The translations under genes and the position numbers were made by a program. The notes under the pieces were generated by a model. The model did not search any database and was not told where the DNA came from. It saw only the letters and a list, made by a program, of their open reading frames with translations. A stretch of DNA of 64,000 nt from Rheinheimera sp. 1928-s (lineage in GTDB: Bacteria; Pseudomonadota; Gammaproteobacteria; Enterobacterales; Alteromonadaceae): NCBI RefSeq assembly GCF_029269265.1, contig NZ_JARIXP010000001.1, positions 526,591-590,590 of the forward strand. Direction: 5' to 3'. Shown one piece after another: positions 1 to 64,000 of this stretch. Within the stretch, counting starts at the first letter, position 1; the number at the start of each line of letters is the position of its first letter.

Positions 1-727
1 CTTGTTTAATTTCACCGGTTTCCTGCAGGAAGTTCTTGGAGAATTTTGGAATATAGCCAGAGCTGATGCCTAATAAGTCATGCATCACTAAAATCTGACC
101 ATCCGTTTCTTTGCCTGCACCTATGCCAATCACCGGAATAACCAGTGCTTTGGAAATACGTTCAGCTAAAGCAGATGGAATGCATTCAACCACCAAAAGC
201 TGAGCGCCTGCTTCCTGCAAGGCAATAGCCTGTTGCACCATTAGATCTGCGGCCTGCTCATCGCGGCCCTGCACTTTAAAGCCACCAAATACATGCACAG
301 ACTGCGGAGTTAAGCCTAAATGACCACAGACCGGAATACCACGTTCTGTCAGAGCTTTGATGGTGGGCAGTAAGAAGTCACCGCCTTCGAGCTTGACCAT
401 ATTAGCGCCAGACTGCATCAGTGGCGTGGCGTTTTGCATCGCCTGTTCCACTGTGGCGTAACTCATAAAAGGCATATCGGCAATGACAAAAGCCAAAGGC
501 GCACCAGCGCGGACGCAGCGGGTGTGGTACGCAATTTCGGCAGTGGTGACTGGCAGCGTATCGCTATGGCCCTGTAACACCATACCCAAAGAGTCACCGA
601 TCAGAATGACTTCTACACCGGCATCGGCAAACAATTTAGCGAAACTGGCATCATAGGCCGTTAAGGCGGTAATTTTTTCGCCTTTTTGTTTCAACTTCAG
701 CAATTGAGCAGTGGTAATTTTTGCCAT
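1..727 (-). CDS. panB: 3-methyl-2-oxobutanoate hydroxymethyltransferase (PanB), 3' end cut by window edge
   Basis: First committed step of pantothenate synthesis: transfers a hydroxymethyl group from methylene-tetrahydrofolate to 2-oxoisovalerate in the cytoplasm. The minus-strand reading frame opens with ATG at 727 ([18 protein letters not shown]) and runs off the left edge after about 242 codons; the family is about 264 residues, so only a short C-terminal piece is missing. Visible family motifs are [15 protein letters not shown], the metal-binding [12 protein letters not shown], a VKLEGG strand and PVIGIGAG near the cut end. It lies 72 bases downstream of folK in the same direction, so the cluster joins folate and pantothenate biosynthesis. 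panC would be expected next, outside the window. The call is firm. Confidence 0.96.
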
Positions 728-799
728 TTTTCTCTCATCCGACCACAAGGGAATAATTCGGGGCGCACCTTGGCATAAAACCAAGTGTTGCGCAAGTTA

Positions 800-1315
800 T
801 CAGAGACGACTCAGGCCATTGCGCGGCACTGTGGCCAGTAATTCTGTAAGCAAAGTGCCATCAGGTAACACCAGGCTTAAGTTTAGTTCTGCCAGCGGAT
901 AAAGCACAAACTCACGCACCTTCATGCCGTAATGTGGCACTGTTAAACGTTCTGTCTGAATCACTTCATCACCAAACAACAGAATGTCCAAATCCAGAGT
1001 ACGAGGCCCCCAGCGTTCATCTTTGCGCTGCCGGCCTTGTTCCAGTTCAATTTGTTGTAACTGAGTCAGCATGTCTTCGGCAGATAAGCAGGTACTCAGC
1101 AAAGCTACTGCATTGACGTAATCCGGCTGGTCTTGTGGCCCCATAGGTTTGGAGCCATAAAAACCAGAGACCTTTACCAGTTCAGTATCTTTGATGTGCT
1201 GCAAGGCCAAAACAGCGCGTTCTAACTGCTGCACAGGCTGGTTTAAATTCGCACCCAGTCCGATATAGACCTGAGTACCAGAAGCCTGCATACAAACAGC
1301 TTGTGTATCAGCCAT
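800..1315 (-). CDS. folK: 2-amino-4-hydroxy-6-hydroxymethyldihydropteridine pyrophosphokinase (HPPK)
   Basis: Transfers pyrophosphate from ATP to 6-hydroxymethyl-7,8-dihydropterin in folate synthesis. The protein shows the N-terminal VYIGLGANLNQP strand and the HPPK signature GPRTLDLDILLFGDE followed by LTVPHYGMKVREFVLYPL. The frame stays open upstream to 1378, but that region is the basic tail of pcnB read in another frame. I therefore take ATG 1315 (MADTQAVCMQASG), which overlaps the pcnB stop by 8 bases; ATG 1291 is an alternative start. The resulting 171 residues fit the family size of about 160. The overlap argues for translational coupling to pcnB. Confidence 0.93.
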   Translation of the reverse strand: MADTQAVCMQASGTQVYIGLGANLNQPVQQLERAVLALQHIKDTELVKVSGFYGSKPMGPQDQPDYVNAVALLSTCLSAEDMLTQLQQIELEQGRQRKDERWGPRTLDLDILLFGDEVIQTERLTVPHYGMKVREFVLYPLAELNLSLVLPDGTLLTELLATVPRNGLSRL

Positions 1316-2750
1316 TCGCTGCAGGGCCAGGTGGGCGGCGTTTAGTCGGCGGGCGACGACGGCGTGGCCGACGTTCAATGCCTTCTTTGCCGAGGTTTTG
1401 CACTAAAATTTCACGACCAGCTTCGTCATCCTGTTGGAAACGTTGCCACCAGTTGGCCAGTTCCAGCAGTTCGCCGCCTTCGGCTTGCGCACGCAGTTGC
1501 AGGAAATCGTAAGCACCACGGAATTTCACCTGTTCCATCAATTTAAAGGCACGACGGCCAGCGCGTTTGCTTAAACGGCTTTGTAGGAACCAGATGTCTT
1601 TAATGGTCAGGCTAAAACGTTTTGGAATAGCGATAGAACGCTGCACTTCGTCCAGCACTTCCATCATGGCAATATTCAGTGCGTCGACTTCGTTTAAACC
1701 ACTTTCAACCAGTAATTTTTCTGCGCGTTGTTCTACCGGATACCATAACAAAGCGGCAAAGGTGAAAGCCGGAGTCACAGGTTTATCAATGGCAACCCGC
1801 TGATCTGTGTCCTGCATGGCTTTGGTGATCATGTTAAAGACTTTGCCATTACTGTCTTGTTTTAACACCTTGGCCAATTGTGGCAATAGCTGTTTGATAA
1901 TGCCTAAGTCATTCAGCATCACAAAGTTATCAAAGGCTTTGCCCGCCATAAATAACTTGAGGAATTCTTCAAATAAACGAGCGGCCGGAATGTTTTTTAA
2001 AAGCACAGCCAGCTCTTTAATCGGCTCTTTGCTTTCTGGCGCTATATCCATATTCAGCTTGGTGGCAAAACGCACAGCACGCAGCATCCGCACCGGATCT
2101 TCCCGGTAACGGGTTTCAGGATCGCCAATCAGCTCAATTTTTCGCTGCGCTATAGCTTCAATACCATTAGCGAAGTCGTAAATGGCAAAGTCAGCGACTG
2201 AGTAGTACAAGGCATTGATGCTAAAGTCGCGACGTTCTGCGTCTTCTTCAATAGTGCCGTAAACATTGTCACGTAAAATCTGGCCTGCATCACTTTGGCT
2301 GGCTTTAGGGCTGGTTTCATCATCCCCTGTATGGTGGCCACGAAAGGTAGCGACTTCAATTACTTCACGGCCAAACACCACATGAGCTAAACGAAAACGG
2401 CGGCCAATCAGGCGGCTATTTTTGAACACCTGACGCACTTGTTCAGGGTGAGCATTGGTCACCACGTCAAAATCTTTTGGTTTTAATCCAAGCAGAATGT
2501 CACGAATACAACCACCGACCAGATAGGCTTCATAACCTGCATCTTTTAAGCGGTATAACACCTTGAGTGCATTGGGGCTGATGTCTTTGCGCGACACAGA
2601 ATGAGCATCACGTGAGATTTTTTTCAGCTCAGGCAGAATGGACTGACGGCTTTTTTTGGGTTGAGCAACGCTCTCAACGCTTTTGCTGCCAAGGGTGCGG
2701 CGGCAAAAATCCAGGACTCGCGAAATAATGGCAGTACTCCTTGTGAGCAT
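1308..2750 (-). CDS. pcnB: poly(A) polymerase I
   Basis: Adds poly(A) tails to RNA 3' ends, promoting RNA decay. The 480-residue protein has the class II nucleotidyltransferase head: YLVGGCIRDILLGLKP at about residues 76-91, then DFDVVTNA with the metal-binding aspartates D93 and D95. The RFRLAHV and RRDFSINALYYS motifs that separate poly(A) polymerase and CCA-adding enzymes from other transferases follow. The segment SRKDISPNALKVLYRL matches the N-terminal part typical of PcnB. The C-terminus is a short Arg/Pro-rich basic tail, as in E. coli. It sits between gluQ (76-base gap) and folK (overlapping), the order seen in many gammaproteobacteria. Confidence 0.96.
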   Translation of the reverse strand: MLTRSTAIISRVLDFCRRTLGSKSVESVAQPKKSRQSILPELKKISRDAHSVSRKDISPNALKVLYRLKDAGYEAYLVGGCIRDILLGLKPKDFDVVTNAHPEQVRQVFKNSRLIGRRFRLAHVVFGREVIEVATFRGHHTGDDETSPKASQSDAGQILRDNVYGTIEEDAERRDFSINALYYSVADFAIYDFANGIEAIAQRKIELIGDPETRYREDPVRMLRAVRFATKLNMDIAPESKEPIKELAVLLKNIPAARLFEEFLKLFMAGKAFDNFVMLNDLGIIKQLLPQLAKVLKQDSNGKVFNMITKAMQDTDQRVAIDKPVTPAFTFAALLWYPVEQRAEKLLVESGLNEVDALNIAMMEVLDEVQRSIAIPKRFSLTIKDIWFLQSRLSKRAGRRAFKLMEQVKFRGAYDFLQLRAQAEGGELLELANWWQRFQQDDEAGREILVQNLGKEGIERRPRRRRPPTKRRPPGPAANG

Positions 2751-2826
2751 CTATAAATGAACTCGATGAAAAAAGCGGCTAATGATACCGCAGCAGCCAG
2801 AAAAATAGAACGTGCGGCCTTGTGCT

Positions 2827-3723
2827 TTATAAAAAATCTGTAGCTTTTTGTTCAGTTTGGCTGGGTATTTGTCTGATTTGCCAGTGAGAACCAGCCCAGG
2901 CCAGTAATTCTCTGGCATCTGCCCCAGCTAATTCTACTGGTGGCTGATGACCCAAAAAACGTAAAACAGCAGTTAAAGTTTCACTGACAGGCCAGAATTC
3001 GACGCTCGGTGCGTGGTTTTGTTTACTGAGTTTAAAGCCAGGTTCAGTCACAGCCAAGGGCAAATGCAGATAATCAGGTGCTGCTGCGCCAAGTAAATGA
3101 AACAGCGATTGTTGTCTGGTGGTCAGGTCAATTAAGTCTGCACCTCGCACCACTTCAGTAATGCCCTGATCCATGTCATCCACCACCACCACTAACTGAT
3201 AGGCAAATAAGCCATCACGGCGTTTTAAAATATAATCTTCAGCGGCAAGAGTGGCCGGAATTTGTATTTCCCCTGCCAGTATGTCGATAAAATTTGTGTC
3301 TGTGGCAGGCGCTTTTAAGCGCCATGCAAGCGTACCTTCAGCCAGGTTTTTGTCGCGGCAAAACCCATCATAACCTTGCCCCAGGCTTTGAATACGGGAT
3401 CTGTTGCAGTTGCAGGCGTAGGTGAGTTGTTGCTGTTTTAATTGCTCCAGTACCTGCTGGTAGCGGTCTAATCTGTTGCTTTGCACCCAGACCTCGCCAT
3501 CCCATAACAACTGATAACGCTCTAAAGTACGTAAAATACTGTCGGCTGCACCAGCTTGCATACGGGGTGTATCGATATCTTCCATCCGCACCAGCCACTG
3601 GCCTTGTTGGGATTTGGCTTGCAGATAGCTGCCCACAGCAGCAATGAGGGATCCAAAATGCAAAGGGCCGGATGGCGATGGCGCAAACCGGCCCCTGTAA
3701 GCAGGAGGTACAACAGGCATCAT
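2827..3723 (-). CDS. gluQ: glutamyl-Q tRNA(Asp) synthetase
   Basis: A truncated GluRS paralogue that attaches glutamate to the queuosine base of tRNA(Asp) rather than to the 3' end. The 298-residue protein has the class I synthetase head GRFAPSPSGPLHFGSL (HIGH-like HFGS at residues 22-25), a zinc-site cysteine cluster CNCNRS followed by YDGFC, and the KLSKQ motif near residue 230. It lacks the anticodon-binding domain, as this family does. Its start overlaps the dksA stop by one base (TAATG; a second ATG follows immediately), so it is translationally coupled to dksA. The dksA-gluQ pair is a known conserved arrangement in gammaproteobacteria. Confidence 0.96.
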   Translation of the reverse strand: MMPVVPPAYRGRFAPSPSGPLHFGSLIAAVGSYLQAKSQQGQWLVRMEDIDTPRMQAGAADSILRTLERYQLLWDGEVWVQSNRLDRYQQVLEQLKQQQLTYACNCNRSRIQSLGQGYDGFCRDKNLAEGTLAWRLKAPATDTNFIDILAGEIQIPATLAAEDYILKRRDGLFAYQLVVVVDDMDQGITEVVRGADLIDLTTRQQSLFHLLGAAAPDYLHLPLAVTEPGFKLSKQNHAPSVEFWPVSETLTAVLRFLGHQPPVELAGADARELLAWAGSHWQIRQIPSQTEQKATDFL

Positions 3724-4172
3724 TAACCGCCCAGTTGTTTTTCCTTGATTTCAGCTAGTGTCTTGCAGTCGATACACATATCGGCAGTAGGACGGGCTTC
3801 TAAACGTTTGATACCAATTTCGATACCACAGGTGTCGCAGTAACCAAAGTCTTCGTCTTCGATTTTCTGCAGAGTTTTTTCAATCTTTTTCAGTAATTTA
3901 CGTTCGCGATCACGAGCGCGTAATTCCAGACTGAACTCTTCTTCCTGAGCAGCACGATCCACTGGGTCCGGGAAGTTTGCTGCTTCATCGGCCATATGGT
4001 TTTTGGTGCGATCCACTTCTTCACGTAACTGTTGACGCCATGCGTCCAGAATGCGGCGGAAATGGTCCAGCTGTTTTGGGTTCATGTATTCTTCGCCTTG
4101 CGCGGCCTGATATGGCTCTACGCCAGCAAGGGCTAACAGTCCCAAGGTTTTTACGGTTTTGCCTTCTGGCAT
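3723..4172 (-). CDS. dksA: RNA polymerase-binding transcription factor DksA
   Basis: Binds the secondary channel of RNA polymerase and works with ppGpp in the stringent response. The start is taken as ATG 4172 ([11 protein letters not shown]), because AGGAG at 4179-4183 is six bases upstream; an ATG two codons earlier is too close to that site. The 149-residue product has the long coiled coil (about 30-105) with the [19 protein letters not shown] tip carrying the two functional aspartates (D69, D72), and a zinc finger at C112, C115, C133 and C136. Length and sequence closely follow E. coli DksA (151 residues). It heads the operon, with promoter sequence expected in the 4183-4475 gap. Confidence 0.97.
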
Positions 4173-4475
4173 GATCATCTCCTGTAAAACAGTGCCAAGC
4201 AAAAAGTTGGCGGCTAGTGATAGCAGAAAAATATGACAGCTGCAATCACTATTAAAAAAGCCGCCGAAGTATACAGAGCAGAACCGCCTCCGTCACCTTT
4301 TTTCCTGCAGTCCACAAATTTGACTGCGTTTAAAAAAAACACACTCTAAACCGCTGAAACACCTGTTGGGAAGCATTGTTCTGCTCTACCTAAACTAACT
4401 TGTTAAAAACTGAAGATTTTTACCACTTGTCTTTGTTAAAGTAAGGCTCTTTTTCTGACCAAAAGGCAGGCTGAT

Positions 4476-5285
4476 ATGGCCATTGAATGGATTGTTGCTT
4501 ATTTGCTGCTGGGTGCCGCTGTAGGGTTTTTTGCCGGATTATTAGGGGTTGGCGGTGGCGGTATTATGGTGCCCGTACTGACAGCTTTATTTTTAGCCCA
4601 ACAATTTCCTGCTGAATTATCTGTGCATATGGCACTGGCCACTTCGATGGCGGCTATTATTGTCACTTCTTTTTCCAGTATGCGCAGTCACCAGCGGCAT
4701 GGTGCTGTGTTATGGCCTGTGGTCTGGAAATTAACTCCGGCTATTTTAATAGGCACAGTGGCTGCTGCTTATCTGGCAGCTGCTTTATCTTCTTTGGCTT
4801 TGGCGATATTTTTCTGCTGTTTTATGAGCTATGTCGCGCTGCAGATGCTGCTGAATGTCAAACCCAAAGCCAGCCGACAGCTGCCCGGACTGGTTGGGTT
4901 TAGCCTTACAGGTCTGGTCATTGGTGCGGTATCGGCTTTAGTGGCTATAGGCGGTGGCTCTTTGACTGTGCCTTTTTTAACCTGGTGTAATGTCAAAATT
5001 CAGCAGGCCATTGGCACTTCTGCCGCAGTGGGTTTACCTATTGCTATCAGCGGTACTTTGGGGTATTTCCTCGCTGGTGCTTCGACAGATGCTGTGTTGC
5101 CAGACTACAGTCTGGGTTATGTCTATCTGCCAGCTATGCTGCTGATAGCTTCCGTCAGTTATTTTACTGCGCCGCTTGGCGCTTCGTTGGCGCACCGTTT
5201 GCCAGTGGCCACCTTAAAGAAAGTATTTGCCGCTTTGCTTATCGCATTAAGCGCTAAAATGTTACACAGCGTCTTAACCTCTTAA
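4476..5285 (+). CDS. TauE/SafE-family membrane transporter (probable sulfite/organosulfonate exporter)
   Basis: A 269-residue, strongly hydrophobic inner-membrane protein with the two-repeat layout of the TauE/SafE family (PF01925). The first repeat opens with GAAVGFFAGLLGVGGGGIMVP and the second with GAVSALVAIGGGSLTVPF; the paired Gly-rich turns are the family hallmark. About eight membrane segments are evident. The substrate cannot be read from the sequence, and related proteins export sulfite, sulfoacetate or similar anions. It is transcribed divergently from dksA and has no obvious sulfur-metabolism neighbours, so context does not help. The ATG at 4476 follows an AGGC-type weak ribosome-binding region. 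Confidence 0.88.
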   Translation: MAIEWIVAYLLLGAAVGFFAGLLGVGGGGIMVPVLTALFLAQQFPAELSVHMALATSMAAIIVTSFSSMRSHQRHGAVLWPVVWKLTPAILIGTVAAAYLAAALSSLALAIFFCCFMSYVALQMLLNVKPKASRQLPGLVGFSLTGLVIGAVSALVAIGGGSLTVPFLTWCNVKIQQAIGTSAAVGLPIAISGTLGYFLAGASTDAVLPDYSLGYVYLPAMLLIASVSYFTAPLGASLAHRLPVATLKKVFAALLIALSAKMLHSVLTS

Positions 5286-5364
5286 AGGGCTGTGAAGGCC
5301 TGTGATACACTCGGGCCTATACGTTATCCGGACTTTATAGCCAGAAATGAAGAGAATAAAAACT

Positions 5365-6654
5365 ATGTCTGACCTGATCCAAATTCGTTTAAGTAGTGCT
5401 GTTGCAGATGCCAAATGGGGCAAAAATGTGCTGCTGACACCAGACGCAACTGGCTATCAATTGCATGTCAAAGTTGCTGATTTACGCTCTGTGCAAAAAG
5501 CAGGTCGTCAATTAGATGCTTTAGGTATTCAGCAATTTCAGCTGTCAGGTGATGGTTGGACTGTCGACAGTCAGTGGGCTTTGTATCAGGGTTTTTGTAA
5601 CGCGAAAAAGCTTGGCGCTATCGGCTGGACAGGCACTGAAGCAGAACAGCAACAGTTGCAGCAATTGCACCAGACCTTTAGCTGGGCTAAAGCCATTATT
5701 AACCAGACGCCTGAAGATTTAGCTCCTGTGGCTTTGGCTGAGCAGGCTGTGGCTTTTATCAGCTCAATTGCACCAGTAGGTACAGTGTCCAGCGAAATTA
5801 TTGAGGGCTCTGCCTTGTTAGAACAGGGCTGGGTAGGTATTCATGCGGTTGGCCGTGGCAGTGAGCGTGCTCCTGCCATGTTAGTGCTGGATTACAACCC
5901 AACAGCTAAAGCTGACGCACCGGTGTTTGCCGCTTTAGTAGGTAAAGGCATTACCTTTGATTCGGGTGGTTATTCGATTAAAGCCAGCGAAGGCATGGTC
6001 ACCATGAAATGTGATATGGGCGGTGCAGCCACTGTCACAGCCGCTTTAGCTTTGGCAATTTTGCAGGGCTTAAACAAAAGAGTGCAGCTGATTTTATGCT
6101 GTGCCGAAAACCTGATCTCAGGTGGTGCCTTTAAACTCGGTGATATCCTGACCTATAAAAATGGCGTGACAGTAGAGATCGTCAATACGGATGCTGAAGG
6201 CCGTTTAGTGCTGGCTGATGGTCTGCAAAAAGCTGCAGAGTCAGGTACCGGATTGATTATTGATGCAGCCACTTTAACTGGTGCTGCGATGAATGCTTTA
6301 GGTTCTGACTACAATGCAGTGTTTGCTTTAGATAAAGACTTAGCACAACGTGTGTTAGGTTATGCCGAACAAGTGCAGGAAGGTGCCTGGCAATTGCCGC
6401 TGGAGAAATGGCATCAAGGCCAATGTCCTTCACCTTATGCTGATACGGCCAACAGCCGACCGGTGAAAGGCGGCGGTACAGGTGGCGCCAGCAATGCCGC
6501 AGGTTTTTTAAGCCGTTTTGTGCCTAACGATGGCAAAGGCTGGGTGCATTTAGATTTAGCTGCAGCTTTCCATAACTCAGCTAATGGTTTCTGGGCCGCT
6601 GGCGCTACAGGTATGGGCATCCGTTTAGTGGCTCAAACCCTGACACAGGAATAG
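5365..6654 (+). CDS. pepB: aminopeptidase B (M17 family)
   Basis: Cytoplasmic two-metal aminopeptidase of the M17 family, removing N-terminal residues from peptides. The catalytic block is intact: LVGKGITFDSGGYSIK (lysine and aspartate metal ligands), MKCDMGGAATVTAALA and the NTDAEGRLVLADGLQ signature. The sequence follows E. coli PepB more closely than PepA, notably in SSAVADAKWG near the start, AVGRGSERAP, and ISGGAFKLGDILTYKNG. An in-frame ATG lies at 5347, but MSDLIQIRLS at 5365 aligns residue for residue with the E. coli start, so 5365 is preferred (429 residues). A hairpin terminator at 6679-6707 follows directly. Confidence 0.94.
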   Translation: MSDLIQIRLSSAVADAKWGKNVLLTPDATGYQLHVKVADLRSVQKAGRQLDALGIQQFQLSGDGWTVDSQWALYQGFCNAKKLGAIGWTGTEAEQQQLQQLHQTFSWAKAIINQTPEDLAPVALAEQAVAFISSIAPVGTVSSEIIEGSALLEQGWVGIHAVGRGSERAPAMLVLDYNPTAKADAPVFAALVGKGITFDSGGYSIKASEGMVTMKCDMGGAATVTAALALAILQGLNKRVQLILCCAENLISGGAFKLGDILTYKNGVTVEIVNTDAEGRLVLADGLQKAAESGTGLIIDAATLTGAAMNALGSDYNAVFALDKDLAQRVLGYAEQVQEGAWQLPLEKWHQGQCPSPYADTANSRPVKGGGTGGASNAAGFLSRFVPNDGKGWVHLDLAAAFHNSANGFWAAGATGMGIRLVAQTLTQE

Positions 6655-6678
6655 TTTTCTGATATTTAGGTTCACCTT

Positions 6679-6712
6679 AAAAAGCAGCTAAGATAAGGCT
6701 GCTTTTTACTTT
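6679..6712 (+). terminator. Rho-independent terminator after pepB, just ahead of hrpB
   Basis: AAAAAGCAGC (6679-6688) pairs with GCTGCTTTTT (6698-6707) around a nine-base loop and runs into further T-rich sequence. It sits 24 bases after the pepB stop. The hrpB reading frame opens only about 30 bases beyond the stem, which leaves little room for a separate promoter. Confidence 0.8.
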
Positions 6713-6739
6713 TTGTTTTTGTTTTTAGCGAGACGTGAT

Positions 6740-9178
6740 TTGTTACCTGTTGCAGAGATTTGCCCAGCGCTGATCCAGAGCCTGAAGCAGCACAATAAAC
6801 TGATTTTATCTGCACCGCCCGGTGCAGGTAAGTCTACCTATCTGCCGCTGTTTTTATTAAAACATGCCGATTTTTCCGGAAAAACTATTCTGCTGTTAGA
6901 ACCCAGGCGATTAGCGGCTAAAAGTATTGCCTGTTATCTGGCCAGCCAGCTCAATGAAGCTGTGGGTCAGCAGGTGGGTTATCAAATCCGCCATGAAAAA
7001 AGTGTCAGTAAAAATACCCGACTGTTGATAGTCACGGAAGGTGTGTTGATCCGGAAAATTCAGCAAGACCCTGAGCTTGCAGGCATAGACCTGATTATCT
7101 TTGATGAATTTCATGAACGTTCCCTGCAAGCGGATTTGGCATTAGCCCTGGCATTAGAAGTACAGCAACTGAATAGCGATTTACAGCTGCTGATTATGTC
7201 TGCGACTTTAGATCAGCAAAAACTTGCATTAGCTTTGGATGCACCTGTGCTTAGCAGCGAAGGTCGCAGTTATCCTGTGGATGTTGTGTATCAGCCGCCG
7301 ACATCCGAACCTATCTGGTTACAAAGTGCCAGATTAAGTCTGCAAGCCAGCCAAAAACATCAGGGCAGTATTCTGACCTTTTTACCGGGGCAGCGTGATA
7401 TTAATCAGGTAAAGGACTGGCTGCTGGAGCAAAACAGCGACAGCAACTTAGATATTTATGCTTTATCCGGTGCTTTAACTTTGGCTGAGCAACAGCAAGC
7501 TATAGCACCAAGTCCTGCTGGGCGGCGTAAACTGGTGCTGACCACTAATATTGCGGAAACCAGTCTGACTATTGAAGGTATTCAGGTGGTGGTGGATTCA
7601 GGCTGGTGTCGTCAGGCTGTGTATCATCCGAAACATGGTTTAACCAGGCTCGACACTGTTGCCGTCAGTCAGGCCGCTGCTATTCAAAGAGCGGGCCGGG
7701 CCGGGCGTTTATCGGCTGGGATCTGTTATCGCCTTGACAGCGCTGAATTATGGCAACGTCGTATTGCTTTTACCCCAGCTTCTATACTGCAATCGGATTT
7801 AACCTCGCTGCTATTGGAAATCTCGGCCTGGGGCTGTTCAGCAGAGCAACTCTTCTGGTTGGATCAACCGCCACAAGCCAACCTGAAATCAGCAGCCTGG
7901 GTGTTGTTGCAACTGAAAGCCATCACTCACAAAGGCCAAATTACCGACTTTGGCAGGCAGTTGTTAGCTACAGGTACTGAACCCAGACTGGCGGCTTTAG
8001 TACTGTATGGCAAACAACTGGAACAACAAGGTGAGCAAGGGGCTGGCTGGCTGGCCGTGGTGCTGGCTACTTTGCTGGAAAACCCGAATCGCAGCCGGGA
8101 GCAGGATATAGACCAGTTGCTGCAGCAACCCTTGTATGGCGCTTTACTGCAACAGGCAAAACAACTGGCGCAGCAGAATCAAGTTAAAGTTTGTGCATTT
8201 TTACCGCAACATTTAACTGCGATGTTATTAAGCCGGGCTTTCCCTGACAGAATAGCGTTGTTAAGAGGCAAAGGTTATCTGCTGACCAACAGCGCCGGAG
8301 CTGCGTTGTTTCCGGATAGCCCTTTGTCTGGCGCTGAAGTGCTGGTGATCTGTGATTTGTATTTTGGTCAGAGTACTCAAATTAGTCTGGCGGCCCGATG
8401 GAGCATGGCAGAGCTGGTAAAGGAGTGGCAGGCTGATTTACAACAACAGCAGTATGTGGGTTTTGATGCTCAGCAGGGGCGTTTTATCGCGGAACAACGT
8501 TTAACACTGGGCAGTTGTGTGCTGGAACGTAAACCGCTGAATATCAAACTAACAGAAACACAGCAGCAACAGGCCTGGCTGGATTGGTTAAAACAACAAG
8601 GTTTGCAGGCTTTAGCCTGGACAGAGCAAGCCCTGCAGCTGCGGTACAGGCTGCAGCTGATGCAAGTTTATATGCCTGAACATCATTTGCCCAAAGTGGA
8701 TGAAGATAGCTTGTGGGCTGATGCTGAAGTCTGGTTAGCGCCCGCTTTGGGCAAATTTACAAAGTTGAATGATTTGAATAAGTTAGATCTTTACACTTTA
8801 TTGTGGCAACGTTTAACTTATAAAGAGCAGCAGCTGTTAAATAGCTGCATGCCAGACAGTTGGCGTTCAGCTGTGGGATCTATGATCCCTGTTCACTACA
8901 GCGACGAAGGAGAAGCCATTTTGTCGATCCGAATTCAGGAAATGTTTGGTCAGCTTGATACTCCTGCTGTAGCAAACGGGCGTTTAGCCATGAAAATTCA
9001 TTTATTGTCGCCAGCGCGTCGCCCTTTACAGGTGACGCAGGATTTAGCCAGTTTCTGGACCAATAGTTATGCCGAAGTGAAAAAGGAAATGAAAGGGCGT
9101 TATCCAAAACACTATTGGCCAGACAATCCTGCAGACGCCATGCCGACCAATAAAACTAAAAAAGCTATGCAAAAATGA
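6740..9178 (+). CDS. hrpB: ATP-dependent helicase HrpB
   Basis: DEAH-type superfamily 2 helicase of the HrpA/HrpB group; its cellular role is poorly known, though an RNA substrate is likely. The motifs are in order: SAPPGAGKST (Walker A), EPRRLAAKS, TEGVLIR, FDEFHERSLQADLALAL (a DEFH box, typical of HrpB), MSATL, TTNIAETSLTIEG and QRAGRAGR. The C-terminal HrpB domain ends with MKGRYPKHYWPDNP, nearly as in E. coli. No ATG lies near the start. The frame is open from a TTG at 6713, but TTG 6740 (LLPVAEICPAL) aligns with the E. coli N-terminus (LPVAAVLPEL). The stop overlaps mrcB (ATGA). Identity is firm; the start codon is uncertain. Confidence 0.93.
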   Translation: MLPVAEICPALIQSLKQHNKLILSAPPGAGKSTYLPLFLLKHADFSGKTILLLEPRRLAAKSIACYLASQLNEAVGQQVGYQIRHEKSVSKNTRLLIVTEGVLIRKIQQDPELAGIDLIIFDEFHERSLQADLALALALEVQQLNSDLQLLIMSATLDQQKLALALDAPVLSSEGRSYPVDVVYQPPTSEPIWLQSARLSLQASQKHQGSILTFLPGQRDINQVKDWLLEQNSDSNLDIYALSGALTLAEQQQAIAPSPAGRRKLVLTTNIAETSLTIEGIQVVVDSGWCRQAVYHPKHGLTRLDTVAVSQAAAIQRAGRAGRLSAGICYRLDSAELWQRRIAFTPASILQSDLTSLLLEISAWGCSAEQLFWLDQPPQANLKSAAWVLLQLKAITHKGQITDFGRQLLATGTEPRLAALVLYGKQLEQQGEQGAGWLAVVLATLLENPNRSREQDIDQLLQQPLYGALLQQAKQLAQQNQVKVCAFLPQHLTAMLLSRAFPDRIALLRGKGYLLTNSAGAALFPDSPLSGAEVLVICDLYFGQSTQISLAARWSMAELVKEWQADLQQQQYVGFDAQQGRFIAEQRLTLGSCVLERKPLNIKLTETQQQQAWLDWLKQQGLQALAWTEQALQLRYRLQLMQVYMPEHHLPKVDEDSLWADAEVWLAPALGKFTKLNDLNKLDLYTLLWQRLTYKEQQLLNSCMPDSWRSAVGSMIPVHYSDEGEAILSIRIQEMFGQLDTPAVANGRLAMKIHLLSPARRPLQVTQDLASFWTNSYAEVKKEMKGRYPKHYWPDNPADAMPTNKTKKAMQK

Positions 9179-11436
9179 CTCAAAAACAAAGCCGTACCCC
9201 AAGAAAAAAACCAGCCGCTAAAACTACCAAAGGCTCCCAGTTTGCCCGGCAAATGCTGTGGCTTGGGCTGAAAGTAGGGCTGGTGCTACTGCTTACATTA
9301 TTTATCTACCTGATTTATCTGGACAGCAAAATTACCACTTTGTTCTCTGGCCATAAATGGCAGTTTCCGGCTCAGGTTTATGCCCGTAGTCTGGAGTTAA
9401 TACCAGGTAAAAGTCTGACACAAAAGCAATTAATCAGTGAGCTTGATTTACTGCAGTACAGAGCTGTGGATGCAGTCAAAGGTCCAGGGCAATACAGTCA
9501 GAGTGGCGATAAAGTGGTGGTGTTTCGCCGTGCTTTTCAGTTTGCCGATGGTTATGATCAGGAAGAGGCTTTTACTGTGTCTTTTGCCGGTCAAAGAGTG
9601 CATAACATTTATGATCATCAGCTGAAAAAGTCGGTACAAAAAGCCCGGATTGAGCCTCAACTAGTGCAGCATTTGGTCTCTTCCGAACAAGAAGACAGAG
9701 AAATGGTGTTTTTGGCTGATCTGCCTGAACATATTAAAGACGCTTTGCTGACGATAGAAGATCGTGATTTTTATCAACATCATGGTGTATCAGTCTGGTC
9801 TGTAATCAGAGCGTTCTGGGCAAATTTGCAAGCAGGAAGAACAGTACAGGGCGGCTCGACTTTGACTCAGCAGCTGGCAAAAAACATGTATCTGACGTCT
9901 GAACAAACACTGATCCGCAAAGTAAACGAAGCACTGATCGCGCTGATCCTTGATTACCGCTACAGCAAAGATCAAATTCTTGAAGCCTATCTGAACGAAA
10001 TATTTATCGGCCAGTTCCATAACAATGCAGTGCATGGTTTTGCTTTGGGCAGTAAATTTTATTTTGGCAAGCCGTTGAATGAGTTATTGCCGGAAGAATA
10101 TGCGCTGTTGGTGGCTATTGTAAAAGGCCCCTCTTATTACGACCCACGTCGTTTTGGCGCCAGAGCTAAAAGCAGGCGTGATCTGGTGCTGAAAATGCTG
10201 CATAACGAAAAGTTATTGTCAGAGGCTGAATATAAGCGTGCTGTCAGTAAACCTTTGGCCGTGATCCCTATGGGCCATCATTTAAAAGGCCGTTCACCTT
10301 CTTATCTGGATGCAGTAAAACGTGAACTGAAGGATTTAGTGACAGATCCGGCTACCATTGAAAGCGGTATGAAAATTTTTACTTATATGGATCCCCAGGC
10401 TCAACTGGCAGCAGAGCATACAGTGAAACAACGTTTGTCTGAGCTGGATAGCAAACTGGAAGCTGCTATGGTGGTAACGGATTATCAGGCCGGTGCATAC
10501 AAAGCCATAGTGGGTGGCAAAGCCGTGCATTTTGCTGGTTATAACAGAGCCTTAGATGCCCGTCGTCAGATTGGCAGTATAGTAAAACCTGTATTGTATT
10601 TGCAGGCGCTGGCGAAACCTAATCAGTTCAGTCTGGCCACTATGCTGGATGACAGCCCTATCCATCTGAAAGGTAATCCGAAGGGCTGGAGTCCACAGAA
10701 TTTTGACAAGAAATTCCGCGGCCAGGTCACCTTGATCCAGGCGTTATCAGAATCACTCAATGTCCCTACAGTGCGTTTGGGTTTAAAGCTAGGTTTACCT
10801 GCATTGCAGGATGGCTTTCAACGTTTAGGGCTTGAGCGTGAATTGAAACTGCAGCCTGCAGCCTTTTTAGGAGCTGTAGAGCTGACTCCTGCTGAAGTGG
10901 CGCAGCTGTATCAGGTTATTGCCAATAAAGGCCGTTATATAAAATTAGCCAGCATAGAGTCAATTACTAAAACTGACGGTACTATGCTTTATCAGCGCAG
11001 AAACATTGTGCAACAAAGAGTTACAGAAGAAGCAGACTACCTGTTGCAATATGCGATGCAGCAAAGCACCCGCAGCGGTACTGCAAAAACTCTGGCAAAT
11101 CAGTTTGCAGGTATACGTTTTGCGGGAAAAACCGGCACCTCCAGTGATCACAAAGACAGCTGGTTCACAGGTTTTGAGCATGAAAGCTCGGTCACCATCT
11201 GGTTAGGACGAGATGATAATAAATCTATAGGTTTGACAGGGGGATCGGGTGCTTTAACCTTATTTAGTCAGTACTTCAGAATGGTGCCTCCGAACTCTTT
11301 GTTCAGAGCTGTGCCACCAGATGTCACTTTAGGGCGTTTTTCTGCCAGCACGGGCAGGGCTTTAGCCGAGCATTGTGGCGGAACTCTGTTATTGCCAAAA
11401 GTTGTCAGTGCGACACTACTTACGGAATGCGAATAA
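9175..11436 (+). CDS. mrcB: penicillin-binding protein 1B (bifunctional transglycosylase/transpeptidase)
   Basis: Class A PBP that polymerises and cross-links peptidoglycan at the inner membrane. The 753-residue protein has a Lys/Arg-rich cytoplasmic tail, one membrane segment at about residues 27-48, and a UB2H-like region (KWQFPAQVYARSLELIPG onward) that in E. coli PBP1B contacts LpoB. The GT51 domain follows, with EDRDFYQHHGVS and the QGGSTLTQQLAKN motif. The transpeptidase domain has GSIVKP (SxxK serine), SESLNVP (SxN) and FAGKTGTSSDHKDSW (KTG). Length fits the family (750-850). It starts within the hrpB stop (ATGA), and hrpB-mrcB is a common gammaproteobacterial order. Confidence 0.96.
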   Translation: MTQKQSRTPRKKPAAKTTKGSQFARQMLWLGLKVGLVLLLTLFIYLIYLDSKITTLFSGHKWQFPAQVYARSLELIPGKSLTQKQLISELDLLQYRAVDAVKGPGQYSQSGDKVVVFRRAFQFADGYDQEEAFTVSFAGQRVHNIYDHQLKKSVQKARIEPQLVQHLVSSEQEDREMVFLADLPEHIKDALLTIEDRDFYQHHGVSVWSVIRAFWANLQAGRTVQGGSTLTQQLAKNMYLTSEQTLIRKVNEALIALILDYRYSKDQILEAYLNEIFIGQFHNNAVHGFALGSKFYFGKPLNELLPEEYALLVAIVKGPSYYDPRRFGARAKSRRDLVLKMLHNEKLLSEAEYKRAVSKPLAVIPMGHHLKGRSPSYLDAVKRELKDLVTDPATIESGMKIFTYMDPQAQLAAEHTVKQRLSELDSKLEAAMVVTDYQAGAYKAIVGGKAVHFAGYNRALDARRQIGSIVKPVLYLQALAKPNQFSLATMLDDSPIHLKGNPKGWSPQNFDKKFRGQVTLIQALSESLNVPTVRLGLKLGLPALQDGFQRLGLERELKLQPAAFLGAVELTPAEVAQLYQVIANKGRYIKLASIESITKTDGTMLYQRRNIVQQRVTEEADYLLQYAMQQSTRSGTAKTLANQFAGIRFAGKTGTSSDHKDSWFTGFEHESSVTIWLGRDDNKSIGLTGGSGALTLFSQYFRMVPPNSLFRAVPPDVTLGRFSASTGRALAEHCGGTLLLPKVVSATLLTECE

Positions 11437-11453
11437 ACGGGAATTATTGACTT

Positions 11454-13607
11454 ATGTCGTTCAGGCCAGAGAAGCAGTTAAAAGTAGAAGAGTGGTGGTA
11501 TTTGCCGCAGCTGGATAAGCTGGCAAAGCTAAATGACAGAATGGAAGTCAGTGAAGTGGCTGATCTCGATCATTTGTGCCAAAGCGTATTAAACTTTTTC
11601 CTACTGAACTCAGGCCGTTTGATCAGTAAGGAAGAATTACTGAGAGAAGTCTGGCGAATGACCTCTGTCACTGATGGCCGTGTTGCCAGGGTGATCAGTA
11701 TTCTGCGTGATGTGTTGGGTGATGACGTAAAGTCGCCGCGTTATATTGAAACCATTCCAAAGCGCGGCTACCGCTTTATCGCTAAAGTGATTGAGCAGGA
11801 GCAACAAATCGCTCTGGCTTCCGATGGTCAAGATGAACCTCAAAGTGCAGCGGAACGCAAAGTCAACCGCATCTGGTGGGCAGCTCTCACTGTATCTACA
11901 TTGCTGTTAGGCCTGTTAGCCAGTTGGATCTTCTGGCCTTCCAGCTCAGCTGTGGAAGAGCAAGCCCCTTTTGTGAACTGGAGCCCGGTGTCTTCGCTGG
12001 ATGGGTTTGAGTATTATCCTGCTATTTCAAATGATAAAAACTTTCTGGTTTATAGTTATCAGAAAGATAAAAATCACTCTAATGTACTGATGCTGCAAAA
12101 TTTGCAGACGCATCAGACTCAACAATTAACAGATAGTGATTCCCACGACTTTGGTGCCAGTTTTCGGCCAGATGGCAAAGCTATTGCCTATCAGCGAATC
12201 AAATACAGAGAACTTTGTGAAATTCGCTTATTGAGTTTTGCCGAAGACTCTGCTCAGTCTGTTGTGGAAGATAAATTGCTCACTTCATGTGGCCTCGATG
12301 GTACTTCTACTCGCATCTCTTGGGCTCCTGATGGCAGGTCTTTATTATTCGGTAGCAATGAAAACAACGCCCAGCGTATGAGCATTTTTTCATTAGATAT
12401 AGCTTCAGGTACTAAAACGCAACTGGTTTTACCCAGCAACTCTGGCATAGGAGACTTTACTGCCCGTTACTCGCATGGTGGCGATAAAATAGCCTTTTTG
12501 CGGGATGTGGCCAGCAACTCAGTGCAAATTTGGATTATGGATTTAAATAGCAGAGAAACTTCGTTGTTGCTGCATCTAAAGCATAGTTATCCGGGAGATT
12601 TGGCTTGGAGTCATAACGATGAGTTTATTTATTACCCTGCCCGTAAATGGAATATTGAAAGTGTGAATATCAATACAGCTGAACAACAGACTGTGGCCTT
12701 AACCAATAATCATGCTTATGAAATTGCTTTAGGAGGCGACGGTGAGTTTTATGGCTCGATAGGGCGTTATGGCAATTATTATATTAAAAAATTTAATAAT
12801 CCTATAACGAACCCAACAGCCTCAGAAGAAATAGTATTTAAGTCCAATCGCAGCGAACGCCTGGTCGAGGCTAACCCTGCTGTAGACGGACCCACAGCAG
12901 CTGTTTCTATGCGAACTGGTTTGCCGCAAATCTGGTTATTTTATCCGAATGGCAGACAAGAGATGATTAGTCAGTTTGAAAGTTCTGTGGTGATTTCTGA
13001 TATGGAATTTTCAGGAGACGGCAAGCAGTTGTTGGTGCTGATTGATCAGGAGGTCTGGCTATTTAATTTAGCAGGCAAGTCTAAAAAAATCAGTGCAAAA
13101 GGTGAAGTGGTTAAAAATTTAAGCTGGGGTCAGCAAACCAATAACGTGTTTTATACGGTGAATAATAAAGGCAACTGGCAGGTTATGTCTTATCAGTTGG
13201 ATAAGGAGAGCCAAACTGAGGTTTATCTGAATGGTGTGGATTTATTTGTTCAAAGTAAAGGTAGTGATCACCAGTTAAAAAGACTTGCCTTGACAGGCGA
13301 TTACATTCTGTTCAGCGGTGAAGGGGAGGTGCTTTTAAACGCAAACACTCAAGATTTGATGTTTGCTGAGTCTTCTACTTTTGTACTTCGCGAAAACGGC
13401 ATTTATTTTTCAGCCGTTAATGATAAGCAACAAAGTCAGTTATTTTTTTACTCCTATAAAGAGAAAGCAATATACCCTTTAGATCTTGTTTCTGATTTAT
13501 ATTCGTCCAGATTCTCTTTAAGCCATGATGGCCAATATATTTATATGGTGATAGGTGAAAGTCAGGATTTGGATATTGCCAAATTTGAGTTAAAAACCAC
13601 AAATTAA
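11454..13607 (+). CDS. membrane-anchored ToxR/CadC-type transcriptional regulator with TolB/PD40-like periplasmic domain
   Basis: A 717-residue one-component regulator. Residues about 35-112 form an OmpR/ToxR-type winged helix (VLNFFLLNSGRLISKEELL, VARVISILRDVLGD, YIETIPKRGYRF). Residues 140-161 (IWWAALTVSTLLLGLLASWIF) are one membrane helix, and about 555 residues then lie in the periplasm. That part carries repeated beta-propeller strands of the PD40/WD40-like kind, for example FRPDGKAIAYQ and MRTGLPQIWLF. Two cysteines (RELCEIRL and LLTSCGLDG) could form a disulfide, and the second regulator at 14042 has an equivalent pair. The ligand is unknown. It is 17 bases after mrcB, so co-transcription with hrpB-mrcB is possible. 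Confidence 0.87.
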   Translation: MSFRPEKQLKVEEWWYLPQLDKLAKLNDRMEVSEVADLDHLCQSVLNFFLLNSGRLISKEELLREVWRMTSVTDGRVARVISILRDVLGDDVKSPRYIETIPKRGYRFIAKVIEQEQQIALASDGQDEPQSAAERKVNRIWWAALTVSTLLLGLLASWIFWPSSSAVEEQAPFVNWSPVSSLDGFEYYPAISNDKNFLVYSYQKDKNHSNVLMLQNLQTHQTQQLTDSDSHDFGASFRPDGKAIAYQRIKYRELCEIRLLSFAEDSAQSVVEDKLLTSCGLDGTSTRISWAPDGRSLLFGSNENNAQRMSIFSLDIASGTKTQLVLPSNSGIGDFTARYSHGGDKIAFLRDVASNSVQIWIMDLNSRETSLLLHLKHSYPGDLAWSHNDEFIYYPARKWNIESVNINTAEQQTVALTNNHAYEIALGGDGEFYGSIGRYGNYYIKKFNNPITNPTASEEIVFKSNRSERLVEANPAVDGPTAAVSMRTGLPQIWLFYPNGRQEMISQFESSVVISDMEFSGDGKQLLVLIDQEVWLFNLAGKSKKISAKGEVVKNLSWGQQTNNVFYTVNNKGNWQVMSYQLDKESQTEVYLNGVDLFVQSKGSDHQLKRLALTGDYILFSGEGEVLLNANTQDLMFAESSTFVLRENGIYFSAVNDKQQSQLFFYSYKEKAIYPLDLVSDLYSSRFSLSHDGQYIYMVIGESQDLDIAKFELKTTN

Positions 13608-13616
13608 TCATTAATT

Positions 13617-13682
13617 TATAATCATTTCATCAGTTTATGTTTTTTAATGGAACCGATACTTCAGTGGTCAAATTCAACCACT
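13617..13682 (+). promoter_or_regulatory. candidate promoter and short inverted repeat ahead of the CMNWPFC peptide gene
   Basis: A TATAAT hexamer lies at 13617-13622; no convincing -35 is present. AGTGGT (13663-13668) and ACCACT (13677-13682) form an inverted repeat in the leader, ending 18 bases before the peptide ATG at 13701. Either a protein operator or an RNA hairpin is possible. This is a motif-level guess only. Confidence 0.35.
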
Positions 13683-13700
13683 CAACATTGGAACTCTATT

Positions 13701-13976
13701 ATGAAACTGATTAAATTTATCGCTGCCGCTGCTTTAATTGCTTCAACTTCTTTAGTTTCTGGCGCTAACCCTGCGCCTGTTAGTGTGGCACCAGATACAA
13801 TAGCTGCTTGCATGAATTGGCCATTTTGCCGTGATGTGGAAATTTCTGAGCAAACAACAGAGGTGAAACAATATATTGCTTATTGCATGAACTGGCCATT
13901 CTGCCGTGATGTTGAAGTGACAGACCAGGTGCTGCCACAACAACTGCAAACAGAAACAGTTCGCAAAGCCGCATAA
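13701..13976 (+). CDS. small secreted peptide precursor with two CMNWPFCRDVE repeats, unknown function
   Basis: I do not recognise this gene. The frame is open from 13647, but ATG 13701 gives a clean signal peptide (MKLIKFIAAAALIASTSLVSG, about residues 1-21) and a 91-residue precursor. The mature part has two near-identical 18-residue units starting at residues 34 and 59, exactly 25 residues apart: I-A-[A/Y]-CMNWPFCRDVE-[I/V]-[S/T]-[E/D]-Q. Each unit has a C-x5-C pair (C37/C43 and C62/C68), which could close as a small loop. Third-base differences between the two DNA copies (for example AATTGG against AACTGG) suggest selection on the protein. It lies between two paralogous membrane regulators in the same direction, so a signalling or sensed-peptide role is tempting but unproven. 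Confidence 0.75.
   Translation: MKLIKFIAAAALIASTSLVSGANPAPVSVAPDTIAACMNWPFCRDVEISEQTTEVKQYIAYCMNWPFCRDVEVTDQVLPQQLQTETVRKAA
13809..13916 (+). repeat. tandem 75-base spaced repeat encoding CMNWPFCRDVE
   Basis: Two 33-base copies, at 13809-13841 and 13884-13916, encode the same eleven residues and differ only at synonymous positions. Their starts are 75 bases apart, which keeps the frame. They lie inside the small secreted peptide gene. Confidence 0.9.
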
Positions 13977-14005
13977 CTCCCGCTCTACTTTTCGCCTGAA
14001 TTGGT

Positions 14006-14036
14006 TATAATCCGCCTACTTGTTTATGTAGGCGGA
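14006..14036 (+). promoter_or_regulatory. -10 element and perfect 9-base inverted repeat at the start of the second regulator
   Basis: TATAAT at 14006-14011 is followed by TCCGCCTAC (14011-14019) and its perfect inverse GTAGGCGGA (14028-14036) around an eight-base spacer. The right arm holds the only purine-rich stretch able to act as a ribosome-binding site (GGCGGA), five bases before the ATG at 14042. As DNA it could be an operator straddling the transcription start. As RNA from an upstream promoter, for example read-through from the peptide gene, the hairpin would hide the ribosome-binding site. No T-run follows, so it is not an ordinary terminator. Confidence 0.5.
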
Positions 14037-14041
14037 TCCTT

Positions 14042-16132
14042 ATGCAACATACAGCAGACTACCTGACCTTTGGTCAATGGCGGTATCTGCGTACCATTGG
14101 TCAATTACAGCCTCTGTCAGCGTCCGCTGATCCGGAGGTGCTGACATTGGAACCCCGGTTGCATAAGCTGCTTAATTTTTTCCTCGATCATAAAGATTTG
14201 GTGGTCAGTCGCGAGCAAATTCTGTCCGGAGTCTGGGGAGAAGGGCTTGGATCGGATGAGTCGTTAACCCGAGCCATAGCTGCACTAAGGCGTGCTTTAC
14301 AAGACAGCAGAGTGGAACCGACTTATATCGCAACCTTGTCGAAAAAAGGCTACTGCTGGCTGGCTCCTGTGGCAGCGGTTGATTTGCCTCCAGTCAGTCA
14401 TACTGCAGAACCAGACACGGCGGCTCCTCTGGATTTGCTTAGCACTCAACACGCCATAGACAGCTGGCACAGTGGTAAAAAGAGTAAACTAAAACGTATT
14501 CGCTATATCTGGTTCAGTACCTTAGTCTTGTTACTTTTTAGTCTGAGTTTTGCTTTGCTGGTCATTAAAATGAACGAAAAAGCAACCTTACCCCGTTACT
14601 TGCAAGTCACGCCTGTCAGCGCTTTGGACGGTAAAGAGCAAACGCCATTATTATCCAGTGATCAGTCTTTATTGCTATTTCAACATCAGTTGCCCAATGA
14701 ATCCAATTGGCGCTGGGTGGCGCAACAATTACCTTCGATGCAATCCCGCCGTGATGAGCAAACTTTTCAGCAGCTTTCTCAGCCTCATTGGGACAAGGCA
14801 AATCAGATTATATTCCGCGCTCAGCAGCAACAGGATTGTGTGTTCTGGCGTAAAACTGTTAAACCCCAGTTTTCGGCCGCTACTCCGTTGTTTTCCTGCC
14901 ATCAGTTTATCGCCGCAGGGCAAGCCATAACGGCCGATGGCCTCTATTGGCTGGATTTAGATCCGGCTACCGGACAAAGCCAACTCTGGCTGTGGCAGCA
15001 GGACAGCTCGCAACGCTTGTTGATGCAGTTTCCAGCCTGGTGGCGCGGTGTCAGCCATTTGATTGTCAGAGATAAAACCGCTTATGCCTTAGCTCAGTTA
15101 GGTTACAGTCGTTCTTCGCTGATCGAACTTGATTTGACAGATTCGGACTGGAAACTTATTGCGGACTTTGACTTCTCGGCGAATCAATTAACCTGGTGGG
15201 GGGAGCATGACTTGTTGGTGAATAAGTCTGCTCACCAGCTTCAGGTGTTGTCGCTGCGTACAGGCAACAGCAGGGTCTTTGGTGAAATGACCTTCAATCT
15301 GGCCGATAGTTCTGTATGGAAACAGTCTTTACTGGCAGTTTATCCTGCGCAAGCTGTGACGGATTTACGTCAGTTGCAATGGCAGGAGCAAAGCAGTCAT
15401 ATAGTGGCTCTGCCTTTTGTGGAAAGTAATAGATCCGAATCTTTATTACTGGTGCTACAGGACCAGTATTTCTTTGTATCAGACCGCTCAGGTTTACCCC
15501 AACTGTGGCGTTCGGACGGGCAAAACACACAGCAAATCAGCCATTTTAAAACACAGTTGGCGATTCAGCAGCTGTTATGGTTTGGCGGCAAATTGGTGCT
15601 ATTGATTGATAGACAACTCTTTGAGTATTCATCAGCGCAAGATGAGTTGTTGCCTTTGACCGAAATATTGCCAGGCAGTGAACGTTTTGTCGTCTGCAAT
15701 GACGCTTTGTACTGGACGTCCTATGGTCAGAAAGGCTGGGCATTACATCAGCTAGAGCAAGCTAAGGTGAGTCAACTGTTGACGGATATAGTGAATGTGC
15801 AGTGCGGACCGGATCAAAGCCTGGTTGTGCAGCAGCAGGATTCATCTTATCTGAAACAATGGCAACAAGGACAGCTTATGACACTGCCAGTGCAAATCAA
15901 CTGGCGGACAACGCCAGCAGAGGCATGGGCCAGCACTGAAACCGGTTTGTATTGGTTATCTGACAAGGGATCAGAGTTAAATTATTACGACTGGAATACT
16001 AAACAGCAGCAACAATGGCCGCTGTCAGAAGCGGCTCATGCCTTGATAGCAGGGAAGGGCGCTTTGTTTACAGAGCAATTCAGGGTTCAGGACACAGACA
16101 TTGTCTGGCTGCATCCTGAGCCTGATTTGTGA
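14042..16132 (+). CDS. second membrane-anchored ToxR/CadC-type regulator, paralogue of the 11454 gene
   Basis: A 696-residue one-component regulator with an N-terminal winged helix (about 35-110: LLNFFLDHKDLVVSREQIL, LTRAIAALRRALQDSR, YIATLSKKGYCW), one membrane helix at about 154-176, and a long periplasmic domain. The periplasmic part shares landmarks with the first regulator: TPVSALDG against SPVSSLDG just after the membrane, and DRSGLPQLW against MRTGLPQIW further on. A cysteine pair (QQDCVFW and LFSCHQF) is also equivalent. It therefore looks like an ancient duplicate rather than a recent one. It follows the CMNWPFC peptide gene by 65 bases, with an inverted repeat in between. The signal sensed is unknown. 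Confidence 0.85.
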   Translation: MQHTADYLTFGQWRYLRTIGQLQPLSASADPEVLTLEPRLHKLLNFFLDHKDLVVSREQILSGVWGEGLGSDESLTRAIAALRRALQDSRVEPTYIATLSKKGYCWLAPVAAVDLPPVSHTAEPDTAAPLDLLSTQHAIDSWHSGKKSKLKRIRYIWFSTLVLLLFSLSFALLVIKMNEKATLPRYLQVTPVSALDGKEQTPLLSSDQSLLLFQHQLPNESNWRWVAQQLPSMQSRRDEQTFQQLSQPHWDKANQIIFRAQQQQDCVFWRKTVKPQFSAATPLFSCHQFIAAGQAITADGLYWLDLDPATGQSQLWLWQQDSSQRLLMQFPAWWRGVSHLIVRDKTAYALAQLGYSRSSLIELDLTDSDWKLIADFDFSANQLTWWGEHDLLVNKSAHQLQVLSLRTGNSRVFGEMTFNLADSSVWKQSLLAVYPAQAVTDLRQLQWQEQSSHIVALPFVESNRSESLLLVLQDQYFFVSDRSGLPQLWRSDGQNTQQISHFKTQLAIQQLLWFGGKLVLLIDRQLFEYSSAQDELLPLTEILPGSERFVVCNDALYWTSYGQKGWALHQLEQAKVSQLLTDIVNVQCGPDQSLVVQQQDSSYLKQWQQGQLMTLPVQINWRTTPAEAWASTETGLYWLSDKGSELNYYDWNTKQQQQWPLSEAAHALIAGKGALFTEQFRVQDTDIVWLHPEPDL

Positions 16133-16143
16133 TAGCGAAGACT

Positions 16144-17430
16144 TTAAGCCTTCAGTTGGATAAAAGCTTTTTTGGCTGCAGCTATGGTGTAGGCCAGATC
16201 GTCATCTGTATGAGCGACAGACAAGAAACCCGCCTCATAAGCTGAAGGGGCCAGATAAACGCCCTGGTCCAACATCAGATGGAAAAAACGCTTAAAGGCA
16301 GCGATATCACACTGAGTGGCTTGCTGATAGTTGGTGATTTGCGCTTCATTGCTGAAAAATACCCCAAACATACCACCGACCTGAGTGGTCGCAAGTGGAA
16401 TGCCCACTTCCTTAGCCGCTGCTGCTAAACCTTCAATCAACTGCGTGGTTTTGGCTGTGAGTACATCATAAACACCAGGCTTACGGATTTCTGTCAGTGC
16501 AGCTAAACCAGCAGCCATAGCTATAGGGTTACCTGATAAAGTGCCCGCCTGATAGACACCACCTAAAGGTGCGATGTGCTGCATAATGTCGCGACGGCCA
16601 CCAAAAGCGCCAACCGGCATACCACCACCTATAATTTTACCTAAAGTGGTCAGGTCAGGTTTGATGTTGTAATAAGCCTGAGCGCCCCCTAAAGCAACCC
16701 GGAAGCCTGTCATCACTTCATCAAAAATCAGCACAGCACCGTACTGGTCACAAAGGGCACGTAAACCTGCTAAAAAGCCTGGGGCAGGCGGAATACAGTT
16801 CATATTGCCTGCAACTGGTTCGACAATAATACAAGCCAGATCAGCACCTTGTTCGGCAAAAATCTGTTTCACCTGCTCTAAGTTATTAAACTCTGCCGTC
16901 AGAGTGTATTTAGCAAAATCAGCTGGTACGCCAGGTGAATTCGGTACACCCAAAGTTAAAGCGCCAGAACCGGCTTTGACCAATAAAGAGTCGGCATGAC
17001 CGTGGTAACAACCTTCGAATTTTAAAATGCTGTTGCGACCGGTAAAACCACGGGCTAAGCGAATAGCGCTCATAGTGGCTTCTGTGCCTGAGCTGACCAT
17101 ACGAACCATTTCCATGCTGGGCACTAATTCGCAAATGGTTTCCGCCATGGTTATTTCAGCAGGGCAAGGTGCACCAAAACTTAAGCCTTTTTCAGCAGCT
17201 TTAATCACAGCTTCGCGGATAGCAGGGTGGTTGTGACCCAGCAACATGGGGCCCCAGGAGCCTATGTAATCGATATATTTTTTGCCATCGACATCATATA
17301 AATAGGCACCATTGGCGCTGTCGATAAAAACCGGTGTGCCGCCGACGCTTTTAAAAGCACGAACTGGTGAATTTACACCACCAGGAATAGTTTTTTGGGC
17401 TTGCTGAAATAACTGCTCTGACTTGGACAT
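16144..17430 (-). CDS. hemL: glutamate-1-semialdehyde 2,1-aminomutase
   Basis: PLP enzyme converting glutamate-1-semialdehyde to 5-aminolevulinate in the C5 route to haem. The 428-residue protein matches the family throughout: [13 protein letters not shown]-like start ([19 protein letters not shown]), [20 protein letters not shown] (phosphate-binding), [16 protein letters not shown], and [18 protein letters not shown] with the lysine that holds PLP. It is convergent with the second regulator, leaving only 11 bases between the stops. A small hairpin at 17464-17482 upstream belongs to pyrB. Confidence 0.97.
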
Positions 17431-17463
17431 AGAAGATCCTTAAAACGAAACCTTTAAAAGAAG

Positions 17464-17482
17464 GTCGGGCACAAAGCCCGAC
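17464..17482 (-). terminator. hairpin between pyrB and hemL, possible pyrB terminator
   Basis: GTCGGGC (17464-17470) pairs with GCCCGAC (17476-17482) around a five-base loop, 22 bases past the pyrB stop. On the minus strand it is followed by CTTCTTTT, a weak T-tract. It could end pyrB transcription or act in the hemL leader. Confidence 0.55.
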
Positions 17483-17504
17483 TTAAAGATAATTTTGTTG
17501 TAGC

Positions 17505-18509
17505 TTACTTATTACTGTACCAGGGCACTTCACGTTCGTATTTACTAACCAGTTGATCCACACCTAAGGTCAGAGCAAACAAGGCCATACGTACTAAAAC
17601 GCCGTTATCTGCCTGACGGAAAATCGCCAGATGAGGGTTCAGGTTTAAGTCGTTGTCCAACTCATTGGCTTCGATACGGGAATCCCGTGGCAGCGGATGC
17701 ATAATCACGGTGTTGGATTTACAGTGCTTGGTATAAATATCCTGATTTAAGCGAAATTTACCACGGTATTTATTCGCTTCTTCCTGAGACGGAAAACGCT
17801 CTTCCTGAATACGGGTTTGATAGACAATATCAGCGCTTAAGTTACCGGCCAATTGATCCGTCACTGTCACTCTGTGACCAGCATTTTCGATCAGGGAAAC
17901 AATATCATCCGGCATTGCCAGTTCGTTCGGCGCTATCAAAGTGAACTGAATATTTTTATACAGCGCCAGTAACTTTGATAGCGAATGAACGGTACGGCCA
18001 AACTTTAAATCACCAATCATGGCGATATGCATACCATCTATAGGTTGCTGAGACGCAGCCAGTTCTTTTTCAATGGTGAATAAATCCAGTAAAGCCTGAG
18101 TTGGGTGTTCATTGGCACCGTCACCACCATTGAGTACAGGCACCCGGCTGCCCTCGGCAAATTCTGCCACTGAACCGGCTTGTGGATGACGCATGGCGAT
18201 GACATCACTGTAACTGCTGATCACCCGGGCTGTATCAAACAAAGACTCGCCTTTGGATAAAGCTGAGGACTGCATACCTGTAGTTTCGCGAACTTCGCCA
18301 CCCAATAAATTAAAAGCGCAGCCAAAGCTGACACGGGTTCTGGTGCTGGGTTCAAAAAACAGATTCCCTAAAATCGCACCTTCCAGCACTGTAGTGCGCT
18401 TCTGGCGTTTGGCATAAGGTTCCATGCTGCGGGCAATATCAAAAACCTGCTGAATTTTGTCGCGGTCAAACTGTTTGACGGAGAGGATATGTTCGCCTTT
18501 AAAGCTCAT
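17505..18509 (-). CDS. pyrB: aspartate carbamoyltransferase, catalytic chain
   Basis: Forms N-carbamoyl-aspartate in pyrimidine synthesis. The 334-residue chain carries the carbamoyl-phosphate motif FEPSTRTRVSF, the lysine loop SALSKGESLFDT, GGDGANEHPTQALLDL and the C-terminal MHPLPRDSRIE aspartate-binding segment. No regulatory chain gene (pyrI) is adjacent, unlike in enteric bacteria, so allosteric control by nucleotides may differ. The chain is slightly longer than E. coli PyrB (311). The leader upstream contains an inverted repeat, GCGCCGA (18541-18547) and TCGGCGC (18561-18567), of unknown role. Confidence 0.95.
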   Translation of the reverse strand: MSFKGEHILSVKQFDRDKIQQVFDIARSMEPYAKRQKRTTVLEGAILGNLFFEPSTRTRVSFGCAFNLLGGEVRETTGMQSSALSKGESLFDTARVISSYSDVIAMRHPQAGSVAEFAEGSRVPVLNGGDGANEHPTQALLDLFTIEKELAASQQPIDGMHIAMIGDLKFGRTVHSLSKLLALYKNIQFTLIAPNELAMPDDIVSLIENAGHRVTVTDQLAGNLSADIVYQTRIQEERFPSQEEANKYRGKFRLNQDIYTKHCKSNTVIMHPLPRDSRIEANELDNDLNLNPHLAIFRQADNGVLVRMALFALTLGVDQLVSKYEREVPWYSNK

Positions 18510-18540
18510 ACTGGGTGCTCATCTGCTAGAGGTTGCGGGG

Positions 18541-18567
18541 GCGCCGAAACTGGCTGAAAGTCGGCGC
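18541..18567 (-). promoter_or_regulatory. inverted repeat in the pyrB leader
   Basis: GCGCCGA (18541-18547) and TCGGCGC (18561-18567) are perfect inverse arms separated by 13 bases, about 32 bases upstream of the pyrB ATG. They could form an mRNA hairpin. No T-run follows, so it is not a classic attenuator. Confidence 0.35.
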
Positions 18568-18599
18568 GTATCATAGCAAATAAGCCGCTTAAAATCAGC

Positions 18600-19031
18600 C
18601 TAGAGCGGCTTCAAAATCGCCAGAAAAATAATGGCAAAAAGCAACAGTACCGGGAACTCATTAAAGAAGCGGTAAAACCTGCTGCTTTTGCTGTTTTTGC
18701 CCTGTTTAAAATCGCTTAACAGCTTAAAACAGTAACCATGATAGATATAAAGCAAAATCACCAATATGAGTTTGTAATGCAGCCAGCTACTTGCTGCAAA
18801 CCAGGCTGCACCATACAGATGGATCAGCCATAGCCCAAACACCAGCGTCAGCACCGCAAAAGGTGTGACAAAATACAGTAATCGCCTTTCCATCACCTTA
18901 AACTGCGCATCGACGGCTGGGTCTTTGGTTTCGGCGTGATACACAAAAAGCCGCGGCAGATAAAAAATTCCGGCAAACCAGGCCACCATAAAACTGACAT
19001 GCAAGGCTTTAATGACAAGTAGTGTATTCAT
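18600..19031 (-). CDS. hemJ: protoporphyrinogen oxidase HemJ
   Basis: Membrane enzyme for the oxidation of protoporphyrinogen IX in haem synthesis (UPF0093/HemJ family). The 143-residue protein has four membrane helices and the family landmarks: KALHVSFMVAWFAGIFYLPRLFVYH at the start (conserved His and Arg), a central WLHYKL segment, and the C-terminal RFFNEFPVLLLFAIIFLAI with KP at the end. The start codon overlaps the stop of the ClC gene by one base (TGATG). hemL lies close by on the same strand, which supports the haem role. The pathway link is established for the family, not shown here. Confidence 0.9.
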   Translation of the reverse strand: MNTLLVIKALHVSFMVAWFAGIFYLPRLFVYHAETKDPAVDAQFKVMERRLLYFVTPFAVLTLVFGLWLIHLYGAAWFAASSWLHYKLILVILLYIYHGYCFKLLSDFKQGKNSKSSRFYRFFNEFPVLLLFAIIFLAILKPL

Positions 19032-20734
19032 CAGATCAAATTATTCTGTTTAGTTAAAAGGGCGCGGACCTGTTCCCAGCGGATCAGACCCAGCAGTTGT
19101 TGGGGTTGTTGTGGGTCGAAAATATACACCACCCCACCTTTTTGTTCGTCCAGAAGGGTATGGACTTCAGCCATAGTCGCCTGATGACTTAACCCCTGTA
19201 TTGGCAGATGTAATAAAGTCGACTGACCTGTCATGGATGCGTCCAGATCATAATCGATCAGCAGGAAAGGCTGTTCTGGATTACCAGTGTATTGGATCAA
19301 TAGCTGGTGAGCTTCTTTTTCCGTCAGTTTTTGCTCAATCTGTTGCTGCTCTGCGGCTGTGATCAGCAAATAGTCTTTATCCAGCATCGCCAGCACACCA
19401 ACCTTTTGCAGCACATCGTCGGCTGGTGCCAGTTTATAAGGCAGTTGTTGCAGTTCTAACTGCAGCACAAAAATGGATTTGTTTTTAAACAGCTGCACTG
19501 TGGTGACATAAGCACAGGTAATCACCAGCATGGCGGGCACTATAATATCCGGGTTGTAAGACAGCTCCATCACAGCGACTAAAGCGGCCAAAGGCGCATG
19601 TAAAGTGGCCGCCATAAAACCCGCCATACCTAAAGTGGCATAAGTGCCGGATAAGCTGGCATCGCCCGATACAAACACAGGTAAAAAGGCCAGTAAAGTA
19701 CCAGCCAGAATGCCTATACCAAAAACCGGACCTATCACACCGCCTGGTACAGCCAGACCTACTGCGACTATGGTCAAAAGAAATTTCGCCAGCAAAATAG
19801 TCAGCAATAACCAAAATTCGGTGGATGCAGTCACAGCATAAAATATGGCCCCTGTTTCAGCGCCCATGGCCTGAGGAACCAGATGACCCACAGCTGCTGT
19901 AATAGCTGCAGCGAGTAATAACTTCAGCGCTAAATGCCATTTCTGAAACCATTTTAAAATACGCCAGATGCTTTGATTAAACACATAAGCTGCAGCGCCT
20001 ATGGCGATACCGCAAAGCACCAGATAAGGCAGATGCCAGCCACTGATAGACACAATCTTTAATGCCGCCAAATCATTGCCCATACCAAACACACCACGGG
20101 TCAACAAAGCGCCCACTACTGATGCCAGCATCACAGGCACAAAGACATGAATTCGGTATTCCCGCAGTACCACTTCCATCACAAAAATTACTGCAGCTAA
20201 AGGCGTGTTAAAAGAAGCTGAGATTGCCGCTGCTATGCCACAGCCGGCCAGAATACGAATACTGTTATAAGGCAGGTGGAAATATTGTCCAAGCAAACCG
20301 GCACCAAAAGCACCTAAATGCACCGAAGGACCTTCACGTCCAACAGAGAAACCACTGGTCAGGGCGATAATGCCACCAAAAAACTGGTTAAAGGTATTCC
20401 AGAATGGCATCACCCCATAGCGGGTTTTTATACGGTGGATCACATAGGCTATACCCATACGATAGTGAGAAAGCCCCACCAGCATAGCCATAATACTGAT
20501 CAGAATGGCAGCAATAAAAGGCAAAGCCCAACGATAACCTTCAGCTATACCTGAAAAGTCATCTGTGCGTTCTAAAAAGAAACTTTGGATGCCGATAATA
20601 GTCAGACGGAACAGCAGAATAATTAATGCAGCTAAAAAACCTGCCACTATAGCCAGTAGGCAGAGTTGTACTGACGTAAGAGGGAAAGCCAATCGAAGTC
20701 GTAATTTTGCTTGCCAGTCCGCTGGTAGTAACAT
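19031..20734 (-). CDS. ClC-type anion channel/antiporter with C-terminal CBS-like region
   Basis: Inner-membrane voltage-gated ClC family protein (PF00654). The frame is open up to 20917. I chose ATG 20734 (MLLPADWQAK) because an upstream ATG at 20773 would leave only 18 bases to the divergent gene start at 20792. About 450 residues carry the ClC membrane helices with GFSVGREGPSVHLG (gating glutamate) and GGVIGPVFGIG. The usual first selectivity motif GSGIP reads RMGIA here, so the chloride-coordinating serine appears to be methionine. The last 120 or so residues resemble a degenerate CBS pair. The transported ion is therefore uncertain. Confidence 0.87.
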   Translation of the reverse strand: MLLPADWQAKLRLRLAFPLTSVQLCLLAIVAGFLAALIILLFRLTIIGIQSFFLERTDDFSGIAEGYRWALPFIAAILISIMAMLVGLSHYRMGIAYVIHRIKTRYGVMPFWNTFNQFFGGIIALTSGFSVGREGPSVHLGAFGAGLLGQYFHLPYNSIRILAGCGIAAAISASFNTPLAAVIFVMEVVLREYRIHVFVPVMLASVVGALLTRGVFGMGNDLAALKIVSISGWHLPYLVLCGIAIGAAAYVFNQSIWRILKWFQKWHLALKLLLAAAITAAVGHLVPQAMGAETGAIFYAVTASTEFWLLLTILLAKFLLTIVAVGLAVPGGVIGPVFGIGILAGTLLAFLPVFVSGDASLSGTYATLGMAGFMAATLHAPLAALVAVMELSYNPDIIVPAMLVITCAYVTTVQLFKNKSIFVLQLELQQLPYKLAPADDVLQKVGVLAMLDKDYLLITAAEQQQIEQKLTEKEAHQLLIQYTGNPEQPFLLIDYDLDASMTGQSTLLHLPIQGLSHQATMAEVHTLLDEQKGGVVYIFDPQQPQQLLGLIRWEQVRALLTKQNNLI

Positions 20735-20742
20735 GCTATAGT
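20734..20742 (+). promoter_or_regulatory. candidate extended -10 promoter for the 20792 gene
   Basis: TGCTATAGT fits the extended -10 form TGnTATAnT and lies about 50 bases before the start at 20792. It overlaps the start codon of the divergent ClC gene. No good -35 was seen. Confidence 0.4.
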
Positions 20743-20791
20743 GTCTGAGTCCGCGATAGGCAAAGTGTAACATAACTATTTGAGTAGGTTG

Positions 20792-21526
20792 ATGAATCGT
20801 ATGCAGTTTATGCTCTGGCTCAAAGGCAGTTGGAGACAAGTATTGGTAACCGCAGGTCTGATGGGGCTTGCTGCTTTGGCCGGACAGTTGTTTGGCAATT
20901 ATTATTATGTGAAACAAGTGAATGTGCTGTCGTCCAAACTGGAAGAAAGTCAGAAAAAAACCAACAGTCTGACAGCGAGTATGAATGAACAGTTAAAACA
21001 AAATGACTATTTAACGGCTGAACTTGCGGTAGAGAAAAGTGCCGGGCAGTTGATCCAGCAAGAACTAAAAGCCGAACAGCAAAAATTGTTCGATACCCGT
21101 AAAGAACTGGCTTTTTACCAGCGTATTATTTCCCCTGAATTACAGGCCGATAGCCTGATTATTGACAGCTTCAGCATCAGTCCTGGCGCTTCTGCCACTA
21201 AGTACAGATTTAATCTGGTGCTTATTCAGCAGGATAAACAACGTAATTTTGCCAAGGGTACAGTCGATTTAAAATTACATGGGTTTAGCGGCGATAAACG
21301 AGACAGTATCGATTTGTTGCAATTGGCCGGATTCAGCAAAAGTGACAAAGCTTTTAGCTTTAAATATTTTCAGATCATCGAAGGTGAGTTTTCTTTGCCA
21401 GAAGGCTTTAAACCAGAAAAAGTGGATGTGGCACTCAAGGTTGCCGCAGCCCGTTCGGCCAAGTCAGCTAAGGTCGATAAGAGCTTTTTCTGGCCTGCTG
21501 AACAGCCCGGCGAAATACTTGAATAA
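20792..21526 (+). CDS. membrane-anchored coiled-coil protein of unknown function (DUF6776-like)
   Basis: A 244-residue protein with one N-terminal membrane segment (about residues 14-34), then a heptad-rich coiled coil (SSKLEESQKKTNSLTASMNE through TRKELAFYQRI, about 45-115) and a beta-rich C-terminal domain. The layout and its place just upstream of erpA match a family seen in Alteromonadales genomes that I associate with DUF6776; the function is unknown. The frame opens with a TTG at 20780, but ATG 20792 (MNRMQFML) is preferred, with a GAGTAGG stretch upstream. ATG 20801 is also possible. Confidence 0.7.
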   Translation: MNRMQFMLWLKGSWRQVLVTAGLMGLAALAGQLFGNYYYVKQVNVLSSKLEESQKKTNSLTASMNEQLKQNDYLTAELAVEKSAGQLIQQELKAEQQKLFDTRKELAFYQRIISPELQADSLIIDSFSISPGASATKYRFNLVLIQQDKQRNFAKGTVDLKLHGFSGDKRDSIDLLQLAGFSKSDKAFSFKYFQIIEGEFSLPEGFKPEKVDVALKVAAARSAKSAKVDKSFFWPAEQPGEILE

Positions 21527-21573
21527 ATTAGTCAGGTATTAGATAATCCGCGCCCAGTTATACCGGAGGACAT

Positions 21574-21915
21574 ATGTCAGAGTTACAGCTTCCTATTCAG
21601 TTTACCGACGCCGCCGCCAATAAAGTATTGGCCCTAGTCACCGAAGAGGAAAACCCTGAGTTAAAACTGCGGGTTTACATTACAGGGGGTGGTTGTTCAG
21701 GCTTCCAGTACGGTTTTACTTTTGATGAAAAAGTAAACGAAGGTGATCTGGTTGTCGAAAAAAATGGCGTGATTATGGTGGTAGACCCAATGAGTCTGCA
21801 GTATCTGGCAGGTGGCGTGGTGGATTACACTGATGGTCTGCAAGGTAGCCGTTTTATTGTGCAAAACCCCAATGCAACTACAACCTGTGGTTGCGGATCC
21901 AGTTTCTCCGTTTAG
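21574..21915 (+). CDS. erpA: iron-sulfur cluster insertion protein ErpA
   Basis: A-type carrier that delivers Fe-S clusters to apo-enzymes, including the isoprenoid enzymes IspG and IspH. The 113-residue protein has the three conserved cysteines: C41 in [13 protein letters not shown], and C105 and C107 in [11 protein letters not shown]. Its [16 protein letters not shown] start matches ErpA more than IscA. A strong ribosome-binding site (GGAGG) lies just upstream. A good terminator (21944-21975) follows, so it ends its transcription unit. Confidence 0.96.
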
Positions 21916-21943
21916 TCCATTCAAGTCAGTGCGACTTAGAAAG

Positions 21944-21975
21944 AGGCTTCTGCAGTGCAGAGGCCTTTTTAATTT
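21944..21975 (+). terminator. Rho-independent terminator after erpA
   Basis: AGGCTTCTGC (21944-21953) pairs with GCAGAGGCCT (21957-21966), one G-T pair included, leaving a three-base loop and followed by TTTTAATTTT. It begins 29 bases after the erpA stop. Confidence 0.88.
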
Positions 21976-22285
21976 TCACTCCTTACAAAACTTCATTCAG
22001 CTGCCAGTCAGACCTGTTGTGGAAACATAGCTGATAGTCGTTTGCATTGGTTGCTATGCCTTATGCAAAACCCTTTGTTCCCTTTATTTAACTGGAACGA
22101 TTAATCGACAAAAATCAGAGATAAGTGGCTACTTTTTCAACCATGCAACTATACGCTCTGAACAACCTATGGTTTAATGAAATGCTTTTTTTGCTTATTG
22201 GGACATTCTCATAAGCTTTTGGATTTTTTTTGGCAGGAAGTTTAAGTCGTAAACAGAAGGCGTTCGCACGCCGGGAGAACAACAA
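21976..22285 (+). other. intergenic stretch upstream of the small XRE regulator
   Basis: No credible gene is present in this stretch between the erpA terminator and the regulator at 22286. It is AT-rich, as expected for promoters. Next to the regulator's ribosome-binding site (GGGAG, 22273-22277) is a tight hairpin, GGCGT (22259-22263) with ACGCC (22268-22272) around the tetraloop TCGC. That hairpin could affect translation. Nothing else stands out. Confidence 0.5.
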
Positions 22286-22531
22286 ATGAAAGGTACTAAA
22301 AGCGTTATTTCAGATGAAAATAAAAGATTGTGTGTATGGCTGAAGCGTCAGCGTCAGGAAAAAGGCCATACCATGCGTAGTTTGTCTGAAATTTTAGGCA
22401 CTCCGCATTCTTTTATCGGTAAAGTGGAGAATCAGGAACGTCGTCTCGATGTTGTTGAATATGTTCGTTATTGCCAGGCCCTGGCCATAGATCCTATGGA
22501 TGGGTTAAAGCAAGTTCTGATTGAAGCCTAA
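22286..22531 (+). CDS. small XRE-family helix-turn-helix regulator
   Basis: An 81-residue single-domain DNA-binding protein. The Cro/C1-type helix-turn-helix spans about residues 15-70, with RLCVWLKRQRQEKGHTMRSL, the recognition-helix segment GTPHSFIGKVENQERRLDV, and CQALAIDPM. There is no sensor domain. The ribosome-binding site GGGAGAAC lies just upstream of the ATG. It stands alone between erpA and the convergent ampG-type gene, so its targets cannot be inferred. Such stand-alone regulators are common in this group and often of unknown role. Confidence 0.85.
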   Translation: MKGTKSVISDENKRLCVWLKRQRQEKGHTMRSLSEILGTPHSFIGKVENQERRLDVVEYVRYCQALAIDPMDGLKQVLIEA

Positions 22532-22544
22532 TCCGCTTTCATCT

Positions 22545-22579
22545 GAAAAAAAACGCCGCATTAATGCGGCGTTTTTTTT
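22545..22579. terminator. bidirectional terminator between the XRE gene and ampG
   Basis: AACGCCGCATTAATGCGGCGTT is read here as a perfect palindrome (AACGCCGCA and TGCGGCGTT arms around TTAA), flanked by A-runs on the left and T-runs on the right. It can therefore end transcription from both sides. The stop codon of the minus-strand ampG gene (22561-22563) lies inside its loop. Confidence 0.92.
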
Positions 22580-23883
22580 ATCAGTATCAAACAAAGCACT
22601 ATGGCGGGTAATCCCATCAGTGCTGTCATGATAAAAAAGGCCTGATAGTCCATCACTTCTACCCAGCCGCCAGAAAAGCCGCCGAGGAACTTAGGTAATA
22701 ACAACATCAGGGAACTAAACAAAGCATATTGTGTTGCAGTAAAGGCCAGGTTTACCAAAGAGGAGAGGTAAGCAATAAAAGCACTGGTCGCTATACCAGC
22801 GCTTAAATTATCAGCAGAGATCACCGCGACTAACAGTGGAATGTTGTGCCCTTGGGTACTCAGGTAACAATAAAGCAAATTGGTACATGCACTGAGCAGC
22901 GCACCCACTAACAATATTCGTAAAATACCAAAGCTGTTGATCAGCAAGCCACCCAAAGCTGCTCCAAGCAAGGTCATCAGCACACCAAATATTTTCGACA
23001 CGCTGGCTACTTCTTCTTTGCTGAATCCCATATCGACATAAAACACATTAGCCATTACCCCCATCACCACGTCTGATACGCGATAACAGGCGATTAAACT
23101 TAAGATCAATAAGGCATTCAGACCATGGCGGGCAAAGAAGTCGACAAAAGGACCGACTACGGCCACCTTGAGCCAGTTCAGTAATTTTTGGCTGACAGAG
23201 CTCTTTGTTGTCTGGATATGGATTTGTGGTTCAACAACAGGTTCAGGAGAGAGCAGGGTCGTCAATAAACCTAAAGCCATACAACCAGCCATCACCAGAT
23301 ATGTAGATTGCCAGGCATTCAGATCATAACCTGTTTCAGAACTGCTGAATAAAGCGGCTATCCATAAAGTACCAGCAGACGAGAAAATCATCGCCAGCCG
23401 ATAACCAGCCAGATAAGCAGCTGCCAGTACCGCCTGTAAACGCTCTGGTGCCGCTTCAATCCGATAGGCATCTATAGTGATGTCCTGTGTAGCCGAGGCT
23501 ATGGCCAGTAACACAGCACACAATGCCATCCATTTCAGCTCTGTTTGTGGGTCCATACTGGCCATTAAAAGTACGGCCAGAATGATTAGACTTTGCGACA
23601 AAATCAGCCAGCTGCGCCGACGTCCCAGCCAGCGTTTCAGGCCTGGTAAACTTAAGTGGTCTATCAAAGGAGACCAGATAAATTTGATCGCATAGACCAT
23701 AATCACCCAGCTGAAGTAACCTATTTGTTCACGGGATACTCCGGCCTCTCTGAGCCAGAAAGACAACACTCCAAACACCAGCATTAACGGCAGACCACCG
23801 GAGAAACCCAAAATAAAGATGGTTAATACCCGGCGTTGGCAATAGAGTTGCAAAGAGGAGAAAAACGTAGCGATGGCAGACAA
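22561..23883 (-). CDS. ampG: AmpG-family MFS permease (probable muropeptide transporter)
   Basis: Inner-membrane importer of anhydro-muropeptides released during cell-wall turnover; in relatives it also controls AmpC induction. The 440-residue protein has about 12 membrane helices and AmpG landmarks: LGFSGGLPLMLVFGVLSFWL at the start, IGYFSWVIMVYAIKFIWSPL, and GRRRSWLILSQ. The start is a TTG at 23883, because no in-frame ATG or GTG is available at the right place; the ribosome-binding site is poor, so the start is tentative. It is the last gene of a minus-strand operon containing a YajG-type lipoprotein, as in the yajG-ampG pair of E. coli. Confidence 0.88.
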   Translation of the reverse strand: MSAIATFFSSLQLYCQRRVLTIFILGFSGGLPLMLVFGVLSFWLREAGVSREQIGYFSWVIMVYAIKFIWSPLIDHLSLPGLKRWLGRRRSWLILSQSLIILAVLLMASMDPQTELKWMALCAVLLAIASATQDITIDAYRIEAAPERLQAVLAAAYLAGYRLAMIFSSAGTLWIAALFSSSETGYDLNAWQSTYLVMAGCMALGLLTTLLSPEPVVEPQIHIQTTKSSVSQKLLNWLKVAVVGPFVDFFARHGLNALLILSLIACYRVSDVVMGVMANVFYVDMGFSKEEVASVSKIFGVLMTLLGAALGGLLINSFGILRILLVGALLSACTNLLYCYLSTQGHNIPLLVAVISADNLSAGIATSAFIAYLSSLVNLAFTATQYALFSSLMLLLPKFLGGFSGGWVEVMDYQAFFIMTALMGLPAIVLCLILIKKTPH

Positions 23884-23938
23884 GACAGCAGTCCGAGCAA
23901 AAAAAGATGAAACCAGCTTACAGCTTCAATAAATTAGA

Positions 23939-24259
23939 TCAAGGCCTTACCCCGACACAATAGTAAGGCAGTTGGCCGTAGCCATGTAAAAAGCTCAAAC
24001 AATACTGTAATTCGCGCCGTACTCTGAGGTTTTGTTTCAGTTCTGGCTCCGACCAGTATTCAATCTGGTACAGCAAATGCCAGAACACCTGTTCACGCAA
24101 AGTTTCAGGCCGCCAGCTTCTGACACGAAGCTGTGACCATTCTTCCAGCGTATCCCAGACAAATAAATGCAGTTCTCTGTGCGGCAGACGGCCACGCAGG
24201 AAACGGGAAAGGTAAAAAATCAACTGTCGTGATTTTTGTTCAATAAAGGGCTCTAACAT
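23939..24259 (-). CDS. conserved hypothetical protein, basic and aromatic-rich
   Basis: I do not recognise this gene. ATG 24259 (MLEPFIEQKSRQLIFYLS) gives 106 residues; an upstream start at 24289 would lie in the leader. The protein is rich in Arg, Leu, Trp and Tyr, with helical segments such as FYLSRFLRGRLPHRELHLF and EQVFWHLLYQIEYW. There is no signal peptide or membrane helix. It lies inside the ampG operon, 67 bases after the cyclophilin gene, which supports it being real. Confidence 0.65.
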   Translation of the reverse strand: MLEPFIEQKSRQLIFYLSRFLRGRLPHRELHLFVWDTLEEWSQLRVRSWRPETLREQVFWHLLYQIEYWSEPELKQNLRVRRELQYCLSFLHGYGQLPYYCVGVRP

Positions 24260-24326
24260 AGGTCTGATCCCTGTCAGAGCTGGCACCACGCCAGCTCTGT
24301 GCGCTCAGGGCAAGTATAGTCGGGCT

Positions 24327-24932
24327 TTATTGTTCTGGCTGTAAAATCACTTGTTTTAAAATGATGGGCTGTTTAGGCACATTTTGCCAGCCTGTTTTTT
24401 CATCGGTATGGGTTTCCAGCAGCTTTATTTTTTCAAGCACTTCAAAGCCATCCTGGATTTGACCAAAGACTGTGTAACCCCAGTTTCTGCCAGGATCTAA
24501 ACTGGTATTGTCATTGAGGTTAAAAAAGAACTGACTGGTCGCACTGTGTGGATCGTTGTTACGAGCCATGGCTATACTGCCCAACTGATTTTTTGCGCCA
24601 TTACCTGACTCATTAAATACAGCCGGAAATTCGTCTATGGGCGCCAGATCAGGTTTATAACCGCCGCCCTGTACAACAAACTCAGGCTCAAGACGGTGGA
24701 ATACCGTATTGTCATAGGCTTTGATATTGACGTAGCTCAGAAAGTTATTCACCGCCAAAGGGGCTCTGGTTCTGTCCAGCTCAACAGTGATATCGCCCAC
24801 TGAAGTGACCAGCTTTACTTTAGGGAACAAATTATCTTGCTGCACATATTTGCCAGTTGGTTTTTTCATATCAACTGCAGCCAAAGCAGATACAGAAAAC
24901 AGCGCAAGCAAAGTGAAAGTAACCAGGCGCAT
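24327..24932 (-). CDS. exported cyclophilin-type peptidyl-prolyl isomerase
   Basis: Speeds proline isomerisation during protein folding, probably in the periplasm. The 201-residue protein has a signal peptide (MRLVTFTLLALFSVSALA, cut near residue 18), then the cyclophilin core: VELDRTRAPLAVNNFLSYV, VFHRLEPEFVVQGGG (active-site FHR), GSIAMAR, ATSQFFFNL and WGYTVFGQI. The family is usually named PpiA in this cellular location. It sits three bases after the lipoprotein gene in the same operon. Confidence 0.93.
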   Translation of the reverse strand: MRLVTFTLLALFSVSALAAVDMKKPTGKYVQQDNLFPKVKLVTSVGDITVELDRTRAPLAVNNFLSYVNIKAYDNTVFHRLEPEFVVQGGGYKPDLAPIDEFPAVFNESGNGAKNQLGSIAMARNNDPHSATSQFFFNLNDNTSLDPGRNWGYTVFGQIQDGFEVLEKIKLLETHTDEKTGWQNVPKQPIILKQVILQPEQ

Positions 24933-24935
24933 AGC

Positions 24936-25502
24936 TTAGCCCTTCACGTAAGAATGCCAACTGCTGTCGTTCAGCAATTCAGCCAGCACTTGTTCAGTTA
25001 ATACACGTAACTTCACTTCGGCCGCAGCGTTGTCTAATTTAAATGGGCCAGAGAAGCTACTTTTGCCTGCATAGACTTTATCAAAAGAGCCATTGTGGTT
25101 TTGAATAGCGATACGCAGTTCCACATCGTTTTTCACCACGTGCTCTACTGTACGTTGGTCTGCATCAGCGGACAGTTTCAGAATTTGAATGGTCATGGTG
25201 GTAACGCTGCTGGACGTTAATTTAGCGCCTTGAGCCGTCATCGCGTCTGTTAATGTAGATTCGAGCTGTTGAGCCAGGTTATTGCTGGTCGGCATGCTGG
25301 TGACAGCAGTGCCTTTGCGTAAAAACAAGGTTTGATCAGAAGGGCGCTGATCCACCACTGTTAATACAAATTCGGCACCAGACAGTGCTTTGCTTTGATT
25401 CCAGAACACTTGAGGTGTGACTAAAAAAGAAGACGAAGTGCTGCTACAGGCGGCTAAAGCCAGACTGAAAGCTAATAAAACCGGACGCATAAGAGAAGCC
25501 AT
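24936..25502 (-). CDS. YajG-family lipoprotein
   Basis: A 188-residue outer-membrane-type lipoprotein of unknown role. The signal peptide ends in the lipobox LAAC with the lipidated Cys at residue 19. The body resembles YajG: a LVTPQVFWNQ stretch, VVDQRPSDQTLFLRKG, and an L/A-rich C-terminal domain. The start at 25502 has AAGGA seven bases upstream, better than the second ATG at 25490. It follows rlmG closely and precedes the cyclophilin; in E. coli yajG sits beside ampG, and the same pair occurs in this operon. Confidence 0.85.
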   Translation of the reverse strand: MASLMRPVLLAFSLALAACSSTSSSFLVTPQVFWNQSKALSGAEFVLTVVDQRPSDQTLFLRKGTAVTSMPTSNNLAQQLESTLTDAMTAQGAKLTSSSVTTMTIQILKLSADADQRTVEHVVKNDVELRIAIQNHNGSFDKVYAGKSSFSGPFKLDNAAAEVKLRVLTEQVLAELLNDSSWHSYVKG

Positions 25503-25504
25503 AG

Positions 25505-26644
25505 TTATTTCCTTTTGGTTGATTCGAGGATCACAAATTTATTATTGCTGGCAATATGGCGGCAACCGCCCAGCAGTACTGTCATTTTTTCGTAATAAGG
25601 CAAATGTCTGTTGGCCACGATACGTAGTTTGCCACCGGCTTTCAAACAACGCTTTGCGTCATTAAACATCTGCCATGCAATATGTTCTGTTACAGCCTGC
25701 TGTTGATGAAAAGGCGGATTACAGATCACATAGTCCAGGCTCTGATCGGCCTGAGTGGCTAAACAGTCGTCTGTTCTGAACTCGGCCTGAGCTATTAGTT
25801 CAGGTACATTCGCTTCGACAGAGGCTTTGGAAGATGCCACAGCCATATAAGAGTCATCAGTAAATATTACTTTGGCTTCAGGCTGTTGTTTTAACAAAGC
25901 AATGCCAAGCACACCGTTGCCGCAGCCTAAATCAGCCACTAAAGCGCCTGCATCAAGCACAGGTAAATGTTCCAGCAGGAAACGCGCGCCTATGTCCAGT
26001 TGCTCTTTGGCAAACACATTGGCATGGTTCACCAGTGTTAACTGATAATCAGGTAATTCCCATTGAATAGGGTAAGTAAAAGCACGGGCTTCACCGCGAG
26101 GCTTACAATGGATAGTTCGGCATTTTTTCTGTGCCAGAGAAGCCTGAGTTGCGCCTAATTCCTGCTCAAAAATAGCCAATAAGTTTTTATGAATATCTTT
26201 GGCTTTGGCTGCAGCGATAATGATGGTGTCAGGCCGAACCACCTGACTCAATTGCTGCAACATAAAACGCAGATAACCATGGTTGTTGGGTACTTTTAAC
26301 AGCACCAGATCCAAATCGGCTGGTAAAGCCGTAACACTGTCCAGAAAGCTGACGGCATCGGCAGACAAGCCGTTTTGTTGTCTGTTATGAACAGTTGCTT
26401 GCTGGCTTAGTACTGAATCGTTTTGCTGACTGTGTGGGTAGTTACCTAAAGCACAGGACAAAGCGCCAAACAAATCGTGCATCACTAATACCTTTAAGCC
26501 GGCGCGTTCATTGATCAAAGGCAGCGCTTGTTGCAACAGCAACTCATCGGCTGCATCCCAGGCTTGTAAGCTGCGATTACTTTGCCCCAGTGGTAATCTG
26601 TCCAGCTGCAGTTGCTTGTCAGCGACGGTAAAAATAGTATTCAT
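25505..26644 (-). CDS. rlmG: 23S rRNA (guanine-1835-N2)-methyltransferase RlmG
   Basis: Methylates G1835 of 23S rRNA using S-adenosylmethionine. The protein is 379 residues from ATG 26644 (MNTIFTVADKQLQLDRLPL); an in-frame ATG further upstream would overlap the divergent gene. It has the duplicated layout of RlmG/RsmC: a degenerate N-terminal half and a C-terminal catalytic half with VADLGCGNGVLGIALL (SAM site) and the NPPFHQQQAV motif. It heads the minus-strand operon and is divergent from the alkB-type gene 32 bases away. Confidence 0.92.
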   Translation of the reverse strand: MNTIFTVADKQLQLDRLPLGQSNRSLQAWDAADELLLQQALPLINERAGLKVLVMHDLFGALSCALGNYPHSQQNDSVLSQQATVHNRQQNGLSADAVSFLDSVTALPADLDLVLLKVPNNHGYLRFMLQQLSQVVRPDTIIIAAAKAKDIHKNLLAIFEQELGATQASLAQKKCRTIHCKPRGEARAFTYPIQWELPDYQLTLVNHANVFAKEQLDIGARFLLEHLPVLDAGALVADLGCGNGVLGIALLKQQPEAKVIFTDDSYMAVASSKASVEANVPELIAQAEFRTDDCLATQADQSLDYVICNPPFHQQQAVTEHIAWQMFNDAKRCLKAGGKLRIVANRHLPYYEKMTVLLGGCRHIASNNKFVILESTKRK

Positions 26645-26676
26645 GCCATTCAACTTAAAGAAGAGAAGGTTGTATT

Positions 26677-27300
26677 TTGACACGAGCACACCAGAGCGAC
26701 AACCATGGATCGTTGCAACACTTTGTATTACCGCAAGCAGAGTTGTTATTTTGGCCGAAGTGGCTCTCGCCAGAGCAGGCAGAGCGCTGTTATCAGCAAT
26801 TGGTGCAGCAATTAAACTGGCAGCAGCCAGCGATAAAAATCTTTGGCAAAGCCGTGCTTATTCCAAGGCTGCAGGTATGGATGGGCGATCCGCACTGCAG
26901 TTACAAATATTCAGGCGTATTATTTGAGCCTGAACCCTGGCATCCGCTGGTAAAGCAATTAACAGACAGGGTAAATCAGCTGTGTCAGACGCGCTTTAAT
27001 TCGGTATTGCTGAACTGGTACGCTGATGGACAGCAACATATGGGCTGGCATAGTGATGACGAACCGGAGCTGGGTGAAAATCCACACATTGCGTCGTTAA
27101 GCTTGGGGCAGCAGCGATTTTTCGATTTAAAACACAAGAACTTAGGTACACTGCTTAAGCTTGAGTTGGGGCATGGTTCTTTATTGTTGATGACTGGTCA
27201 ATGTCAGCAGTATTGGCAACACAGAGTTCCTAAAATGGCTGCGGCAACACAAGGTCGCGTAAACCTGACTTTCCGTGAAATCAAGCAAAAAACAACTTAA
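26677..27300 (+). CDS. AlkB-type 2-oxoglutarate/Fe(II) dioxygenase
   Basis: Probable repair enzyme for alkylated nucleic-acid bases. The 207-residue protein has the dioxygenase core with H125-x-D127 (GWHSDDEPEL), the second metal histidine H182 (WQHRVPK) and the 2-oxoglutarate-binding arginine region RVNLTFR. IPRLQVWMGD and FNSVLLNWYADGQQHMGWH resemble the eukaryotic ALKBH2/3-like group more than E. coli AlkB. The start is a TTG at 26677, well supported by GAGAAGG at 26663-26669, seven bases upstream. Confidence 0.9.
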   Translation: MTRAHQSDNHGSLQHFVLPQAELLFWPKWLSPEQAERCYQQLVQQLNWQQPAIKIFGKAVLIPRLQVWMGDPHCSYKYSGVLFEPEPWHPLVKQLTDRVNQLCQTRFNSVLLNWYADGQQHMGWHSDDEPELGENPHIASLSLGQQRFFDLKHKNLGTLLKLELGHGSLLLMTGQCQQYWQHRVPKMAAATQGRVNLTFREIKQKTT

Positions 27301-27423
27301 TTATATTTTCTCTATGGCAGCAGTCGCTTAGCGGATTTTCCTTCACTTTCGCAAAAAATCGGGCTGACAAGGCGCATTGCCTTAACTAGAGTAGAGGTGA
27401 GGGAGCAATAAAGGGGTTCAGCT

Positions 27424-27765
27424 ATGTTGGTTCATACCGCAATAGAACAGAAGTTATTGAGCGCATTTGATCCTGTGTTCCTTGACGTGGTCAATGAAAG
27501 CCATATGCACAGTGTGGCACCGGGTTCTGAATCACATTTCAAAGTCGTGATAGTAACAAATGCCTTTGATGGCATGAGATTGTTAAACCGCCACAGAGCA
27601 GTCAATGCCATAGTGGCCGAGGAGTTAGCCGAAAAAATTCATGCTTTAGCCTTGCATACCTATACGCCTGGCGAATGGTACGAGTATTACGCCGAAAAAC
27701 CACCGGCTTCGCCTAAATGTTTTGGTGGCAGTAAAAAAGAAAAAACTGCCTTGCCGGAGTCCTGA
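27424..27765 (+). CDS. bolA: BolA-family protein
   Basis: A 113-residue BolA/IbaG-type protein; such proteins bind monothiol glutaredoxins and take part in iron-sulfur trafficking, and BolA also affects morphology. The BolA fold is recognisable from VNESHMHSVAPGSESHFKVV and LLNRHRAVNAIVAEEL through HALALHTYTPGEW. The C-terminal tail KPPASPKCFGGSKKEK carries a cysteine. The full-length type (not IbaG) is favoured by the length and by the HALALHTYTP motif. Confidence 0.93.
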   Translation: MLVHTAIEQKLLSAFDPVFLDVVNESHMHSVAPGSESHFKVVIVTNAFDGMRLLNRHRAVNAIVAEELAEKIHALALHTYTPGEWYEYYAEKPPASPKCFGGSKKEKTALPES

Positions 27766-27775
27766 GACCCTACTT

Positions 27776-27810
27776 AGTCAAAGCGTCGTAAGACGCTTTG
27801 ACTTTATCCG
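27776..27810 (+). terminator. strong hairpin after bolA
   Basis: AGTCAAAGCGTC (27776-27787) pairs perfectly with GACGCTTTGACT (27792-27803) around the GNRA loop GTAA. The T-tract after it is short (TTATCC), so it may be a terminator, an RNA-stabilising hairpin, or both. Confidence 0.65.
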
Positions 27811-27910
27811 CTGCTTTATTTTATTTTGTGTTTTTCATCCAGCTGCAGATGTGACTAAGTTCTTGTTTTTGAATGCTCAATGCTGCTATTTTTGCTGATC
27901 AGACCTGTTT

Positions 27911-27929
27911 TTTAAGCTAACGGCTTAAA
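27911..27929 (+). promoter_or_regulatory. inverted repeat upstream of fabV
   Basis: TTTAAGC (27911-27917) and GCTTAAA (27923-27929) are perfect inverse arms with a five-base spacer, 37 bases before the fabV ATG. This spacing suits an operator near the promoter. I cannot match it to a known fatty-acid regulator site. Confidence 0.4.
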
Positions 27930-27965
27930 CTAGCTGACAATTTTCAACCAACAATAGGTTTTGTT

Positions 27966-29159
27966 ATGGTTATCCAACCTAAAATTCGTGGTTTTATCTG
28001 CACTAACGCCCATCCAGTCGGTTGTGCGGCTCATGTGCAAGAACAAATTGATTATGTCAAAGCCAAAGGCCCTGTGGCCGGCGGTCCAAAAAATGTATTA
28101 GTTATTGGCGCTTCAACAGGTTATGGCCTGGCCTCCCGTATTACATCAGCTTTTGCTTCTGGCGCTAAAACCTTAGGGATTTTTTTTGAAAAAGAACCTA
28201 CCGAAGGAAAAACAGCTTCAGCCGGTTGGTACAACACTGTAGCTTTTGAACAGGCTGCAGCAGCTGAGGGCTTGTGGAACAAGCACCTGAATGGTGATGC
28301 TTTTACTGACGAGCTAAAGTCTCAGGCTATTGATTTAATCCGCAGTGAAATGGGCAAAATTGATTTAGTGGTTTACAGCCTGGCTGCTCCACGTCGCAAA
28401 GACCCGGTAACAGGCGAAGTGTACAGCTCAGTTTTAAAGCCTATTGCTCAGGCTTATACCGCCAAGACGTTAAACACCAGTAAACGTGAAATTGAAAGTG
28501 TTTCTGTTGAACCTGCATCTGATGAAGAAATCTTCAATACCGTCAAAGTCATGGGGGGGGAAGACTGGGAACGCTGGTTGGATCAGCTGCATGCTGCAGG
28601 TGTTTTAGCTGAGGGTTGTCAAACCGTTGCTTACACCTACATTGGTAAAGAGCTGACCTGGCCTATCTATGGCAAAGCCACTATCGGCAAAGCGAAAGAA
28701 GATTTAGACCGTGCTGCTACTGCGATCACGCAAAAACTGGATTCGGTTGCTGGTCACGCTTATGTGGCTTCCTTAAAAGCTTTAGTGACTCAAGCCAGTT
28801 CCGCTATTCCTATTATGCCGCTGTATATCTCTTTGTTGTACCGGGTGATGAAAGCTGAAGGTACGCATGAAGGCTGTATCGAACAGATTTATGGTTTGTT
28901 CCAGCAAGCTCTTTACAACAACAGCCGTACTTTAGATGAAGGCGGTCGTTTGCGTATGGATGGCAAAGAATTGTCTGATCATATTCAGTCTGCGGTAAAA
29001 GACTTATGGGGACAGGTGACGACAGAAAACATTGATGAGCTGACCGATTACAAAGGCTATCACAATGAATTCCTGCGCTTGTTTGGTTTTGGTTACAACC
29101 ATGTCGATTACGACGCCGATGTGCCGGCCTTATTGCCACTGAAAAATCTGGTGCAGTAA
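27966..29159 (+). CDS. fabV: trans-2-enoyl-CoA/ACP reductase FabV
   Basis: NADH-dependent enoyl reductase that completes each round of fatty-acid elongation; it is triclosan-resistant in relatives. The 397-residue protein has the family start IQPKIRGFICTNAHPVGCA, the Rossmann loop VLVIGASTGYGLASR, and the Y-x8-K catalytic pair in TYIGKELTWPIYGKATIGKAK. LVVYSLAAPRRKDPVTGE is also diagnostic. The length is typical. A terminator (29165-29191) follows. Confidence 0.97.
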   Translation: MVIQPKIRGFICTNAHPVGCAAHVQEQIDYVKAKGPVAGGPKNVLVIGASTGYGLASRITSAFASGAKTLGIFFEKEPTEGKTASAGWYNTVAFEQAAAAEGLWNKHLNGDAFTDELKSQAIDLIRSEMGKIDLVVYSLAAPRRKDPVTGEVYSSVLKPIAQAYTAKTLNTSKREIESVSVEPASDEEIFNTVKVMGGEDWERWLDQLHAAGVLAEGCQTVAYTYIGKELTWPIYGKATIGKAKEDLDRAATAITQKLDSVAGHAYVASLKALVTQASSAIPIMPLYISLLYRVMKAEGTHEGCIEQIYGLFQQALYNNSRTLDEGGRLRMDGKELSDHIQSAVKDLWGQVTTENIDELTDYKGYHNEFLRLFGFGYNHVDYDADVPALLPLKNLVQ

Positions 29160-29164
29160 CTTTG

Positions 29165-29191
29165 AAAAGCCGCTTCATGCGGCTTTTTTTT
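29165..29191 (+). terminator. Rho-independent terminator after fabV
   Basis: AAAAGCCGC (29165-29173) and GCGGCTTTT pair around TTCAT and run into a T-tract, starting six bases after the fabV stop. Confidence 0.9.
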
Positions 29192-29207
29192 AATCATTCT
29201 TTGGTTT

Positions 29208-29321
29208 TTGGCCAAATTAACTGAATTTGAAAGCATTGAAGCTGCGGCAAAAGGCAAAGTTAAAAAACTTGGCTACACTGAGCTTCAGTCGGCTGAAATG
29301 CCGGATAATTTTGTTGATTAA
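29208..29321 (+). CDS. possible 37-codon small ORF or gene remnant between fabV and nqrA
   Basis: An open frame from TTG 29208 to TAA 29321 reads LAKLTEFESIEAAAKGKVKK and then LGYTELQSAEMPDNFVD. Its amino-acid composition looks protein-like and its codons resemble its neighbours. I do not recognise it, and no ribosome-binding site is visible. It lies directly after the fabV terminator. It could be a small protein, the tail of a decayed gene or chance. Low confidence. Confidence 0.25.
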   Translation: MAKLTEFESIEAAAKGKVKKLGYTELQSAEMPDNFVD

Positions 29322-29341
29322 CATAGATAGCACTTATGTTT

Positions 29342-30815
<1,474 letters not shown>

Positions 30816-30817
30816 AA

Positions 30818-32023
30818 ATGGGTTTAAAGCATTTTTTAGAAAGTATTGAGCCGCAGTTCGAGAAAGGCGGTAAGTACGAGAAGTGGTACGCTTTATACGA
30901 AGCCGTAGCTACAGTTCTGTATACCCCAGGTCTTGTGACCAAAGCGGGTACTCATGTGCGTGACAGTATCGATCTGAAACGTATCATGATTTTTGTCTGG
31001 TTAATGTTATTCCCTGCATTGTTTTTTGGCATGTTCAATATCGGTCATCAGGCGGTTATCGCGCTGCAGGCTGGTTTTGGTACGCCTGACACCTGGCAGG
31101 TGGCTTTGTTCCAGTTACTCGGTGGTGAACTGAGTGCTGAATCTGGCTGGGGCAGTAAAATGTGGTACGGTGCTGTTTGGTTCCTGCCTATTTACGCCAC
31201 TGTATTTATCGTCGGTGGTTTCTGGGAAGTATTGTTTGCTTCAGTGCGTAAGCATGAAGTGAACGAAGGCTTCTTTGTCACCTCTATCCTGTTTGCCTTA
31301 ATTCTTCCTGCTTCTATCCCTCTGTGGCAAGCCGCTTTAGGTATTACCTTTGGTGTGGTTGTAGCAAAAGAAGTCTTTGGTGGTACAGGTCGTAACTTCT
31401 TAAACCCGGCGTTAGCTGGTCGTGCTTTCCTGTTCTTTGCTTACCCTGCACAGATTTCAGGCGACAAAGTATGGACAGTGGCTGATGGCTATTCAGGTGC
31501 AACCTGGTTGTCTAAAGCAGTGAATGGCGAAGTGTCTGACTGGTCTATTAATGCCCAGTGGTGGGATGCTTTCTATGGTTTTATCCCAGGTTCAGTCGGT
31601 GAAACATCCTTCTTAGCTCTGATGATCGGTGGTTTAGCCTTAATTTATTTCCGTATTGCTTCATGGCGCATTGTGTTGGGTGTATTAGCTGGTACTGCTT
31701 TATTTGCCACTATGTTCAATATGATTGGTTCAGAAACTAACGCTATGTTTGCTATGCCTTGGTACTGGCACATTGTTCTGGGTGGTTTTGCTATTGGTAT
31801 GTTCTTTATGGCAACTGACCCAGTCTCAGCGTCATTCACTAATCCTGGAAAATGGGCTTATGGTTTCCTGATCGGCTTTATGGTGGTGATGATCCGTGTG
31901 GTCAACCCTGCTTACCCTGAAGGCATGATGTTAGCTATTTTGTTCGCTAACTTATTCTCCCCATTGTTTGACTACATGGTGGCTCAGGCGAATATCAATC
32001 GGAGGCTTGCCCGTAATGTTTAG
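30818..32023 (+). CDS. nqrB: Na+-translocating NADH:quinone reductase subunit B
   Basis: Integral membrane subunit carrying covalent FMN and riboflavin. ATG 30818 is chosen ([14 protein letters not shown]), with AAGGAAGG upstream and three bases after the nqrA stop. The 401-residue chain has about ten membrane helices, and DGYSGATW places the FMN-bearing threonine at residue 229. The [18 protein letters not shown] segment is typical. Its end overlaps nqrC by 8 bases. Confidence 0.97.
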
Positions 32024-32804
32024 TAATAACGATAGTATTGGCAAAACCTTTTTTGTGGTGATTGCTTTATGTTTAGTCTGCGCCATTTTGGTATCAACAG
32101 CTGCTGTTCAGCTGCGGCCAAAACAAGTTGAAAACAAGTTACTGGACTCTCAGAAAAACGTTCTGGCAGTGACAGGCTTATTGAGTGAAGGCAATATCAA
32201 AGAGTTATACACCAAACATATTCAGGAGCGTTTAGTTGATCTGAATACGGGTGAATTCGTTGATATGGCTCCTGAAAGCTATGATTACCGCAGAGCAATG
32301 AAAGCACCAGAAACCAGCATCAAGTTGGAAGGTGCTGATGACAAGGCTTCGATTAAAAGCCGTGCCAATGTTGCTCCTGTGTATTTTGCTTATAACGAAG
32401 GCGTTGAGTCAGGCAAGTTGTCTGCCATTGTGCTACCGGTACATGGTTATGGCTTGTGGTCAACTATGCATGCGTTTTTAGCTTTGGATAATGACGGTAA
32501 TACCATCAAAGGTATTAACTACTATGAACAAGGCGAAACGGCCGGTTTAGGTGGTGAAGTGCAGAATCCAAAATGGACAGCTCAGTTCGTTGGTAAAAAG
32601 TTGTTAGATGAGTCTGGTGCCCCAGCCATTAAAGTGATGAAACCAGGCAACGCCAATCCAACTTCAGCTTATGAAGTAGATGGTCTGTCAGGCGCCACTT
32701 TAACCAGCAATGGTGTGCAGAATACTTTCGATTTCTGGGCAGGAGCCAAAGGTTTTGCACCTTTCCTGACCAAAGTTCGTGACGGAGCATTAAACAATGG
32801 CTAG
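32016..32804 (+). CDS. nqrC: Na+-translocating NADH:quinone reductase subunit C
   Basis: Subunit with one N-terminal membrane helix (about residues 11-31) and a periplasmic domain carrying covalent FMN on the threonine of SGATLTS (T228). ATG 32016 ([15 protein letters not shown]) has GGAGG ten bases upstream. The 262-residue protein also has [18 protein letters not shown] and [12 protein letters not shown], both strongly conserved. Overlaps link it to nqrB and nqrD. Flavin attachment requires an ApbE-type transferase, which is not in this window. Confidence 0.97.
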
Positions 32805-33426
32805 TGCAAAAGAAATTAAAACCGTTCTGTTTGGCCCTATATTTGCCAACAACCCTATAGCTTTGCAGGTTTTGGGTATTTGTTCTGCTTTGGCAGTAAC
32901 AACCAAAATGGAAAAAGCCTTGGTTATGGGTATTGCACTTACTGTGGTAACTGCATTCTCTAACCTGTTTATCTCCTTGATCCGTAACCATATACCTTCC
33001 AGCGTTCGTATCATAGTTCAGATGACTATTATTGCGTCCCTGGTTATTGTGGTGGATCAGGTGTTAAAAGCTTTTGCTTATAATGTGGCGAAAGAGCTGT
33101 CGGTATTCGTAGGCTTGATTATCACCAACTGTATCGTGATGGGCCGTGCTGAAGCTTATGCGATGAAAACAGGTCCTGGTATGAGTTTCCTGGACGGTAT
33201 TGGTAATGGTCTGGGTTACTCGGTGCTGTTGCTGATTGTTGCCTTTATCCGTGAACTCTTTGGTTCTGGTACTTTATTTGGTGTGGAAATTCTGCCTTTA
33301 GTCAGTGCCGGCGGCTGGTATCAGCCTATGGGTATGATGTTGATTGCACCTAGTGCGTTTATCATTATTGGCTTGTTGATCTGGATACTGCGTGCTTTCC
33401 GTCCAGAACAAGTTGAGAAGGCATAA
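32797..33426 (+). CDS. nqrD: Na+-translocating NADH:quinone reductase subunit D
   Basis: Membrane subunit; with NqrE it binds an intramembrane iron centre. The 209-residue chain has six membrane helices and the paired cysteine motifs of the NqrD/RnfE family, [20 protein letters not shown] and [17 protein letters not shown]. Its start overlaps the nqrC stop by 8 bases. Confidence 0.97.
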
Positions 33427-33436
33427 GGGGCTATCG

Positions 33437-34045
33437 ATGGAACATTACATTAGTTTATTTGTCCGTGCTGTCTTTATCGAGAACCTGGCTTTGGCCTTTT
33501 TCCTCGGTATGTGTACTTTTATTGCAGTGTCTAAACAAGTCAAAACGGCGTTCAGCTTAGGTATTGCTGTCACTTTCGTTTTGGGTTTATCTGTGCCTGT
33601 GAACAACCTGGTTTTCCATAACCTGTTAGCTCCTGGAGCTTTAGCCTGGGCTGGTTTTCCTGATACAGATTTAAGTTTCCTTGGCTTTATCACCTACATT
33701 GGTGTGATCGCGGCTTTGGTACAAATCGTAGAAATGTTCTTAGACAAGTACGTACCTGCTTTGTACAACGCCTTAGGTATTTTCTTACCTTTGATCACCG
33801 TAAACTGCGCGATTTTTGGTGCTGTAGCCTTTATGGTTGAGCGCGACTATAACTTCGGTGAAAGCGTAGTCTTTGGTTTAGGTAGTGGTGTTGGCTGGAC
33901 TCTGGCTATCACATTAATGGCCGCCGTCAGTGAAAAACTGAAATATGCCGACATGCCAGCAGGCGTGCGTGGTTTAGGTTCACGTTTTATCATGGTTGGT
34001 TTAATGGGCTTGGGCTTTATGTCCTTCTCAGGCGTTTCACTGTAA
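33437..34045 (+). CDS. nqrE: Na+-translocating NADH:quinone reductase subunit E
   Basis: Membrane partner of NqrD. From ATG 33437 ([19 protein letters not shown]) the protein is 202 residues with six membrane helices and the paired cysteine segments [18 protein letters not shown] and [18 protein letters not shown] that hold the iron centre. An upstream in-frame start would overlap nqrD and lacks family similarity. It lies 10 bases after nqrD. Confidence 0.97.
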
Positions 34046-34070
34046 GCAATTGCTGTAAAAGGAAAGAACA

Positions 34071-35297
34071 ATGCAAGAGATATATCTTGGCGTTGGGATG
34101 TTCACCCTGCTGGTTGTAGCCTTAGTTGTTATGATTTTAGCTGCTAAAGCCAAACTGGTGTCTTCAGGTGACATTACCATTGGAGTGAATGGCGACCCTA
34201 AGTTAGCTATTCAGACAAAAGCCGGCGGCAAATTACTGAACGCTTTAGCTGACAGAGGCATTTTCCTGTCGTCAGCTTGTGGTGGCGGTGGTTCTTGCGG
34301 TCAGTGTCGTGTTCATGTTCATGCAGGTGGCGGCGACGTTTTACCTGTGGAAATGGGCCATCTGACTAAAGGTGATCGTCGTGAAGGTTGTCGTTTAGCT
34401 TGTCAGGTCAGTGTAAAAACTGACATGGAAATTGAAGTTGAACCAGAAATCTTTGGTATTAAAAAATGGGAATGTACTGTTATCTCTAACGATAACAAAG
34501 CAACCTTTATCAAAGAATTGAAGCTGGCTATTCCTGACGGCGAATCAGTACCTTTCCGTGCTGGTGGTTACATTCAGATTGAAGCCCCTGCGCACCATGT
34601 GAAGTATGCTGATTTTGATATTCCGGCTGAATACCGCGGTGACTGGGAACGCTTTAAGTTCTTTACGTTGGAGTCCAAAGTAGACGAAGAAACTATTCGA
34701 GCTTACTCTATGGCGAACTATCCGGAAGAAGAAGGCATTATCATGTTAAACGTGCGGATCGCGTCTCCGCCGCCAAATAACCTGAGCTTACCTTGCGGTA
34801 AAATGTCTTCGTACATCTGGAGCTTAAAAGCTGGCGATAAAGTAACGATTTCTGGTCCATTTGGTGAATTCTTCGCGAAACAAACTGAAGCAGAAATGGT
34901 ATTCGTAGGTGGTGGTGCTGGTATGGCCCCAATGCGTTCGCACATTTTTGACCAGTTACGTCGTCTGAAATCCAAACGTAAGATGAGCTTCTGGTACGGT
35001 GCCCGTTCTAAGCGTGAAATGTTTTATGTTGAAGACTTCGACATGCTGGCTGCCGAAAATGAAAACTTTGTCTGGCATACAGCGCTGTCTGATCCGCAGC
35101 CGGAAGATAACTGGACTGGTTACACAGGTTTTATTCACAACGTATTGTTTGAAAACTACCTGAAAAACCACAAAGCTCCGGAAGACTGTGAGTTCTATAT
35201 GTGTGGTCCACCGATGATGAACAAAGCGGTGATCAACATGCTCAAAGACTTAGGCGTAGAAGACGACAACATACTGTTGGATGACTTCGGCGGTTAA
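34071..35297 (+). CDS. nqrF: Na+-translocating NADH:quinone reductase subunit F
   Basis: NADH-oxidising subunit. The 408-residue protein has an N-terminal membrane anchor (about 6-25), a ferredoxin domain with the 2Fe-2S cysteines C70, C76, C79 and C111, an FAD-binding [11 protein letters not shown] motif and the NADH-binding [12 protein letters not shown] motif. The C-terminal [14 protein letters not shown] segment is standard. A terminator follows 16 bases after the stop. Confidence 0.97.
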
Positions 35298-35313
35298 GCC
35301 AAAGCAAATTGAG

Positions 35314-35341
35314 AATGGGGTCCCTGGGACCCCATTTTTAT
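35314..35341 (+). terminator. Rho-independent terminator after nqrF
   Basis: AATGGGGTCC (35314-35323) pairs with GGACCCCATT (35327-35336) around a three-base loop and ends in TTTAT. It separates nqrF from nqrM. Confidence 0.92.
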
Positions 35342-35384
35342 TTGTCTGCTATTTGTTTTTACTTAGGGTATGTGGCCGAAACTT

Positions 35385-35405
35385 GTTACAATAGCGGCCT
35401 GTAAC
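35385..35405 (+). promoter_or_regulatory. candidate nqrM promoter with inverted repeat
   Basis: A TACAAT -10-like hexamer (35387-35392) lies inside GTTACA (35385-35390), whose inverse TGTAAC sits at 35400-35405. The site is downstream of the nqrF terminator and 53 bases before the nqrM ATG, so nqrM may have its own regulated promoter. Confidence 0.4.
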
Positions 35406-35457
35406 GGGCAAGCAGGCAGACTGTTTGTTCAGAACTTCTAAGTTTGATGAGGTTGCT

Positions 35458-35670
35458 ATGGAAGTTTTTATTTTTACTTTTGTCATCCTGATAGTTGTAG
35501 TTGCTGCTATGGCTATCGGCTATATGGTGCAACGTAAAACCATAGCAGGCAGCTGTGGTGGTTTAGGTGCTTTAGGTATAGAAAAGGCCTGTGATTGCGA
35601 TACGCCTTGTGAAAAACGCAAAGAGCGGATGAAAAAAGAGCAGGAATGGCAGCAGAATAAAATTATCTGA
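35458..35670 (+). CDS. nqrM: Na+-NQR maturation protein NqrM
   Basis: Small membrane protein needed for assembly of Na+-NQR, thought to deliver iron to the NqrD/NqrE centre. The 70-residue product from ATG 35458 (MEVFIFTFVILIVVV) has one membrane helix (about 3-24) and the four-cysteine tail C33, C45, C47 and C51 (SCGGLGALGIEKACDCDTPC). The frame is open further upstream, but those residues are not family-like. Its place after nqrF fits the role. Confidence 0.94.
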   Translation: MEVFIFTFVILIVVVAAMAIGYMVQRKTIAGSCGGLGALGIEKACDCDTPCEKRKERMKKEQEWQQNKII

Positions 35671-35702
35671 TGCAGTATATGTTCATCTGTTAAATGTCCG
35701 TC

Positions 35703-35731
35703 AAGCCAGCTTTAGCTGGCTTGTCAGTTTT
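35703..35731 (+). terminator. Rho-independent terminator after nqrM
   Basis: AAGCCAGC (35703-35710) pairs with GCTGGCTT (35715-35722) around TTTA, then GTCAGTTTTT. Confidence 0.8.
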
Positions 35732-35827
35732 TAGCTACAAGCCCTGTACCTCTCCTCATTTCGCTCTATTGCCTCAAAGCCCAACCTATTCAATAATGCA
35801 GCTCATTTTTTTCCTGAGGTCATCTTT

Positions 35828-37366
35828 ATGTCTTATCCTGTCGCTGTTGCTATCTCTTCTGTTCAGGCTGCACTGAATGACACCCAATGGGATGCACTGA
35901 TTATTGTTGCAGCCGGTTTTACTGCGGTGACTGAATTACAGTCTGAAATCGACGCTGCTGCAGCGATCGACAGTCGAATTGGTAAAGAAACTGTACTGTT
36001 ACTGTCAGGAAAAGCGCCGGGCCAACGTCTGGTGCTTTCGCCTACAGGCCCGCTGGACAGGGATTATGATGATGTCCGTAGCTTTTATGATGCAGCGAAG
36101 CAGGGGATTGCTCAGGCTAAAGCTGCAGGTGCTAAATCTCCTGCTTTATATGTGATAGCGCCAGACTCTGATGCTTATCAATATGCAGCTGAAGTGGCCT
36201 ATTTAGGTGCTTGTCAGGCCTTATGGCAGCCTTTAGAGGGCCGTGAAGCCCGTGGTGAAGCAGTGCTTGAACCTGTTATCCAGATTGGTGTGATTGGAGT
36301 ATCGGAACAGCAAGCCAGTTATATGAGTGCTGTGGAAGCCGGGAAGCGTGTCGCCCGTGACTTATGTGGTACTGAGCCTGAACGTATGGCTCCGCGTCGT
36401 TTTGCCGATTATTGTGTGGAAGCTTTTGCGGGTACTGATGTTCAGGTTTCGGTAGAAACCAAAGTCGACGTGTTGCAAAAAGACTATCCATTGCTGATGG
36501 CCGTAGCCCGTTGCTCTTTGCAGGTGGACCGCCATAAACCAGCAGTGATCCGGTTGGAATATCAGGGCGAAGGCGAAATCGAACAAACCCTGTTATTTGC
36601 CGGCAAAGGTCTGGTGTATGACACTGGTGGTGCCGACTTAAAAATCGGCGGCGGCATGGCAGGTATGAGCCGTGACAAAGGTGGTGCTGCTGCTGTGGCT
36701 GGTTTTCTGAAAACTGTAGCTTTGCTGAAGCCTAAAGGGTTAAAAATTATTGCTGAAATTGGCGCTGTACGTAACAGCATAGGTGCAGATGCTTTTGTGC
36801 CGGATGAAATTATTACCAGCCATGCTGGTATGCGGGTACGTATCGGTAATACGGACGCTGAAGGCCGTCTGGTACTGGCCGACTTACTATCGCATTTACG
36901 TGAAGACGCCAAAACTGCGGTCAATCCGACCTTGTATTCGATTGCGACTTTAACAGGCCATGCTGCACGTGCTGTTGGCCCTTATACTGCTTTGGTGGAA
37001 AACGGTGCCGCCCGTCGTATAGCTTTGTCCGCCGATTTAGCGATGATTGGTGATTTATGGGCAGACCCAAGCGAAATATCCCGCAGTCGTCGTGAAGACT
37101 TCAGCTTTATCAAAGGCCGCACTTCTGCCGATGATTTATTAAGCTGCAATAATGCTGCTTCTTCGGTAACTCCTCGTGGCCACCAGTTCCCAATGGCGTT
37201 TTTAGTGGCTGCTGCTGGTTTGGATCAACATGGATTAAATGCAGAACATCCACTGCCTTATTGTCATATTGATATAGCGGGCAGTGGTGTGGACGGCGGC
37301 GACTGGCAACATGGTAAACCATCAGCCGCACCAGTGGCTGCTTTGGCCGCTTACTACTGCCTCTAA
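35828..37366 (+). CDS. M17-family leucyl aminopeptidase (divergent PepA type)
   Basis: A second M17 aminopeptidase, 512 residues. The metal and catalytic block is intact: FAGKGLVYDTGGADLKIGG, MSRDKGGAAAVAGFL, and GNTDAEGRLVLADLL. It differs from the pepB product at 5365 over most of its length, and the N-terminal domain (about 1-190) is unlike E. coli PepA. Cytosolic peptide turnover is likely. The ATG is preceded by CTGAGG at a ten-base spacing. A terminator follows at 37393-37418. Confidence 0.88.
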   Translation: MSYPVAVAISSVQAALNDTQWDALIIVAAGFTAVTELQSEIDAAAAIDSRIGKETVLLLSGKAPGQRLVLSPTGPLDRDYDDVRSFYDAAKQGIAQAKAAGAKSPALYVIAPDSDAYQYAAEVAYLGACQALWQPLEGREARGEAVLEPVIQIGVIGVSEQQASYMSAVEAGKRVARDLCGTEPERMAPRRFADYCVEAFAGTDVQVSVETKVDVLQKDYPLLMAVARCSLQVDRHKPAVIRLEYQGEGEIEQTLLFAGKGLVYDTGGADLKIGGGMAGMSRDKGGAAAVAGFLKTVALLKPKGLKIIAEIGAVRNSIGADAFVPDEIITSHAGMRVRIGNTDAEGRLVLADLLSHLREDAKTAVNPTLYSIATLTGHAARAVGPYTALVENGAARRIALSADLAMIGDLWADPSEISRSRREDFSFIKGRTSADDLLSCNNAASSVTPRGHQFPMAFLVAAAGLDQHGLNAEHPLPYCHIDIAGSGVDGGDWQHGKPSAAPVAALAAYYCL

Positions 37367-37392
37367 ACTAAAATTTGCTTGGCTGTTTAAAG

Positions 37393-37418
37393 ACCCGGGG
37401 CTATGCTTCGGGTTTTTG
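37393..37418 (+). terminator. terminator after the M17 peptidase
   Basis: ACCCGGGGC (37393-37401) pairs with GCTTCGGGT (37405-37413), with two G-T pairs, around TAT. A T-run follows. Confidence 0.8.
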
Positions 37419-37480
37419 CTTTATAGATCATGGCACATAGGCAAGTGACAGATTGGCTTTTCACAAATGGATAATTCTTT

Positions 37481-38776
37481 ATGAATTTTATAGATCGTTA
37501 TTTTGAGCTGACGGCGCGCCAGACCAGTATCAAACAAGAGCTGATCGCAGGTTTAACCACTTTTATGGCGATGAGTTATATCCTGTTTGTGAACCCCAGT
37601 ATGCTGGCGCAAACCGGCATGGATCACGGCGCTGTTTTTGTTGCCACTTGTCTGGCTGCAGCTTTTGGTTCTATTGCTATGGGCATGCTGGCGAATCTGC
37701 CTGTGGCTTTGGCTCCGGGTATGGGGCTGAATGCTTTTTTTACTTATGTGATAGTGCTGGAACAAGGTCATAGCTGGCAGACGGCTTTAGCTGCAGTATT
37801 TTGTTCAGGTGTTTTGTTTTTATTGCTAAGCATTTTTAGAATTCGCGAGTGGATTATTCAAAGTATCCCTTTTGCGTTAAAGATGGGTATAGCTGCTGGT
37901 ATAGGTATGTTTCTGGCGCTGATTGCATTAAAAACGGCCACTATTATAGTGGCTAGTCCTGCCACTTTGGTGACTCTGGGGGACTTACATGACCCTAAAG
38001 TGCTGCTGGCCATCGCAGGTTTTTTCCTGATTTTTGCACTGGCGCATCGTAAGCAACATGCTGCTGTGTTTATCAGTATTTTAGTGATCACTGCTATAGG
38101 TTGGTGGCGGGGCGATACAGAATTTAATGGCATAGTGGCTATACCCCCTTCTTTAGCTCCTACTTTTTTGCAGCTGGATTTCGCCTCGGTGCTGCAATTG
38201 GCCATGATTCCGGTCATTTTAAGTTTGTTGTTTTTAGACCTATTTGACACCTCAGGCACTTTGGTGGCGGTCAGTCAAAGAGCGGGTTTAATGAAACCCA
38301 ACGGTGATATCCCCCGTTTAAAAGATGCTTTATTGGCCGATAGTTCTGCCACTATAGCAGGCTCTTTATTGGGTACCTCCACTACCACCAGTTATGTGGA
38401 AAGCACCGCGGGTGTCAGTGCAGGAGGGCGTACTGGGTTAACTGCAATAGTGGTTGGGCTGGCCTTTTTAGCTGCACTTTGGTTATCTCCGCTGGCGGCT
38501 ATGGTGCCAGCTTATGCCACGGCAGGGGCACTACTTTATGTTGCCACTCTAATGCTGAGCAGTTTGCAGCATGTAGAGTGGAATGATCTGATCGAATCTG
38601 TGCCAGTGGTCGTAATCCTGATAATGATGCCGCTGACGTTTTCTATTGCCGATGGTATAGGCATGGGCTTTATTACCTATGCGGTTCTGTGTTTGGTCAC
38701 AGGACGTTTATCGAAAACGACCTTGAGCGTCTGGGTGTTAACCGCAGTTTTTGCTGCGAAATTTTTCTTTGCATAA
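37481..38776 (+). CDS. NCS2/AzgA-type purine permease
   Basis: Inner-membrane uptake system for adenine, guanine or hypoxanthine. The 431-residue protein has about 12 membrane segments and AzgA-group motifs: ELIAGLTTFMAMSYILFVNP, NLPVALAPGMGLNAFFTY, LFDTSGTLVAVSQRAGLM and STTTSYVESTAGVSAGGRTG. The precise purine cannot be told from sequence. The leader shows no purine riboswitch. The following hydrolase gene starts only nine bases after its stop, so they may be co-transcribed. Confidence 0.92.
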   Translation: MNFIDRYFELTARQTSIKQELIAGLTTFMAMSYILFVNPSMLAQTGMDHGAVFVATCLAAAFGSIAMGMLANLPVALAPGMGLNAFFTYVIVLEQGHSWQTALAAVFCSGVLFLLLSIFRIREWIIQSIPFALKMGIAAGIGMFLALIALKTATIIVASPATLVTLGDLHDPKVLLAIAGFFLIFALAHRKQHAAVFISILVITAIGWWRGDTEFNGIVAIPPSLAPTFLQLDFASVLQLAMIPVILSLLFLDLFDTSGTLVAVSQRAGLMKPNGDIPRLKDALLADSSATIAGSLLGTSTTTSYVESTAGVSAGGRTGLTAIVVGLAFLAALWLSPLAAMVPAYATAGALLYVATLMLSSLQHVEWNDLIESVPVVVILIMMPLTFSIADGIGMGFITYAVLCLVTGRLSKTTLSVWVLTAVFAAKFFFA

Positions 38777-38784
38777 GGAAGGGT

Positions 38785-39621
38785 ATGAAAAAAGTAACGG
38801 TTTTACTGGCATTGATGTTATCCGCTGCTGTCACTGCTCAGGATAAAGTACAGGTCACAAGCACTGAATTAGCACCGCATATATATATGATTAAAGGGGC
38901 TGGCGGTAATATTGCTGCTGTTGTAGGGCCACAAGGTGCGCTGGTGGTGGATTCACAGTACGAGCATATGGCAGCTCAAATCAAGGCTGAGCTTGAAAGC
39001 AAACAAGCCGGGGTGCAGATCAAGACTCTTATCAATACCCATTTTCATGGTGATCATGTCAATGGCAATGCGGCTTTAGCTTCTGGTGCTGAGATTATTG
39101 CACATACCAATGTATTAACCCGGTTAAAAGCGGACAGCAAATTCCCGGTGGCAGGTTTGCCTACAGAGACTTTTATCGGTGAAAAACAATTAAGCCTCAA
39201 TGGCGTGAATTTAGAGCTGGTAACTATGCCTGTTAGTCACACCGATGGTGATTTGGTCGTCTGGTTTAAAGAGGCCAATGTGTTGCATTTGGGCGATTTG
39301 TTTTTTGCTGACCGTTTTCCTTTTATTGATCTGAATAGCGGTGGTTCAGTTGCGGGCTATATTAGCAACGTCAAACTGTTGCTCAGTCAGATTGATGACA
39401 AAACCAAGCTGATACCAGGCCATGGTGATTTGATGGATAAGGCTGGCTTACAGCGCTTTTTAGCCATGATGGAACAGACGCTGGCTGAAGTGAATGCGTT
39501 AAAAGCTGAAGGAAAAACCGAAGATCAAATAGTGGCACAAGGGTTATCAGCACAATGGAAAAACTGGAGCTGGAACTTTATTACTGAAGAGCGTTGGATC
39601 CGTACGCTATTTAAAGCTTAG
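38785..39621 (+). CDS. periplasmic metallo-beta-lactamase-fold hydrolase
   Basis: A 278-residue exported MBL-fold enzyme. ATG 38785 (MKKVTVLLALMLSAAVTA) begins a signal peptide cut near residue 18, and AAGGAAGG lies directly upstream. The zinc ligands are H86, H88, D90 and H91 in NTHFHGDHVNG, with further metal-site residues in VSHTDGDLVVW and LHLGDLFF. The overall layout (one domain, lactonase-like) does not support a beta-lactamase call. The substrate is unknown. Confidence 0.85.
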   Translation: MKKVTVLLALMLSAAVTAQDKVQVTSTELAPHIYMIKGAGGNIAAVVGPQGALVVDSQYEHMAAQIKAELESKQAGVQIKTLINTHFHGDHVNGNAALASGAEIIAHTNVLTRLKADSKFPVAGLPTETFIGEKQLSLNGVNLELVTMPVSHTDGDLVVWFKEANVLHLGDLFFADRFPFIDLNSGGSVAGYISNVKLLLSQIDDKTKLIPGHGDLMDKAGLQRFLAMMEQTLAEVNALKAEGKTEDQIVAQGLSAQWKNWSWNFITEERWIRTLFKA

Positions 39622-39696
39622 TCTTGTAGTTCGTTAGCGCTCTGGTTATGCTTTGCCACATCATTGAGCGCTTTTAGGGCATAAACCAGGATCTTC

Positions 39697-42366
39697 ATGA
39701 GGTTACGTGAAACTTTAGTAGTCTACATGCTGCCGATCCTGGTCTTGCCTTCATTAATTCTGGGTTATTTGTCTTATCACTTCAGTGCTCGCTATTACGA
39801 GCAGCAGCTTTTTCTACAGATTAAAAATGAGCTGGTGCAAAGGCAACAGGATATAAGGCTGAAGTTATCCTCCTATCAGCAAAGCTTACAGATTTTATCT
39901 GCTCAGCATCTTGTTGCACGTTTTATCTCAGGCGAACTGCAGCCAGCTTCAGAGTTGGTGCATGAGTTTGAGCGTTACCTCAGAACCGATCCGGAAATTA
40001 GCTCTGTTAAGTTTATTCGCTTAAATGGCGACTATCAGTTGACCATCCCTTTACAGAAAAAGACAGTAGAGACCAGCAGGTTCAGGAAGCAGTATTTTTC
40101 TGCCTTGCAGTCTATGCTGGATGACAATGGCTTTTTTCTGTCCAGTGAGCAAGGCTCCAGTCAGGTTAATTTGTATGTTGCTCAAAAGCTCTACTTATCG
40201 GGGCAGTCGCCCGGTGATATCAAACGTTTGTGGGGATACGTGGTTCTGGTGATAAAGCCTGAACTTTTCCGGACTGCTATCACTGAGTTAGCTGGTGAGT
40301 TTAGGGCTCCTCTGGTTGTGAGTCAGGCCGCTACAATAGCTTTCTCCGAAAATACTTTACTGATGGGCAGTGCATTTTCTCCGGTTCATTTCACTGAAAT
40401 TCAGGCCAGTGTTGACCAACATCAGTTTGTGCCAACCTTGTTACTTGGCCAGTCTATGCTGGTGACTGGAGTGTCTCTGGCCGGACCTTATCAGCTAGTG
40501 ATGGGGATCCAACCTGCATTGTTAGCCAGAAGTATGGAGTATAAGCCTTCATTAATTGCTTTGTTTTGTGTGCTGTTTTGTATAGGTTTGCCGGTATTGA
40601 TTTACAGGGTGCTGGCCCGTTTTGTGTTGACGCCAATACGAGAACTCACTGCTGCTAAAACTGCGGTAGGGCGAGGGGATTTATCTACAGTACTGACCGT
40701 CAAAAAGCAGGACGAATTAGGTGATATGTTTGCTGCGTTTAATGTGATGGTGCGACAGCTGCGAGTGTACCGTGAACGTGAGCGGGCTTATCAGCTGCAG
40801 TTAGAAGACAAAGTCGCGGCCAGAACTCAGGATTTAGCCAATGCGAATCAGCAACTGGAAGATGCTAATCAGCAATTGATCCTGGCTCGCGAAGTGGCAG
40901 AACAAGCCAACCGATTAAAAAGCGTATTTTTGGCCAATATGAGCCATGAAATTCGCACACCTTTGACCGCTATTATTGGTTTTAGTGAGCAGGCCATTCA
41001 TGAAAATGATCCTCACCGCCAACTGGATTACCTGAGTCGGGTGCTGCGTAGCGGTGATCATTTGCTGGCATTGATTAACGATATTCTCGACTTGTCTAAA
41101 ATCGAAGCCGACAAGTTAGAGTTGCTGACCGAGCAGGTCAATCTGTTAGCCATAGTGGATGATATTTATCAGCTGACTAAACAACAGGCCGAACAAAAAG
41201 GTCTGCAATGTCTGCTGGAATTAAGCTATCCCTTGCCTCAGTTTATCTACACCGACACCTTAAGATTCCGCCAGGTACTGCTGAACCTGAGTTCTAATGC
41301 AGTGAAGTTTACTCAAAAGGGCAAGGTGGTGATTAGTATTTCCTACCAAACCCCGGAAGAAGTGCTGCGGATCAAAATTAAAGACACAGGCATTGGCATT
41401 ACCGATCAAGAATTAAGTAAGTTGTTTCAGCCTTTTGTGCAAGCCGATGCCGCTGTCACCCGTAATTTTGGTGGTTCAGGGCTTGGCCTTTGTATTTCAA
41501 AAAAACTGATGGAGCAGATGAAAGGCGACATTCAGGTAGAGAGTGTCAAAGGTATTGGCAGTTGTTTTGAGATTGTGATGGCTTGTGAGCATCAACATAT
41601 TAGTCTGGTGCACAGTTATCAGCGCACTGCTGCGGAAACCCCGGAAGTCGAAGCGCCGACAGACTACCACAAGCTCAAATTGCTGGTGGCCGAAGACAAT
41701 CCTGACAATCAGCTACTTATTCAGGTGTTGTTGCAGAAGTTGGGTATTCAGGCTGTAATTGTGGAAAATGGCCATAAAGCCGTTGAGCGGGTGCTGCTTG
41801 AAAGTTTTGATCTGGTCTTGATGGATATGCAGATGCCGGAAATGGGTGGGGAAGAAGCCACAGCCTTGATACGCCATGCCGGCATGGACTTACCTATAGT
41901 GGCTCTGACTGCCAACGTGATGAGTGAAGATCAAAGCCGTTATCTCAAAGCTGGCTGCCAGGCCGTTTTATCTAAACCTATAGTGCAAAAAGAGTTCTTA
42001 GCTGTGATACAAAAGTTTTGTCAGGCAGGCACCATGCTGGATGAACAGCTAGAGGCACAACTGGCATCTGATCCTGTCATTATTCAGCTGAAAAAAGACT
42101 TTAAGCTGGCGCTGCCGGCCATGCTGAGCGACTTTCAGCTTTGGTTGTCTTCAGCCAACTGGAGTCGTATGCAATACGAAGCTCATAGTGTCAAAGGCAG
42201 TGCCGGCAGTATGGGCTATCCGAAGTTAACTGAATTGATGTCAAAACTTGAACTGGCAGCGCAAAGTGCCAATTTCGAGCAGGTGAACCAGCTTATGGCT
42301 GAATTTGCGGCTTTGGTGTCAGCAGATCAAGAGACAGAACAGGAGGTGAGTAGTGAGTCATCATGA
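39697..42366 (+). CDS. hybrid sensor histidine kinase with receiver and HPt domains
   Basis: An 889-residue phosphorelay protein. It has two membrane helices (about 9-28 and 286-310) around a 255-residue periplasmic sensor, then a HAMP linker (FVLTPIRELTAAKTAVGRG), a coiled coil, HisKA with the phospho-accepting H417 (FLANMSHEIRTPLTAIIGF), an ATPase domain (GIGITDQELSKLFQPF, GGSGLGLCISKKL), a receiver with D710 (LVLMDMQMPEMGG) and an HPt domain with H830 (HSVKGSAG). A partner regulator is not adjacent. The HIT gene overlaps its end by 14 bases. Confidence 0.93.
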   Translation: MRLRETLVVYMLPILVLPSLILGYLSYHFSARYYEQQLFLQIKNELVQRQQDIRLKLSSYQQSLQILSAQHLVARFISGELQPASELVHEFERYLRTDPEISSVKFIRLNGDYQLTIPLQKKTVETSRFRKQYFSALQSMLDDNGFFLSSEQGSSQVNLYVAQKLYLSGQSPGDIKRLWGYVVLVIKPELFRTAITELAGEFRAPLVVSQAATIAFSENTLLMGSAFSPVHFTEIQASVDQHQFVPTLLLGQSMLVTGVSLAGPYQLVMGIQPALLARSMEYKPSLIALFCVLFCIGLPVLIYRVLARFVLTPIRELTAAKTAVGRGDLSTVLTVKKQDELGDMFAAFNVMVRQLRVYRERERAYQLQLEDKVAARTQDLANANQQLEDANQQLILAREVAEQANRLKSVFLANMSHEIRTPLTAIIGFSEQAIHENDPHRQLDYLSRVLRSGDHLLALINDILDLSKIEADKLELLTEQVNLLAIVDDIYQLTKQQAEQKGLQCLLELSYPLPQFIYTDTLRFRQVLLNLSSNAVKFTQKGKVVISISYQTPEEVLRIKIKDTGIGITDQELSKLFQPFVQADAAVTRNFGGSGLGLCISKKLMEQMKGDIQVESVKGIGSCFEIVMACEHQHISLVHSYQRTAAETPEVEAPTDYHKLKLLVAEDNPDNQLLIQVLLQKLGIQAVIVENGHKAVERVLLESFDLVLMDMQMPEMGGEEATALIRHAGMDLPIVALTANVMSEDQSRYLKAGCQAVLSKPIVQKEFLAVIQKFCQAGTMLDEQLEAQLASDPVIIQLKKDFKLALPAMLSDFQLWLSSANWSRMQYEAHSVKGSAGSMGYPKLTELMSKLELAAQSANFEQVNQLMAEFAALVSADQETEQEVSSESS

Positions 42367-42772
42367 GTTTAAGCTGGCGTCAGAGCTGGAACGCGATAGT
42401 ATCTGGTTAGCCGATTGGCCTTTGTGCCAGTTACGAGTGCAGAACGATGCCAATTACCCTTGGTTTGTTTTGATCCCAAGGCGTTTGGACATGGTTGAAA
42501 TTATTGATTTATCAGCAACTGAAAGACAACAGCTGTGGCATGAAAGTATGCATTTGTCGACATTTCTGAAAGTGGAGTTTCAAGCCAAAAAACTGAATGT
42601 GGCGGCGCTTGGCAATATGGTACCGCAGTTACATCTGCATCATATAGTGCGTTATGAAAATGACAGTGCATGGCCAGCTCCGGTTTGGGGTAAAGTGCCG
42701 GCCAGAGCTTATAGTGAAACCGCCTTGCAACAGTTAAAACAAAAGCTGGCGTTATTAACCTCACCCTCATGA
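42353..42772 (+). CDS. HIT-domain protein
   Basis: A 139-residue histidine-triad protein, a nucleotidyl hydrolase or transferase of the diadenosine-polyphosphate hydrolase kind. The catalytic histidine triad is QLHLHHIVRY near residue 95. The start is GTG 42353, with a near-ideal AGGAGG (42341-42346) six bases upstream. Overlap with the kinase gene suggests coupled translation. The substrate is not known. Confidence 0.88.
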   Translation: MSHHEFKLASELERDSIWLADWPLCQLRVQNDANYPWFVLIPRRLDMVEIIDLSATERQQLWHESMHLSTFLKVEFQAKKLNVAALGNMVPQLHLHHIVRYENDSAWPAPVWGKVPARAYSETALQQLKQKLALLTSPS

Positions 42773-42875
42773 CGGTTCCGGCCTAAACTAGTAGAATTAG
42801 CGCGTTGTTTGTGGTGTATCTGAGTGAGCATCAAGCCTTGATTGTCTGAAATTTATTGTTGTAAGGAACCTTGTT

Positions 42876-43715
42876 ATGTCGGCTGAAAATGCCTTATTGA
42901 CCATATTGGTTGAGAAGATCCGCACAGATATGCTGGTGCTGCCAACTTTACCTGAAATGGCTATTCGGGTCAGAAGAACTGCAGACGATCCAGACAGCAA
43001 CCTGCAAATGATGACGGATGTCATAGCACAGGATCCTGCTTTAGCTGCCCGTATGATCAAAGTGGCCAACAGTGCCTTTATGGGGCGCTCTATTAAAGTA
43101 AATTCGCTGAATCAGGCGATCACTCGTATAGGTTTAAGTCAGGTAAAAAATATCGCTACGGCTATGGCGATGGAGCAACTTTTTGTCTCTCAGCATGAAC
43201 AAATCAAAGAAAGGATGTCACAGGTCTGGCGCGATAGCGTGAATGTCACCAGCATAGCCCTGGCTTGCTTAAAGCTGTATCTGGCAGAGAACAAACACTG
43301 CAATTTAAATCTGGACGTGATGACACTGGCTGGTTTGATGCACTTGATTGGCGCTTTGCCTATTCTGACTGAGGCTGAACGTTATCAAACCGTGTTTGGC
43401 GATCCGCAATTTTTAGAAAATGCCATCAGCACTTTATCTGGTCAGATAGGGTCCAGCATTATGCGGGCCTGGGACTTTTCAGATACTTATGTGCAAATAG
43501 TATTGAACTGGAACAATTCGTCCTATCAGGCTGGTGAGGTCAGTTATATAGACTTTATCCGGCTTGGCGCTCTGGTGCAGAGCCCATTGGAAGGAACTGC
43601 CCGTTTGCAGGCATTTCAACCTTATATTGAGCGCAATATAGTACCGGATGCTAATTTTATGGATATCGCAGAAATTCGTCTGATTTCTCAGGAAGTAAAA
43701 GCATTATTTAGCTAA
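42876..43715 (+). CDS. HDOD-domain signalling protein
   Basis: A 279-residue protein made mostly of one HDOD domain (about 10-215), a relative of HD phosphohydrolases thought to have a regulatory role. Motifs are LPTLPEMAIRVRRTADDP, DVIAQDPALAARMIKVANS, and LNQAITRIGLSQVKNIA. The metal-binding HD pair is absent, as usual for the family. It may work with the flanking signalling genes; no partner can be assigned. Confidence 0.9.
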   Translation: MSAENALLTILVEKIRTDMLVLPTLPEMAIRVRRTADDPDSNLQMMTDVIAQDPALAARMIKVANSAFMGRSIKVNSLNQAITRIGLSQVKNIATAMAMEQLFVSQHEQIKERMSQVWRDSVNVTSIALACLKLYLAENKHCNLNLDVMTLAGLMHLIGALPILTEAERYQTVFGDPQFLENAISTLSGQIGSSIMRAWDFSDTYVQIVLNWNNSSYQAGEVSYIDFIRLGALVQSPLEGTARLQAFQPYIERNIVPDANFMDIAEIRLISQEVKALFS

Positions 43716-43769
43716 CTAAGTGGCGGCAAATGAAGCCCCGCAGCAATGCAGGGCTTCTCAGCGAGACCT

Positions 43770-44666
43770 TTACTGAGCGGCGATATTGGCTTTCAGTGGC
43801 AGCAAAGCGTGGCGCAGTGCGTCTGTCATCAGCAATAAATCTGCGTCTAAGCGACCAATCACATCATCCCACCCCATTTCTTCGTTGGAACCCGACAGCA
43901 AGTCGTGGAATTTCAGACGTTTAATACTGCCATCTTCACAGATCAAAAAGGTGACCTTTTCGTCTTGTTCTAAGGCCAGCTTAGTCACCAGTTTATCCTG
44001 TAAATGACTTTGTACTTCATCTGCACTCAACAAGTGGTTGATAAAGCGTACTTTAGCGCCTTCTTCATCCGGTGCTTTTAATTCAGCTTCGGCACCTAAC
44101 TGAAAACCTTCCGGTAATTCTTTGCCTTGCAACCAGAAATGCAGTTGCTGATTGAGCTGATGATTATCCAAAAGTGGCATCGCAGGTAAGGAACCAAAAG
44201 CTTTACGTAATAAAGCCAGTAGTTCCTCAGCTCTGCTGGCGCTGCTGGTATCGACCAGTAACCAGCCTTGCTGTTTGTCATACAAAGCGGTAGTCACGCT
44301 GGATTTGCTGAAAGCACGGGGTAACAGAGTTTGGATCAGTTCTTCTTTTAACGCCTGCTTTTCTTTGCGGCTTAAAGGACGGCCTTTTTCCTGCTCCATT
44401 GCATCAATTTTTGGTGCCAGCTCTTCATTGACCACTGAACCTGGCAGTACTTTTTCCTGACGTTTCACCGCAAATAACATCACGTCATTGGTCTGGTGGC
44501 AATATTGCTTCAGGCTTGGATGCAAAGGGCTGGTGAAGCCCATTTTAATGGCTTCCTGTGAGGTGCAAGGGGTAAATTTGAATGCAGCTAAGGCCTGCTC
44601 TAATTGATCCTGGTCGGTGTTTAGGTTTTCGGTGACTTGATACAAACGTAAATTTTTAAACCACAT
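43770..44666 (-). CDS. rdgC: recombination-associated protein RdgC
   Basis: DNA-binding protein that limits RecA activity and protects double-stranded DNA; it forms a ring dimer in relatives. The 298-residue protein starts MWFKNLRLYQVTENL and carries the conserved SPLHPSLKQYCHQTNDVMLF, EKKGRPLSRKEKQALKEEL-like segment and GWDDVIGRLDADLLLMTDAL near the end. Length matches the family (about 303). Convergent with the HDOD gene. Confidence 0.96.
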   Translation of the reverse strand: MWFKNLRLYQVTENLNTDQDQLEQALAAFKFTPCTSQEAIKMGFTSPLHPSLKQYCHQTNDVMLFAVKRQEKVLPGSVVNEELAPKIDAMEQEKGRPLSRKEKQALKEELIQTLLPRAFSKSSVTTALYDKQQGWLLVDTSSASRAEELLALLRKAFGSLPAMPLLDNHQLNQQLHFWLQGKELPEGFQLGAEAELKAPDEEGAKVRFINHLLSADEVQSHLQDKLVTKLALEQDEKVTFLICEDGSIKRLKFHDLLSGSNEEMGWDDVIGRLDADLLLMTDALRHALLPLKANIAAQ

Positions 44667-44794
44667 AATTTGACTACTCTAGCTTGAAGAATTGCGGCTT
44701 AGTATACAGAGTTCAACTGCAGGATTTTGACTTTTTCCGCTGAAAATAATAAAGCCCGGTGCTTTAGACCGGGCTCTTTAATGATGGATCAGCG

Positions 44795-46543
44795 TCAGGA
44801 ATTACGTTTTAAATTTTTCGGGAAACGAATATGGTAACTCAGGCCATGACCAGGTTCGCTGCTAACCTGAATTGAACCGCCCAGCGTCTGACGGACCAGA
44901 TTATAGGTAATATGAGTACCTAAACCGCTACCGCCCTGATCTCGTTTTGTGGTGAAAAACGGATGGAACAGTTTTTCCAGCTGCTCCTGGGTCAAGCCCC
45001 GACCATTGTCGGAGTAGGTAATATCGACCATTTGCCCTTCATCCAGTACAGTAATACGGATATAACCTTCTTCCAGCTCTTCAAAACCGTGAATTAAAGA
45101 GTTCATTAAAAGGTTAGTAAAAATCTGTGAAATAGCACCGGCAGGGCAGCTGAGCATCAGGCTCTCGGGGCAGTTCACATCAATATGATGGCGGGTTTTT
45201 TTAAAGTTTGGCTGCAAGGAACGAATGACTTCGTGCAGGTATTCGGCCAGATTAATGGTACGAATGGCATCACTGGTCTGATCGACCGCTATTTGTTTAA
45301 AGCTGGCGATCAGCTCAGAGGCGCGGGTCAGGTTGGACTGCAGCAAAGAGGTACTTTGTTTGGCTTCTTCAATAAAATGCTCCAGCACTTTGGGTGACAA
45401 GGTTTTGTCTTTATAGGCCAAATCCAACGCAGCCAATTTTTCTGCCAGAAAACTGGTGGCTGTAACGCCAATGCCTACCGGAGTATTCACTTCATGGGTA
45501 ATACCAGCGACAAAACCACCTAAAGCCGCCATTTTTTCCGACTGCACTAAGCGATCCTGAGCCTGCTTTAAATCATCCACAGTTTTTTCCAGCTCGCTTT
45601 GTTTACCACGCAAGGCTTCTTCACTATGGCGGCGGCGCTCTATTTCTTCCCGTAAGGCTTGTTGTTTAACTTCCAGCTCTTGTTTTTGCTGCTGTAAATC
45701 CATCATGGCCTGACTTAAGCCTGAGGTTTTACGTGCAACCTCCTGCTCCAGCAGCAAGTTATGCTGATCGAGTTTTTCATTCGAATGCAGCAGCTGTTTC
45801 TGCGTACTTTCCAACTGAACTTTATAATCCTGTACACGAGCGATCAGGCGGTTAAAGGCATCCGCCATTACACTGAGTTCATTGGCTTCGTCGTGGCGCA
45901 CTTCAACTTTGGTGCCTTCCAGATGATCCAGCTCCAAATCTTCAATTTGTTGGGTCAGTTCGCTCAGAGGCAAGGTCAACTGACTGCGGAAAGCCAATAA
46001 AAACAAAATAATTAAAAAGGTGGTTTTTAATACTGCGTTACCGACCAGGAAATAAATACCAATTTTAATCCGGTCAAGCACCACAGCGCGGCTGGAGAAC
46101 AGCGTGACATCGCCCACTTGAGTCGCGCGGCCGGAGAATTCAAAGATAAGCGGAAAGGTATAACCGAATAACCCCGAGTTTTGTTCTGTTAACCGAATAC
46201 CTTCCTGCACCAACTGATTGCTGTAACGTTCACTGATATCGATATAACGACCCAGTTGTGTAATAACAGCGCCACTATCATCCCTTACTATAATGCCTTC
46301 AATAGCAGGAATGGCCAGCAAGCCATCAGCGATAATCAATGCTTGTTGGGTGTTTAGCTCCCAAATAGCCCGGGTCAGACTGCCGGAAAAGGTCTGTTGT
46401 AATGTCGCCAATTCACCATTGATATGATCTTTGGTGTTGAAGTACTCCGCAACAATCTGGCCTAAAGTCACAATAAAGGTCAGGATAAAATACACTGACA
46501 AAACTTTAGTCAGCAGCTTACGCGATAAACTTTTCTGCTGCAT
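44795..46543 (-). CDS. membrane sensor histidine kinase (HAMP, coiled coil, HisKA/HATPase)
   Basis: A 582-residue kinase from ATG 46543 (MQQKSLSRKLLTKVLSV), with AAGG eight bases upstream. It has two membrane helices (about 12-33 and 160-185) around a periplasmic sensor, a HAMP linker, a long Gln/Glu-rich coiled coil (about 230-340), a phospho-accepting histidine at about H350 (GGFVAGITHEVNTPVG), and an ATPase domain with GGSGLGTHITYNLVRQ. It has no receiver of its own. It is divergent from the CheY-like/CheC/diguanylate cyclase operon, which may include its response regulator. Confidence 0.9.
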   Translation of the reverse strand: MQQKSLSRKLLTKVLSVYFILTFIVTLGQIVAEYFNTKDHINGELATLQQTFSGSLTRAIWELNTQQALIIADGLLAIPAIEGIIVRDDSGAVITQLGRYIDISERYSNQLVQEGIRLTEQNSGLFGYTFPLIFEFSGRATQVGDVTLFSSRAVVLDRIKIGIYFLVGNAVLKTTFLIILFLLAFRSQLTLPLSELTQQIEDLELDHLEGTKVEVRHDEANELSVMADAFNRLIARVQDYKVQLESTQKQLLHSNEKLDQHNLLLEQEVARKTSGLSQAMMDLQQQKQELEVKQQALREEIERRRHSEEALRGKQSELEKTVDDLKQAQDRLVQSEKMAALGGFVAGITHEVNTPVGIGVTATSFLAEKLAALDLAYKDKTLSPKVLEHFIEEAKQSTSLLQSNLTRASELIASFKQIAVDQTSDAIRTINLAEYLHEVIRSLQPNFKKTRHHIDVNCPESLMLSCPAGAISQIFTNLLMNSLIHGFEELEEGYIRITVLDEGQMVDITYSDNGRGLTQEQLEKLFHPFFTTKRDQGGSGLGTHITYNLVRQTLGGSIQVSSEPGHGLSYHIRFPKNLKRNS

Positions 46544-46822
46544 GAAACAACCTTGTTTGGTTCGGCTTAATGATGAATACCATTGAAACACTAACTTATA
46601 GAAGATCTGTTTAAATGAAAATACTATATGTAATAAATAACTTAGAGACTAGGCAACAAGAGCTGCTTTGGCAACACACTGCTGCAAATTGTTAGATTAG
46701 GGCAAAAGACGCATTTAATGGTGTTCAATTGCAGTGGCATTCAGTATGGTATCGATGTCCAATAATTGAACTGTGCGCTTCGACGTGAAAACAAATAAAA
46801 CCATAATAAAGAGGCTGTGTTA

Positions 46823-47188
46823 ATGGCGTTACCCGTATTAATTTGTGACGACTCTTTACTGGCACGAAAACAAGTGCGTAAATCTTTACCTGAGTCTTTT
46901 GATGCCGATATTCTGACTGCTGGCAATGGTGTGGAAGCGTTAGCTATTCTGCGCAGCCAGGAGATTGGCTTAGTATTTTTAGACCTGACGATGCCTGAGC
47001 TGGATGGTATAGGTGTGCTGGAAGCCATTAAACAGGAAGGTCTGGATTGTTTTGTCATTGTGATTTCGGCTGATATTCAGCCTGAAATGCAAAAACGAGT
47101 GACAGAACTGGGGGCTTTGGCTTTTGTCCACAAACCCGTCAATCCGGAAAAGCTTGTCGTGATTTTGAAACAATATGGATTGATATGA
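46823..47188 (+). CDS. stand-alone CheY-like response regulator
   Basis: A 121-residue single receiver domain with the acidic pocket D9/D10, phospho-acceptor D54 (GLVFLDLTMPELDG), the switch serine (VISAD) and the invariant lysine in HKPVNP. It has no output domain. ATG 46823 has GAGG at 46811-46814 upstream; an earlier GTG in frame (46817) is less likely. It overlaps the CheC-like gene (ATGA), which argues for a functional unit. Confidence 0.92.
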   Translation: MALPVLICDDSLLARKQVRKSLPESFDADILTAGNGVEALAILRSQEIGLVFLDLTMPELDGIGVLEAIKQEGLDCFVIVISADIQPEMQKRVTELGALAFVHKPVNPEKLVVILKQYGLI

Positions 47189-47796
47189 GTACAGTATTCT
47201 CTGAAGAACAAAGGGATTGTTTGCAGGAGCTGATCAATGTCGCTATGGGCCTGGCCAGCGACAAACTTGCCCGTTTTTTAAATACCTTTGTGCATTTACA
47301 GGTGCCGGCCATTGAGTTGGTAAGCTCGGCGCAAATTCCGGCTCAATTTGAAGCTCGTTACAGCAATACAGAAGCGGCTTTAGTTAGTCAGGGCTTTTTA
47401 GGCAATGACGGCTTACGAGGCGAGGCGATAGTTTTATACCAGTTAGATAACGCACATCGAATTGCTGCTTTGTTGGGATATGACACGGACAGTGCTTCTG
47501 AGCTTGAAATGCTGACGGACATCAGTTCAATTTTAACCACCACCTTTTTAAATGGGCTGGCCGATCAAATTGATAACGCACTGTCCTACAGTGCGCCGCG
47601 GGTTTTATCGTCACGGCAAACGAATGTGAGCCAGGCTTTGCAGGAAACCGCTTTCCACTGGGAACTGGCATTAAAAGTAGACATCAGTTATCAGTTAATC
47701 GATCATTCTTTTAATTGCGATATGTTGTTGTTAATTCCAGGAGAAGCTGTGTCAAATATACAGCACATTCTGGATCGGATTTTGGAAGAGTATTGA
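47185..47796 (+). CDS. CheC-family phosphatase-like protein
   Basis: A 203-residue CheC/CheX/FliY-family protein. The N-terminal part fits the CheC active-site pattern [DS]-x3-E-x2-N-x22-P exactly: D11, E15, N18 and P41. The second expected site, in SELEMLTDISSILTTTFLNG, reads DISS instead of ExxN and looks degenerate, so one active site remains. It probably dephosphorylates the neighbouring receiver. It starts within the receiver stop and ends within the start of the diguanylate cyclase gene. Confidence 0.85.
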   Translation: MSTVFSEEQRDCLQELINVAMGLASDKLARFLNTFVHLQVPAIELVSSAQIPAQFEARYSNTEAALVSQGFLGNDGLRGEAIVLYQLDNAHRIAALLGYDTDSASELEMLTDISSILTTTFLNGLADQIDNALSYSAPRVLSSRQTNVSQALQETAFHWELALKVDISYQLIDHSFNCDMLLLIPGEAVSNIQHILDRILEEY

Positions 47797-48764
47797 TGTC
47801 TGAAGACTGGTTAACCGGCCCTGTATTAGAGCAACTGAATAGTGGCGTGCTGGTGGTCGATGAACACTTACAGCTGGTGTACCTGAATAGCTTTTTACAG
47901 CGCCATAGTTCAGTGCAGCTGTCTGAGGTAAAAGGAAAAAGCTTATTTCAGGTATTCACCGATGTACCTGAAGCCTGGCTCAGACGTAAGTTTGCCTCAG
48001 TACTGGAATTACAAAGCCCGTCGTTCAGCAGTTGGGAGCAACGCCAATATATTATTAAGCTGCCGCACCTGAGGCCCGTCACCAGTTCCAGCCAGTATAT
48101 GGCGCAAAATTGCACTATGTTACCGCTGAAGGATCCGGCTGGCCGACGTTACGTATGTTTACTGATTGAAGATGCCACAGATGCTTTTGTCTACCAGCAA
48201 CATTTACAAACTACCTTAGAAAAACTGGAACTCAGTAACCGCATTGATGGTTTAACTCAGGCGTTAAACCGACGTTATTGGGAAGAGCAACTGAAACTGG
48301 AAGTGCAACGCTCACAGCGCTACCAGCAGCCTTTGTCGCTGTTATTGTTTGATTTGGATAAATTTAAGCAGCTTAATGATCAGTATGGCCATTTAGGTGG
48401 AGATTCTGTGTTGATTGAGTTAACGGCGCGGGTAAGAGCTTTATTGCGTGATACGGACTGGTTTGGTCGTTATGGTGGAGAAGAATTTGGCGTAGTGCTG
48501 ACCAATACTGCTTTGGCTGGTGCTATCGAAGTAGCTGAACGTATTTGTCTGGCGGTCAATAGTACAGCTGTCACATTCCATGAGCAGTCTATAGCTACAT
48601 CAGTCAGTATTGGTGTGGCGCAACTGGATGCTGAGGGAGACAGAGCGCACGAAGTATTGATAGGTCAGGCTGATATAGCGCTTTATAACGCCAAAAGAGA
48701 AGGTCGCAACAGAGTGGTTTCTTTTAGTGAAGGCGAAACAGAGTTTCTGCTGAAGGCAAATTAA
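47796..48764 (+). CDS. PAS-GGDEF diguanylate cyclase
   Basis: A 322-residue protein that makes c-di-GMP. It has an N-terminal PAS domain (about 8-125) and a GGDEF domain with the active motif GGEEF at residues 227-231 and an inhibitory I-site RxxD at 218-221 (RDTD), both intact. ATG 47796 overlaps the CheC-like stop (TGATG). It has no membrane segment. The operon order receiver-CheC-cyclase suggests the receiver pair sets the cyclase activity. Confidence 0.92.
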   Translation: MSEDWLTGPVLEQLNSGVLVVDEHLQLVYLNSFLQRHSSVQLSEVKGKSLFQVFTDVPEAWLRRKFASVLELQSPSFSSWEQRQYIIKLPHLRPVTSSSQYMAQNCTMLPLKDPAGRRYVCLLIEDATDAFVYQQHLQTTLEKLELSNRIDGLTQALNRRYWEEQLKLEVQRSQRYQQPLSLLLFDLDKFKQLNDQYGHLGGDSVLIELTARVRALLRDTDWFGRYGGEEFGVVLTNTALAGAIEVAERICLAVNSTAVTFHEQSIATSVSIGVAQLDAEGDRAHEVLIGQADIALYNAKREGRNRVVSFSEGETEFLLKAN

Positions 48765-48784
48765 GCCTCAGCGCATTTTAGAAT

Positions 48785-48816
48785 AATCTAAACATTTAGA
48801 TTGACAGACGTCTAAA
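48785..48816 (+). promoter_or_regulatory. thr operon promoter with overlapping palindromic operator
   Basis: AATCTAAACATTTAGATT (48785-48802) is a palindrome with perfect 8-base arms. It overlaps the -35 TTGACA (48801-48806). A third half-site, TCTAAA, is at 48811-48816, and AGACGTCT (48806-48813) is itself a palindrome. A -10-like CATATA lies at 48825-48830. This looks like a repressor or activator site on top of the attenuator. Confidence 0.6.
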
Positions 48817-48836
48817 ACTTTGAGCATATAGACAGT

Positions 48837-48899
48837 ATGAAAAAGACACAAATCCGCAATACACTCACCATTATTATTACCACCAACCCTGCGGGGTAG
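48837..48899 (+). CDS. thrL: thr operon leader peptide
   Basis: A 20-codon leader: MKKTQIRNTLTIIITTNPAG. It has five Thr and four Ile codons, the two amino acids whose charged tRNAs control the thr operon in enteric bacteria. Its ATG is only a few bases from the -10 element (48825-48830), so the transcript might be leaderless. The stop (TAG 48897-48899) overlaps the base of the antiterminator arm, and the terminator follows at 48923. Confidence 0.9.
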   Translation: MKKTQIRNTLTIIITTNPAG

Positions 48900-48960
48900 G
48901 AGGTCGGCGGCGTATTGTTTTCAAAAAGGCCCGTGACCTCCCTGTCACGGGCCTTTTTCG
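48899..48960 (+). promoter_or_regulatory. thr attenuator: antiterminator and terminator
   Basis: The terminator is a 15-base perfect stem, AAAAAGGCCCGTGAC (48923-48937) with GTCACGGGCCTTTTT (48944-48958) around a six-base loop. The competing arm GGAGGTC (48899-48905) can pair with GACCTCC (48935-48941), which breaks the terminator. When ribosomes stall at Thr or Ile codons of thrL, the operon would be read. This is standard attenuation logic, read from the pairing. Confidence 0.9.
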
Positions 48961-48978
48961 TTTAGCAAGGAGTAAAAC

Positions 48979-51438
48979 ATGAGGGTGCTTAAGTTTGGTG
49001 GTTCGTCTCTGGCGTCGGTAACCCGCTTCCTCGAGGTGGCGGATATAGTGCAACAGCAAATTGGCAATCAGAGCGTAGGCTTGGTGTTGTCTGCGCCGCA
49101 GGGCGTCACCAACTTACTGGTGGAACTGACGGATCTGGCTTTTTTAGGCTCGGACTATCAGCCGCTGTTGCTGCAGTGGAAGCAGCGGCTGGCTCAATTA
49201 GTATCGGAAGCCAGTTTACGGGTAAGTAGCGAGCAGTTAAAAGCAGTGCAACAACTGGCTGATGAACAAGAGCAAAAGCTGACTGAACGTTTGCAGGGCA
49301 TCAGTTTATTAAGTTATTGCCCCGATCATATCAAAGCGCAAATTTTGGGTATGGGCGAGCAGTTTAGTGTTTGCCTGATGACAGCGTTGTTTAAATCCCG
49401 TCAGGTCAATGTGGTGCTGCTGGACTCAGTGGCTTTAGTAAAAAGTCAGGGCGATTATTTAAATGCCGTGGCCGACATTCCTGCTTCTGAACAAACTTTT
49501 GCTGCAGCTTTGGCCAAACAATCGGCGCAGGTCTATGTAATGGCCGGTTTTGTCTCCAGCAATGCGCAGGGTGAGCTGTGTTTATTAGGCCGCAATGGCT
49601 CAGACTATTCAGCTGCTATTGTCGCTGCTGCGGTCAAAGCGTCAGTCTGTGAGATATGGACTGATGTAGATGGCGTCTACAGCGCCGACCCACGTCAGGT
49701 GAAACAAGCCAAACTGATTGACCATTTATCTTATGATGAAGCTATGGAGCTGTCGTACTTTGGTGCCAAAGTGCTGCATCCAAAAACCATTGGGCCTCTA
49801 GCTCGTTTTCAAATTCCTTGTTATATCAAAAACACCTTAAACCCTGCAGCACCAGGCACTTGCATTGATGCCGATAATAACGGTGACTCGCTGGTCAAAG
49901 GCATTTCCAGCCTTGAGCATCTGGCGCTGATCACTGTCTCTGGCCCAGGACTCAAAGGTGTGGTCGGTATGGCCTCCCGTGTGTTTGCCACTATGGCGCG
50001 TGAGCAGGTATCGGTTAGTTTAATTACTCAGTCGTCTTCTGAATTTAGTATCAGCTTCTGTGTGGCGCAGCTGGATTTAGCTTCGGCGAAAAAAGCACTT
50101 GAGGCTGAATTTGAACTGGAACTGCAAGGTAAGTTATTACGTCCGCTGCAAATATTATCCGATATGGCGATAGTCAGTTTGGTCGGCGATGGCATGCGCC
50201 AGCACCGTGGTGTAGCAGCTAAGTTTTTTGCCTCTTTAGCGCAAGCTCGTGTCAATGTGGTGGCTATAGCGCAGGACAGCAGCGAACGTTCTATCTCAGC
50301 TGTAGTAGAACAAAAGGCCTGTCAGAATGCGGTGAAGGTCTGCCATGAGAACTTCTTCAGCCATATCCCAAGCATCGATGTATTTCTGGTCGGTTGTGGT
50401 GTGGTGGGTAGTGAATTACTGGCACAGTTCCAGCGTCAGCAGCAGTTTTTGCAGCAACGTAACGTCAAGCTGAAGGTGTATGGTATAGCCAATTCCAAAG
50501 CTTTGTTGCTGGATGAAAAAGGCATAGATTTAAGCCAGTGGCAACAGCAAATGCAGCAAGCCAAAGCGCAGTTTTCTGTGGCGGATTTAAGCCGTTTTGT
50601 GCAGGAACAGCATTTAACCAATCCGGTACTGATTGATTGCAGCAGTGCAGAACCTGTGGCTAATTTGTATGTTGATTTCTTAAAAGCCGGTTTCCATGTG
50701 GTCACGCCCAACAAAAAAGCCAATACGGGTTCACTGGATTATTACCATCAGCTGCGTCAGGTGGCACAGCAGCATAGACGTCGTTTCCTTTATGAAACCA
50801 CAGTTGGCGCAGGCTTGCCGGTGATCGATACCTTACAGGGCTTGTTTAATGCCGGTGACGAGCTGGTGGCTTTTGAAGGCATTTTATCTGGCTCTTTATC
50901 TTATATCTTTGGATTGTTGGAGCAGGGGCAGTCGTTATCTGAAGTTACTACTAAAGCCCGTGAACTGGGTTTTACCGAACCCGATCCTCGCGATGATTTA
51001 TCCGGTATGGATGTGGCGCGTAAGTTATTGATCATGGCGCGCGAGTCTGGTTTGATGCTGAACTTAGCCGATGTCGAAGTGGAAGGTGTATTACCTGCTG
51101 ATTTTGCGCCTGGCACAGATGTACCAACTTTTATGCAGCAGTTGCCAGAGCTTAATCAACAATTTGCAGAACGAATTGCAGAGGCTAAAGCCAAAGGTCA
51201 GGTGCTGCGTTACATTGGCGAAATTAACGAAGGTCGCTGCAAAGTAGCCATTAAAGCTTTGGATCTGGATCATCCGCTTGCCAAAGTGAAAGACGGTGAA
51301 AATGCCTTGGCTATTCATACCCGTTATTACCAGCCTATTCCTTTTGTGTTGCGTGGTTATGGTGCTGGTGCTGCGGTCACAGCAGCCGGTGTGTTCAGTG
51401 ATGTAATGCGGACTTTGTCCTGGCAGCAGGAGATGTAA
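48979..51438 (+). CDS. thrA: bifunctional aspartokinase I/homoserine dehydrogenase I
   Basis: Catalyses the first and third steps of threonine synthesis. The 819-residue fusion has an aspartokinase domain (KFGGSSLAS, then GRNGSDYSAAIVA and DVDGVYSADPR), two ACT-type regulatory domains (about 300-460) and a homoserine dehydrogenase half starting FLVGCGVVGSELL and including TPNKKANTGSLDYYHQL and TTVGAGLPVIDTLQ. Length fits E. coli ThrA (820). It is followed by thrB one base after the stop. Confidence 0.97.
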   Translation: MRVLKFGGSSLASVTRFLEVADIVQQQIGNQSVGLVLSAPQGVTNLLVELTDLAFLGSDYQPLLLQWKQRLAQLVSEASLRVSSEQLKAVQQLADEQEQKLTERLQGISLLSYCPDHIKAQILGMGEQFSVCLMTALFKSRQVNVVLLDSVALVKSQGDYLNAVADIPASEQTFAAALAKQSAQVYVMAGFVSSNAQGELCLLGRNGSDYSAAIVAAAVKASVCEIWTDVDGVYSADPRQVKQAKLIDHLSYDEAMELSYFGAKVLHPKTIGPLARFQIPCYIKNTLNPAAPGTCIDADNNGDSLVKGISSLEHLALITVSGPGLKGVVGMASRVFATMAREQVSVSLITQSSSEFSISFCVAQLDLASAKKALEAEFELELQGKLLRPLQILSDMAIVSLVGDGMRQHRGVAAKFFASLAQARVNVVAIAQDSSERSISAVVEQKACQNAVKVCHENFFSHIPSIDVFLVGCGVVGSELLAQFQRQQQFLQQRNVKLKVYGIANSKALLLDEKGIDLSQWQQQMQQAKAQFSVADLSRFVQEQHLTNPVLIDCSSAEPVANLYVDFLKAGFHVVTPNKKANTGSLDYYHQLRQVAQQHRRRFLYETTVGAGLPVIDTLQGLFNAGDELVAFEGILSGSLSYIFGLLEQGQSLSEVTTKARELGFTEPDPRDDLSGMDVARKLLIMARESGLMLNLADVEVEGVLPADFAPGTDVPTFMQQLPELNQQFAERIAEAKAKGQVLRYIGEINEGRCKVAIKALDLDHPLAKVKDGENALAIHTRYYQPIPFVLRGYGAGAAVTAAGVFSDVMRTLSWQQEM

Positions 51439-51439
51439 T

Positions 51440-52372
51440 ATGAAGTCGTATTTTGCGCCTGCGTCCACAGGGAATTTTTCTGTTGGATTTGATTTATTAG
51501 GTGCTGCTTTTGAACCAGTCGATGGTTCTTTATTTGGCGATGAACTGCGTATTCACTCTGAGCAGGCTGAACTGAGTTTGCAACTGACCGGCCGTTATGT
51601 GCATCAGCTGCCAAAAGACACGGACCATAACTTAGTGCTGCAGTGTTTTTACGCCTTTGAAAAGGCGATAGGGCGAACTTTGCCACGACTGCAACTGGAG
51701 CTGGTGAAAAACCTGCCGGTTGGCAGTGGTTTGGGTTCCAGCGCCTGTTCTATTGTCGTGGCCTGTTATGCCTTTAATGACTATTTCGGTAAACCTCTGG
51801 ATGACTATCAGTTGTTGCAACTGATGGCGCAACTGGAAGGTGGCGTTAGCGGTTCAGTGCATTACGATAACGTGGCTCCGTCCTTTTATGGCGGCTTATT
51901 GTTGATGTTGCCGGATAGCCCCTTGTTATGCCGGGCTTTACCCTGGTTTGAACACTGGCAAGTGGTGCTTTGCTACCCCGGTACTGTGCTGTCGACCAAA
52001 GAAGCCCGCGCTGTATTGCCACAGCAATTGACGCTGAAGCACAGCATAGCTTTTGCCGGTATGTTAAGTCGTTTTATCAGCGCTTTGTATGCCAAAGATG
52101 AAACAGAAGCTTTTGCCGCTTTACAGGATTTAATAGCCGAGCCTGCCCGTCAGCACCTGATGCCTGAACTTTTGCCTATACGTGAAAAGTTAACAGCACA
52201 AGGGATTGGCCATGTAGGTATTTCCGGCGCTGGCCCTACTATTTTTGCGGTCTGCCAGAATGATACTCAGGCCCAATTTGCCGCTGATTATTTACAACAG
52301 CATTACGCTAAAAACTCAGATGCCATGACTACTGTATGTCGTTTGGCGAGACAAGGCGCACGTGCGCTGTAG
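51440..52372 (+). CDS. thrB: homoserine kinase
   Basis: GHMP-family kinase phosphorylating homoserine. The 310-residue protein has LPVGSGLGSSACSIVVA (ATP loop), GGVSGSVHYDNVAPSFYGG and the C-terminal GISGAGPTIFA glycine loop. The N-terminus (MKSYFAPASTGNFSVGFDLLG) fits the family. It lies between thrA and thrC with minimal spacing. Confidence 0.97.
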   Translation: MKSYFAPASTGNFSVGFDLLGAAFEPVDGSLFGDELRIHSEQAELSLQLTGRYVHQLPKDTDHNLVLQCFYAFEKAIGRTLPRLQLELVKNLPVGSGLGSSACSIVVACYAFNDYFGKPLDDYQLLQLMAQLEGGVSGSVHYDNVAPSFYGGLLLMLPDSPLLCRALPWFEHWQVVLCYPGTVLSTKEARAVLPQQLTLKHSIAFAGMLSRFISALYAKDETEAFAALQDLIAEPARQHLMPELLPIREKLTAQGIGHVGISGAGPTIFAVCQNDTQAQFAADYLQQHYAKNSDAMTTVCRLARQGARAL

Positions 52373-52381
52373 GATGTAAAA

Positions 52382-53671
52382 ATGCAATTAACAAATACGA
52401 AAGTCGCTTCACAACAAGTCAGTTTTTTAGATGCTGTCCGTATTGGTTTGGGTGATCAGCAAGGCCTGTTTTTCCCAACTCAGTGGCCAACCCTGGATAT
52501 AGAAGCTTTATTGGAGCTGCCTTTTGTTGAGCGCAGCGCCAAAGTACTGGAAGCTTTAATAGGTGATGAGCTTTCTGCTGAACAAATCCATCAGATGGTA
52601 AGTAACGCTTTTCAGTTTCCGGCGCCTTTAGCGCAAGTGACAGAGGATGTGGCTTGCTTAGAGTTATTCCATGGTCCCACTTTAGCTTTTAAAGACTTTG
52701 GTGGCCGTTTTATGGCGCAGGCGTTAATTCAGGCGCAAAAGCAGCAGAATGTCAGTAAAACTACTATTGTCACTGCCACTTCGGGTGATACAGGTGCGGC
52801 TGTGGCTCATGCTTTTTATCAGCAGGCTGGTGTGGATGTAGTGATTTTATTTCCAAAAGGAAAAATCAGCCCACTGCAAGAGAAGCTGTTTACTACTTTA
52901 GGTCATAACATCCATACACTAGCGGTAGAAGCAGACTTTGACCAATGCCAGGCGCTGGTGAAAGATGTATTTAACGACCGGGATTTGGTCAAACAGCTGA
53001 ATATCAACTCAGCCAACTCTATTAATATCAGCCGTTTATTTGCTCAAATCTGTTATTACTTTGAAGCTGTGGCTCAGGTGCCAAAAGATAAGCGTGATCA
53101 AATTGTCATTGCTGTGCCTAGTGGTAATTTCGGCAACCTGACTGCAGGGTTAATTGCCAAGGTGTTAGGTTTACCTATCAAACGTATGATTGCCGCTACT
53201 AACTTAAACGACACTGTGCCGCGCTATTGGAAAGATGGCCAGTGGGCGCCCAACAAAACTATCCCCACTTTATCTAACGCCATGGACGTCAGTGCGCCGA
53301 ATAACTGGCCACGGGTCGAAGCTTTATTGGCGCAAGGCAAAATTTCCCGCGACGATTTAGAAGCTGTGATGGTTGACGAAGAAGATACCCAGGTCTCTAT
53401 GCGCTTATTGGCGCATTTAGGTTATGTCAGTGAGCCTCATGCTGCTATTGCTTATAAAGCCTTAAAACGCAGCCTGCAGGACGGCGAATTTGGTATTTTC
53501 TTAGGCACAGCTCATCCGGCTAAATTTAAAGAGCAGGTCGAAAACATTCTTGGCAGTCCTATTGCCTTACCACCTGAGTTAGCTGCTGTGGCATCTGAGA
53601 CAAGTTTAAGTGCAGATATGGCGCCGGATTTTGTACAATTACGCCAATTCTTACTGACTCTGGATGAATAA
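52382..53671 (+). CDS. thrC: threonine synthase
   Basis: PLP enzyme forming threonine from phosphohomoserine. The 429-residue protein has the PLP lysine in HGPTLAFKDFGGRFMAQ, the TATSGDTGAAVAHAF loop, VILFPKGKISPLQEK and VPSGNFGNLTAG. It resembles the long gammaproteobacterial ThrC form. AGGATG precedes the ATG. ung follows three bases after the stop. Confidence 0.97.
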   Translation: MQLTNTKVASQQVSFLDAVRIGLGDQQGLFFPTQWPTLDIEALLELPFVERSAKVLEALIGDELSAEQIHQMVSNAFQFPAPLAQVTEDVACLELFHGPTLAFKDFGGRFMAQALIQAQKQQNVSKTTIVTATSGDTGAAVAHAFYQQAGVDVVILFPKGKISPLQEKLFTTLGHNIHTLAVEADFDQCQALVKDVFNDRDLVKQLNINSANSINISRLFAQICYYFEAVAQVPKDKRDQIVIAVPSGNFGNLTAGLIAKVLGLPIKRMIAATNLNDTVPRYWKDGQWAPNKTIPTLSNAMDVSAPNNWPRVEALLAQGKISRDDLEAVMVDEEDTQVSMRLLAHLGYVSEPHAAIAYKALKRSLQDGEFGIFLGTAHPAKFKEQVENILGSPIALPPELAAVASETSLSADMAPDFVQLRQFLLTLDE

Positions 53672-53674
53672 ACT

Positions 53675-54337
53675 GTGTCTTTAAACTGGCAAGACGTGAT
53701 TGGGGCTGAAAAAAATCAGCCCTATTTTCTGCAAACTATGGATTACTTAAAGCAACAACGTGCCGCAGGCCAGGTGATTTATCCACCTGAATCCCTGGTG
53801 TTTAATGCCTTTAAGTTAACGCCTTTTTCAGAGATGAAAGTGGTAGTCATAGGGCAGGACCCTTACCATGGTCCGAACCAGGCTCATGGTTTAAGTTTCT
53901 CTGTGCCTGCAGGAGTAGCTATTCCACCTTCGCTACGCAATATCTACAAAGAGCTCGCGCTGGAGTATGTGGATTTTCAAACCCCAAAACATGGGTGTCT
54001 GGAAAGTTGGGCAGAGCAGGGCGTGTTGTTACTCAATACCGCATTAACTGTGGTGGCCAATGAAGCTAATTCGCACCGTCACTTAGGTTGGGAGCAGTTT
54101 ACCGATCAGGTGATCCGGGCTATCAGTGCTAATGCAGAAGGCATAGTGTTTTTGTTATGGGGCAGCCACGCGATTAAAAAATCTCAGCTGATCGATAAAA
54201 CCAAACATCATATTCTGACTGCACCTCATCCATCACCTTTGTCAGCGCACCGCGGCTTTTTGGGCTGTGGACATTTTGCAAAGGCAAATGAGCTATTGCA
54301 GCAACAAGGTAAAACCCCAATCTGCTGGCAAGTTTAA
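53675..54337 (+). CDS. ung: uracil-DNA glycosylase
   Basis: Removes uracil from DNA in base-excision repair. The 220-residue protein has the catalytic [18 protein letters not shown] (D62) and the leucine-loop [14 protein letters not shown]. The start is GTG 53675, three bases after the thrC stop, so it probably is the last gene of the thr transcription unit. The family length (about 225) fits. Confidence 0.96.
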
Positions 54338-54351
54338 ATACCGTCGATAAC

Positions 54352-54374
54352 GGGCGGGTGCAAGACCCGCCCCT
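54352..54374. repeat. REP-like palindrome after ung
   Basis: GGGCGGGT (54352-54359) and ACCCGCCC (54365-54372) are perfect inverse arms around GCAAG, followed by CTACG. No T-run follows. It resembles dispersed palindromic elements seen between genes in many proteobacteria; copy number cannot be checked here. Confidence 0.5.
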
Positions 54375-54397
54375 ACGTTAGATGACTGTAAAATAAA

Positions 54398-54430
54398 AAG
54401 CCCCGACATTGCTGTCGGGGCTTAATTTAA
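54398..54430. terminator. hairpin terminator between ung and the DUF3545-type gene
   Basis: AAGCCCCGACA (54398-54408) pairs with TGTCGGGGCTT (54413-54423) around TTGC. It is flanked by A-rich sequence on the left and T-rich on the right, so it can serve both converging genes. Confidence 0.88.
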
Positions 54431-54603
54431 CTTAATTCGATGTCTACTAATTCAGGTTCTATGGTCCAGTCTATATCTTCTAGTTCTCGTTTTAAGCGCT
54501 GGCGTTCTTTGACTGCTTCAATTTCCCGCCACTTGCGTTTGACTGCACGGCTCTTCGTCGCAGGACGTTCCAACATATTCAGTAAGTCTTCGAAGCTTTC
54601 CAT
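54427..54603 (-). CDS. small DUF3545-type protein
   Basis: A 58-residue, highly charged protein (MESFEDLLNMLERPATKSRA at the N-terminus) with the KRKWREIEAVKERQRLKREL helical core that I associate with DUF3545 of Vibrio and Shewanella relatives, and an acidic C-terminus DIDWTIEPELVDIELS. A GAGGGG stretch precedes the ATG. Its function is unknown. Convergent with ung. Confidence 0.8.
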   Translation of the reverse strand: MESFEDLLNMLERPATKSRAVKRKWREIEAVKERQRLKRELEDIDWTIEPELVDIELS

Positions 54604-54685
54604 GGTTGCCCCTCTGAGTTGTTGTTATTTTCAACAAATTAGTACCACACTTTGTTTAAAAATAAAATAACTCTTTGACACAAAT

Positions 54686-54715
54686 ATGAACGAAAAATGA
54701 ATGTTTTTCGTTCAT
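54686..54715. promoter_or_regulatory. AT-rich 12-base inverted repeat between pgi and the DUF3545-type gene
   Basis: ATGAACGAAAAA (54686-54697) and TTTTTCGTTCAT (54704-54715) are perfect inverse arms around TGAATG. It lies just past the pgi stop and upstream of the small gene. The low GC makes it a weak terminator; it could be an operator for the DUF3545-type gene. Confidence 0.5.
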
Positions 54716-54723
54716 TCAACAGG

Positions 54724-56352
54724 TTAGCTCAAGTTCAACTGCTTAAATTTTGCGATAAGTGCCTCTGTGGACGCATCAAAGCTGTTTTTTTGTTGATCAG
54801 ATAACACCTGATAAATAGGCGTCGACAGCTGTTTACCCAGCTCCACGCCCCACTGATCAAAAGAGTTGATATTCCAGAGCACACCCTGACAAAACACCTT
54901 CTGCTCATAAAGCGCTATTAAAGCACCTAAGTAGTAAGGGGACAGTTCTGGCAGCAATAAAGTGTTGCTTGGCTTATTTCCAGGTGACACTTTATGTGGT
55001 GCCAAAGCAATAGCTTCAGCTTCGGATGCACCGCTTGCTAAAACTTCAGCTTTGGCTTCTTCAAAAGTTTTGCCTTGCATCAGCGCCTGAGTTTGGGCAA
55101 AGCAGTGCGCTGCTAATCTGTGGTGGTGATCGCCAAGCTCGTGACTGACTTTGGCAGGCAGAATAAAGTCTGACGGCACAGCCAGTGCACTTTGGTGTAA
55201 TAACTGATGGTACGCATGTTGACCATTGGTACCTGCATCACCCCAAATCACCGGCGCTGTGGCATCTGTTAGCGGCTTACCGTCAACATCTACCCCTTTA
55301 CCATTACTTTCCATATCCAGTTGCTGCACGTAAGAGGGCAGGAAACGTAAATAATGGCTGTACGGTAATAAGGCTTGCGCCTGACAACCTTTGGCATTGA
55401 TATACCAGACGCCAAGCAATGCCAGAATCACAGGCATATTCTGCTCAAGCGGGGCATGGATAAAATGCTGGTCCATATCGCGGGCGCCTTTGAGCAGTTG
55501 TTGGAATTGCTCCATGCCCAATTGCAATGCGACCGGGAAGCCGATGGCAGACCATAACGAATATCGACCACCGACCCAGTCCCACATCGGCAGAATATGT
55601 TCAGCCACTATGCCAAACTCGGCTGCGGCTTTGATATTGGACGAAGTCGCCCAGAAATGCTGAGCTATAGCGGCTTTGTCTGCACCTTTGTCGGTGAACC
55701 ACTGACGCACAGCCAAAGCGTTTTGTTTGGTTTCTTCAGTACCAAAGGACTTAGAGGCTACAAACACCAGCGTAGTGGCAGGATTTAAGTTTTTCACCAC
55801 ATCAGAGACGACGGCGCCGTCGATATTACCAGCAAAGTGAATACGCACAGGGCTTGTATTAAAAGGCGCTAAAGCTTCACAGGCCATTTGTGGGCCTAAT
55901 AACGAGCCACCAATACCAATCCAAATCAGATCGGTAATGGCATCGCCCTGATAACCTTTATAGTCGCCTTGATGCAACTGGCCAATCAGTTCTGCCATTT
56001 GCGCATGGCAGGCCTGAATTTCTGGCTGTAAATCAACACCATCTAGCACTAAAGCAGTTTTTGTATCTGCACGTAACGCCATATGCCAGACGGCACGTTG
56101 TTCCGTGTTGTTTATTTTGTCGCCATTAAGCATCTGCTGAGTTTTGCTGTGGATCTGGCTTTGTTTTGCCAACTCCAGCAGCTTTTGCCAGATGCCATCT
56201 GTGATCAGGTTTTTGGCAAAATCCAGGTGAATACCACAGGCATTAACCTGAAATTTTTCAGCACGCTTTGGATCTGCGGCAAACTCTTGACGCAAAGATA
56301 AAGGCTGTTGCGCCAGCTGTTTTAACTCAGCCCAGACTGCAGACGACATCAT
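54724..56352 (-). CDS. pgi: glucose-6-phosphate isomerase
   Basis: Interconverts glucose-6-phosphate and fructose-6-phosphate. The 542-residue protein has the signature WDWVGGRYSLWSAIGFPVAL, the catalytic region GTNGQHAYHQLLHQ and a lysine-bearing SFDQWGVELGKQL near the end. Length is typical (about 550). It follows tal on the same strand after 57 bases, so glycolysis and pentose-phosphate enzymes are paired. Confidence 0.97.
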   Translation of the reverse strand: MMSSAVWAELKQLAQQPLSLRQEFAADPKRAEKFQVNACGIHLDFAKNLITDGIWQKLLELAKQSQIHSKTQQMLNGDKINNTEQRAVWHMALRADTKTALVLDGVDLQPEIQACHAQMAELIGQLHQGDYKGYQGDAITDLIWIGIGGSLLGPQMACEALAPFNTSPVRIHFAGNIDGAVVSDVVKNLNPATTLVFVASKSFGTEETKQNALAVRQWFTDKGADKAAIAQHFWATSSNIKAAAEFGIVAEHILPMWDWVGGRYSLWSAIGFPVALQLGMEQFQQLLKGARDMDQHFIHAPLEQNMPVILALLGVWYINAKGCQAQALLPYSHYLRFLPSYVQQLDMESNGKGVDVDGKPLTDATAPVIWGDAGTNGQHAYHQLLHQSALAVPSDFILPAKVSHELGDHHHRLAAHCFAQTQALMQGKTFEEAKAEVLASGASEAEAIALAPHKVSPGNKPSNTLLLPELSPYYLGALIALYEQKVFCQGVLWNINSFDQWGVELGKQLSTPIYQVLSDQQKNSFDASTEALIAKFKQLNLS

Positions 56353-56409
56353 ATAAACTCCTGTAGTGATCCGATGGTGATAAAGATTAAGCCTGTACCA
56401 GTTGTGTAA

Positions 56410-57366
56410 CTAGGCCTGTAATTGGGCCTGAATTAAAGATTCCAGCTTACGTTGGTCTACGGCAAATTTACGGATACCTTCCGACAGTTTTTCTGTCGCC
56501 ATTGCATCCTCATTCAGTGCCCAGCGGAATTCTGCTTCAGTTAAAGCCGCAGTTTCTTTGGCTGTAGCACCCGTATCTTGCAGATGAACTGTTAAGGTGC
56601 CTTGCTGCTGGCTGAGTTCTTCCAGTAAGCCTGGGCTGATGGTTAAGCGGTCACAGCCTGCTAAAGCTAATACTTCGCCGATGTTACGGAAGCTTGCACC
56701 CATCACCACAGTTTTATGGCCATAGCTTTTGAAATAACGATAAATCTCACGCACTGAAACTACACCAGGGTCAGTTTCTGCTGTGTAGTCTTGCTTGGTG
56801 TTGGCTTTGTACCAATCCAGAATACGGCCAACAAAAGGAGAAATTAAGAATATGCCAGCTTCTGCACAAGCACGGGCTTGCGCCATATGAAACAGCAGCG
56901 TCAGGTTACACTGAATACCTTGTTGCTCAAGATGGCGTGCTGCCTGAATACCTTCCCAGGTTGAGGCTATTTTGATCAAAATGCGATCTTTACTGACGCC
57001 ATTTTCTTCATACAAAGCAACCAGTTGCAGTGCTTTAGTGATGCTGGCTTGGGTATCAAAAGATAAACGGGCATCCACTTCGGTAGAAACACGGCCTGGT
57101 ACTAACTTGCTGATCTGAGTGCCGATATCGACTGCAAACTTATCGCTGGCTATGCTGATCTGTGTCGCCAGATCTGAGCTTTTGCTTTTGGCATAAGCCA
57201 CGGCCTGAGCTAATAACGGCTTAGAAAACTCCAGCTGACTGGCGTTTAATAATAAAGAAGGGTTTGTTGTCGCGTCTACAGGGCGGAATTGTTCAATGGC
57301 GCCTAAGTCACCACTGTCGACTACGACTGTAGTCACTGCTTTTAGCTGTTCAAGTAAAGTGCTCAT
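56410..57366 (-). CDS. tal: transaldolase
   Basis: Pentose-phosphate enzyme moving a dihydroxyacetone unit between sugar phosphates. The 318-residue protein has the Schiff-base lysine in [24 protein letters not shown] near the start, and [11 protein letters not shown] and [17 protein letters not shown]. Length matches TalB (317). It heads a tal-pgi unit. Confidence 0.97.
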
Positions 57367-57661
57367 ATTGTTTTATTACCGTTTTTCTGATCACAAGTCA
57401 GTGATGTGGGGCTTAATACTAAATAAATGTAGGAAAATTACAACACAAAAGCAGGCTTTTGTGGCAAGTTTCTGACATTCGGAATTCTGTTTGTTTTGCT
57501 GCTCATAGCCTTATTTTATAAGGTCTCTATAGTGTTCAGAGCTTACCATGAAAAAAAGTAAAAACCATGTCTAAGCCCCGTCCGTATTGAGTTTTGTTAT
57601 CGAGCTCTGCCATAGTTTTTGTTATAGTCGCTTTATCTTGCTGTATAGGAAACCAAAACCC

Positions 57662-58441
57662 ATGTTGATGGTGATATCACCCGCCAAAGATTTAGATTAC
57701 CAAAGCCCTTTATCCGTCACTGCATTCAGCCAGCCTGCTTTGCTGGATCAAAGCCTTGAACTCATGCCCTATTGCCGCGAGCTGACGCCAGTTCAACTGT
57801 CAGGCTTAATGCATATCAGTGATAAGCTGGCTGGCCTGAATGCGGCGCGGTTTGCACAGTGGTCTACACCTTTTACGCCAGAGAATGCCCGTCAGGCTCT
57901 GTTTGCTTTTAATGGGGATGTGTATCAGGGCTTGCAAGCGTCCAGCCTGAAACAAAAAGATCTGGACTATGCTCAGCAGCATTTACGCATTTTAAGTGGT
58001 TTGTATGGGGTGTTACGGCCTTTGGATTTGATGCAGCCTTACCGTCTGGAGATGGGAACTTCGTTAGAAAATGGCCGTGGTAAAAATTTATATCAGTTCT
58101 GGGGCGATCGCATCAGTACTGAATTGAATCAACAGCTGGATCAGTTAAATTCAGAGATGCTGTTGAATTTAGCTTCGCAGGAATACTTTAAAGCTGTGGA
58201 CAAAAAAGCGCTGAAGGCCAAAGTGCTGAATGTGGAATTTAAAGATTTCAAAAATGGTCAGTATAAAATTATCAGCTTCTTCGCCAAAAAAGCCCGAGGC
58301 CTGATGGCGCGTTATGTCATTGAACAGCAAATTGACCAGGTCGAAGGCTTAAAGCAATTTAACAGTGCCGGTTATCAGTTTAGCAGCGCCGAATCGAAAG
58401 CCGATAAACTGGTGTTTACACGAATGCAACAACAAGACTAA
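57662..58441 (+). CDS. yaaA: peroxide-stress protein YaaA
   Basis: Member of the DUF328/YaaA family, which in E. coli lowers free iron during peroxide stress. ATG 57662 ([18 protein letters not shown]) aligns with the E. coli start; upstream in-frame residues are not family-like. The 259-residue protein has [36 protein letters not shown] and [17 protein letters not shown]. In E. coli yaaA also lies near thr and talB, so the region is syntenic. Confidence 0.95.
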
Positions 58442-58471
58442 TACTTCGTCTTCTTTAGGCGAAGTAAGCTG

Positions 58472-58500
58472 AAAAAGCCGCATAAAACTGCGGCTTTTTA
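58472..58500 (+). terminator. Rho-independent terminator after yaaA
   Basis: AAAAAGCCGCA (58472-58482) pairs with TGCGGCTTTTT (58489-58499) around TAAAAC. A smaller hairpin, CTTCG and CGAAG arms, precedes it near 58445-58464. Confidence 0.92.
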
Positions 58501-58561
58501 GTGCGCTTTTTTAATTGGCTTTTGCTAAAATGCGCGGCTCTATTGATCCGAGTGTTGCCCT

Positions 58562-59860
58562 ATGAAATTCCCTGGTCGTCGTAAACTCAAACATTATTTC
58601 CCAGTGTCTCAGCCTAAGCTGACTTTACCCAGCTACGAAGTGCGGCCTGAGCTGGACACTTATATTGTGGGTTTGGACCAAACCATAGTGGATGTGATTG
58701 CCAATGTCAGCGACGAATTTCTTGAAAAATACGGCATAGGCAAAGGCTTATCGAACTTAGTGGAACATGGCAAAGCGGATCTGATTTATCAGGAGCTGGT
58801 GGGTTCTAATGCGATTTCTGATCACTTTGCCGGCGGCACCATAGGCAATACAGTACATAACTATTCTGTACTGGCTGACGATAAATCCGTGTTATTAGGT
58901 GTGATGTCAGCCAATATTCAGCTGGGTTCTCCTGCCTATCACTACCTATGCCATACCAGCAGTAAAGTAGATATGAACCACCTGCAAGGCGTATCAGGTG
59001 ATATAGGCCGTGGTATTACCATGATTACTCCGGATGGCGAACGCACCTTTGTGATAGACCCGGGTGATATGGACGAGCTGGCACCAGCTTATATTCCTAC
59101 GGATATTATTTCTAAAGCTGCCGCCATTGTGGTCAGTGCCTATCCGCTGCGTGCCACCGATCAGCCTATCCAGCAGGCGATGGTTAAAATGTTATCCGAT
59201 GCTAAAGCTGCAGATGTTCCTGTGGTGATGAGCTTAGGCACTAAACATTTAGTGGAAGAGCACAGGGAGCTTATTCAGCAAACGCTGGCTCAGTATGTCA
59301 ATGTGCTGGCGATGAATGAACTGGAAGCTGAAGCTTTAACTGGTTTTTCTGATCCATTGCTTGCGGCCGAAGCTGCGCTGGATTATGTCGATATGGTGCT
59401 GTTAACCGCAGGCCCTGAAGGCTTGTATTTGTGTGGATACACAGACGCATCAGCCAAACGTGAAACCACCAATCCAATTAAATCTGGTGCTTTGGCTGAT
59501 TACAACGAGTTTGAATTCAGCCGTCCTATGCAGAAAAAAGACTGCCAGCAGCCGGTTAAGGTGTACTCGCATATCGACCCCTACTTAGGCGGGCCTGAGC
59601 GGATAAAAAATACCAATGGCGCAGGCGATGGCGCTTTAGCTGCTATTTTGCATGACATAGCGGCTAATCATTTCCACCGCCAAACTTTGCCTTTATCCAG
59701 TAAACACGAGCAGCCTTATCTGGCTTATTCGTCTTTTGCTCAGATCTGTAAATACGCCAACCGGGTTAGTTACGCCATTCTGGTGCAAAATGCGCCACGT
59801 TTATCCAAGGGTTTACCGGAAAAAGAAGACTCTCTGGAAGAAAGTTACTGGGACAGGTAA
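58562..59860 (+). CDS. gsk: inosine/guanosine kinase
   Basis: Salvage kinase of the PfkB family. The 432-residue protein matches E. coli Gsk throughout, from MKFPGRRKLKHYFPV to the C-terminal GLPEKEDSLEESYWDR. The Gly-rich FAGGTIGNTVHNYSVLADD and the catalytic NTNGAGDGALAAILHDI are intact. The gene stands alone; the purine permease in this window is a possible functional partner, though distant. Confidence 0.96.
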   Translation: MKFPGRRKLKHYFPVSQPKLTLPSYEVRPELDTYIVGLDQTIVDVIANVSDEFLEKYGIGKGLSNLVEHGKADLIYQELVGSNAISDHFAGGTIGNTVHNYSVLADDKSVLLGVMSANIQLGSPAYHYLCHTSSKVDMNHLQGVSGDIGRGITMITPDGERTFVIDPGDMDELAPAYIPTDIISKAAAIVVSAYPLRATDQPIQQAMVKMLSDAKAADVPVVMSLGTKHLVEEHRELIQQTLAQYVNVLAMNELEAEALTGFSDPLLAAEAALDYVDMVLLTAGPEGLYLCGYTDASAKRETTNPIKSGALADYNEFEFSRPMQKKDCQQPVKVYSHIDPYLGGPERIKNTNGAGDGALAAILHDIAANHFHRQTLPLSSKHEQPYLAYSSFAQICKYANRVSYAILVQNAPRLSKGLPEKEDSLEESYWDR

Positions 59861-60193
59861 CCACAGTCTGTAGAACGGCAAAGACGAGTAGGGCTGAACT
59901 TGGGATCAAAACCTTTGAACTGATGGCTCTGCAAGTGATCGGATCTTAGATCAGCTTCAGCCCGATCAGGCCGCAGGGCTTATGACGACCAGGGGCGGAA
60001 CCGATGCTGGGCAGATTGACACAGTTGCCGGAGGATTTCTGCCCTGTCTGGATTTGTCAGTAAAAGCACTGCCTGCAGAGCGCAGAGATAAATTAATTCG
60101 GCTTTATCACAGTCTATGTTGTTGAATTAATGTCGCAAAATCACTTTGGTCCGCTATGCTTTATAGCTTGTTGGCAACAAAGGTGGGCTCTGG
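59861..60193. other. inverted-repeat-rich intergenic stretch
   Basis: There is no convincing gene here. Several inverted repeats are present: TGATCGG (59936-59942) with CCGATCA (59962-59968), GGGCAGA (60009-60015) with TCTGCCC (60038-60044), and ATTAATTC (60092-60099) with GAATTAAT (60124-60131). Short protein-like frames exist on both strands, for example NLPSIGSAPGRHKPCGLIG on the minus strand, with no start context. It may be a dispersed repeat, a small RNA or a decayed gene. Confidence 0.5.
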
Positions 60194-61033
60194 ATGCGTG
60201 TCTGTTTACTGCTGGTTGTATTCTTGATGGCACCTTGGCAAGCAAGGGCTATTGATGTTGATTTTCAAAGCAAAATGCCACCTGGTTGGCTTGATTCAAA
60301 GCCGCCTGTCGATGAGTCACTAGATAAACAGCTAATCCGCAAAATATTGCTCAGCGCAAAAGGGCTCAACTATAACTTTGTGCTGATTAATCATACCAAA
60401 GCTATGCAGTTAACTTTGCAGCAGACGAATAGTTGTATGGCTGGCGTGTTAGCAAGCCCTGAGCGACGTCAGCTTTATCACTTCAGCAAAGCTTTTATCC
60501 TCGTGCAAGGTATGCATCTGTATGTGCTCAAAGGCAGCGCCTGGCAGAAAAAACTGACGGCAATGCAGAATGAAGGAAAAGTCAGTATTCAAAATAGTTG
60601 GTCCAAAGACGCCCGCGCTTTACTGGGGCTGGATTATGAGCGCTCTTATGGTGCTGAATTGGACCCTCTGGTGCGAGACCCTGCAATGGCCAAGTACTTA
60701 TATCAAAAACAAAGTGGCGTTGGTATTGGCGAGCTGTGGCCTATGCTAAAACAAAAACGGGTTGATATGATTCTGGAGTATCCATTTTTATTGCCTGCTG
60801 ACTATGAAACGCTGGTGACAGGTTATCCTGTTGCGGAAGCTGAACCCGACACTGCTGCTTATTTTGCTTGTCACAAAGGCCCTGTAGGAGAAAAAATAAT
60901 CAAAAGATTGAATGACGCAATAACTGAGTTGGTTATGGACGAAGAATACCTGCGGGTCCAGCTTGAACAAGTGGAACCGCAGTATCACAGAGCGTTTTTA
61001 CACACTTACCATCAACTAATGGCAGAGCCTTAA
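60194..61033 (+). CDS. periplasmic solute-binding-like protein (TIGR02285-type)
   Basis: A 279-residue exported protein with a signal peptide cut after the ARA at residue 19. It resembles family-3 solute-binding proteins (TIGR02285 type) in the CMAGVLASPERRQLYHFSKA and VGIGELWPMLKQKRVDMILE segments. Unlike true transport partners it has no permease or ATPase gene nearby. A role in sensing or binding is possible. Confidence 0.75.
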   Translation: MRVCLLLVVFLMAPWQARAIDVDFQSKMPPGWLDSKPPVDESLDKQLIRKILLSAKGLNYNFVLINHTKAMQLTLQQTNSCMAGVLASPERRQLYHFSKAFILVQGMHLYVLKGSAWQKKLTAMQNEGKVSIQNSWSKDARALLGLDYERSYGAELDPLVRDPAMAKYLYQKQSGVGIGELWPMLKQKRVDMILEYPFLLPADYETLVTGYPVAEAEPDTAAYFACHKGPVGEKIIKRLNDAITELVMDEEYLRVQLEQVEPQYHRAFLHTYHQLMAEP

Positions 61034-61038
61034 CACTA

Positions 61039-62268
61039 TTAACCTTTGGCTTTGGCGGCTTTTTTCAGCGCTTTTTTCTTGGCTGCTGTTTTAGGTTTTT
61101 TCTGTTTAGTCGGCGCTTTGGCTTCTTTGTGTTTAGGGCGCATACCTTCAATAAAGCGACGTTTTAACGGCTGCTCTGTATAACGCTCCACTTTACCTAC
61201 TACGCCAATATCGTGAGCTTCCACTAACGAAATTGCAGTACCTTTTTTACCGGCTCGGCCGGTACGGCCAATACGGTGCACGTACACATCGGCAGTACGT
61301 GGCATATCGTAGTTAATCACATGAGTAATATCGTCTATATCCAGACCACGGGCCGCTATGTCGGTGGCCACCAGAATACGCACCTGATTGTTACTGAAAC
61401 GAGCTAAAGCAGTCTGACGTTTGTCCTGTGCCATTTCACCCTGTAACCAGCAACATTTTAAACCTGCGGCTTCAAGCTGACCTGTTAAGGTGGCTAAACG
61501 CTCACGGGTCTTCACAAAAACAATAACTTTGCTGACGTCTTCTTGTTTCAGGATATGGATAAGCAGCGCCAGTTTATGATCGGCGTCGTCAGCAGCGTGC
61601 ATCCACTGCAGAATTTTGGCTTTTTCGCGGCGTGGCGGTGTGGCTTCAACCAGCACTGGTTCACGTAAAGCTCGTTCAGAAAACTTGTTGACGCCATTGC
61701 CTTCCAAAGTCGCCGAGAACAACATAGTCTGACGGCGACGTTTAGCTTCCAGAATAATGCGGTTCATTTCACCAACAAACCCCATATCCAGCATACGGTC
61801 GGCTTCGTCGAGGATCAGTACTTCTACTTCGTCAGCATGGAAGCTTTCGTTATCCAGATACTCAATTAAACGACCTGGTGTCGCTACCAGAATATCGTTA
61901 TTTTTTTCTAAAGTTTCTTTGTGACTGCCGTAGTTGATACCGCCGGTGATCACACCAGCGTGCAGGTCGGTCAGCATAATCAGCTGTTGTACCTGTTCAA
62001 AAATCTGATAAGCCAGTTCACGGGTAGGCGTCATGATCAATACACGGGCGAAACCCGGATCACGGCGCGGAAAATCCAGCAGGTACTGAATAGCTGGCAA
62101 TAAAAACGCCAGCGTTTTGCCTGTGCCTGTAGGCGCACTGGCCAGTATGTCGCGGCCTTCCAAAGCCACAGGAATAGCCAGTTTCTGAATGCTGGTCGCT
62201 TCTTTAAAACCCGCTTTACTCAGGGTTTTCTCTAAGCTCTCATCCAGTTGAAACTCAGCAAAGGTCAT
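61039..62268 (-). CDS. srmB: ATP-dependent RNA helicase SrmB
   Basis: DEAD-box helicase aiding assembly of the 50S ribosomal subunit. Motifs are ASAPTGTGKTLAFLLPA, MTPTRELA, LDEADRMLDMGF, SATLEG, VATDIAARGLDI and HRIGRTGRAG, followed by a lysine-rich tail. I take ATG 62268 (MTFAEFQLDESL), which aligns with E. coli SrmB and has AGGA closely upstream; GTG 62298 would add ten residues. It is divergent from trmN6, as in E. coli. Confidence 0.94.
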   Translation of the reverse strand: MTFAEFQLDESLEKTLSKAGFKEATSIQKLAIPVALEGRDILASAPTGTGKTLAFLLPAIQYLLDFPRRDPGFARVLIMTPTRELAYQIFEQVQQLIMLTDLHAGVITGGINYGSHKETLEKNNDILVATPGRLIEYLDNESFHADEVEVLILDEADRMLDMGFVGEMNRIILEAKRRRQTMLFSATLEGNGVNKFSERALREPVLVEATPPRREKAKILQWMHAADDADHKLALLIHILKQEDVSKVIVFVKTRERLATLTGQLEAAGLKCCWLQGEMAQDKRQTALARFSNNQVRILVATDIAARGLDIDDITHVINYDMPRTADVYVHRIGRTGRAGKKGTAISLVEAHDIGVVGKVERYTEQPLKRRFIEGMRPKHKEAKAPTKQKKPKTAAKKKALKKAAKAKG

Positions 62269-62407
62269 TTTTTCCTGTGCAGTGTTAATTTCGCTCACGC
62301 TGTTCTTACCTTCTGTTTAGATAGTCCGGGGATGCTGTCTGTCAGTGACAGAACTTCTAGCATCTTTTACACTGCCACTCTTTTGACCTTAGTAAGTAAG
62401 GACAGTA

Positions 62408-63136
62408 GTGAGCGGCTTTTGGTGTAAAGAATTTTTTGTTGGCCACGACCGCTGTGCGATGAAAGTCAGCACTGACGCCTTCCTGTTGGGCGCCTGGGCA
62501 ACTTTACCCAAGGCTGGCACTGCACTGGATATAGGCGCAGGTAGTGGCATTTTGTCTCTGATGCTGGCGCAGCGACTGCAAAAATTGGGGTTGAACCCTA
62601 TGGTTTATGCAATAGAGCTGGACCAGGATGCGGCCTTACAGGCGCAGGATAATGTGGCGGCCAGTCGCTGGGCGGCACAAATCCAAGTCATTCAGGCCGA
62701 TATTCTAACCTATGCGGCGACGGATAACCAACCAGAGCATGGATTTGAGCTGATTATCAGCAATCCTCCCTATTTTCAGCAGAGTTTAGGCGCTTCAGAT
62801 CCAAAGCGGCATCAGGCCCGTCATACCGATCGCTTGTCTTTTACTGATTTGGCTGTTGTTGCCAAAAAGCTTGCTACAGCTGATGCACATTTTTGCTTAG
62901 TGTTGCCTGCTGATGCAGATTTTGTCTCTGTCGCAGAACAGGCTGGCTGGACTTTACAGCGGCGTTGTCTGGTTAAAACCGCTGCGCATAAAGCGGCTAA
63001 GTTACAGCTGCTGGATTTTAGTGCCAGTGCCGTATCCAGCCAGGTTGAACAGACAGAACTCTTGATACAGCAAAGCCCAGGACAGTACAGTGATGACTAT
63101 CGAACCCTTCTGGCCGATTTTTATTTAAGGTTTTAA
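62408..63136 (+). CDS. trmN: tRNA1(Val) (adenine-37-N6)-methyltransferase TrmN6
   Basis: Methylates A37 of tRNA1(Val). The 242-residue protein has the early KEFFVGHDRCAMKVSTDAFL block, the SAM-binding ALDIGAGSGILSLML and the catalytic SNPPYFQQ. The start is GTG 62408 with AAGGA six bases upstream. It follows the family layout (YfiC) and is divergent from srmB. Confidence 0.93.
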   Translation: MSGFWCKEFFVGHDRCAMKVSTDAFLLGAWATLPKAGTALDIGAGSGILSLMLAQRLQKLGLNPMVYAIELDQDAALQAQDNVAASRWAAQIQVIQADILTYAATDNQPEHGFELIISNPPYFQQSLGASDPKRHQARHTDRLSFTDLAVVAKKLATADAHFCLVLPADADFVSVAEQAGWTLQRRCLVKTAAHKAAKLQLLDFSASAVSSQVEQTELLIQQSPGQYSDDYRTLLADFYLRF

Positions 63137-63139
63137 CTT

Positions 63140-64000
63140 ATGACTGCTTCCTGCCCCTTTAGCCCAAAAGAGTTACGCCAGTTGGTGTTACAGCACCAAG
63201 GGTTGCTTCAACCAGCGTCAGGCAAAGCAGCTGTGGCAGAGGTTCTGAAGCAAATTAGCTATGTGCAGCTGGATTCTATTTATGTGGTGGAACGGGCGCA
63301 TCATCATGTGCTGTATAACAGAGTAAAAAACTATCAGCCGAAGCTGCTGGACAAAGCGCTGGAGCAAAAACAAAGTTTTGAATACTGGTCGCACGCCGCT
63401 GCATTTTTACCAGCCGAAGATTATCGTTTTAGTTTGCAACGCAAACTCTTACTGCAAAACGGCAACAACCACTGGTTTAACCCTGAACAGCAACTGATGA
63501 ATGAAGTGCTGGCCCGTGTTGAAGCCGAAGGGCCGCTGAAAGCCAGTGATTTTATCAGCTCTGGTCAGAAAAACGGTGCCTGGTGGGACTGGCAGCCGGC
63601 TAAACAGGCGCTGGAGCAGCTATTTATGCAAGGCAAGCTAATGGTGGCCAAAAGAGACAAGTTCCAGAAGGTCTACGATCTGGCGGAACGGGTTTGGCCT
63701 GATCATCATCAACATCAGCCACCTACAGACTCTGAGTTTGCTGATTATTTAATAGAGCGTTGCCTGCAAAGTCAGGCCGTGGCGACAGTGCAGCAGATAG
63801 GTTATCTGCGTAAGAATATGCAGTTGGCGTTAAAGCAGCAGCTAAAACAACAACTGGAGCAGAGCAGGCTGCAGACTTTTCTGCTGGATGGAAAAACCTG
63901 GTACTACAGGCCTCAGTTAGCGCTTACTAACGGTTTGCCTAATAAAGTGCCCAATAAAGTCTGGTTCTTGTCGCCTTTTGATAATTTAGTGATCCAGCGC
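63140..64000 (+). CDS. YcaQ-type winged-helix DNA glycosylase, 3' end cut by window edge
   Basis: Opens at ATG 63140 (MTASCPFSPKELRQLVLQHQ), four bases after the trmN6 stop, and runs off the right edge after 287 codons. It has the YcaQ/AlkZ-like (HTH_42) features YVQLDSIYVVERAHHHVL and YWSHAAAFLPAEDYRF. Relatives unhook interstrand DNA crosslinks. The C-terminus is not visible, so completeness cannot be judged. Confidence 0.85.
   Translation, partial: MTASCPFSPKELRQLVLQHQGLLQPASGKAAVAEVLKQISYVQLDSIYVVERAHHHVLYNRVKNYQPKLLDKALEQKQSFEYWSHAAAFLPAEDYRFSLQRKLLLQNGNNHWFNPEQQLMNEVLARVEAEGPLKASDFISSGQKNGAWWDWQPAKQALEQLFMQGKLMVAKRDKFQKVYDLAERVWPDHHQHQPPTDSEFADYLIERCLQSQAVATVQQIGYLRKNMQLALKQQLKQQLEQSRLQTFLLDGKTWYYRPQLALTNGLPNKVPNKVWFLSPFDNLVIQR

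Follow-up and report, generated by a model that had tools for sequence, protein, structure and literature searches.

A ring peptide encoded between two ToxR/CadC-type membrane regulators of Rheinheimera and its relatives: a candidate peptide-sensing pair

What is a gene for a small, ring-bearing peptide doing between two membrane regulators that resemble each other? The question was raised by a sequence-only reading of a stretch of 64,000 nucleotides from Rheinheimera sp. 1928-s (G000:C1:526591-590590; hereafter, the window), which described a regulator, a gene for a 91-residue exported peptide and a second regulator in one direction, and which suggested that they form a peptide-sensing or peptide-controlled system. 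Its coordinates, strand and gene order are correct; the first regulator (Reg1), the peptide gene and the second regulator (Reg2) follow one another on the + strand. The gene mrcB (penicillin-binding protein 1B) precedes Reg1, a hemL-like gene (identified by eye) follows Reg2 on the opposite strand, and the open reading frames of the window include no gene besides the peptide gene between the two regulators.

Reg1 (11454..13607, + strand) is a ToxR/CadC-type regulator of 717 amino acids with a winged helix-turn-helix at residues 44-108, a single hydrophobic stretch at about residues 138-160 (read by eye) and a PD40/TolB-like periplasmic part. Reg2 (14042..16132, + strand) is its paralogue of 696 amino acids, with the winged helix-turn-helix at residues 34-105. 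The winged helices that had been claimed are present, as PF00486 is above the Pfam cut-off in each protein, and a hydrophobic stretch (by eye) follows it in both. The periplasmic landmarks of the earlier reading can also be found, as SPVSSLDG and RTGLPQIW in Reg1 and TPVSALDG and RSGLPQLW in Reg2, and the cysteine pair that it noted in both regulators is borne out by invariant cysteines in 46 sequences of each: Cys255/279 in Reg1, and two pairs, Cys266/286 and Cys552/588, in Reg2. Profiles of both regulators match the DNA-binding domains of CadC and ToxR in the PDB. The Reg1 profile also matches TolB, and these DNA-binding domains are the only matches of the Reg2 profile. PD40 is above the Pfam cut-off in Reg1 only, with no match in Reg2 at E values up to 1.

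The two regulators align as homologues across 661 columns (18% identity, E 3.9e-47), and they are sister groups with a support of 90 in a quick tree of 109 rows that contains long branches, so they are old duplicates, in agreement with the first reading. Because Reg2 aligns with Reg1 over all of these columns, we infer that it too is a propeller protein. The Reg1 and Reg2 groups are each joined in the tree by one protein of the genome G041; one of these two proteins (L059) adjoins an mrcB-like gene and the other (L057) a hemL-like gene, both recognized by eye.

Searching with the peptide sequence located it at the equivalent position in other genomes of the genus. When the named genome collection was scanned with a Reg1 alignment, 78 loci came up, 47 of them with a close Reg1; the other 31 (L108 and L110-L139) contain none but distant regulators, as judged from score or match, and were left out, as was L067, in which the contig ends inside the locus. 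The 46 readable loci that remain, together with the window and L035, L039, L040 and L056, make up a set of 51 loci from 50 genomes, since L056 and L087 are two versions in one metagenome-derived genome. The named records among them belong to Rheinheimera, Arsukibacterium, Alkalimonas and unclassified Gammaproteobacteria. In all 51, a small frame of 58-97 amino acids lies between the same two regulators. This arrangement is not due to chance, because it holds in 51 of 51 loci.

Two of the loci deserve a separate comment. In Rheinheimera nanhaiensis (L102) there is an insertion after the peptide gene, and the Reg2-like frame begins 5275 nucleotides after Reg1; the insert of about 5 kb (L102:8694-13101) contains several frames of unknown function. 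The metagenome-derived genome G020 has two versions of the locus, with the rings CDMMFPFC (L056) and CPYFVFPYC (L060, on the same contig as L087), which are probably a mixture of strains.

The peptide precursor of the window (13701..13976, + strand) has 91 amino acids with a signal-peptide-like start at about residues 1-22. A longer alternative frame of 109 amino acids begins at 13647, and the start that is conserved among the loci is 13701. The two CMNWPFCRDVE units that had been described are both present, and each contains a ring sequence, CMNWPFC (13809..13829 and 13884..13904, + strand); the second ring has the amino acids of the first and differs from it by two synonymous codons. A simple signal-peptide rule finds a signal-peptide-like start in all 51 peptides, and after residue 22 cysteines occur only in pairs in every one of them. 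The 51 peptides have 60 rings, nine peptides having two. The cysteines are separated by five residues in 53 of the 60 rings, by six in 6 and by seven in 1. A proline stands two positions before the second cysteine in 58 of 60, with a threonine in its place in L096 and L102, and one of F, W, Y, H or V stands three positions before that cysteine in 59 of 60. Outside the ring, the peptides can barely be aligned among loci.

The nine twin-ring precursors display an unusual pattern. In 9 of 9 precursors the seven amino acids of one ring are also those of the other, and the rings of the nine precursors all differ from one another between genomes. Yet 22 of the 63 ring codon pairs differ synonymously, spread over 8 of the 9 precursors, and over units of eleven codons there are 31 synonymous differences and 2 amino-acid differences, both of the latter in L068. 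Recent gene conversion by itself should have equalized the codons too; what is seen points to selection that keeps the two copies equal within a precursor, for a ring that varies from genome to genome. Precursors with two rings are found in Alkalimonas (4 of 5 loci) and in the R. soli group, and both have single-ring relatives; therefore, twin rings presumably arose or were lost more than once.

The window peptide has no Pfam match above the cut-off (a beta-defensin match is sub-threshold at E 0.33), no match in NCBIfam or PADLOC and only weak PHROG matches, the best at E 0.0093. An L090 peptide, taken without its first eight residues, has no PHROG match, and a plasmid search gave no match. 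A defense, phage or plasmid gene was rejected on these results. Many of the single-ring peptides of L069-L109 have a K/D-rich tail that ends in LA, VA or AV, which is perhaps a protease mark.

The peptide gene appears to have its own control region. A 20-bp element with the consensus TTTAT-N7-TCATC-[GA]-[AG]-[GT] lies 4-27 nucleotides past the Reg1 stop codon and 55-86 nucleotides before the peptide start. In the window it is a predicted operator, TTTATAATCATTTCATCAGT, an 11-bp direct repeat at 13615..13634 (+ strand), 66 nucleotides upstream of the peptide start, and nothing else in the window scores above 11 bits. Every one of the 51 loci has a best site of between 14 and 27 bits, and the sum is 1095 bits versus -235 (sd 31) in shuffles, for a motif that was fitted to these same sequences. 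The half-sites are 11 bp apart, the spacing at which PhoB/OmpR-type winged helices would be expected to bind a direct repeat. Full TTYRT-N6-TTYRT pairs have a spacing of 11 in 39 of 51 loci and a spacing of 8 in 11. In the gaps of a wider class of loci described below, pairs at spacing 11 occur in 5 of 16, where 0.2 are expected from shuffles and spacings 10 and 15 reach 3. The operator pattern has 8 matches genome-wide versus 1 in a reversed control. One element (L141, 21.7 bits) is upstream of a frame that resembles an acyl-CoA dehydrogenase; those of L144 and L147 have 13.1 and 11.7 bits. We do not claim a regulon from this pattern, since the scored sites are three of the seven matches besides the locus.

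Further features surround the peptide gene. Its leader (13640-13700) frequently has a more stable fold than mononucleotide shuffles of it (mean z -1.38, with z below -1 in 30 of 51 loci), and in some species there is a hairpin near the ribosome-binding site. A known RNA element was rejected, as the single Rfam match has an E value of 0.79, far below the gathering score. Just before the Reg2 start codon there is a TATAAT with an inverted repeat, CCGCCTAC...GTAGGCGG, directly after it (14006..14035, + strand), an arrangement present in 51 of 51 loci. Five or six of the outer six positions of this repeat pair in 51 of 51 loci (mean 5.78 versus 3.99 in shuffles), and paired changes on both arms are seen between species. 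Since the left arm would be situated no later than a normal transcription start, the repeat may keep Reg2 from being translated from read-through RNA, or it may be an operator.

Comparisons between close species bear on which regulator may be the partner of the peptide. Between the window and R. soli (L066), mrcB and the DNA-binding part of Reg1 both stand at 0.99 and hemL at 1.00; the periplasmic part of Reg2 stands at 0.97 and that of Reg1 at 0.85. The change in Reg1 is concentrated in two segments, residues 236-325 (12159..12428, + strand, including Cys255 and Cys279) and residues 556-690 (13119..13523, + strand), the limits of which were chosen after viewing eight pairs. The divergence includes synonymous sites, which are at or near saturation in 2 of 4 pairs, and this suggests that old alleles were exchanged in these segments, rather than that they undergo fast point change. 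Among 14 mutual-nearest-neighbor pairs, 11 of them close, Reg1 236-325 exceeds the periplasmic part of Reg2 in synonymous difference in 11 of the 11 close pairs and Reg1 556-690 does so in 9 of 11; the two exceptional pairs are the two with identical rings.

In Reg1 236-325, L066 (ring CYNWPFC) and L099 (ring CYNWPYC) are 96% alike, and each is just 77-80% like its own sister (the window and L035, respectively). Judged by these alignments, Reg1 allele types cross the species tree. The species with CPNWP-type rings are also 91-94% like L066 in this segment, and thus allele and ring are not one to one.

Over 861 pairs from 42 genomes, the ring region and the periplasmic part of Reg1 have a partial correlation of 0.53 beyond mrcB and hemL, and in the 68 close pairs it is 0.56; for Reg2 the values are 0.24 and 0.11, and in all of these the pairs are non-independent. 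Permutation tests were made in three clades of 8, 14 and 8 genomes over 13 segments, with uncorrected p values. The ring is associated with Reg1 556-690 in all three (r 0.55, 0.43 and 0.45; p 0.003, 0.006 and 0.015, uncorrected), with partial values on mrcB of 0.54, 0.33 and 0.46. For Reg1 236-325, r is 0.40, 0.44 and -0.01, that is, there is no link in the third clade, and in the second clade all of the other Reg1 segments also have r values of 0.28-0.47 with the ring. The partial values for the Reg2 segments range from -0.20 to 0.30, three of them with an uncorrected p of about 0.03 in the second clade.

Proximity is a point against reading these values as co-variation, since the second Reg1 segment is close to the peptide gene. 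Residues 1-110 of Reg2 are as near to that gene as the Reg1 end and have partial values of 0.04, -0.20 and 0.05, but they are the conserved DNA-binding part. With the 11 independent close pairs, change in the Reg1 segment and in the peptide has a Spearman correlation of 0.47 (p 0.14, not significant), which is no higher than the values for Reg2 (0.55) or mrcB (0.53). At synonymous sites the link between Reg1 and the ring is clear in one clade for 236-325 (r 0.60, p 0.002) and only 0.31 (p 0.06) for 556-690; it tracks general relatedness in the second clade and is absent in the third. Taken together, the hypervariable segments of Reg1 are highly divergent mosaics, which follow the ring type in part, and Reg2 does so less, several of the tests being weak or mixed. 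With moderate confidence, we regard Reg1 rather than Reg2 as the likelier partner of the ring.

Such propeller regulators are frequent in related genomes, 55 of 118 having a match to the Reg1 profile at E values up to 1e-25. A profile of 24 single-ring peptides (A5) was run on 196 genomes, and all of its strong hits (E below 1e-7) are at the locus. The next hits are a CAPYPIC peptide in G050 and, more weakly, in G093, beside another propeller regulator. Six weak hits were read (L165, L167, L168, L170, L173 and L174), and L166, L169, L171, L172 and L175 were left out.

We also looked at 62 other regulator loci that were selected on the basis of the regulator, irrespective of any peptide; these were 58 stretches, a selection from the rows that matched the Reg1 profile, plus L057, L058, L059 and L061. 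A ring peptide that passes our filter lies within 600 nucleotides of the regulator in 6 of the 62 (L183, L186, L196, L198, L202 and L203), on the opposite strand in three of these (L186, L202 and L203), and none lies within that distance in the other 56. L236 has an exported two-cysteine frame without the P motif. At the named loci the filter picks up 44 frames close to the regulators, and at more than 600 nucleotides from such regulators one frame passes it in 588 kb; that frame is in L180, a stretch that was itself chosen through a peptide match. It is a CSLFPLVC frame with a signal-like start (L180:5765-5968) and neighbors that look phage-like by eye, and the stretch fetched contains no propeller regulator. 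Around G058 (59 genomes), the L203 regulator has only itself as a match at E values up to 1e-60.

Two further profiles extended the pairing. A profile of six peptides (A6) had nine hits in 295 genomes of the order, and the five loci that were read include three new rings, each beside a propeller regulator. A profile of eight peptides (A7) was applied to 394 genomes from the order and to 369 sampled from the class. There is a ring frame in 15 of its 46 loci, 5 already in the profile and 10 new, in counts that leave out two further listed places without a locus. All 15 ring frames adjoin a propeller regulator, 3' of it and on the same strand. The new rings are beside a propeller regulator in 10 of 10 cases versus 0 of 31 for the ring-less loci, and none of the 16 loci from the class sample has a ring. 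Chance neighbors were rejected as an explanation on this comparison and on the arrangement in the 51 loci. The rings of this wider group, which include CEPFPEC, CEPYPEC, CEPFPDC and variants, are more alike than those of the Rheinheimera locus; the pairing spans families f1, f4, f6, f7 and f13 of the order, with nearby peptides of the type C-x-x-[FYH]-P-x-C. In the regulator tree, 7 of the 8 other sampled peptide-bearing regulators fall in the half with Reg1 and Reg2 (support 92). The pair of the window belongs to a wider class of propeller regulator plus ring peptide.

The sequence-only reading had stated that the link would be chance if homologues of the peptide lay mostly away from such regulators, or if the regulators were widely present without it. 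The strong A5 hits at the locus and the 15 of 15 A7 ring loci go against the former, with L180 as the exception. The latter is true in part, as neither of the G041 orthologues, L059 and L057, which are at separate places, adjoins a ring peptide, and most of the other propeller-regulator loci lack one too, but the Reg1-Reg2 pair has the peptide in every one of the 51 loci.

These observations suggest that the ring peptide and its membrane regulators are an undescribed peptide-sensing pair. The system that the earlier reading had in mind is supported in part: the conserved linkage fits it, and peptide binding and transcription control are its inferred parts. We consider it fairly probable that this is a ligand-receptor pair in which an exported ring is sensed by the Reg1 propeller, with the peptide gene as a target. 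Its signal-peptide-like start would bring about export of the peptide, and in the oxidizing periplasm disulfides would close one or two small rings. To judge from the co-variation, the ring would then be recognized by the propeller of the adjacent Reg1. The propeller of TolB binds peptides, and this property and the TolB-like Reg1 profile were both counted in favor of such recognition. Reg1, perhaps with its paralogue Reg2 as a second regulator, would bind the 11-bp direct repeats before the peptide gene, an element that is conserved, and so the Reg1-peptide pair could report the peptide level in a feedback loop. Ring and receptor segments would diversify and be exchanged between species like a specificity pair. 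The rather uniform rings of the wider class, the three opposite-strand peptides and the many regulator loci that lack a ring peptide weigh against this reading. A more far-reaching proposal is that the peptide is a Gram-negative pheromone, a disulfide-ring signal with a ToxR/CadC-type beta-propeller protein as both receptor and transcription factor, with species-specific types of signal and receptor that recombination exchanges, and relatives in at least five families of one order; we offer this tentatively and are somewhat doubtful of it.

Other explanations were considered. The peptide might be a constant structural partner that stabilizes Reg1 in the periplasm, in the manner of ToxS with ToxR or VtrC with VtrA, possibly anchored by an uncleaved N-terminal segment, and not a signal. 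The peptide gene adjoins Reg1 in the same direction and co-varies with it in part, the N-terminal hydrophobic segment could be an anchor as well as a cleaved signal, and ToxR-type factors with a fast-evolving adjacent periplasmic partner are described in PMC9214523. A product of 58-97 amino acids with little conserved but a short ring, however, is too short for a lipocalin-like barrel, its gene is separate from Reg1, without overlap, and is preceded by an element of its own, and a subunit would hardly account for identical tandem rings; we think this unlikely. It is less likely still that the peptide is an exported effector, e.g., an antibacterial peptide, which the regulators control and do not sense. 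A small, probably exported, fast-changing and ring-bearing product behind an operator-like element would suit an effector, but the window has no further gene between the regulators, Pfam, NCBIfam and PADLOC gave no match above their cut-offs, and neither the identity of tandem rings nor the partial tracking of the Reg1 sensor part would be expected.

Finally, the constant cysteine pair in a small exported protein, together with the invariant pair in Reg1, might mean that the peptide monitors disulfide formation, protease activity or export stress in the periplasm and is read by the propeller. The species-specific rings with identical tandem copies and the mosaic Reg1 alleles would be left unexplained by such a sensor, and we consider it very improbable. 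The ligand-receptor reading has some practical consequences. Where a ring peptide is encoded next door to a propeller regulator, as it is in several families, it is a testable ligand for that part of these regulators, and at the Rheinheimera locus, rings and receptors come in a series of natural types with which specificity could be mapped.

How does the locus compare with known systems? The open-licence literature, preprints excluded, contains no description that we could find of such a pair, of five of the ring sequences or of a ligand for this type of propeller regulator. Like other ToxR/CadC-type regulators, the two proteins have an N-terminal PF00486 winged helix, a hydrophobic stretch and a C-terminal part that is expected to be periplasmic; what sets Reg1 apart is the PD40/TolB-like character of its C-terminal part. 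The words propeller, PD40, WD40 and Alteromonad do not occur in the main text of a census (PMC10269533) in a word search. In the co-component systems VtrA/VtrC, ToxR/ToxS and TcpP/TcpH, the partner is lipocalin-like and fast-evolving, and its gene often overlaps that of the regulator (PMC9214523). The likeness to these systems is a membrane regulator with an adjacently encoded periplasmic partner and fast evolution; the difference is that the partner here is a non-overlapping ring peptide of 58-97 amino acids with its own element and sometimes two identical rings. The partner gene is adjacent and in the same direction in 51 of 51 core loci, and by its length alone, which includes the signal-like start, the peptide is not an eight-strand lipocalin-like partner.

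Peptide signals that are encoded in the genome and have a membrane receptor of their own are familiar from Gram-positive bacteria, and to our knowledge, they are scarcely known in Gram-negative bacteria. The agr and ComC/ComD systems are peptide pheromone systems of the former. The locus resembles them in having a small exported peptide, a ring (as in agr), a variable ligand and sensor part, and specificity types. It differs from them in that the candidate receptor is a DNA-binding membrane protein and not a histidine kinase, and in that the signal is of the Sec type. No histidine kinase with a response regulator is near the locus (window genes by eye, three proteins by Pfam), and no processing or export gene was seen adjoining the peptide gene in the window. 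A further comparison is with TolB, the propeller of which binds colicin and Pal peptides. TolB differs from Reg1 in that it is soluble in the periplasm and has no DNA-binding part; its likeness to the proposed pair is a propeller of related sequence, which in TolB binds peptide.
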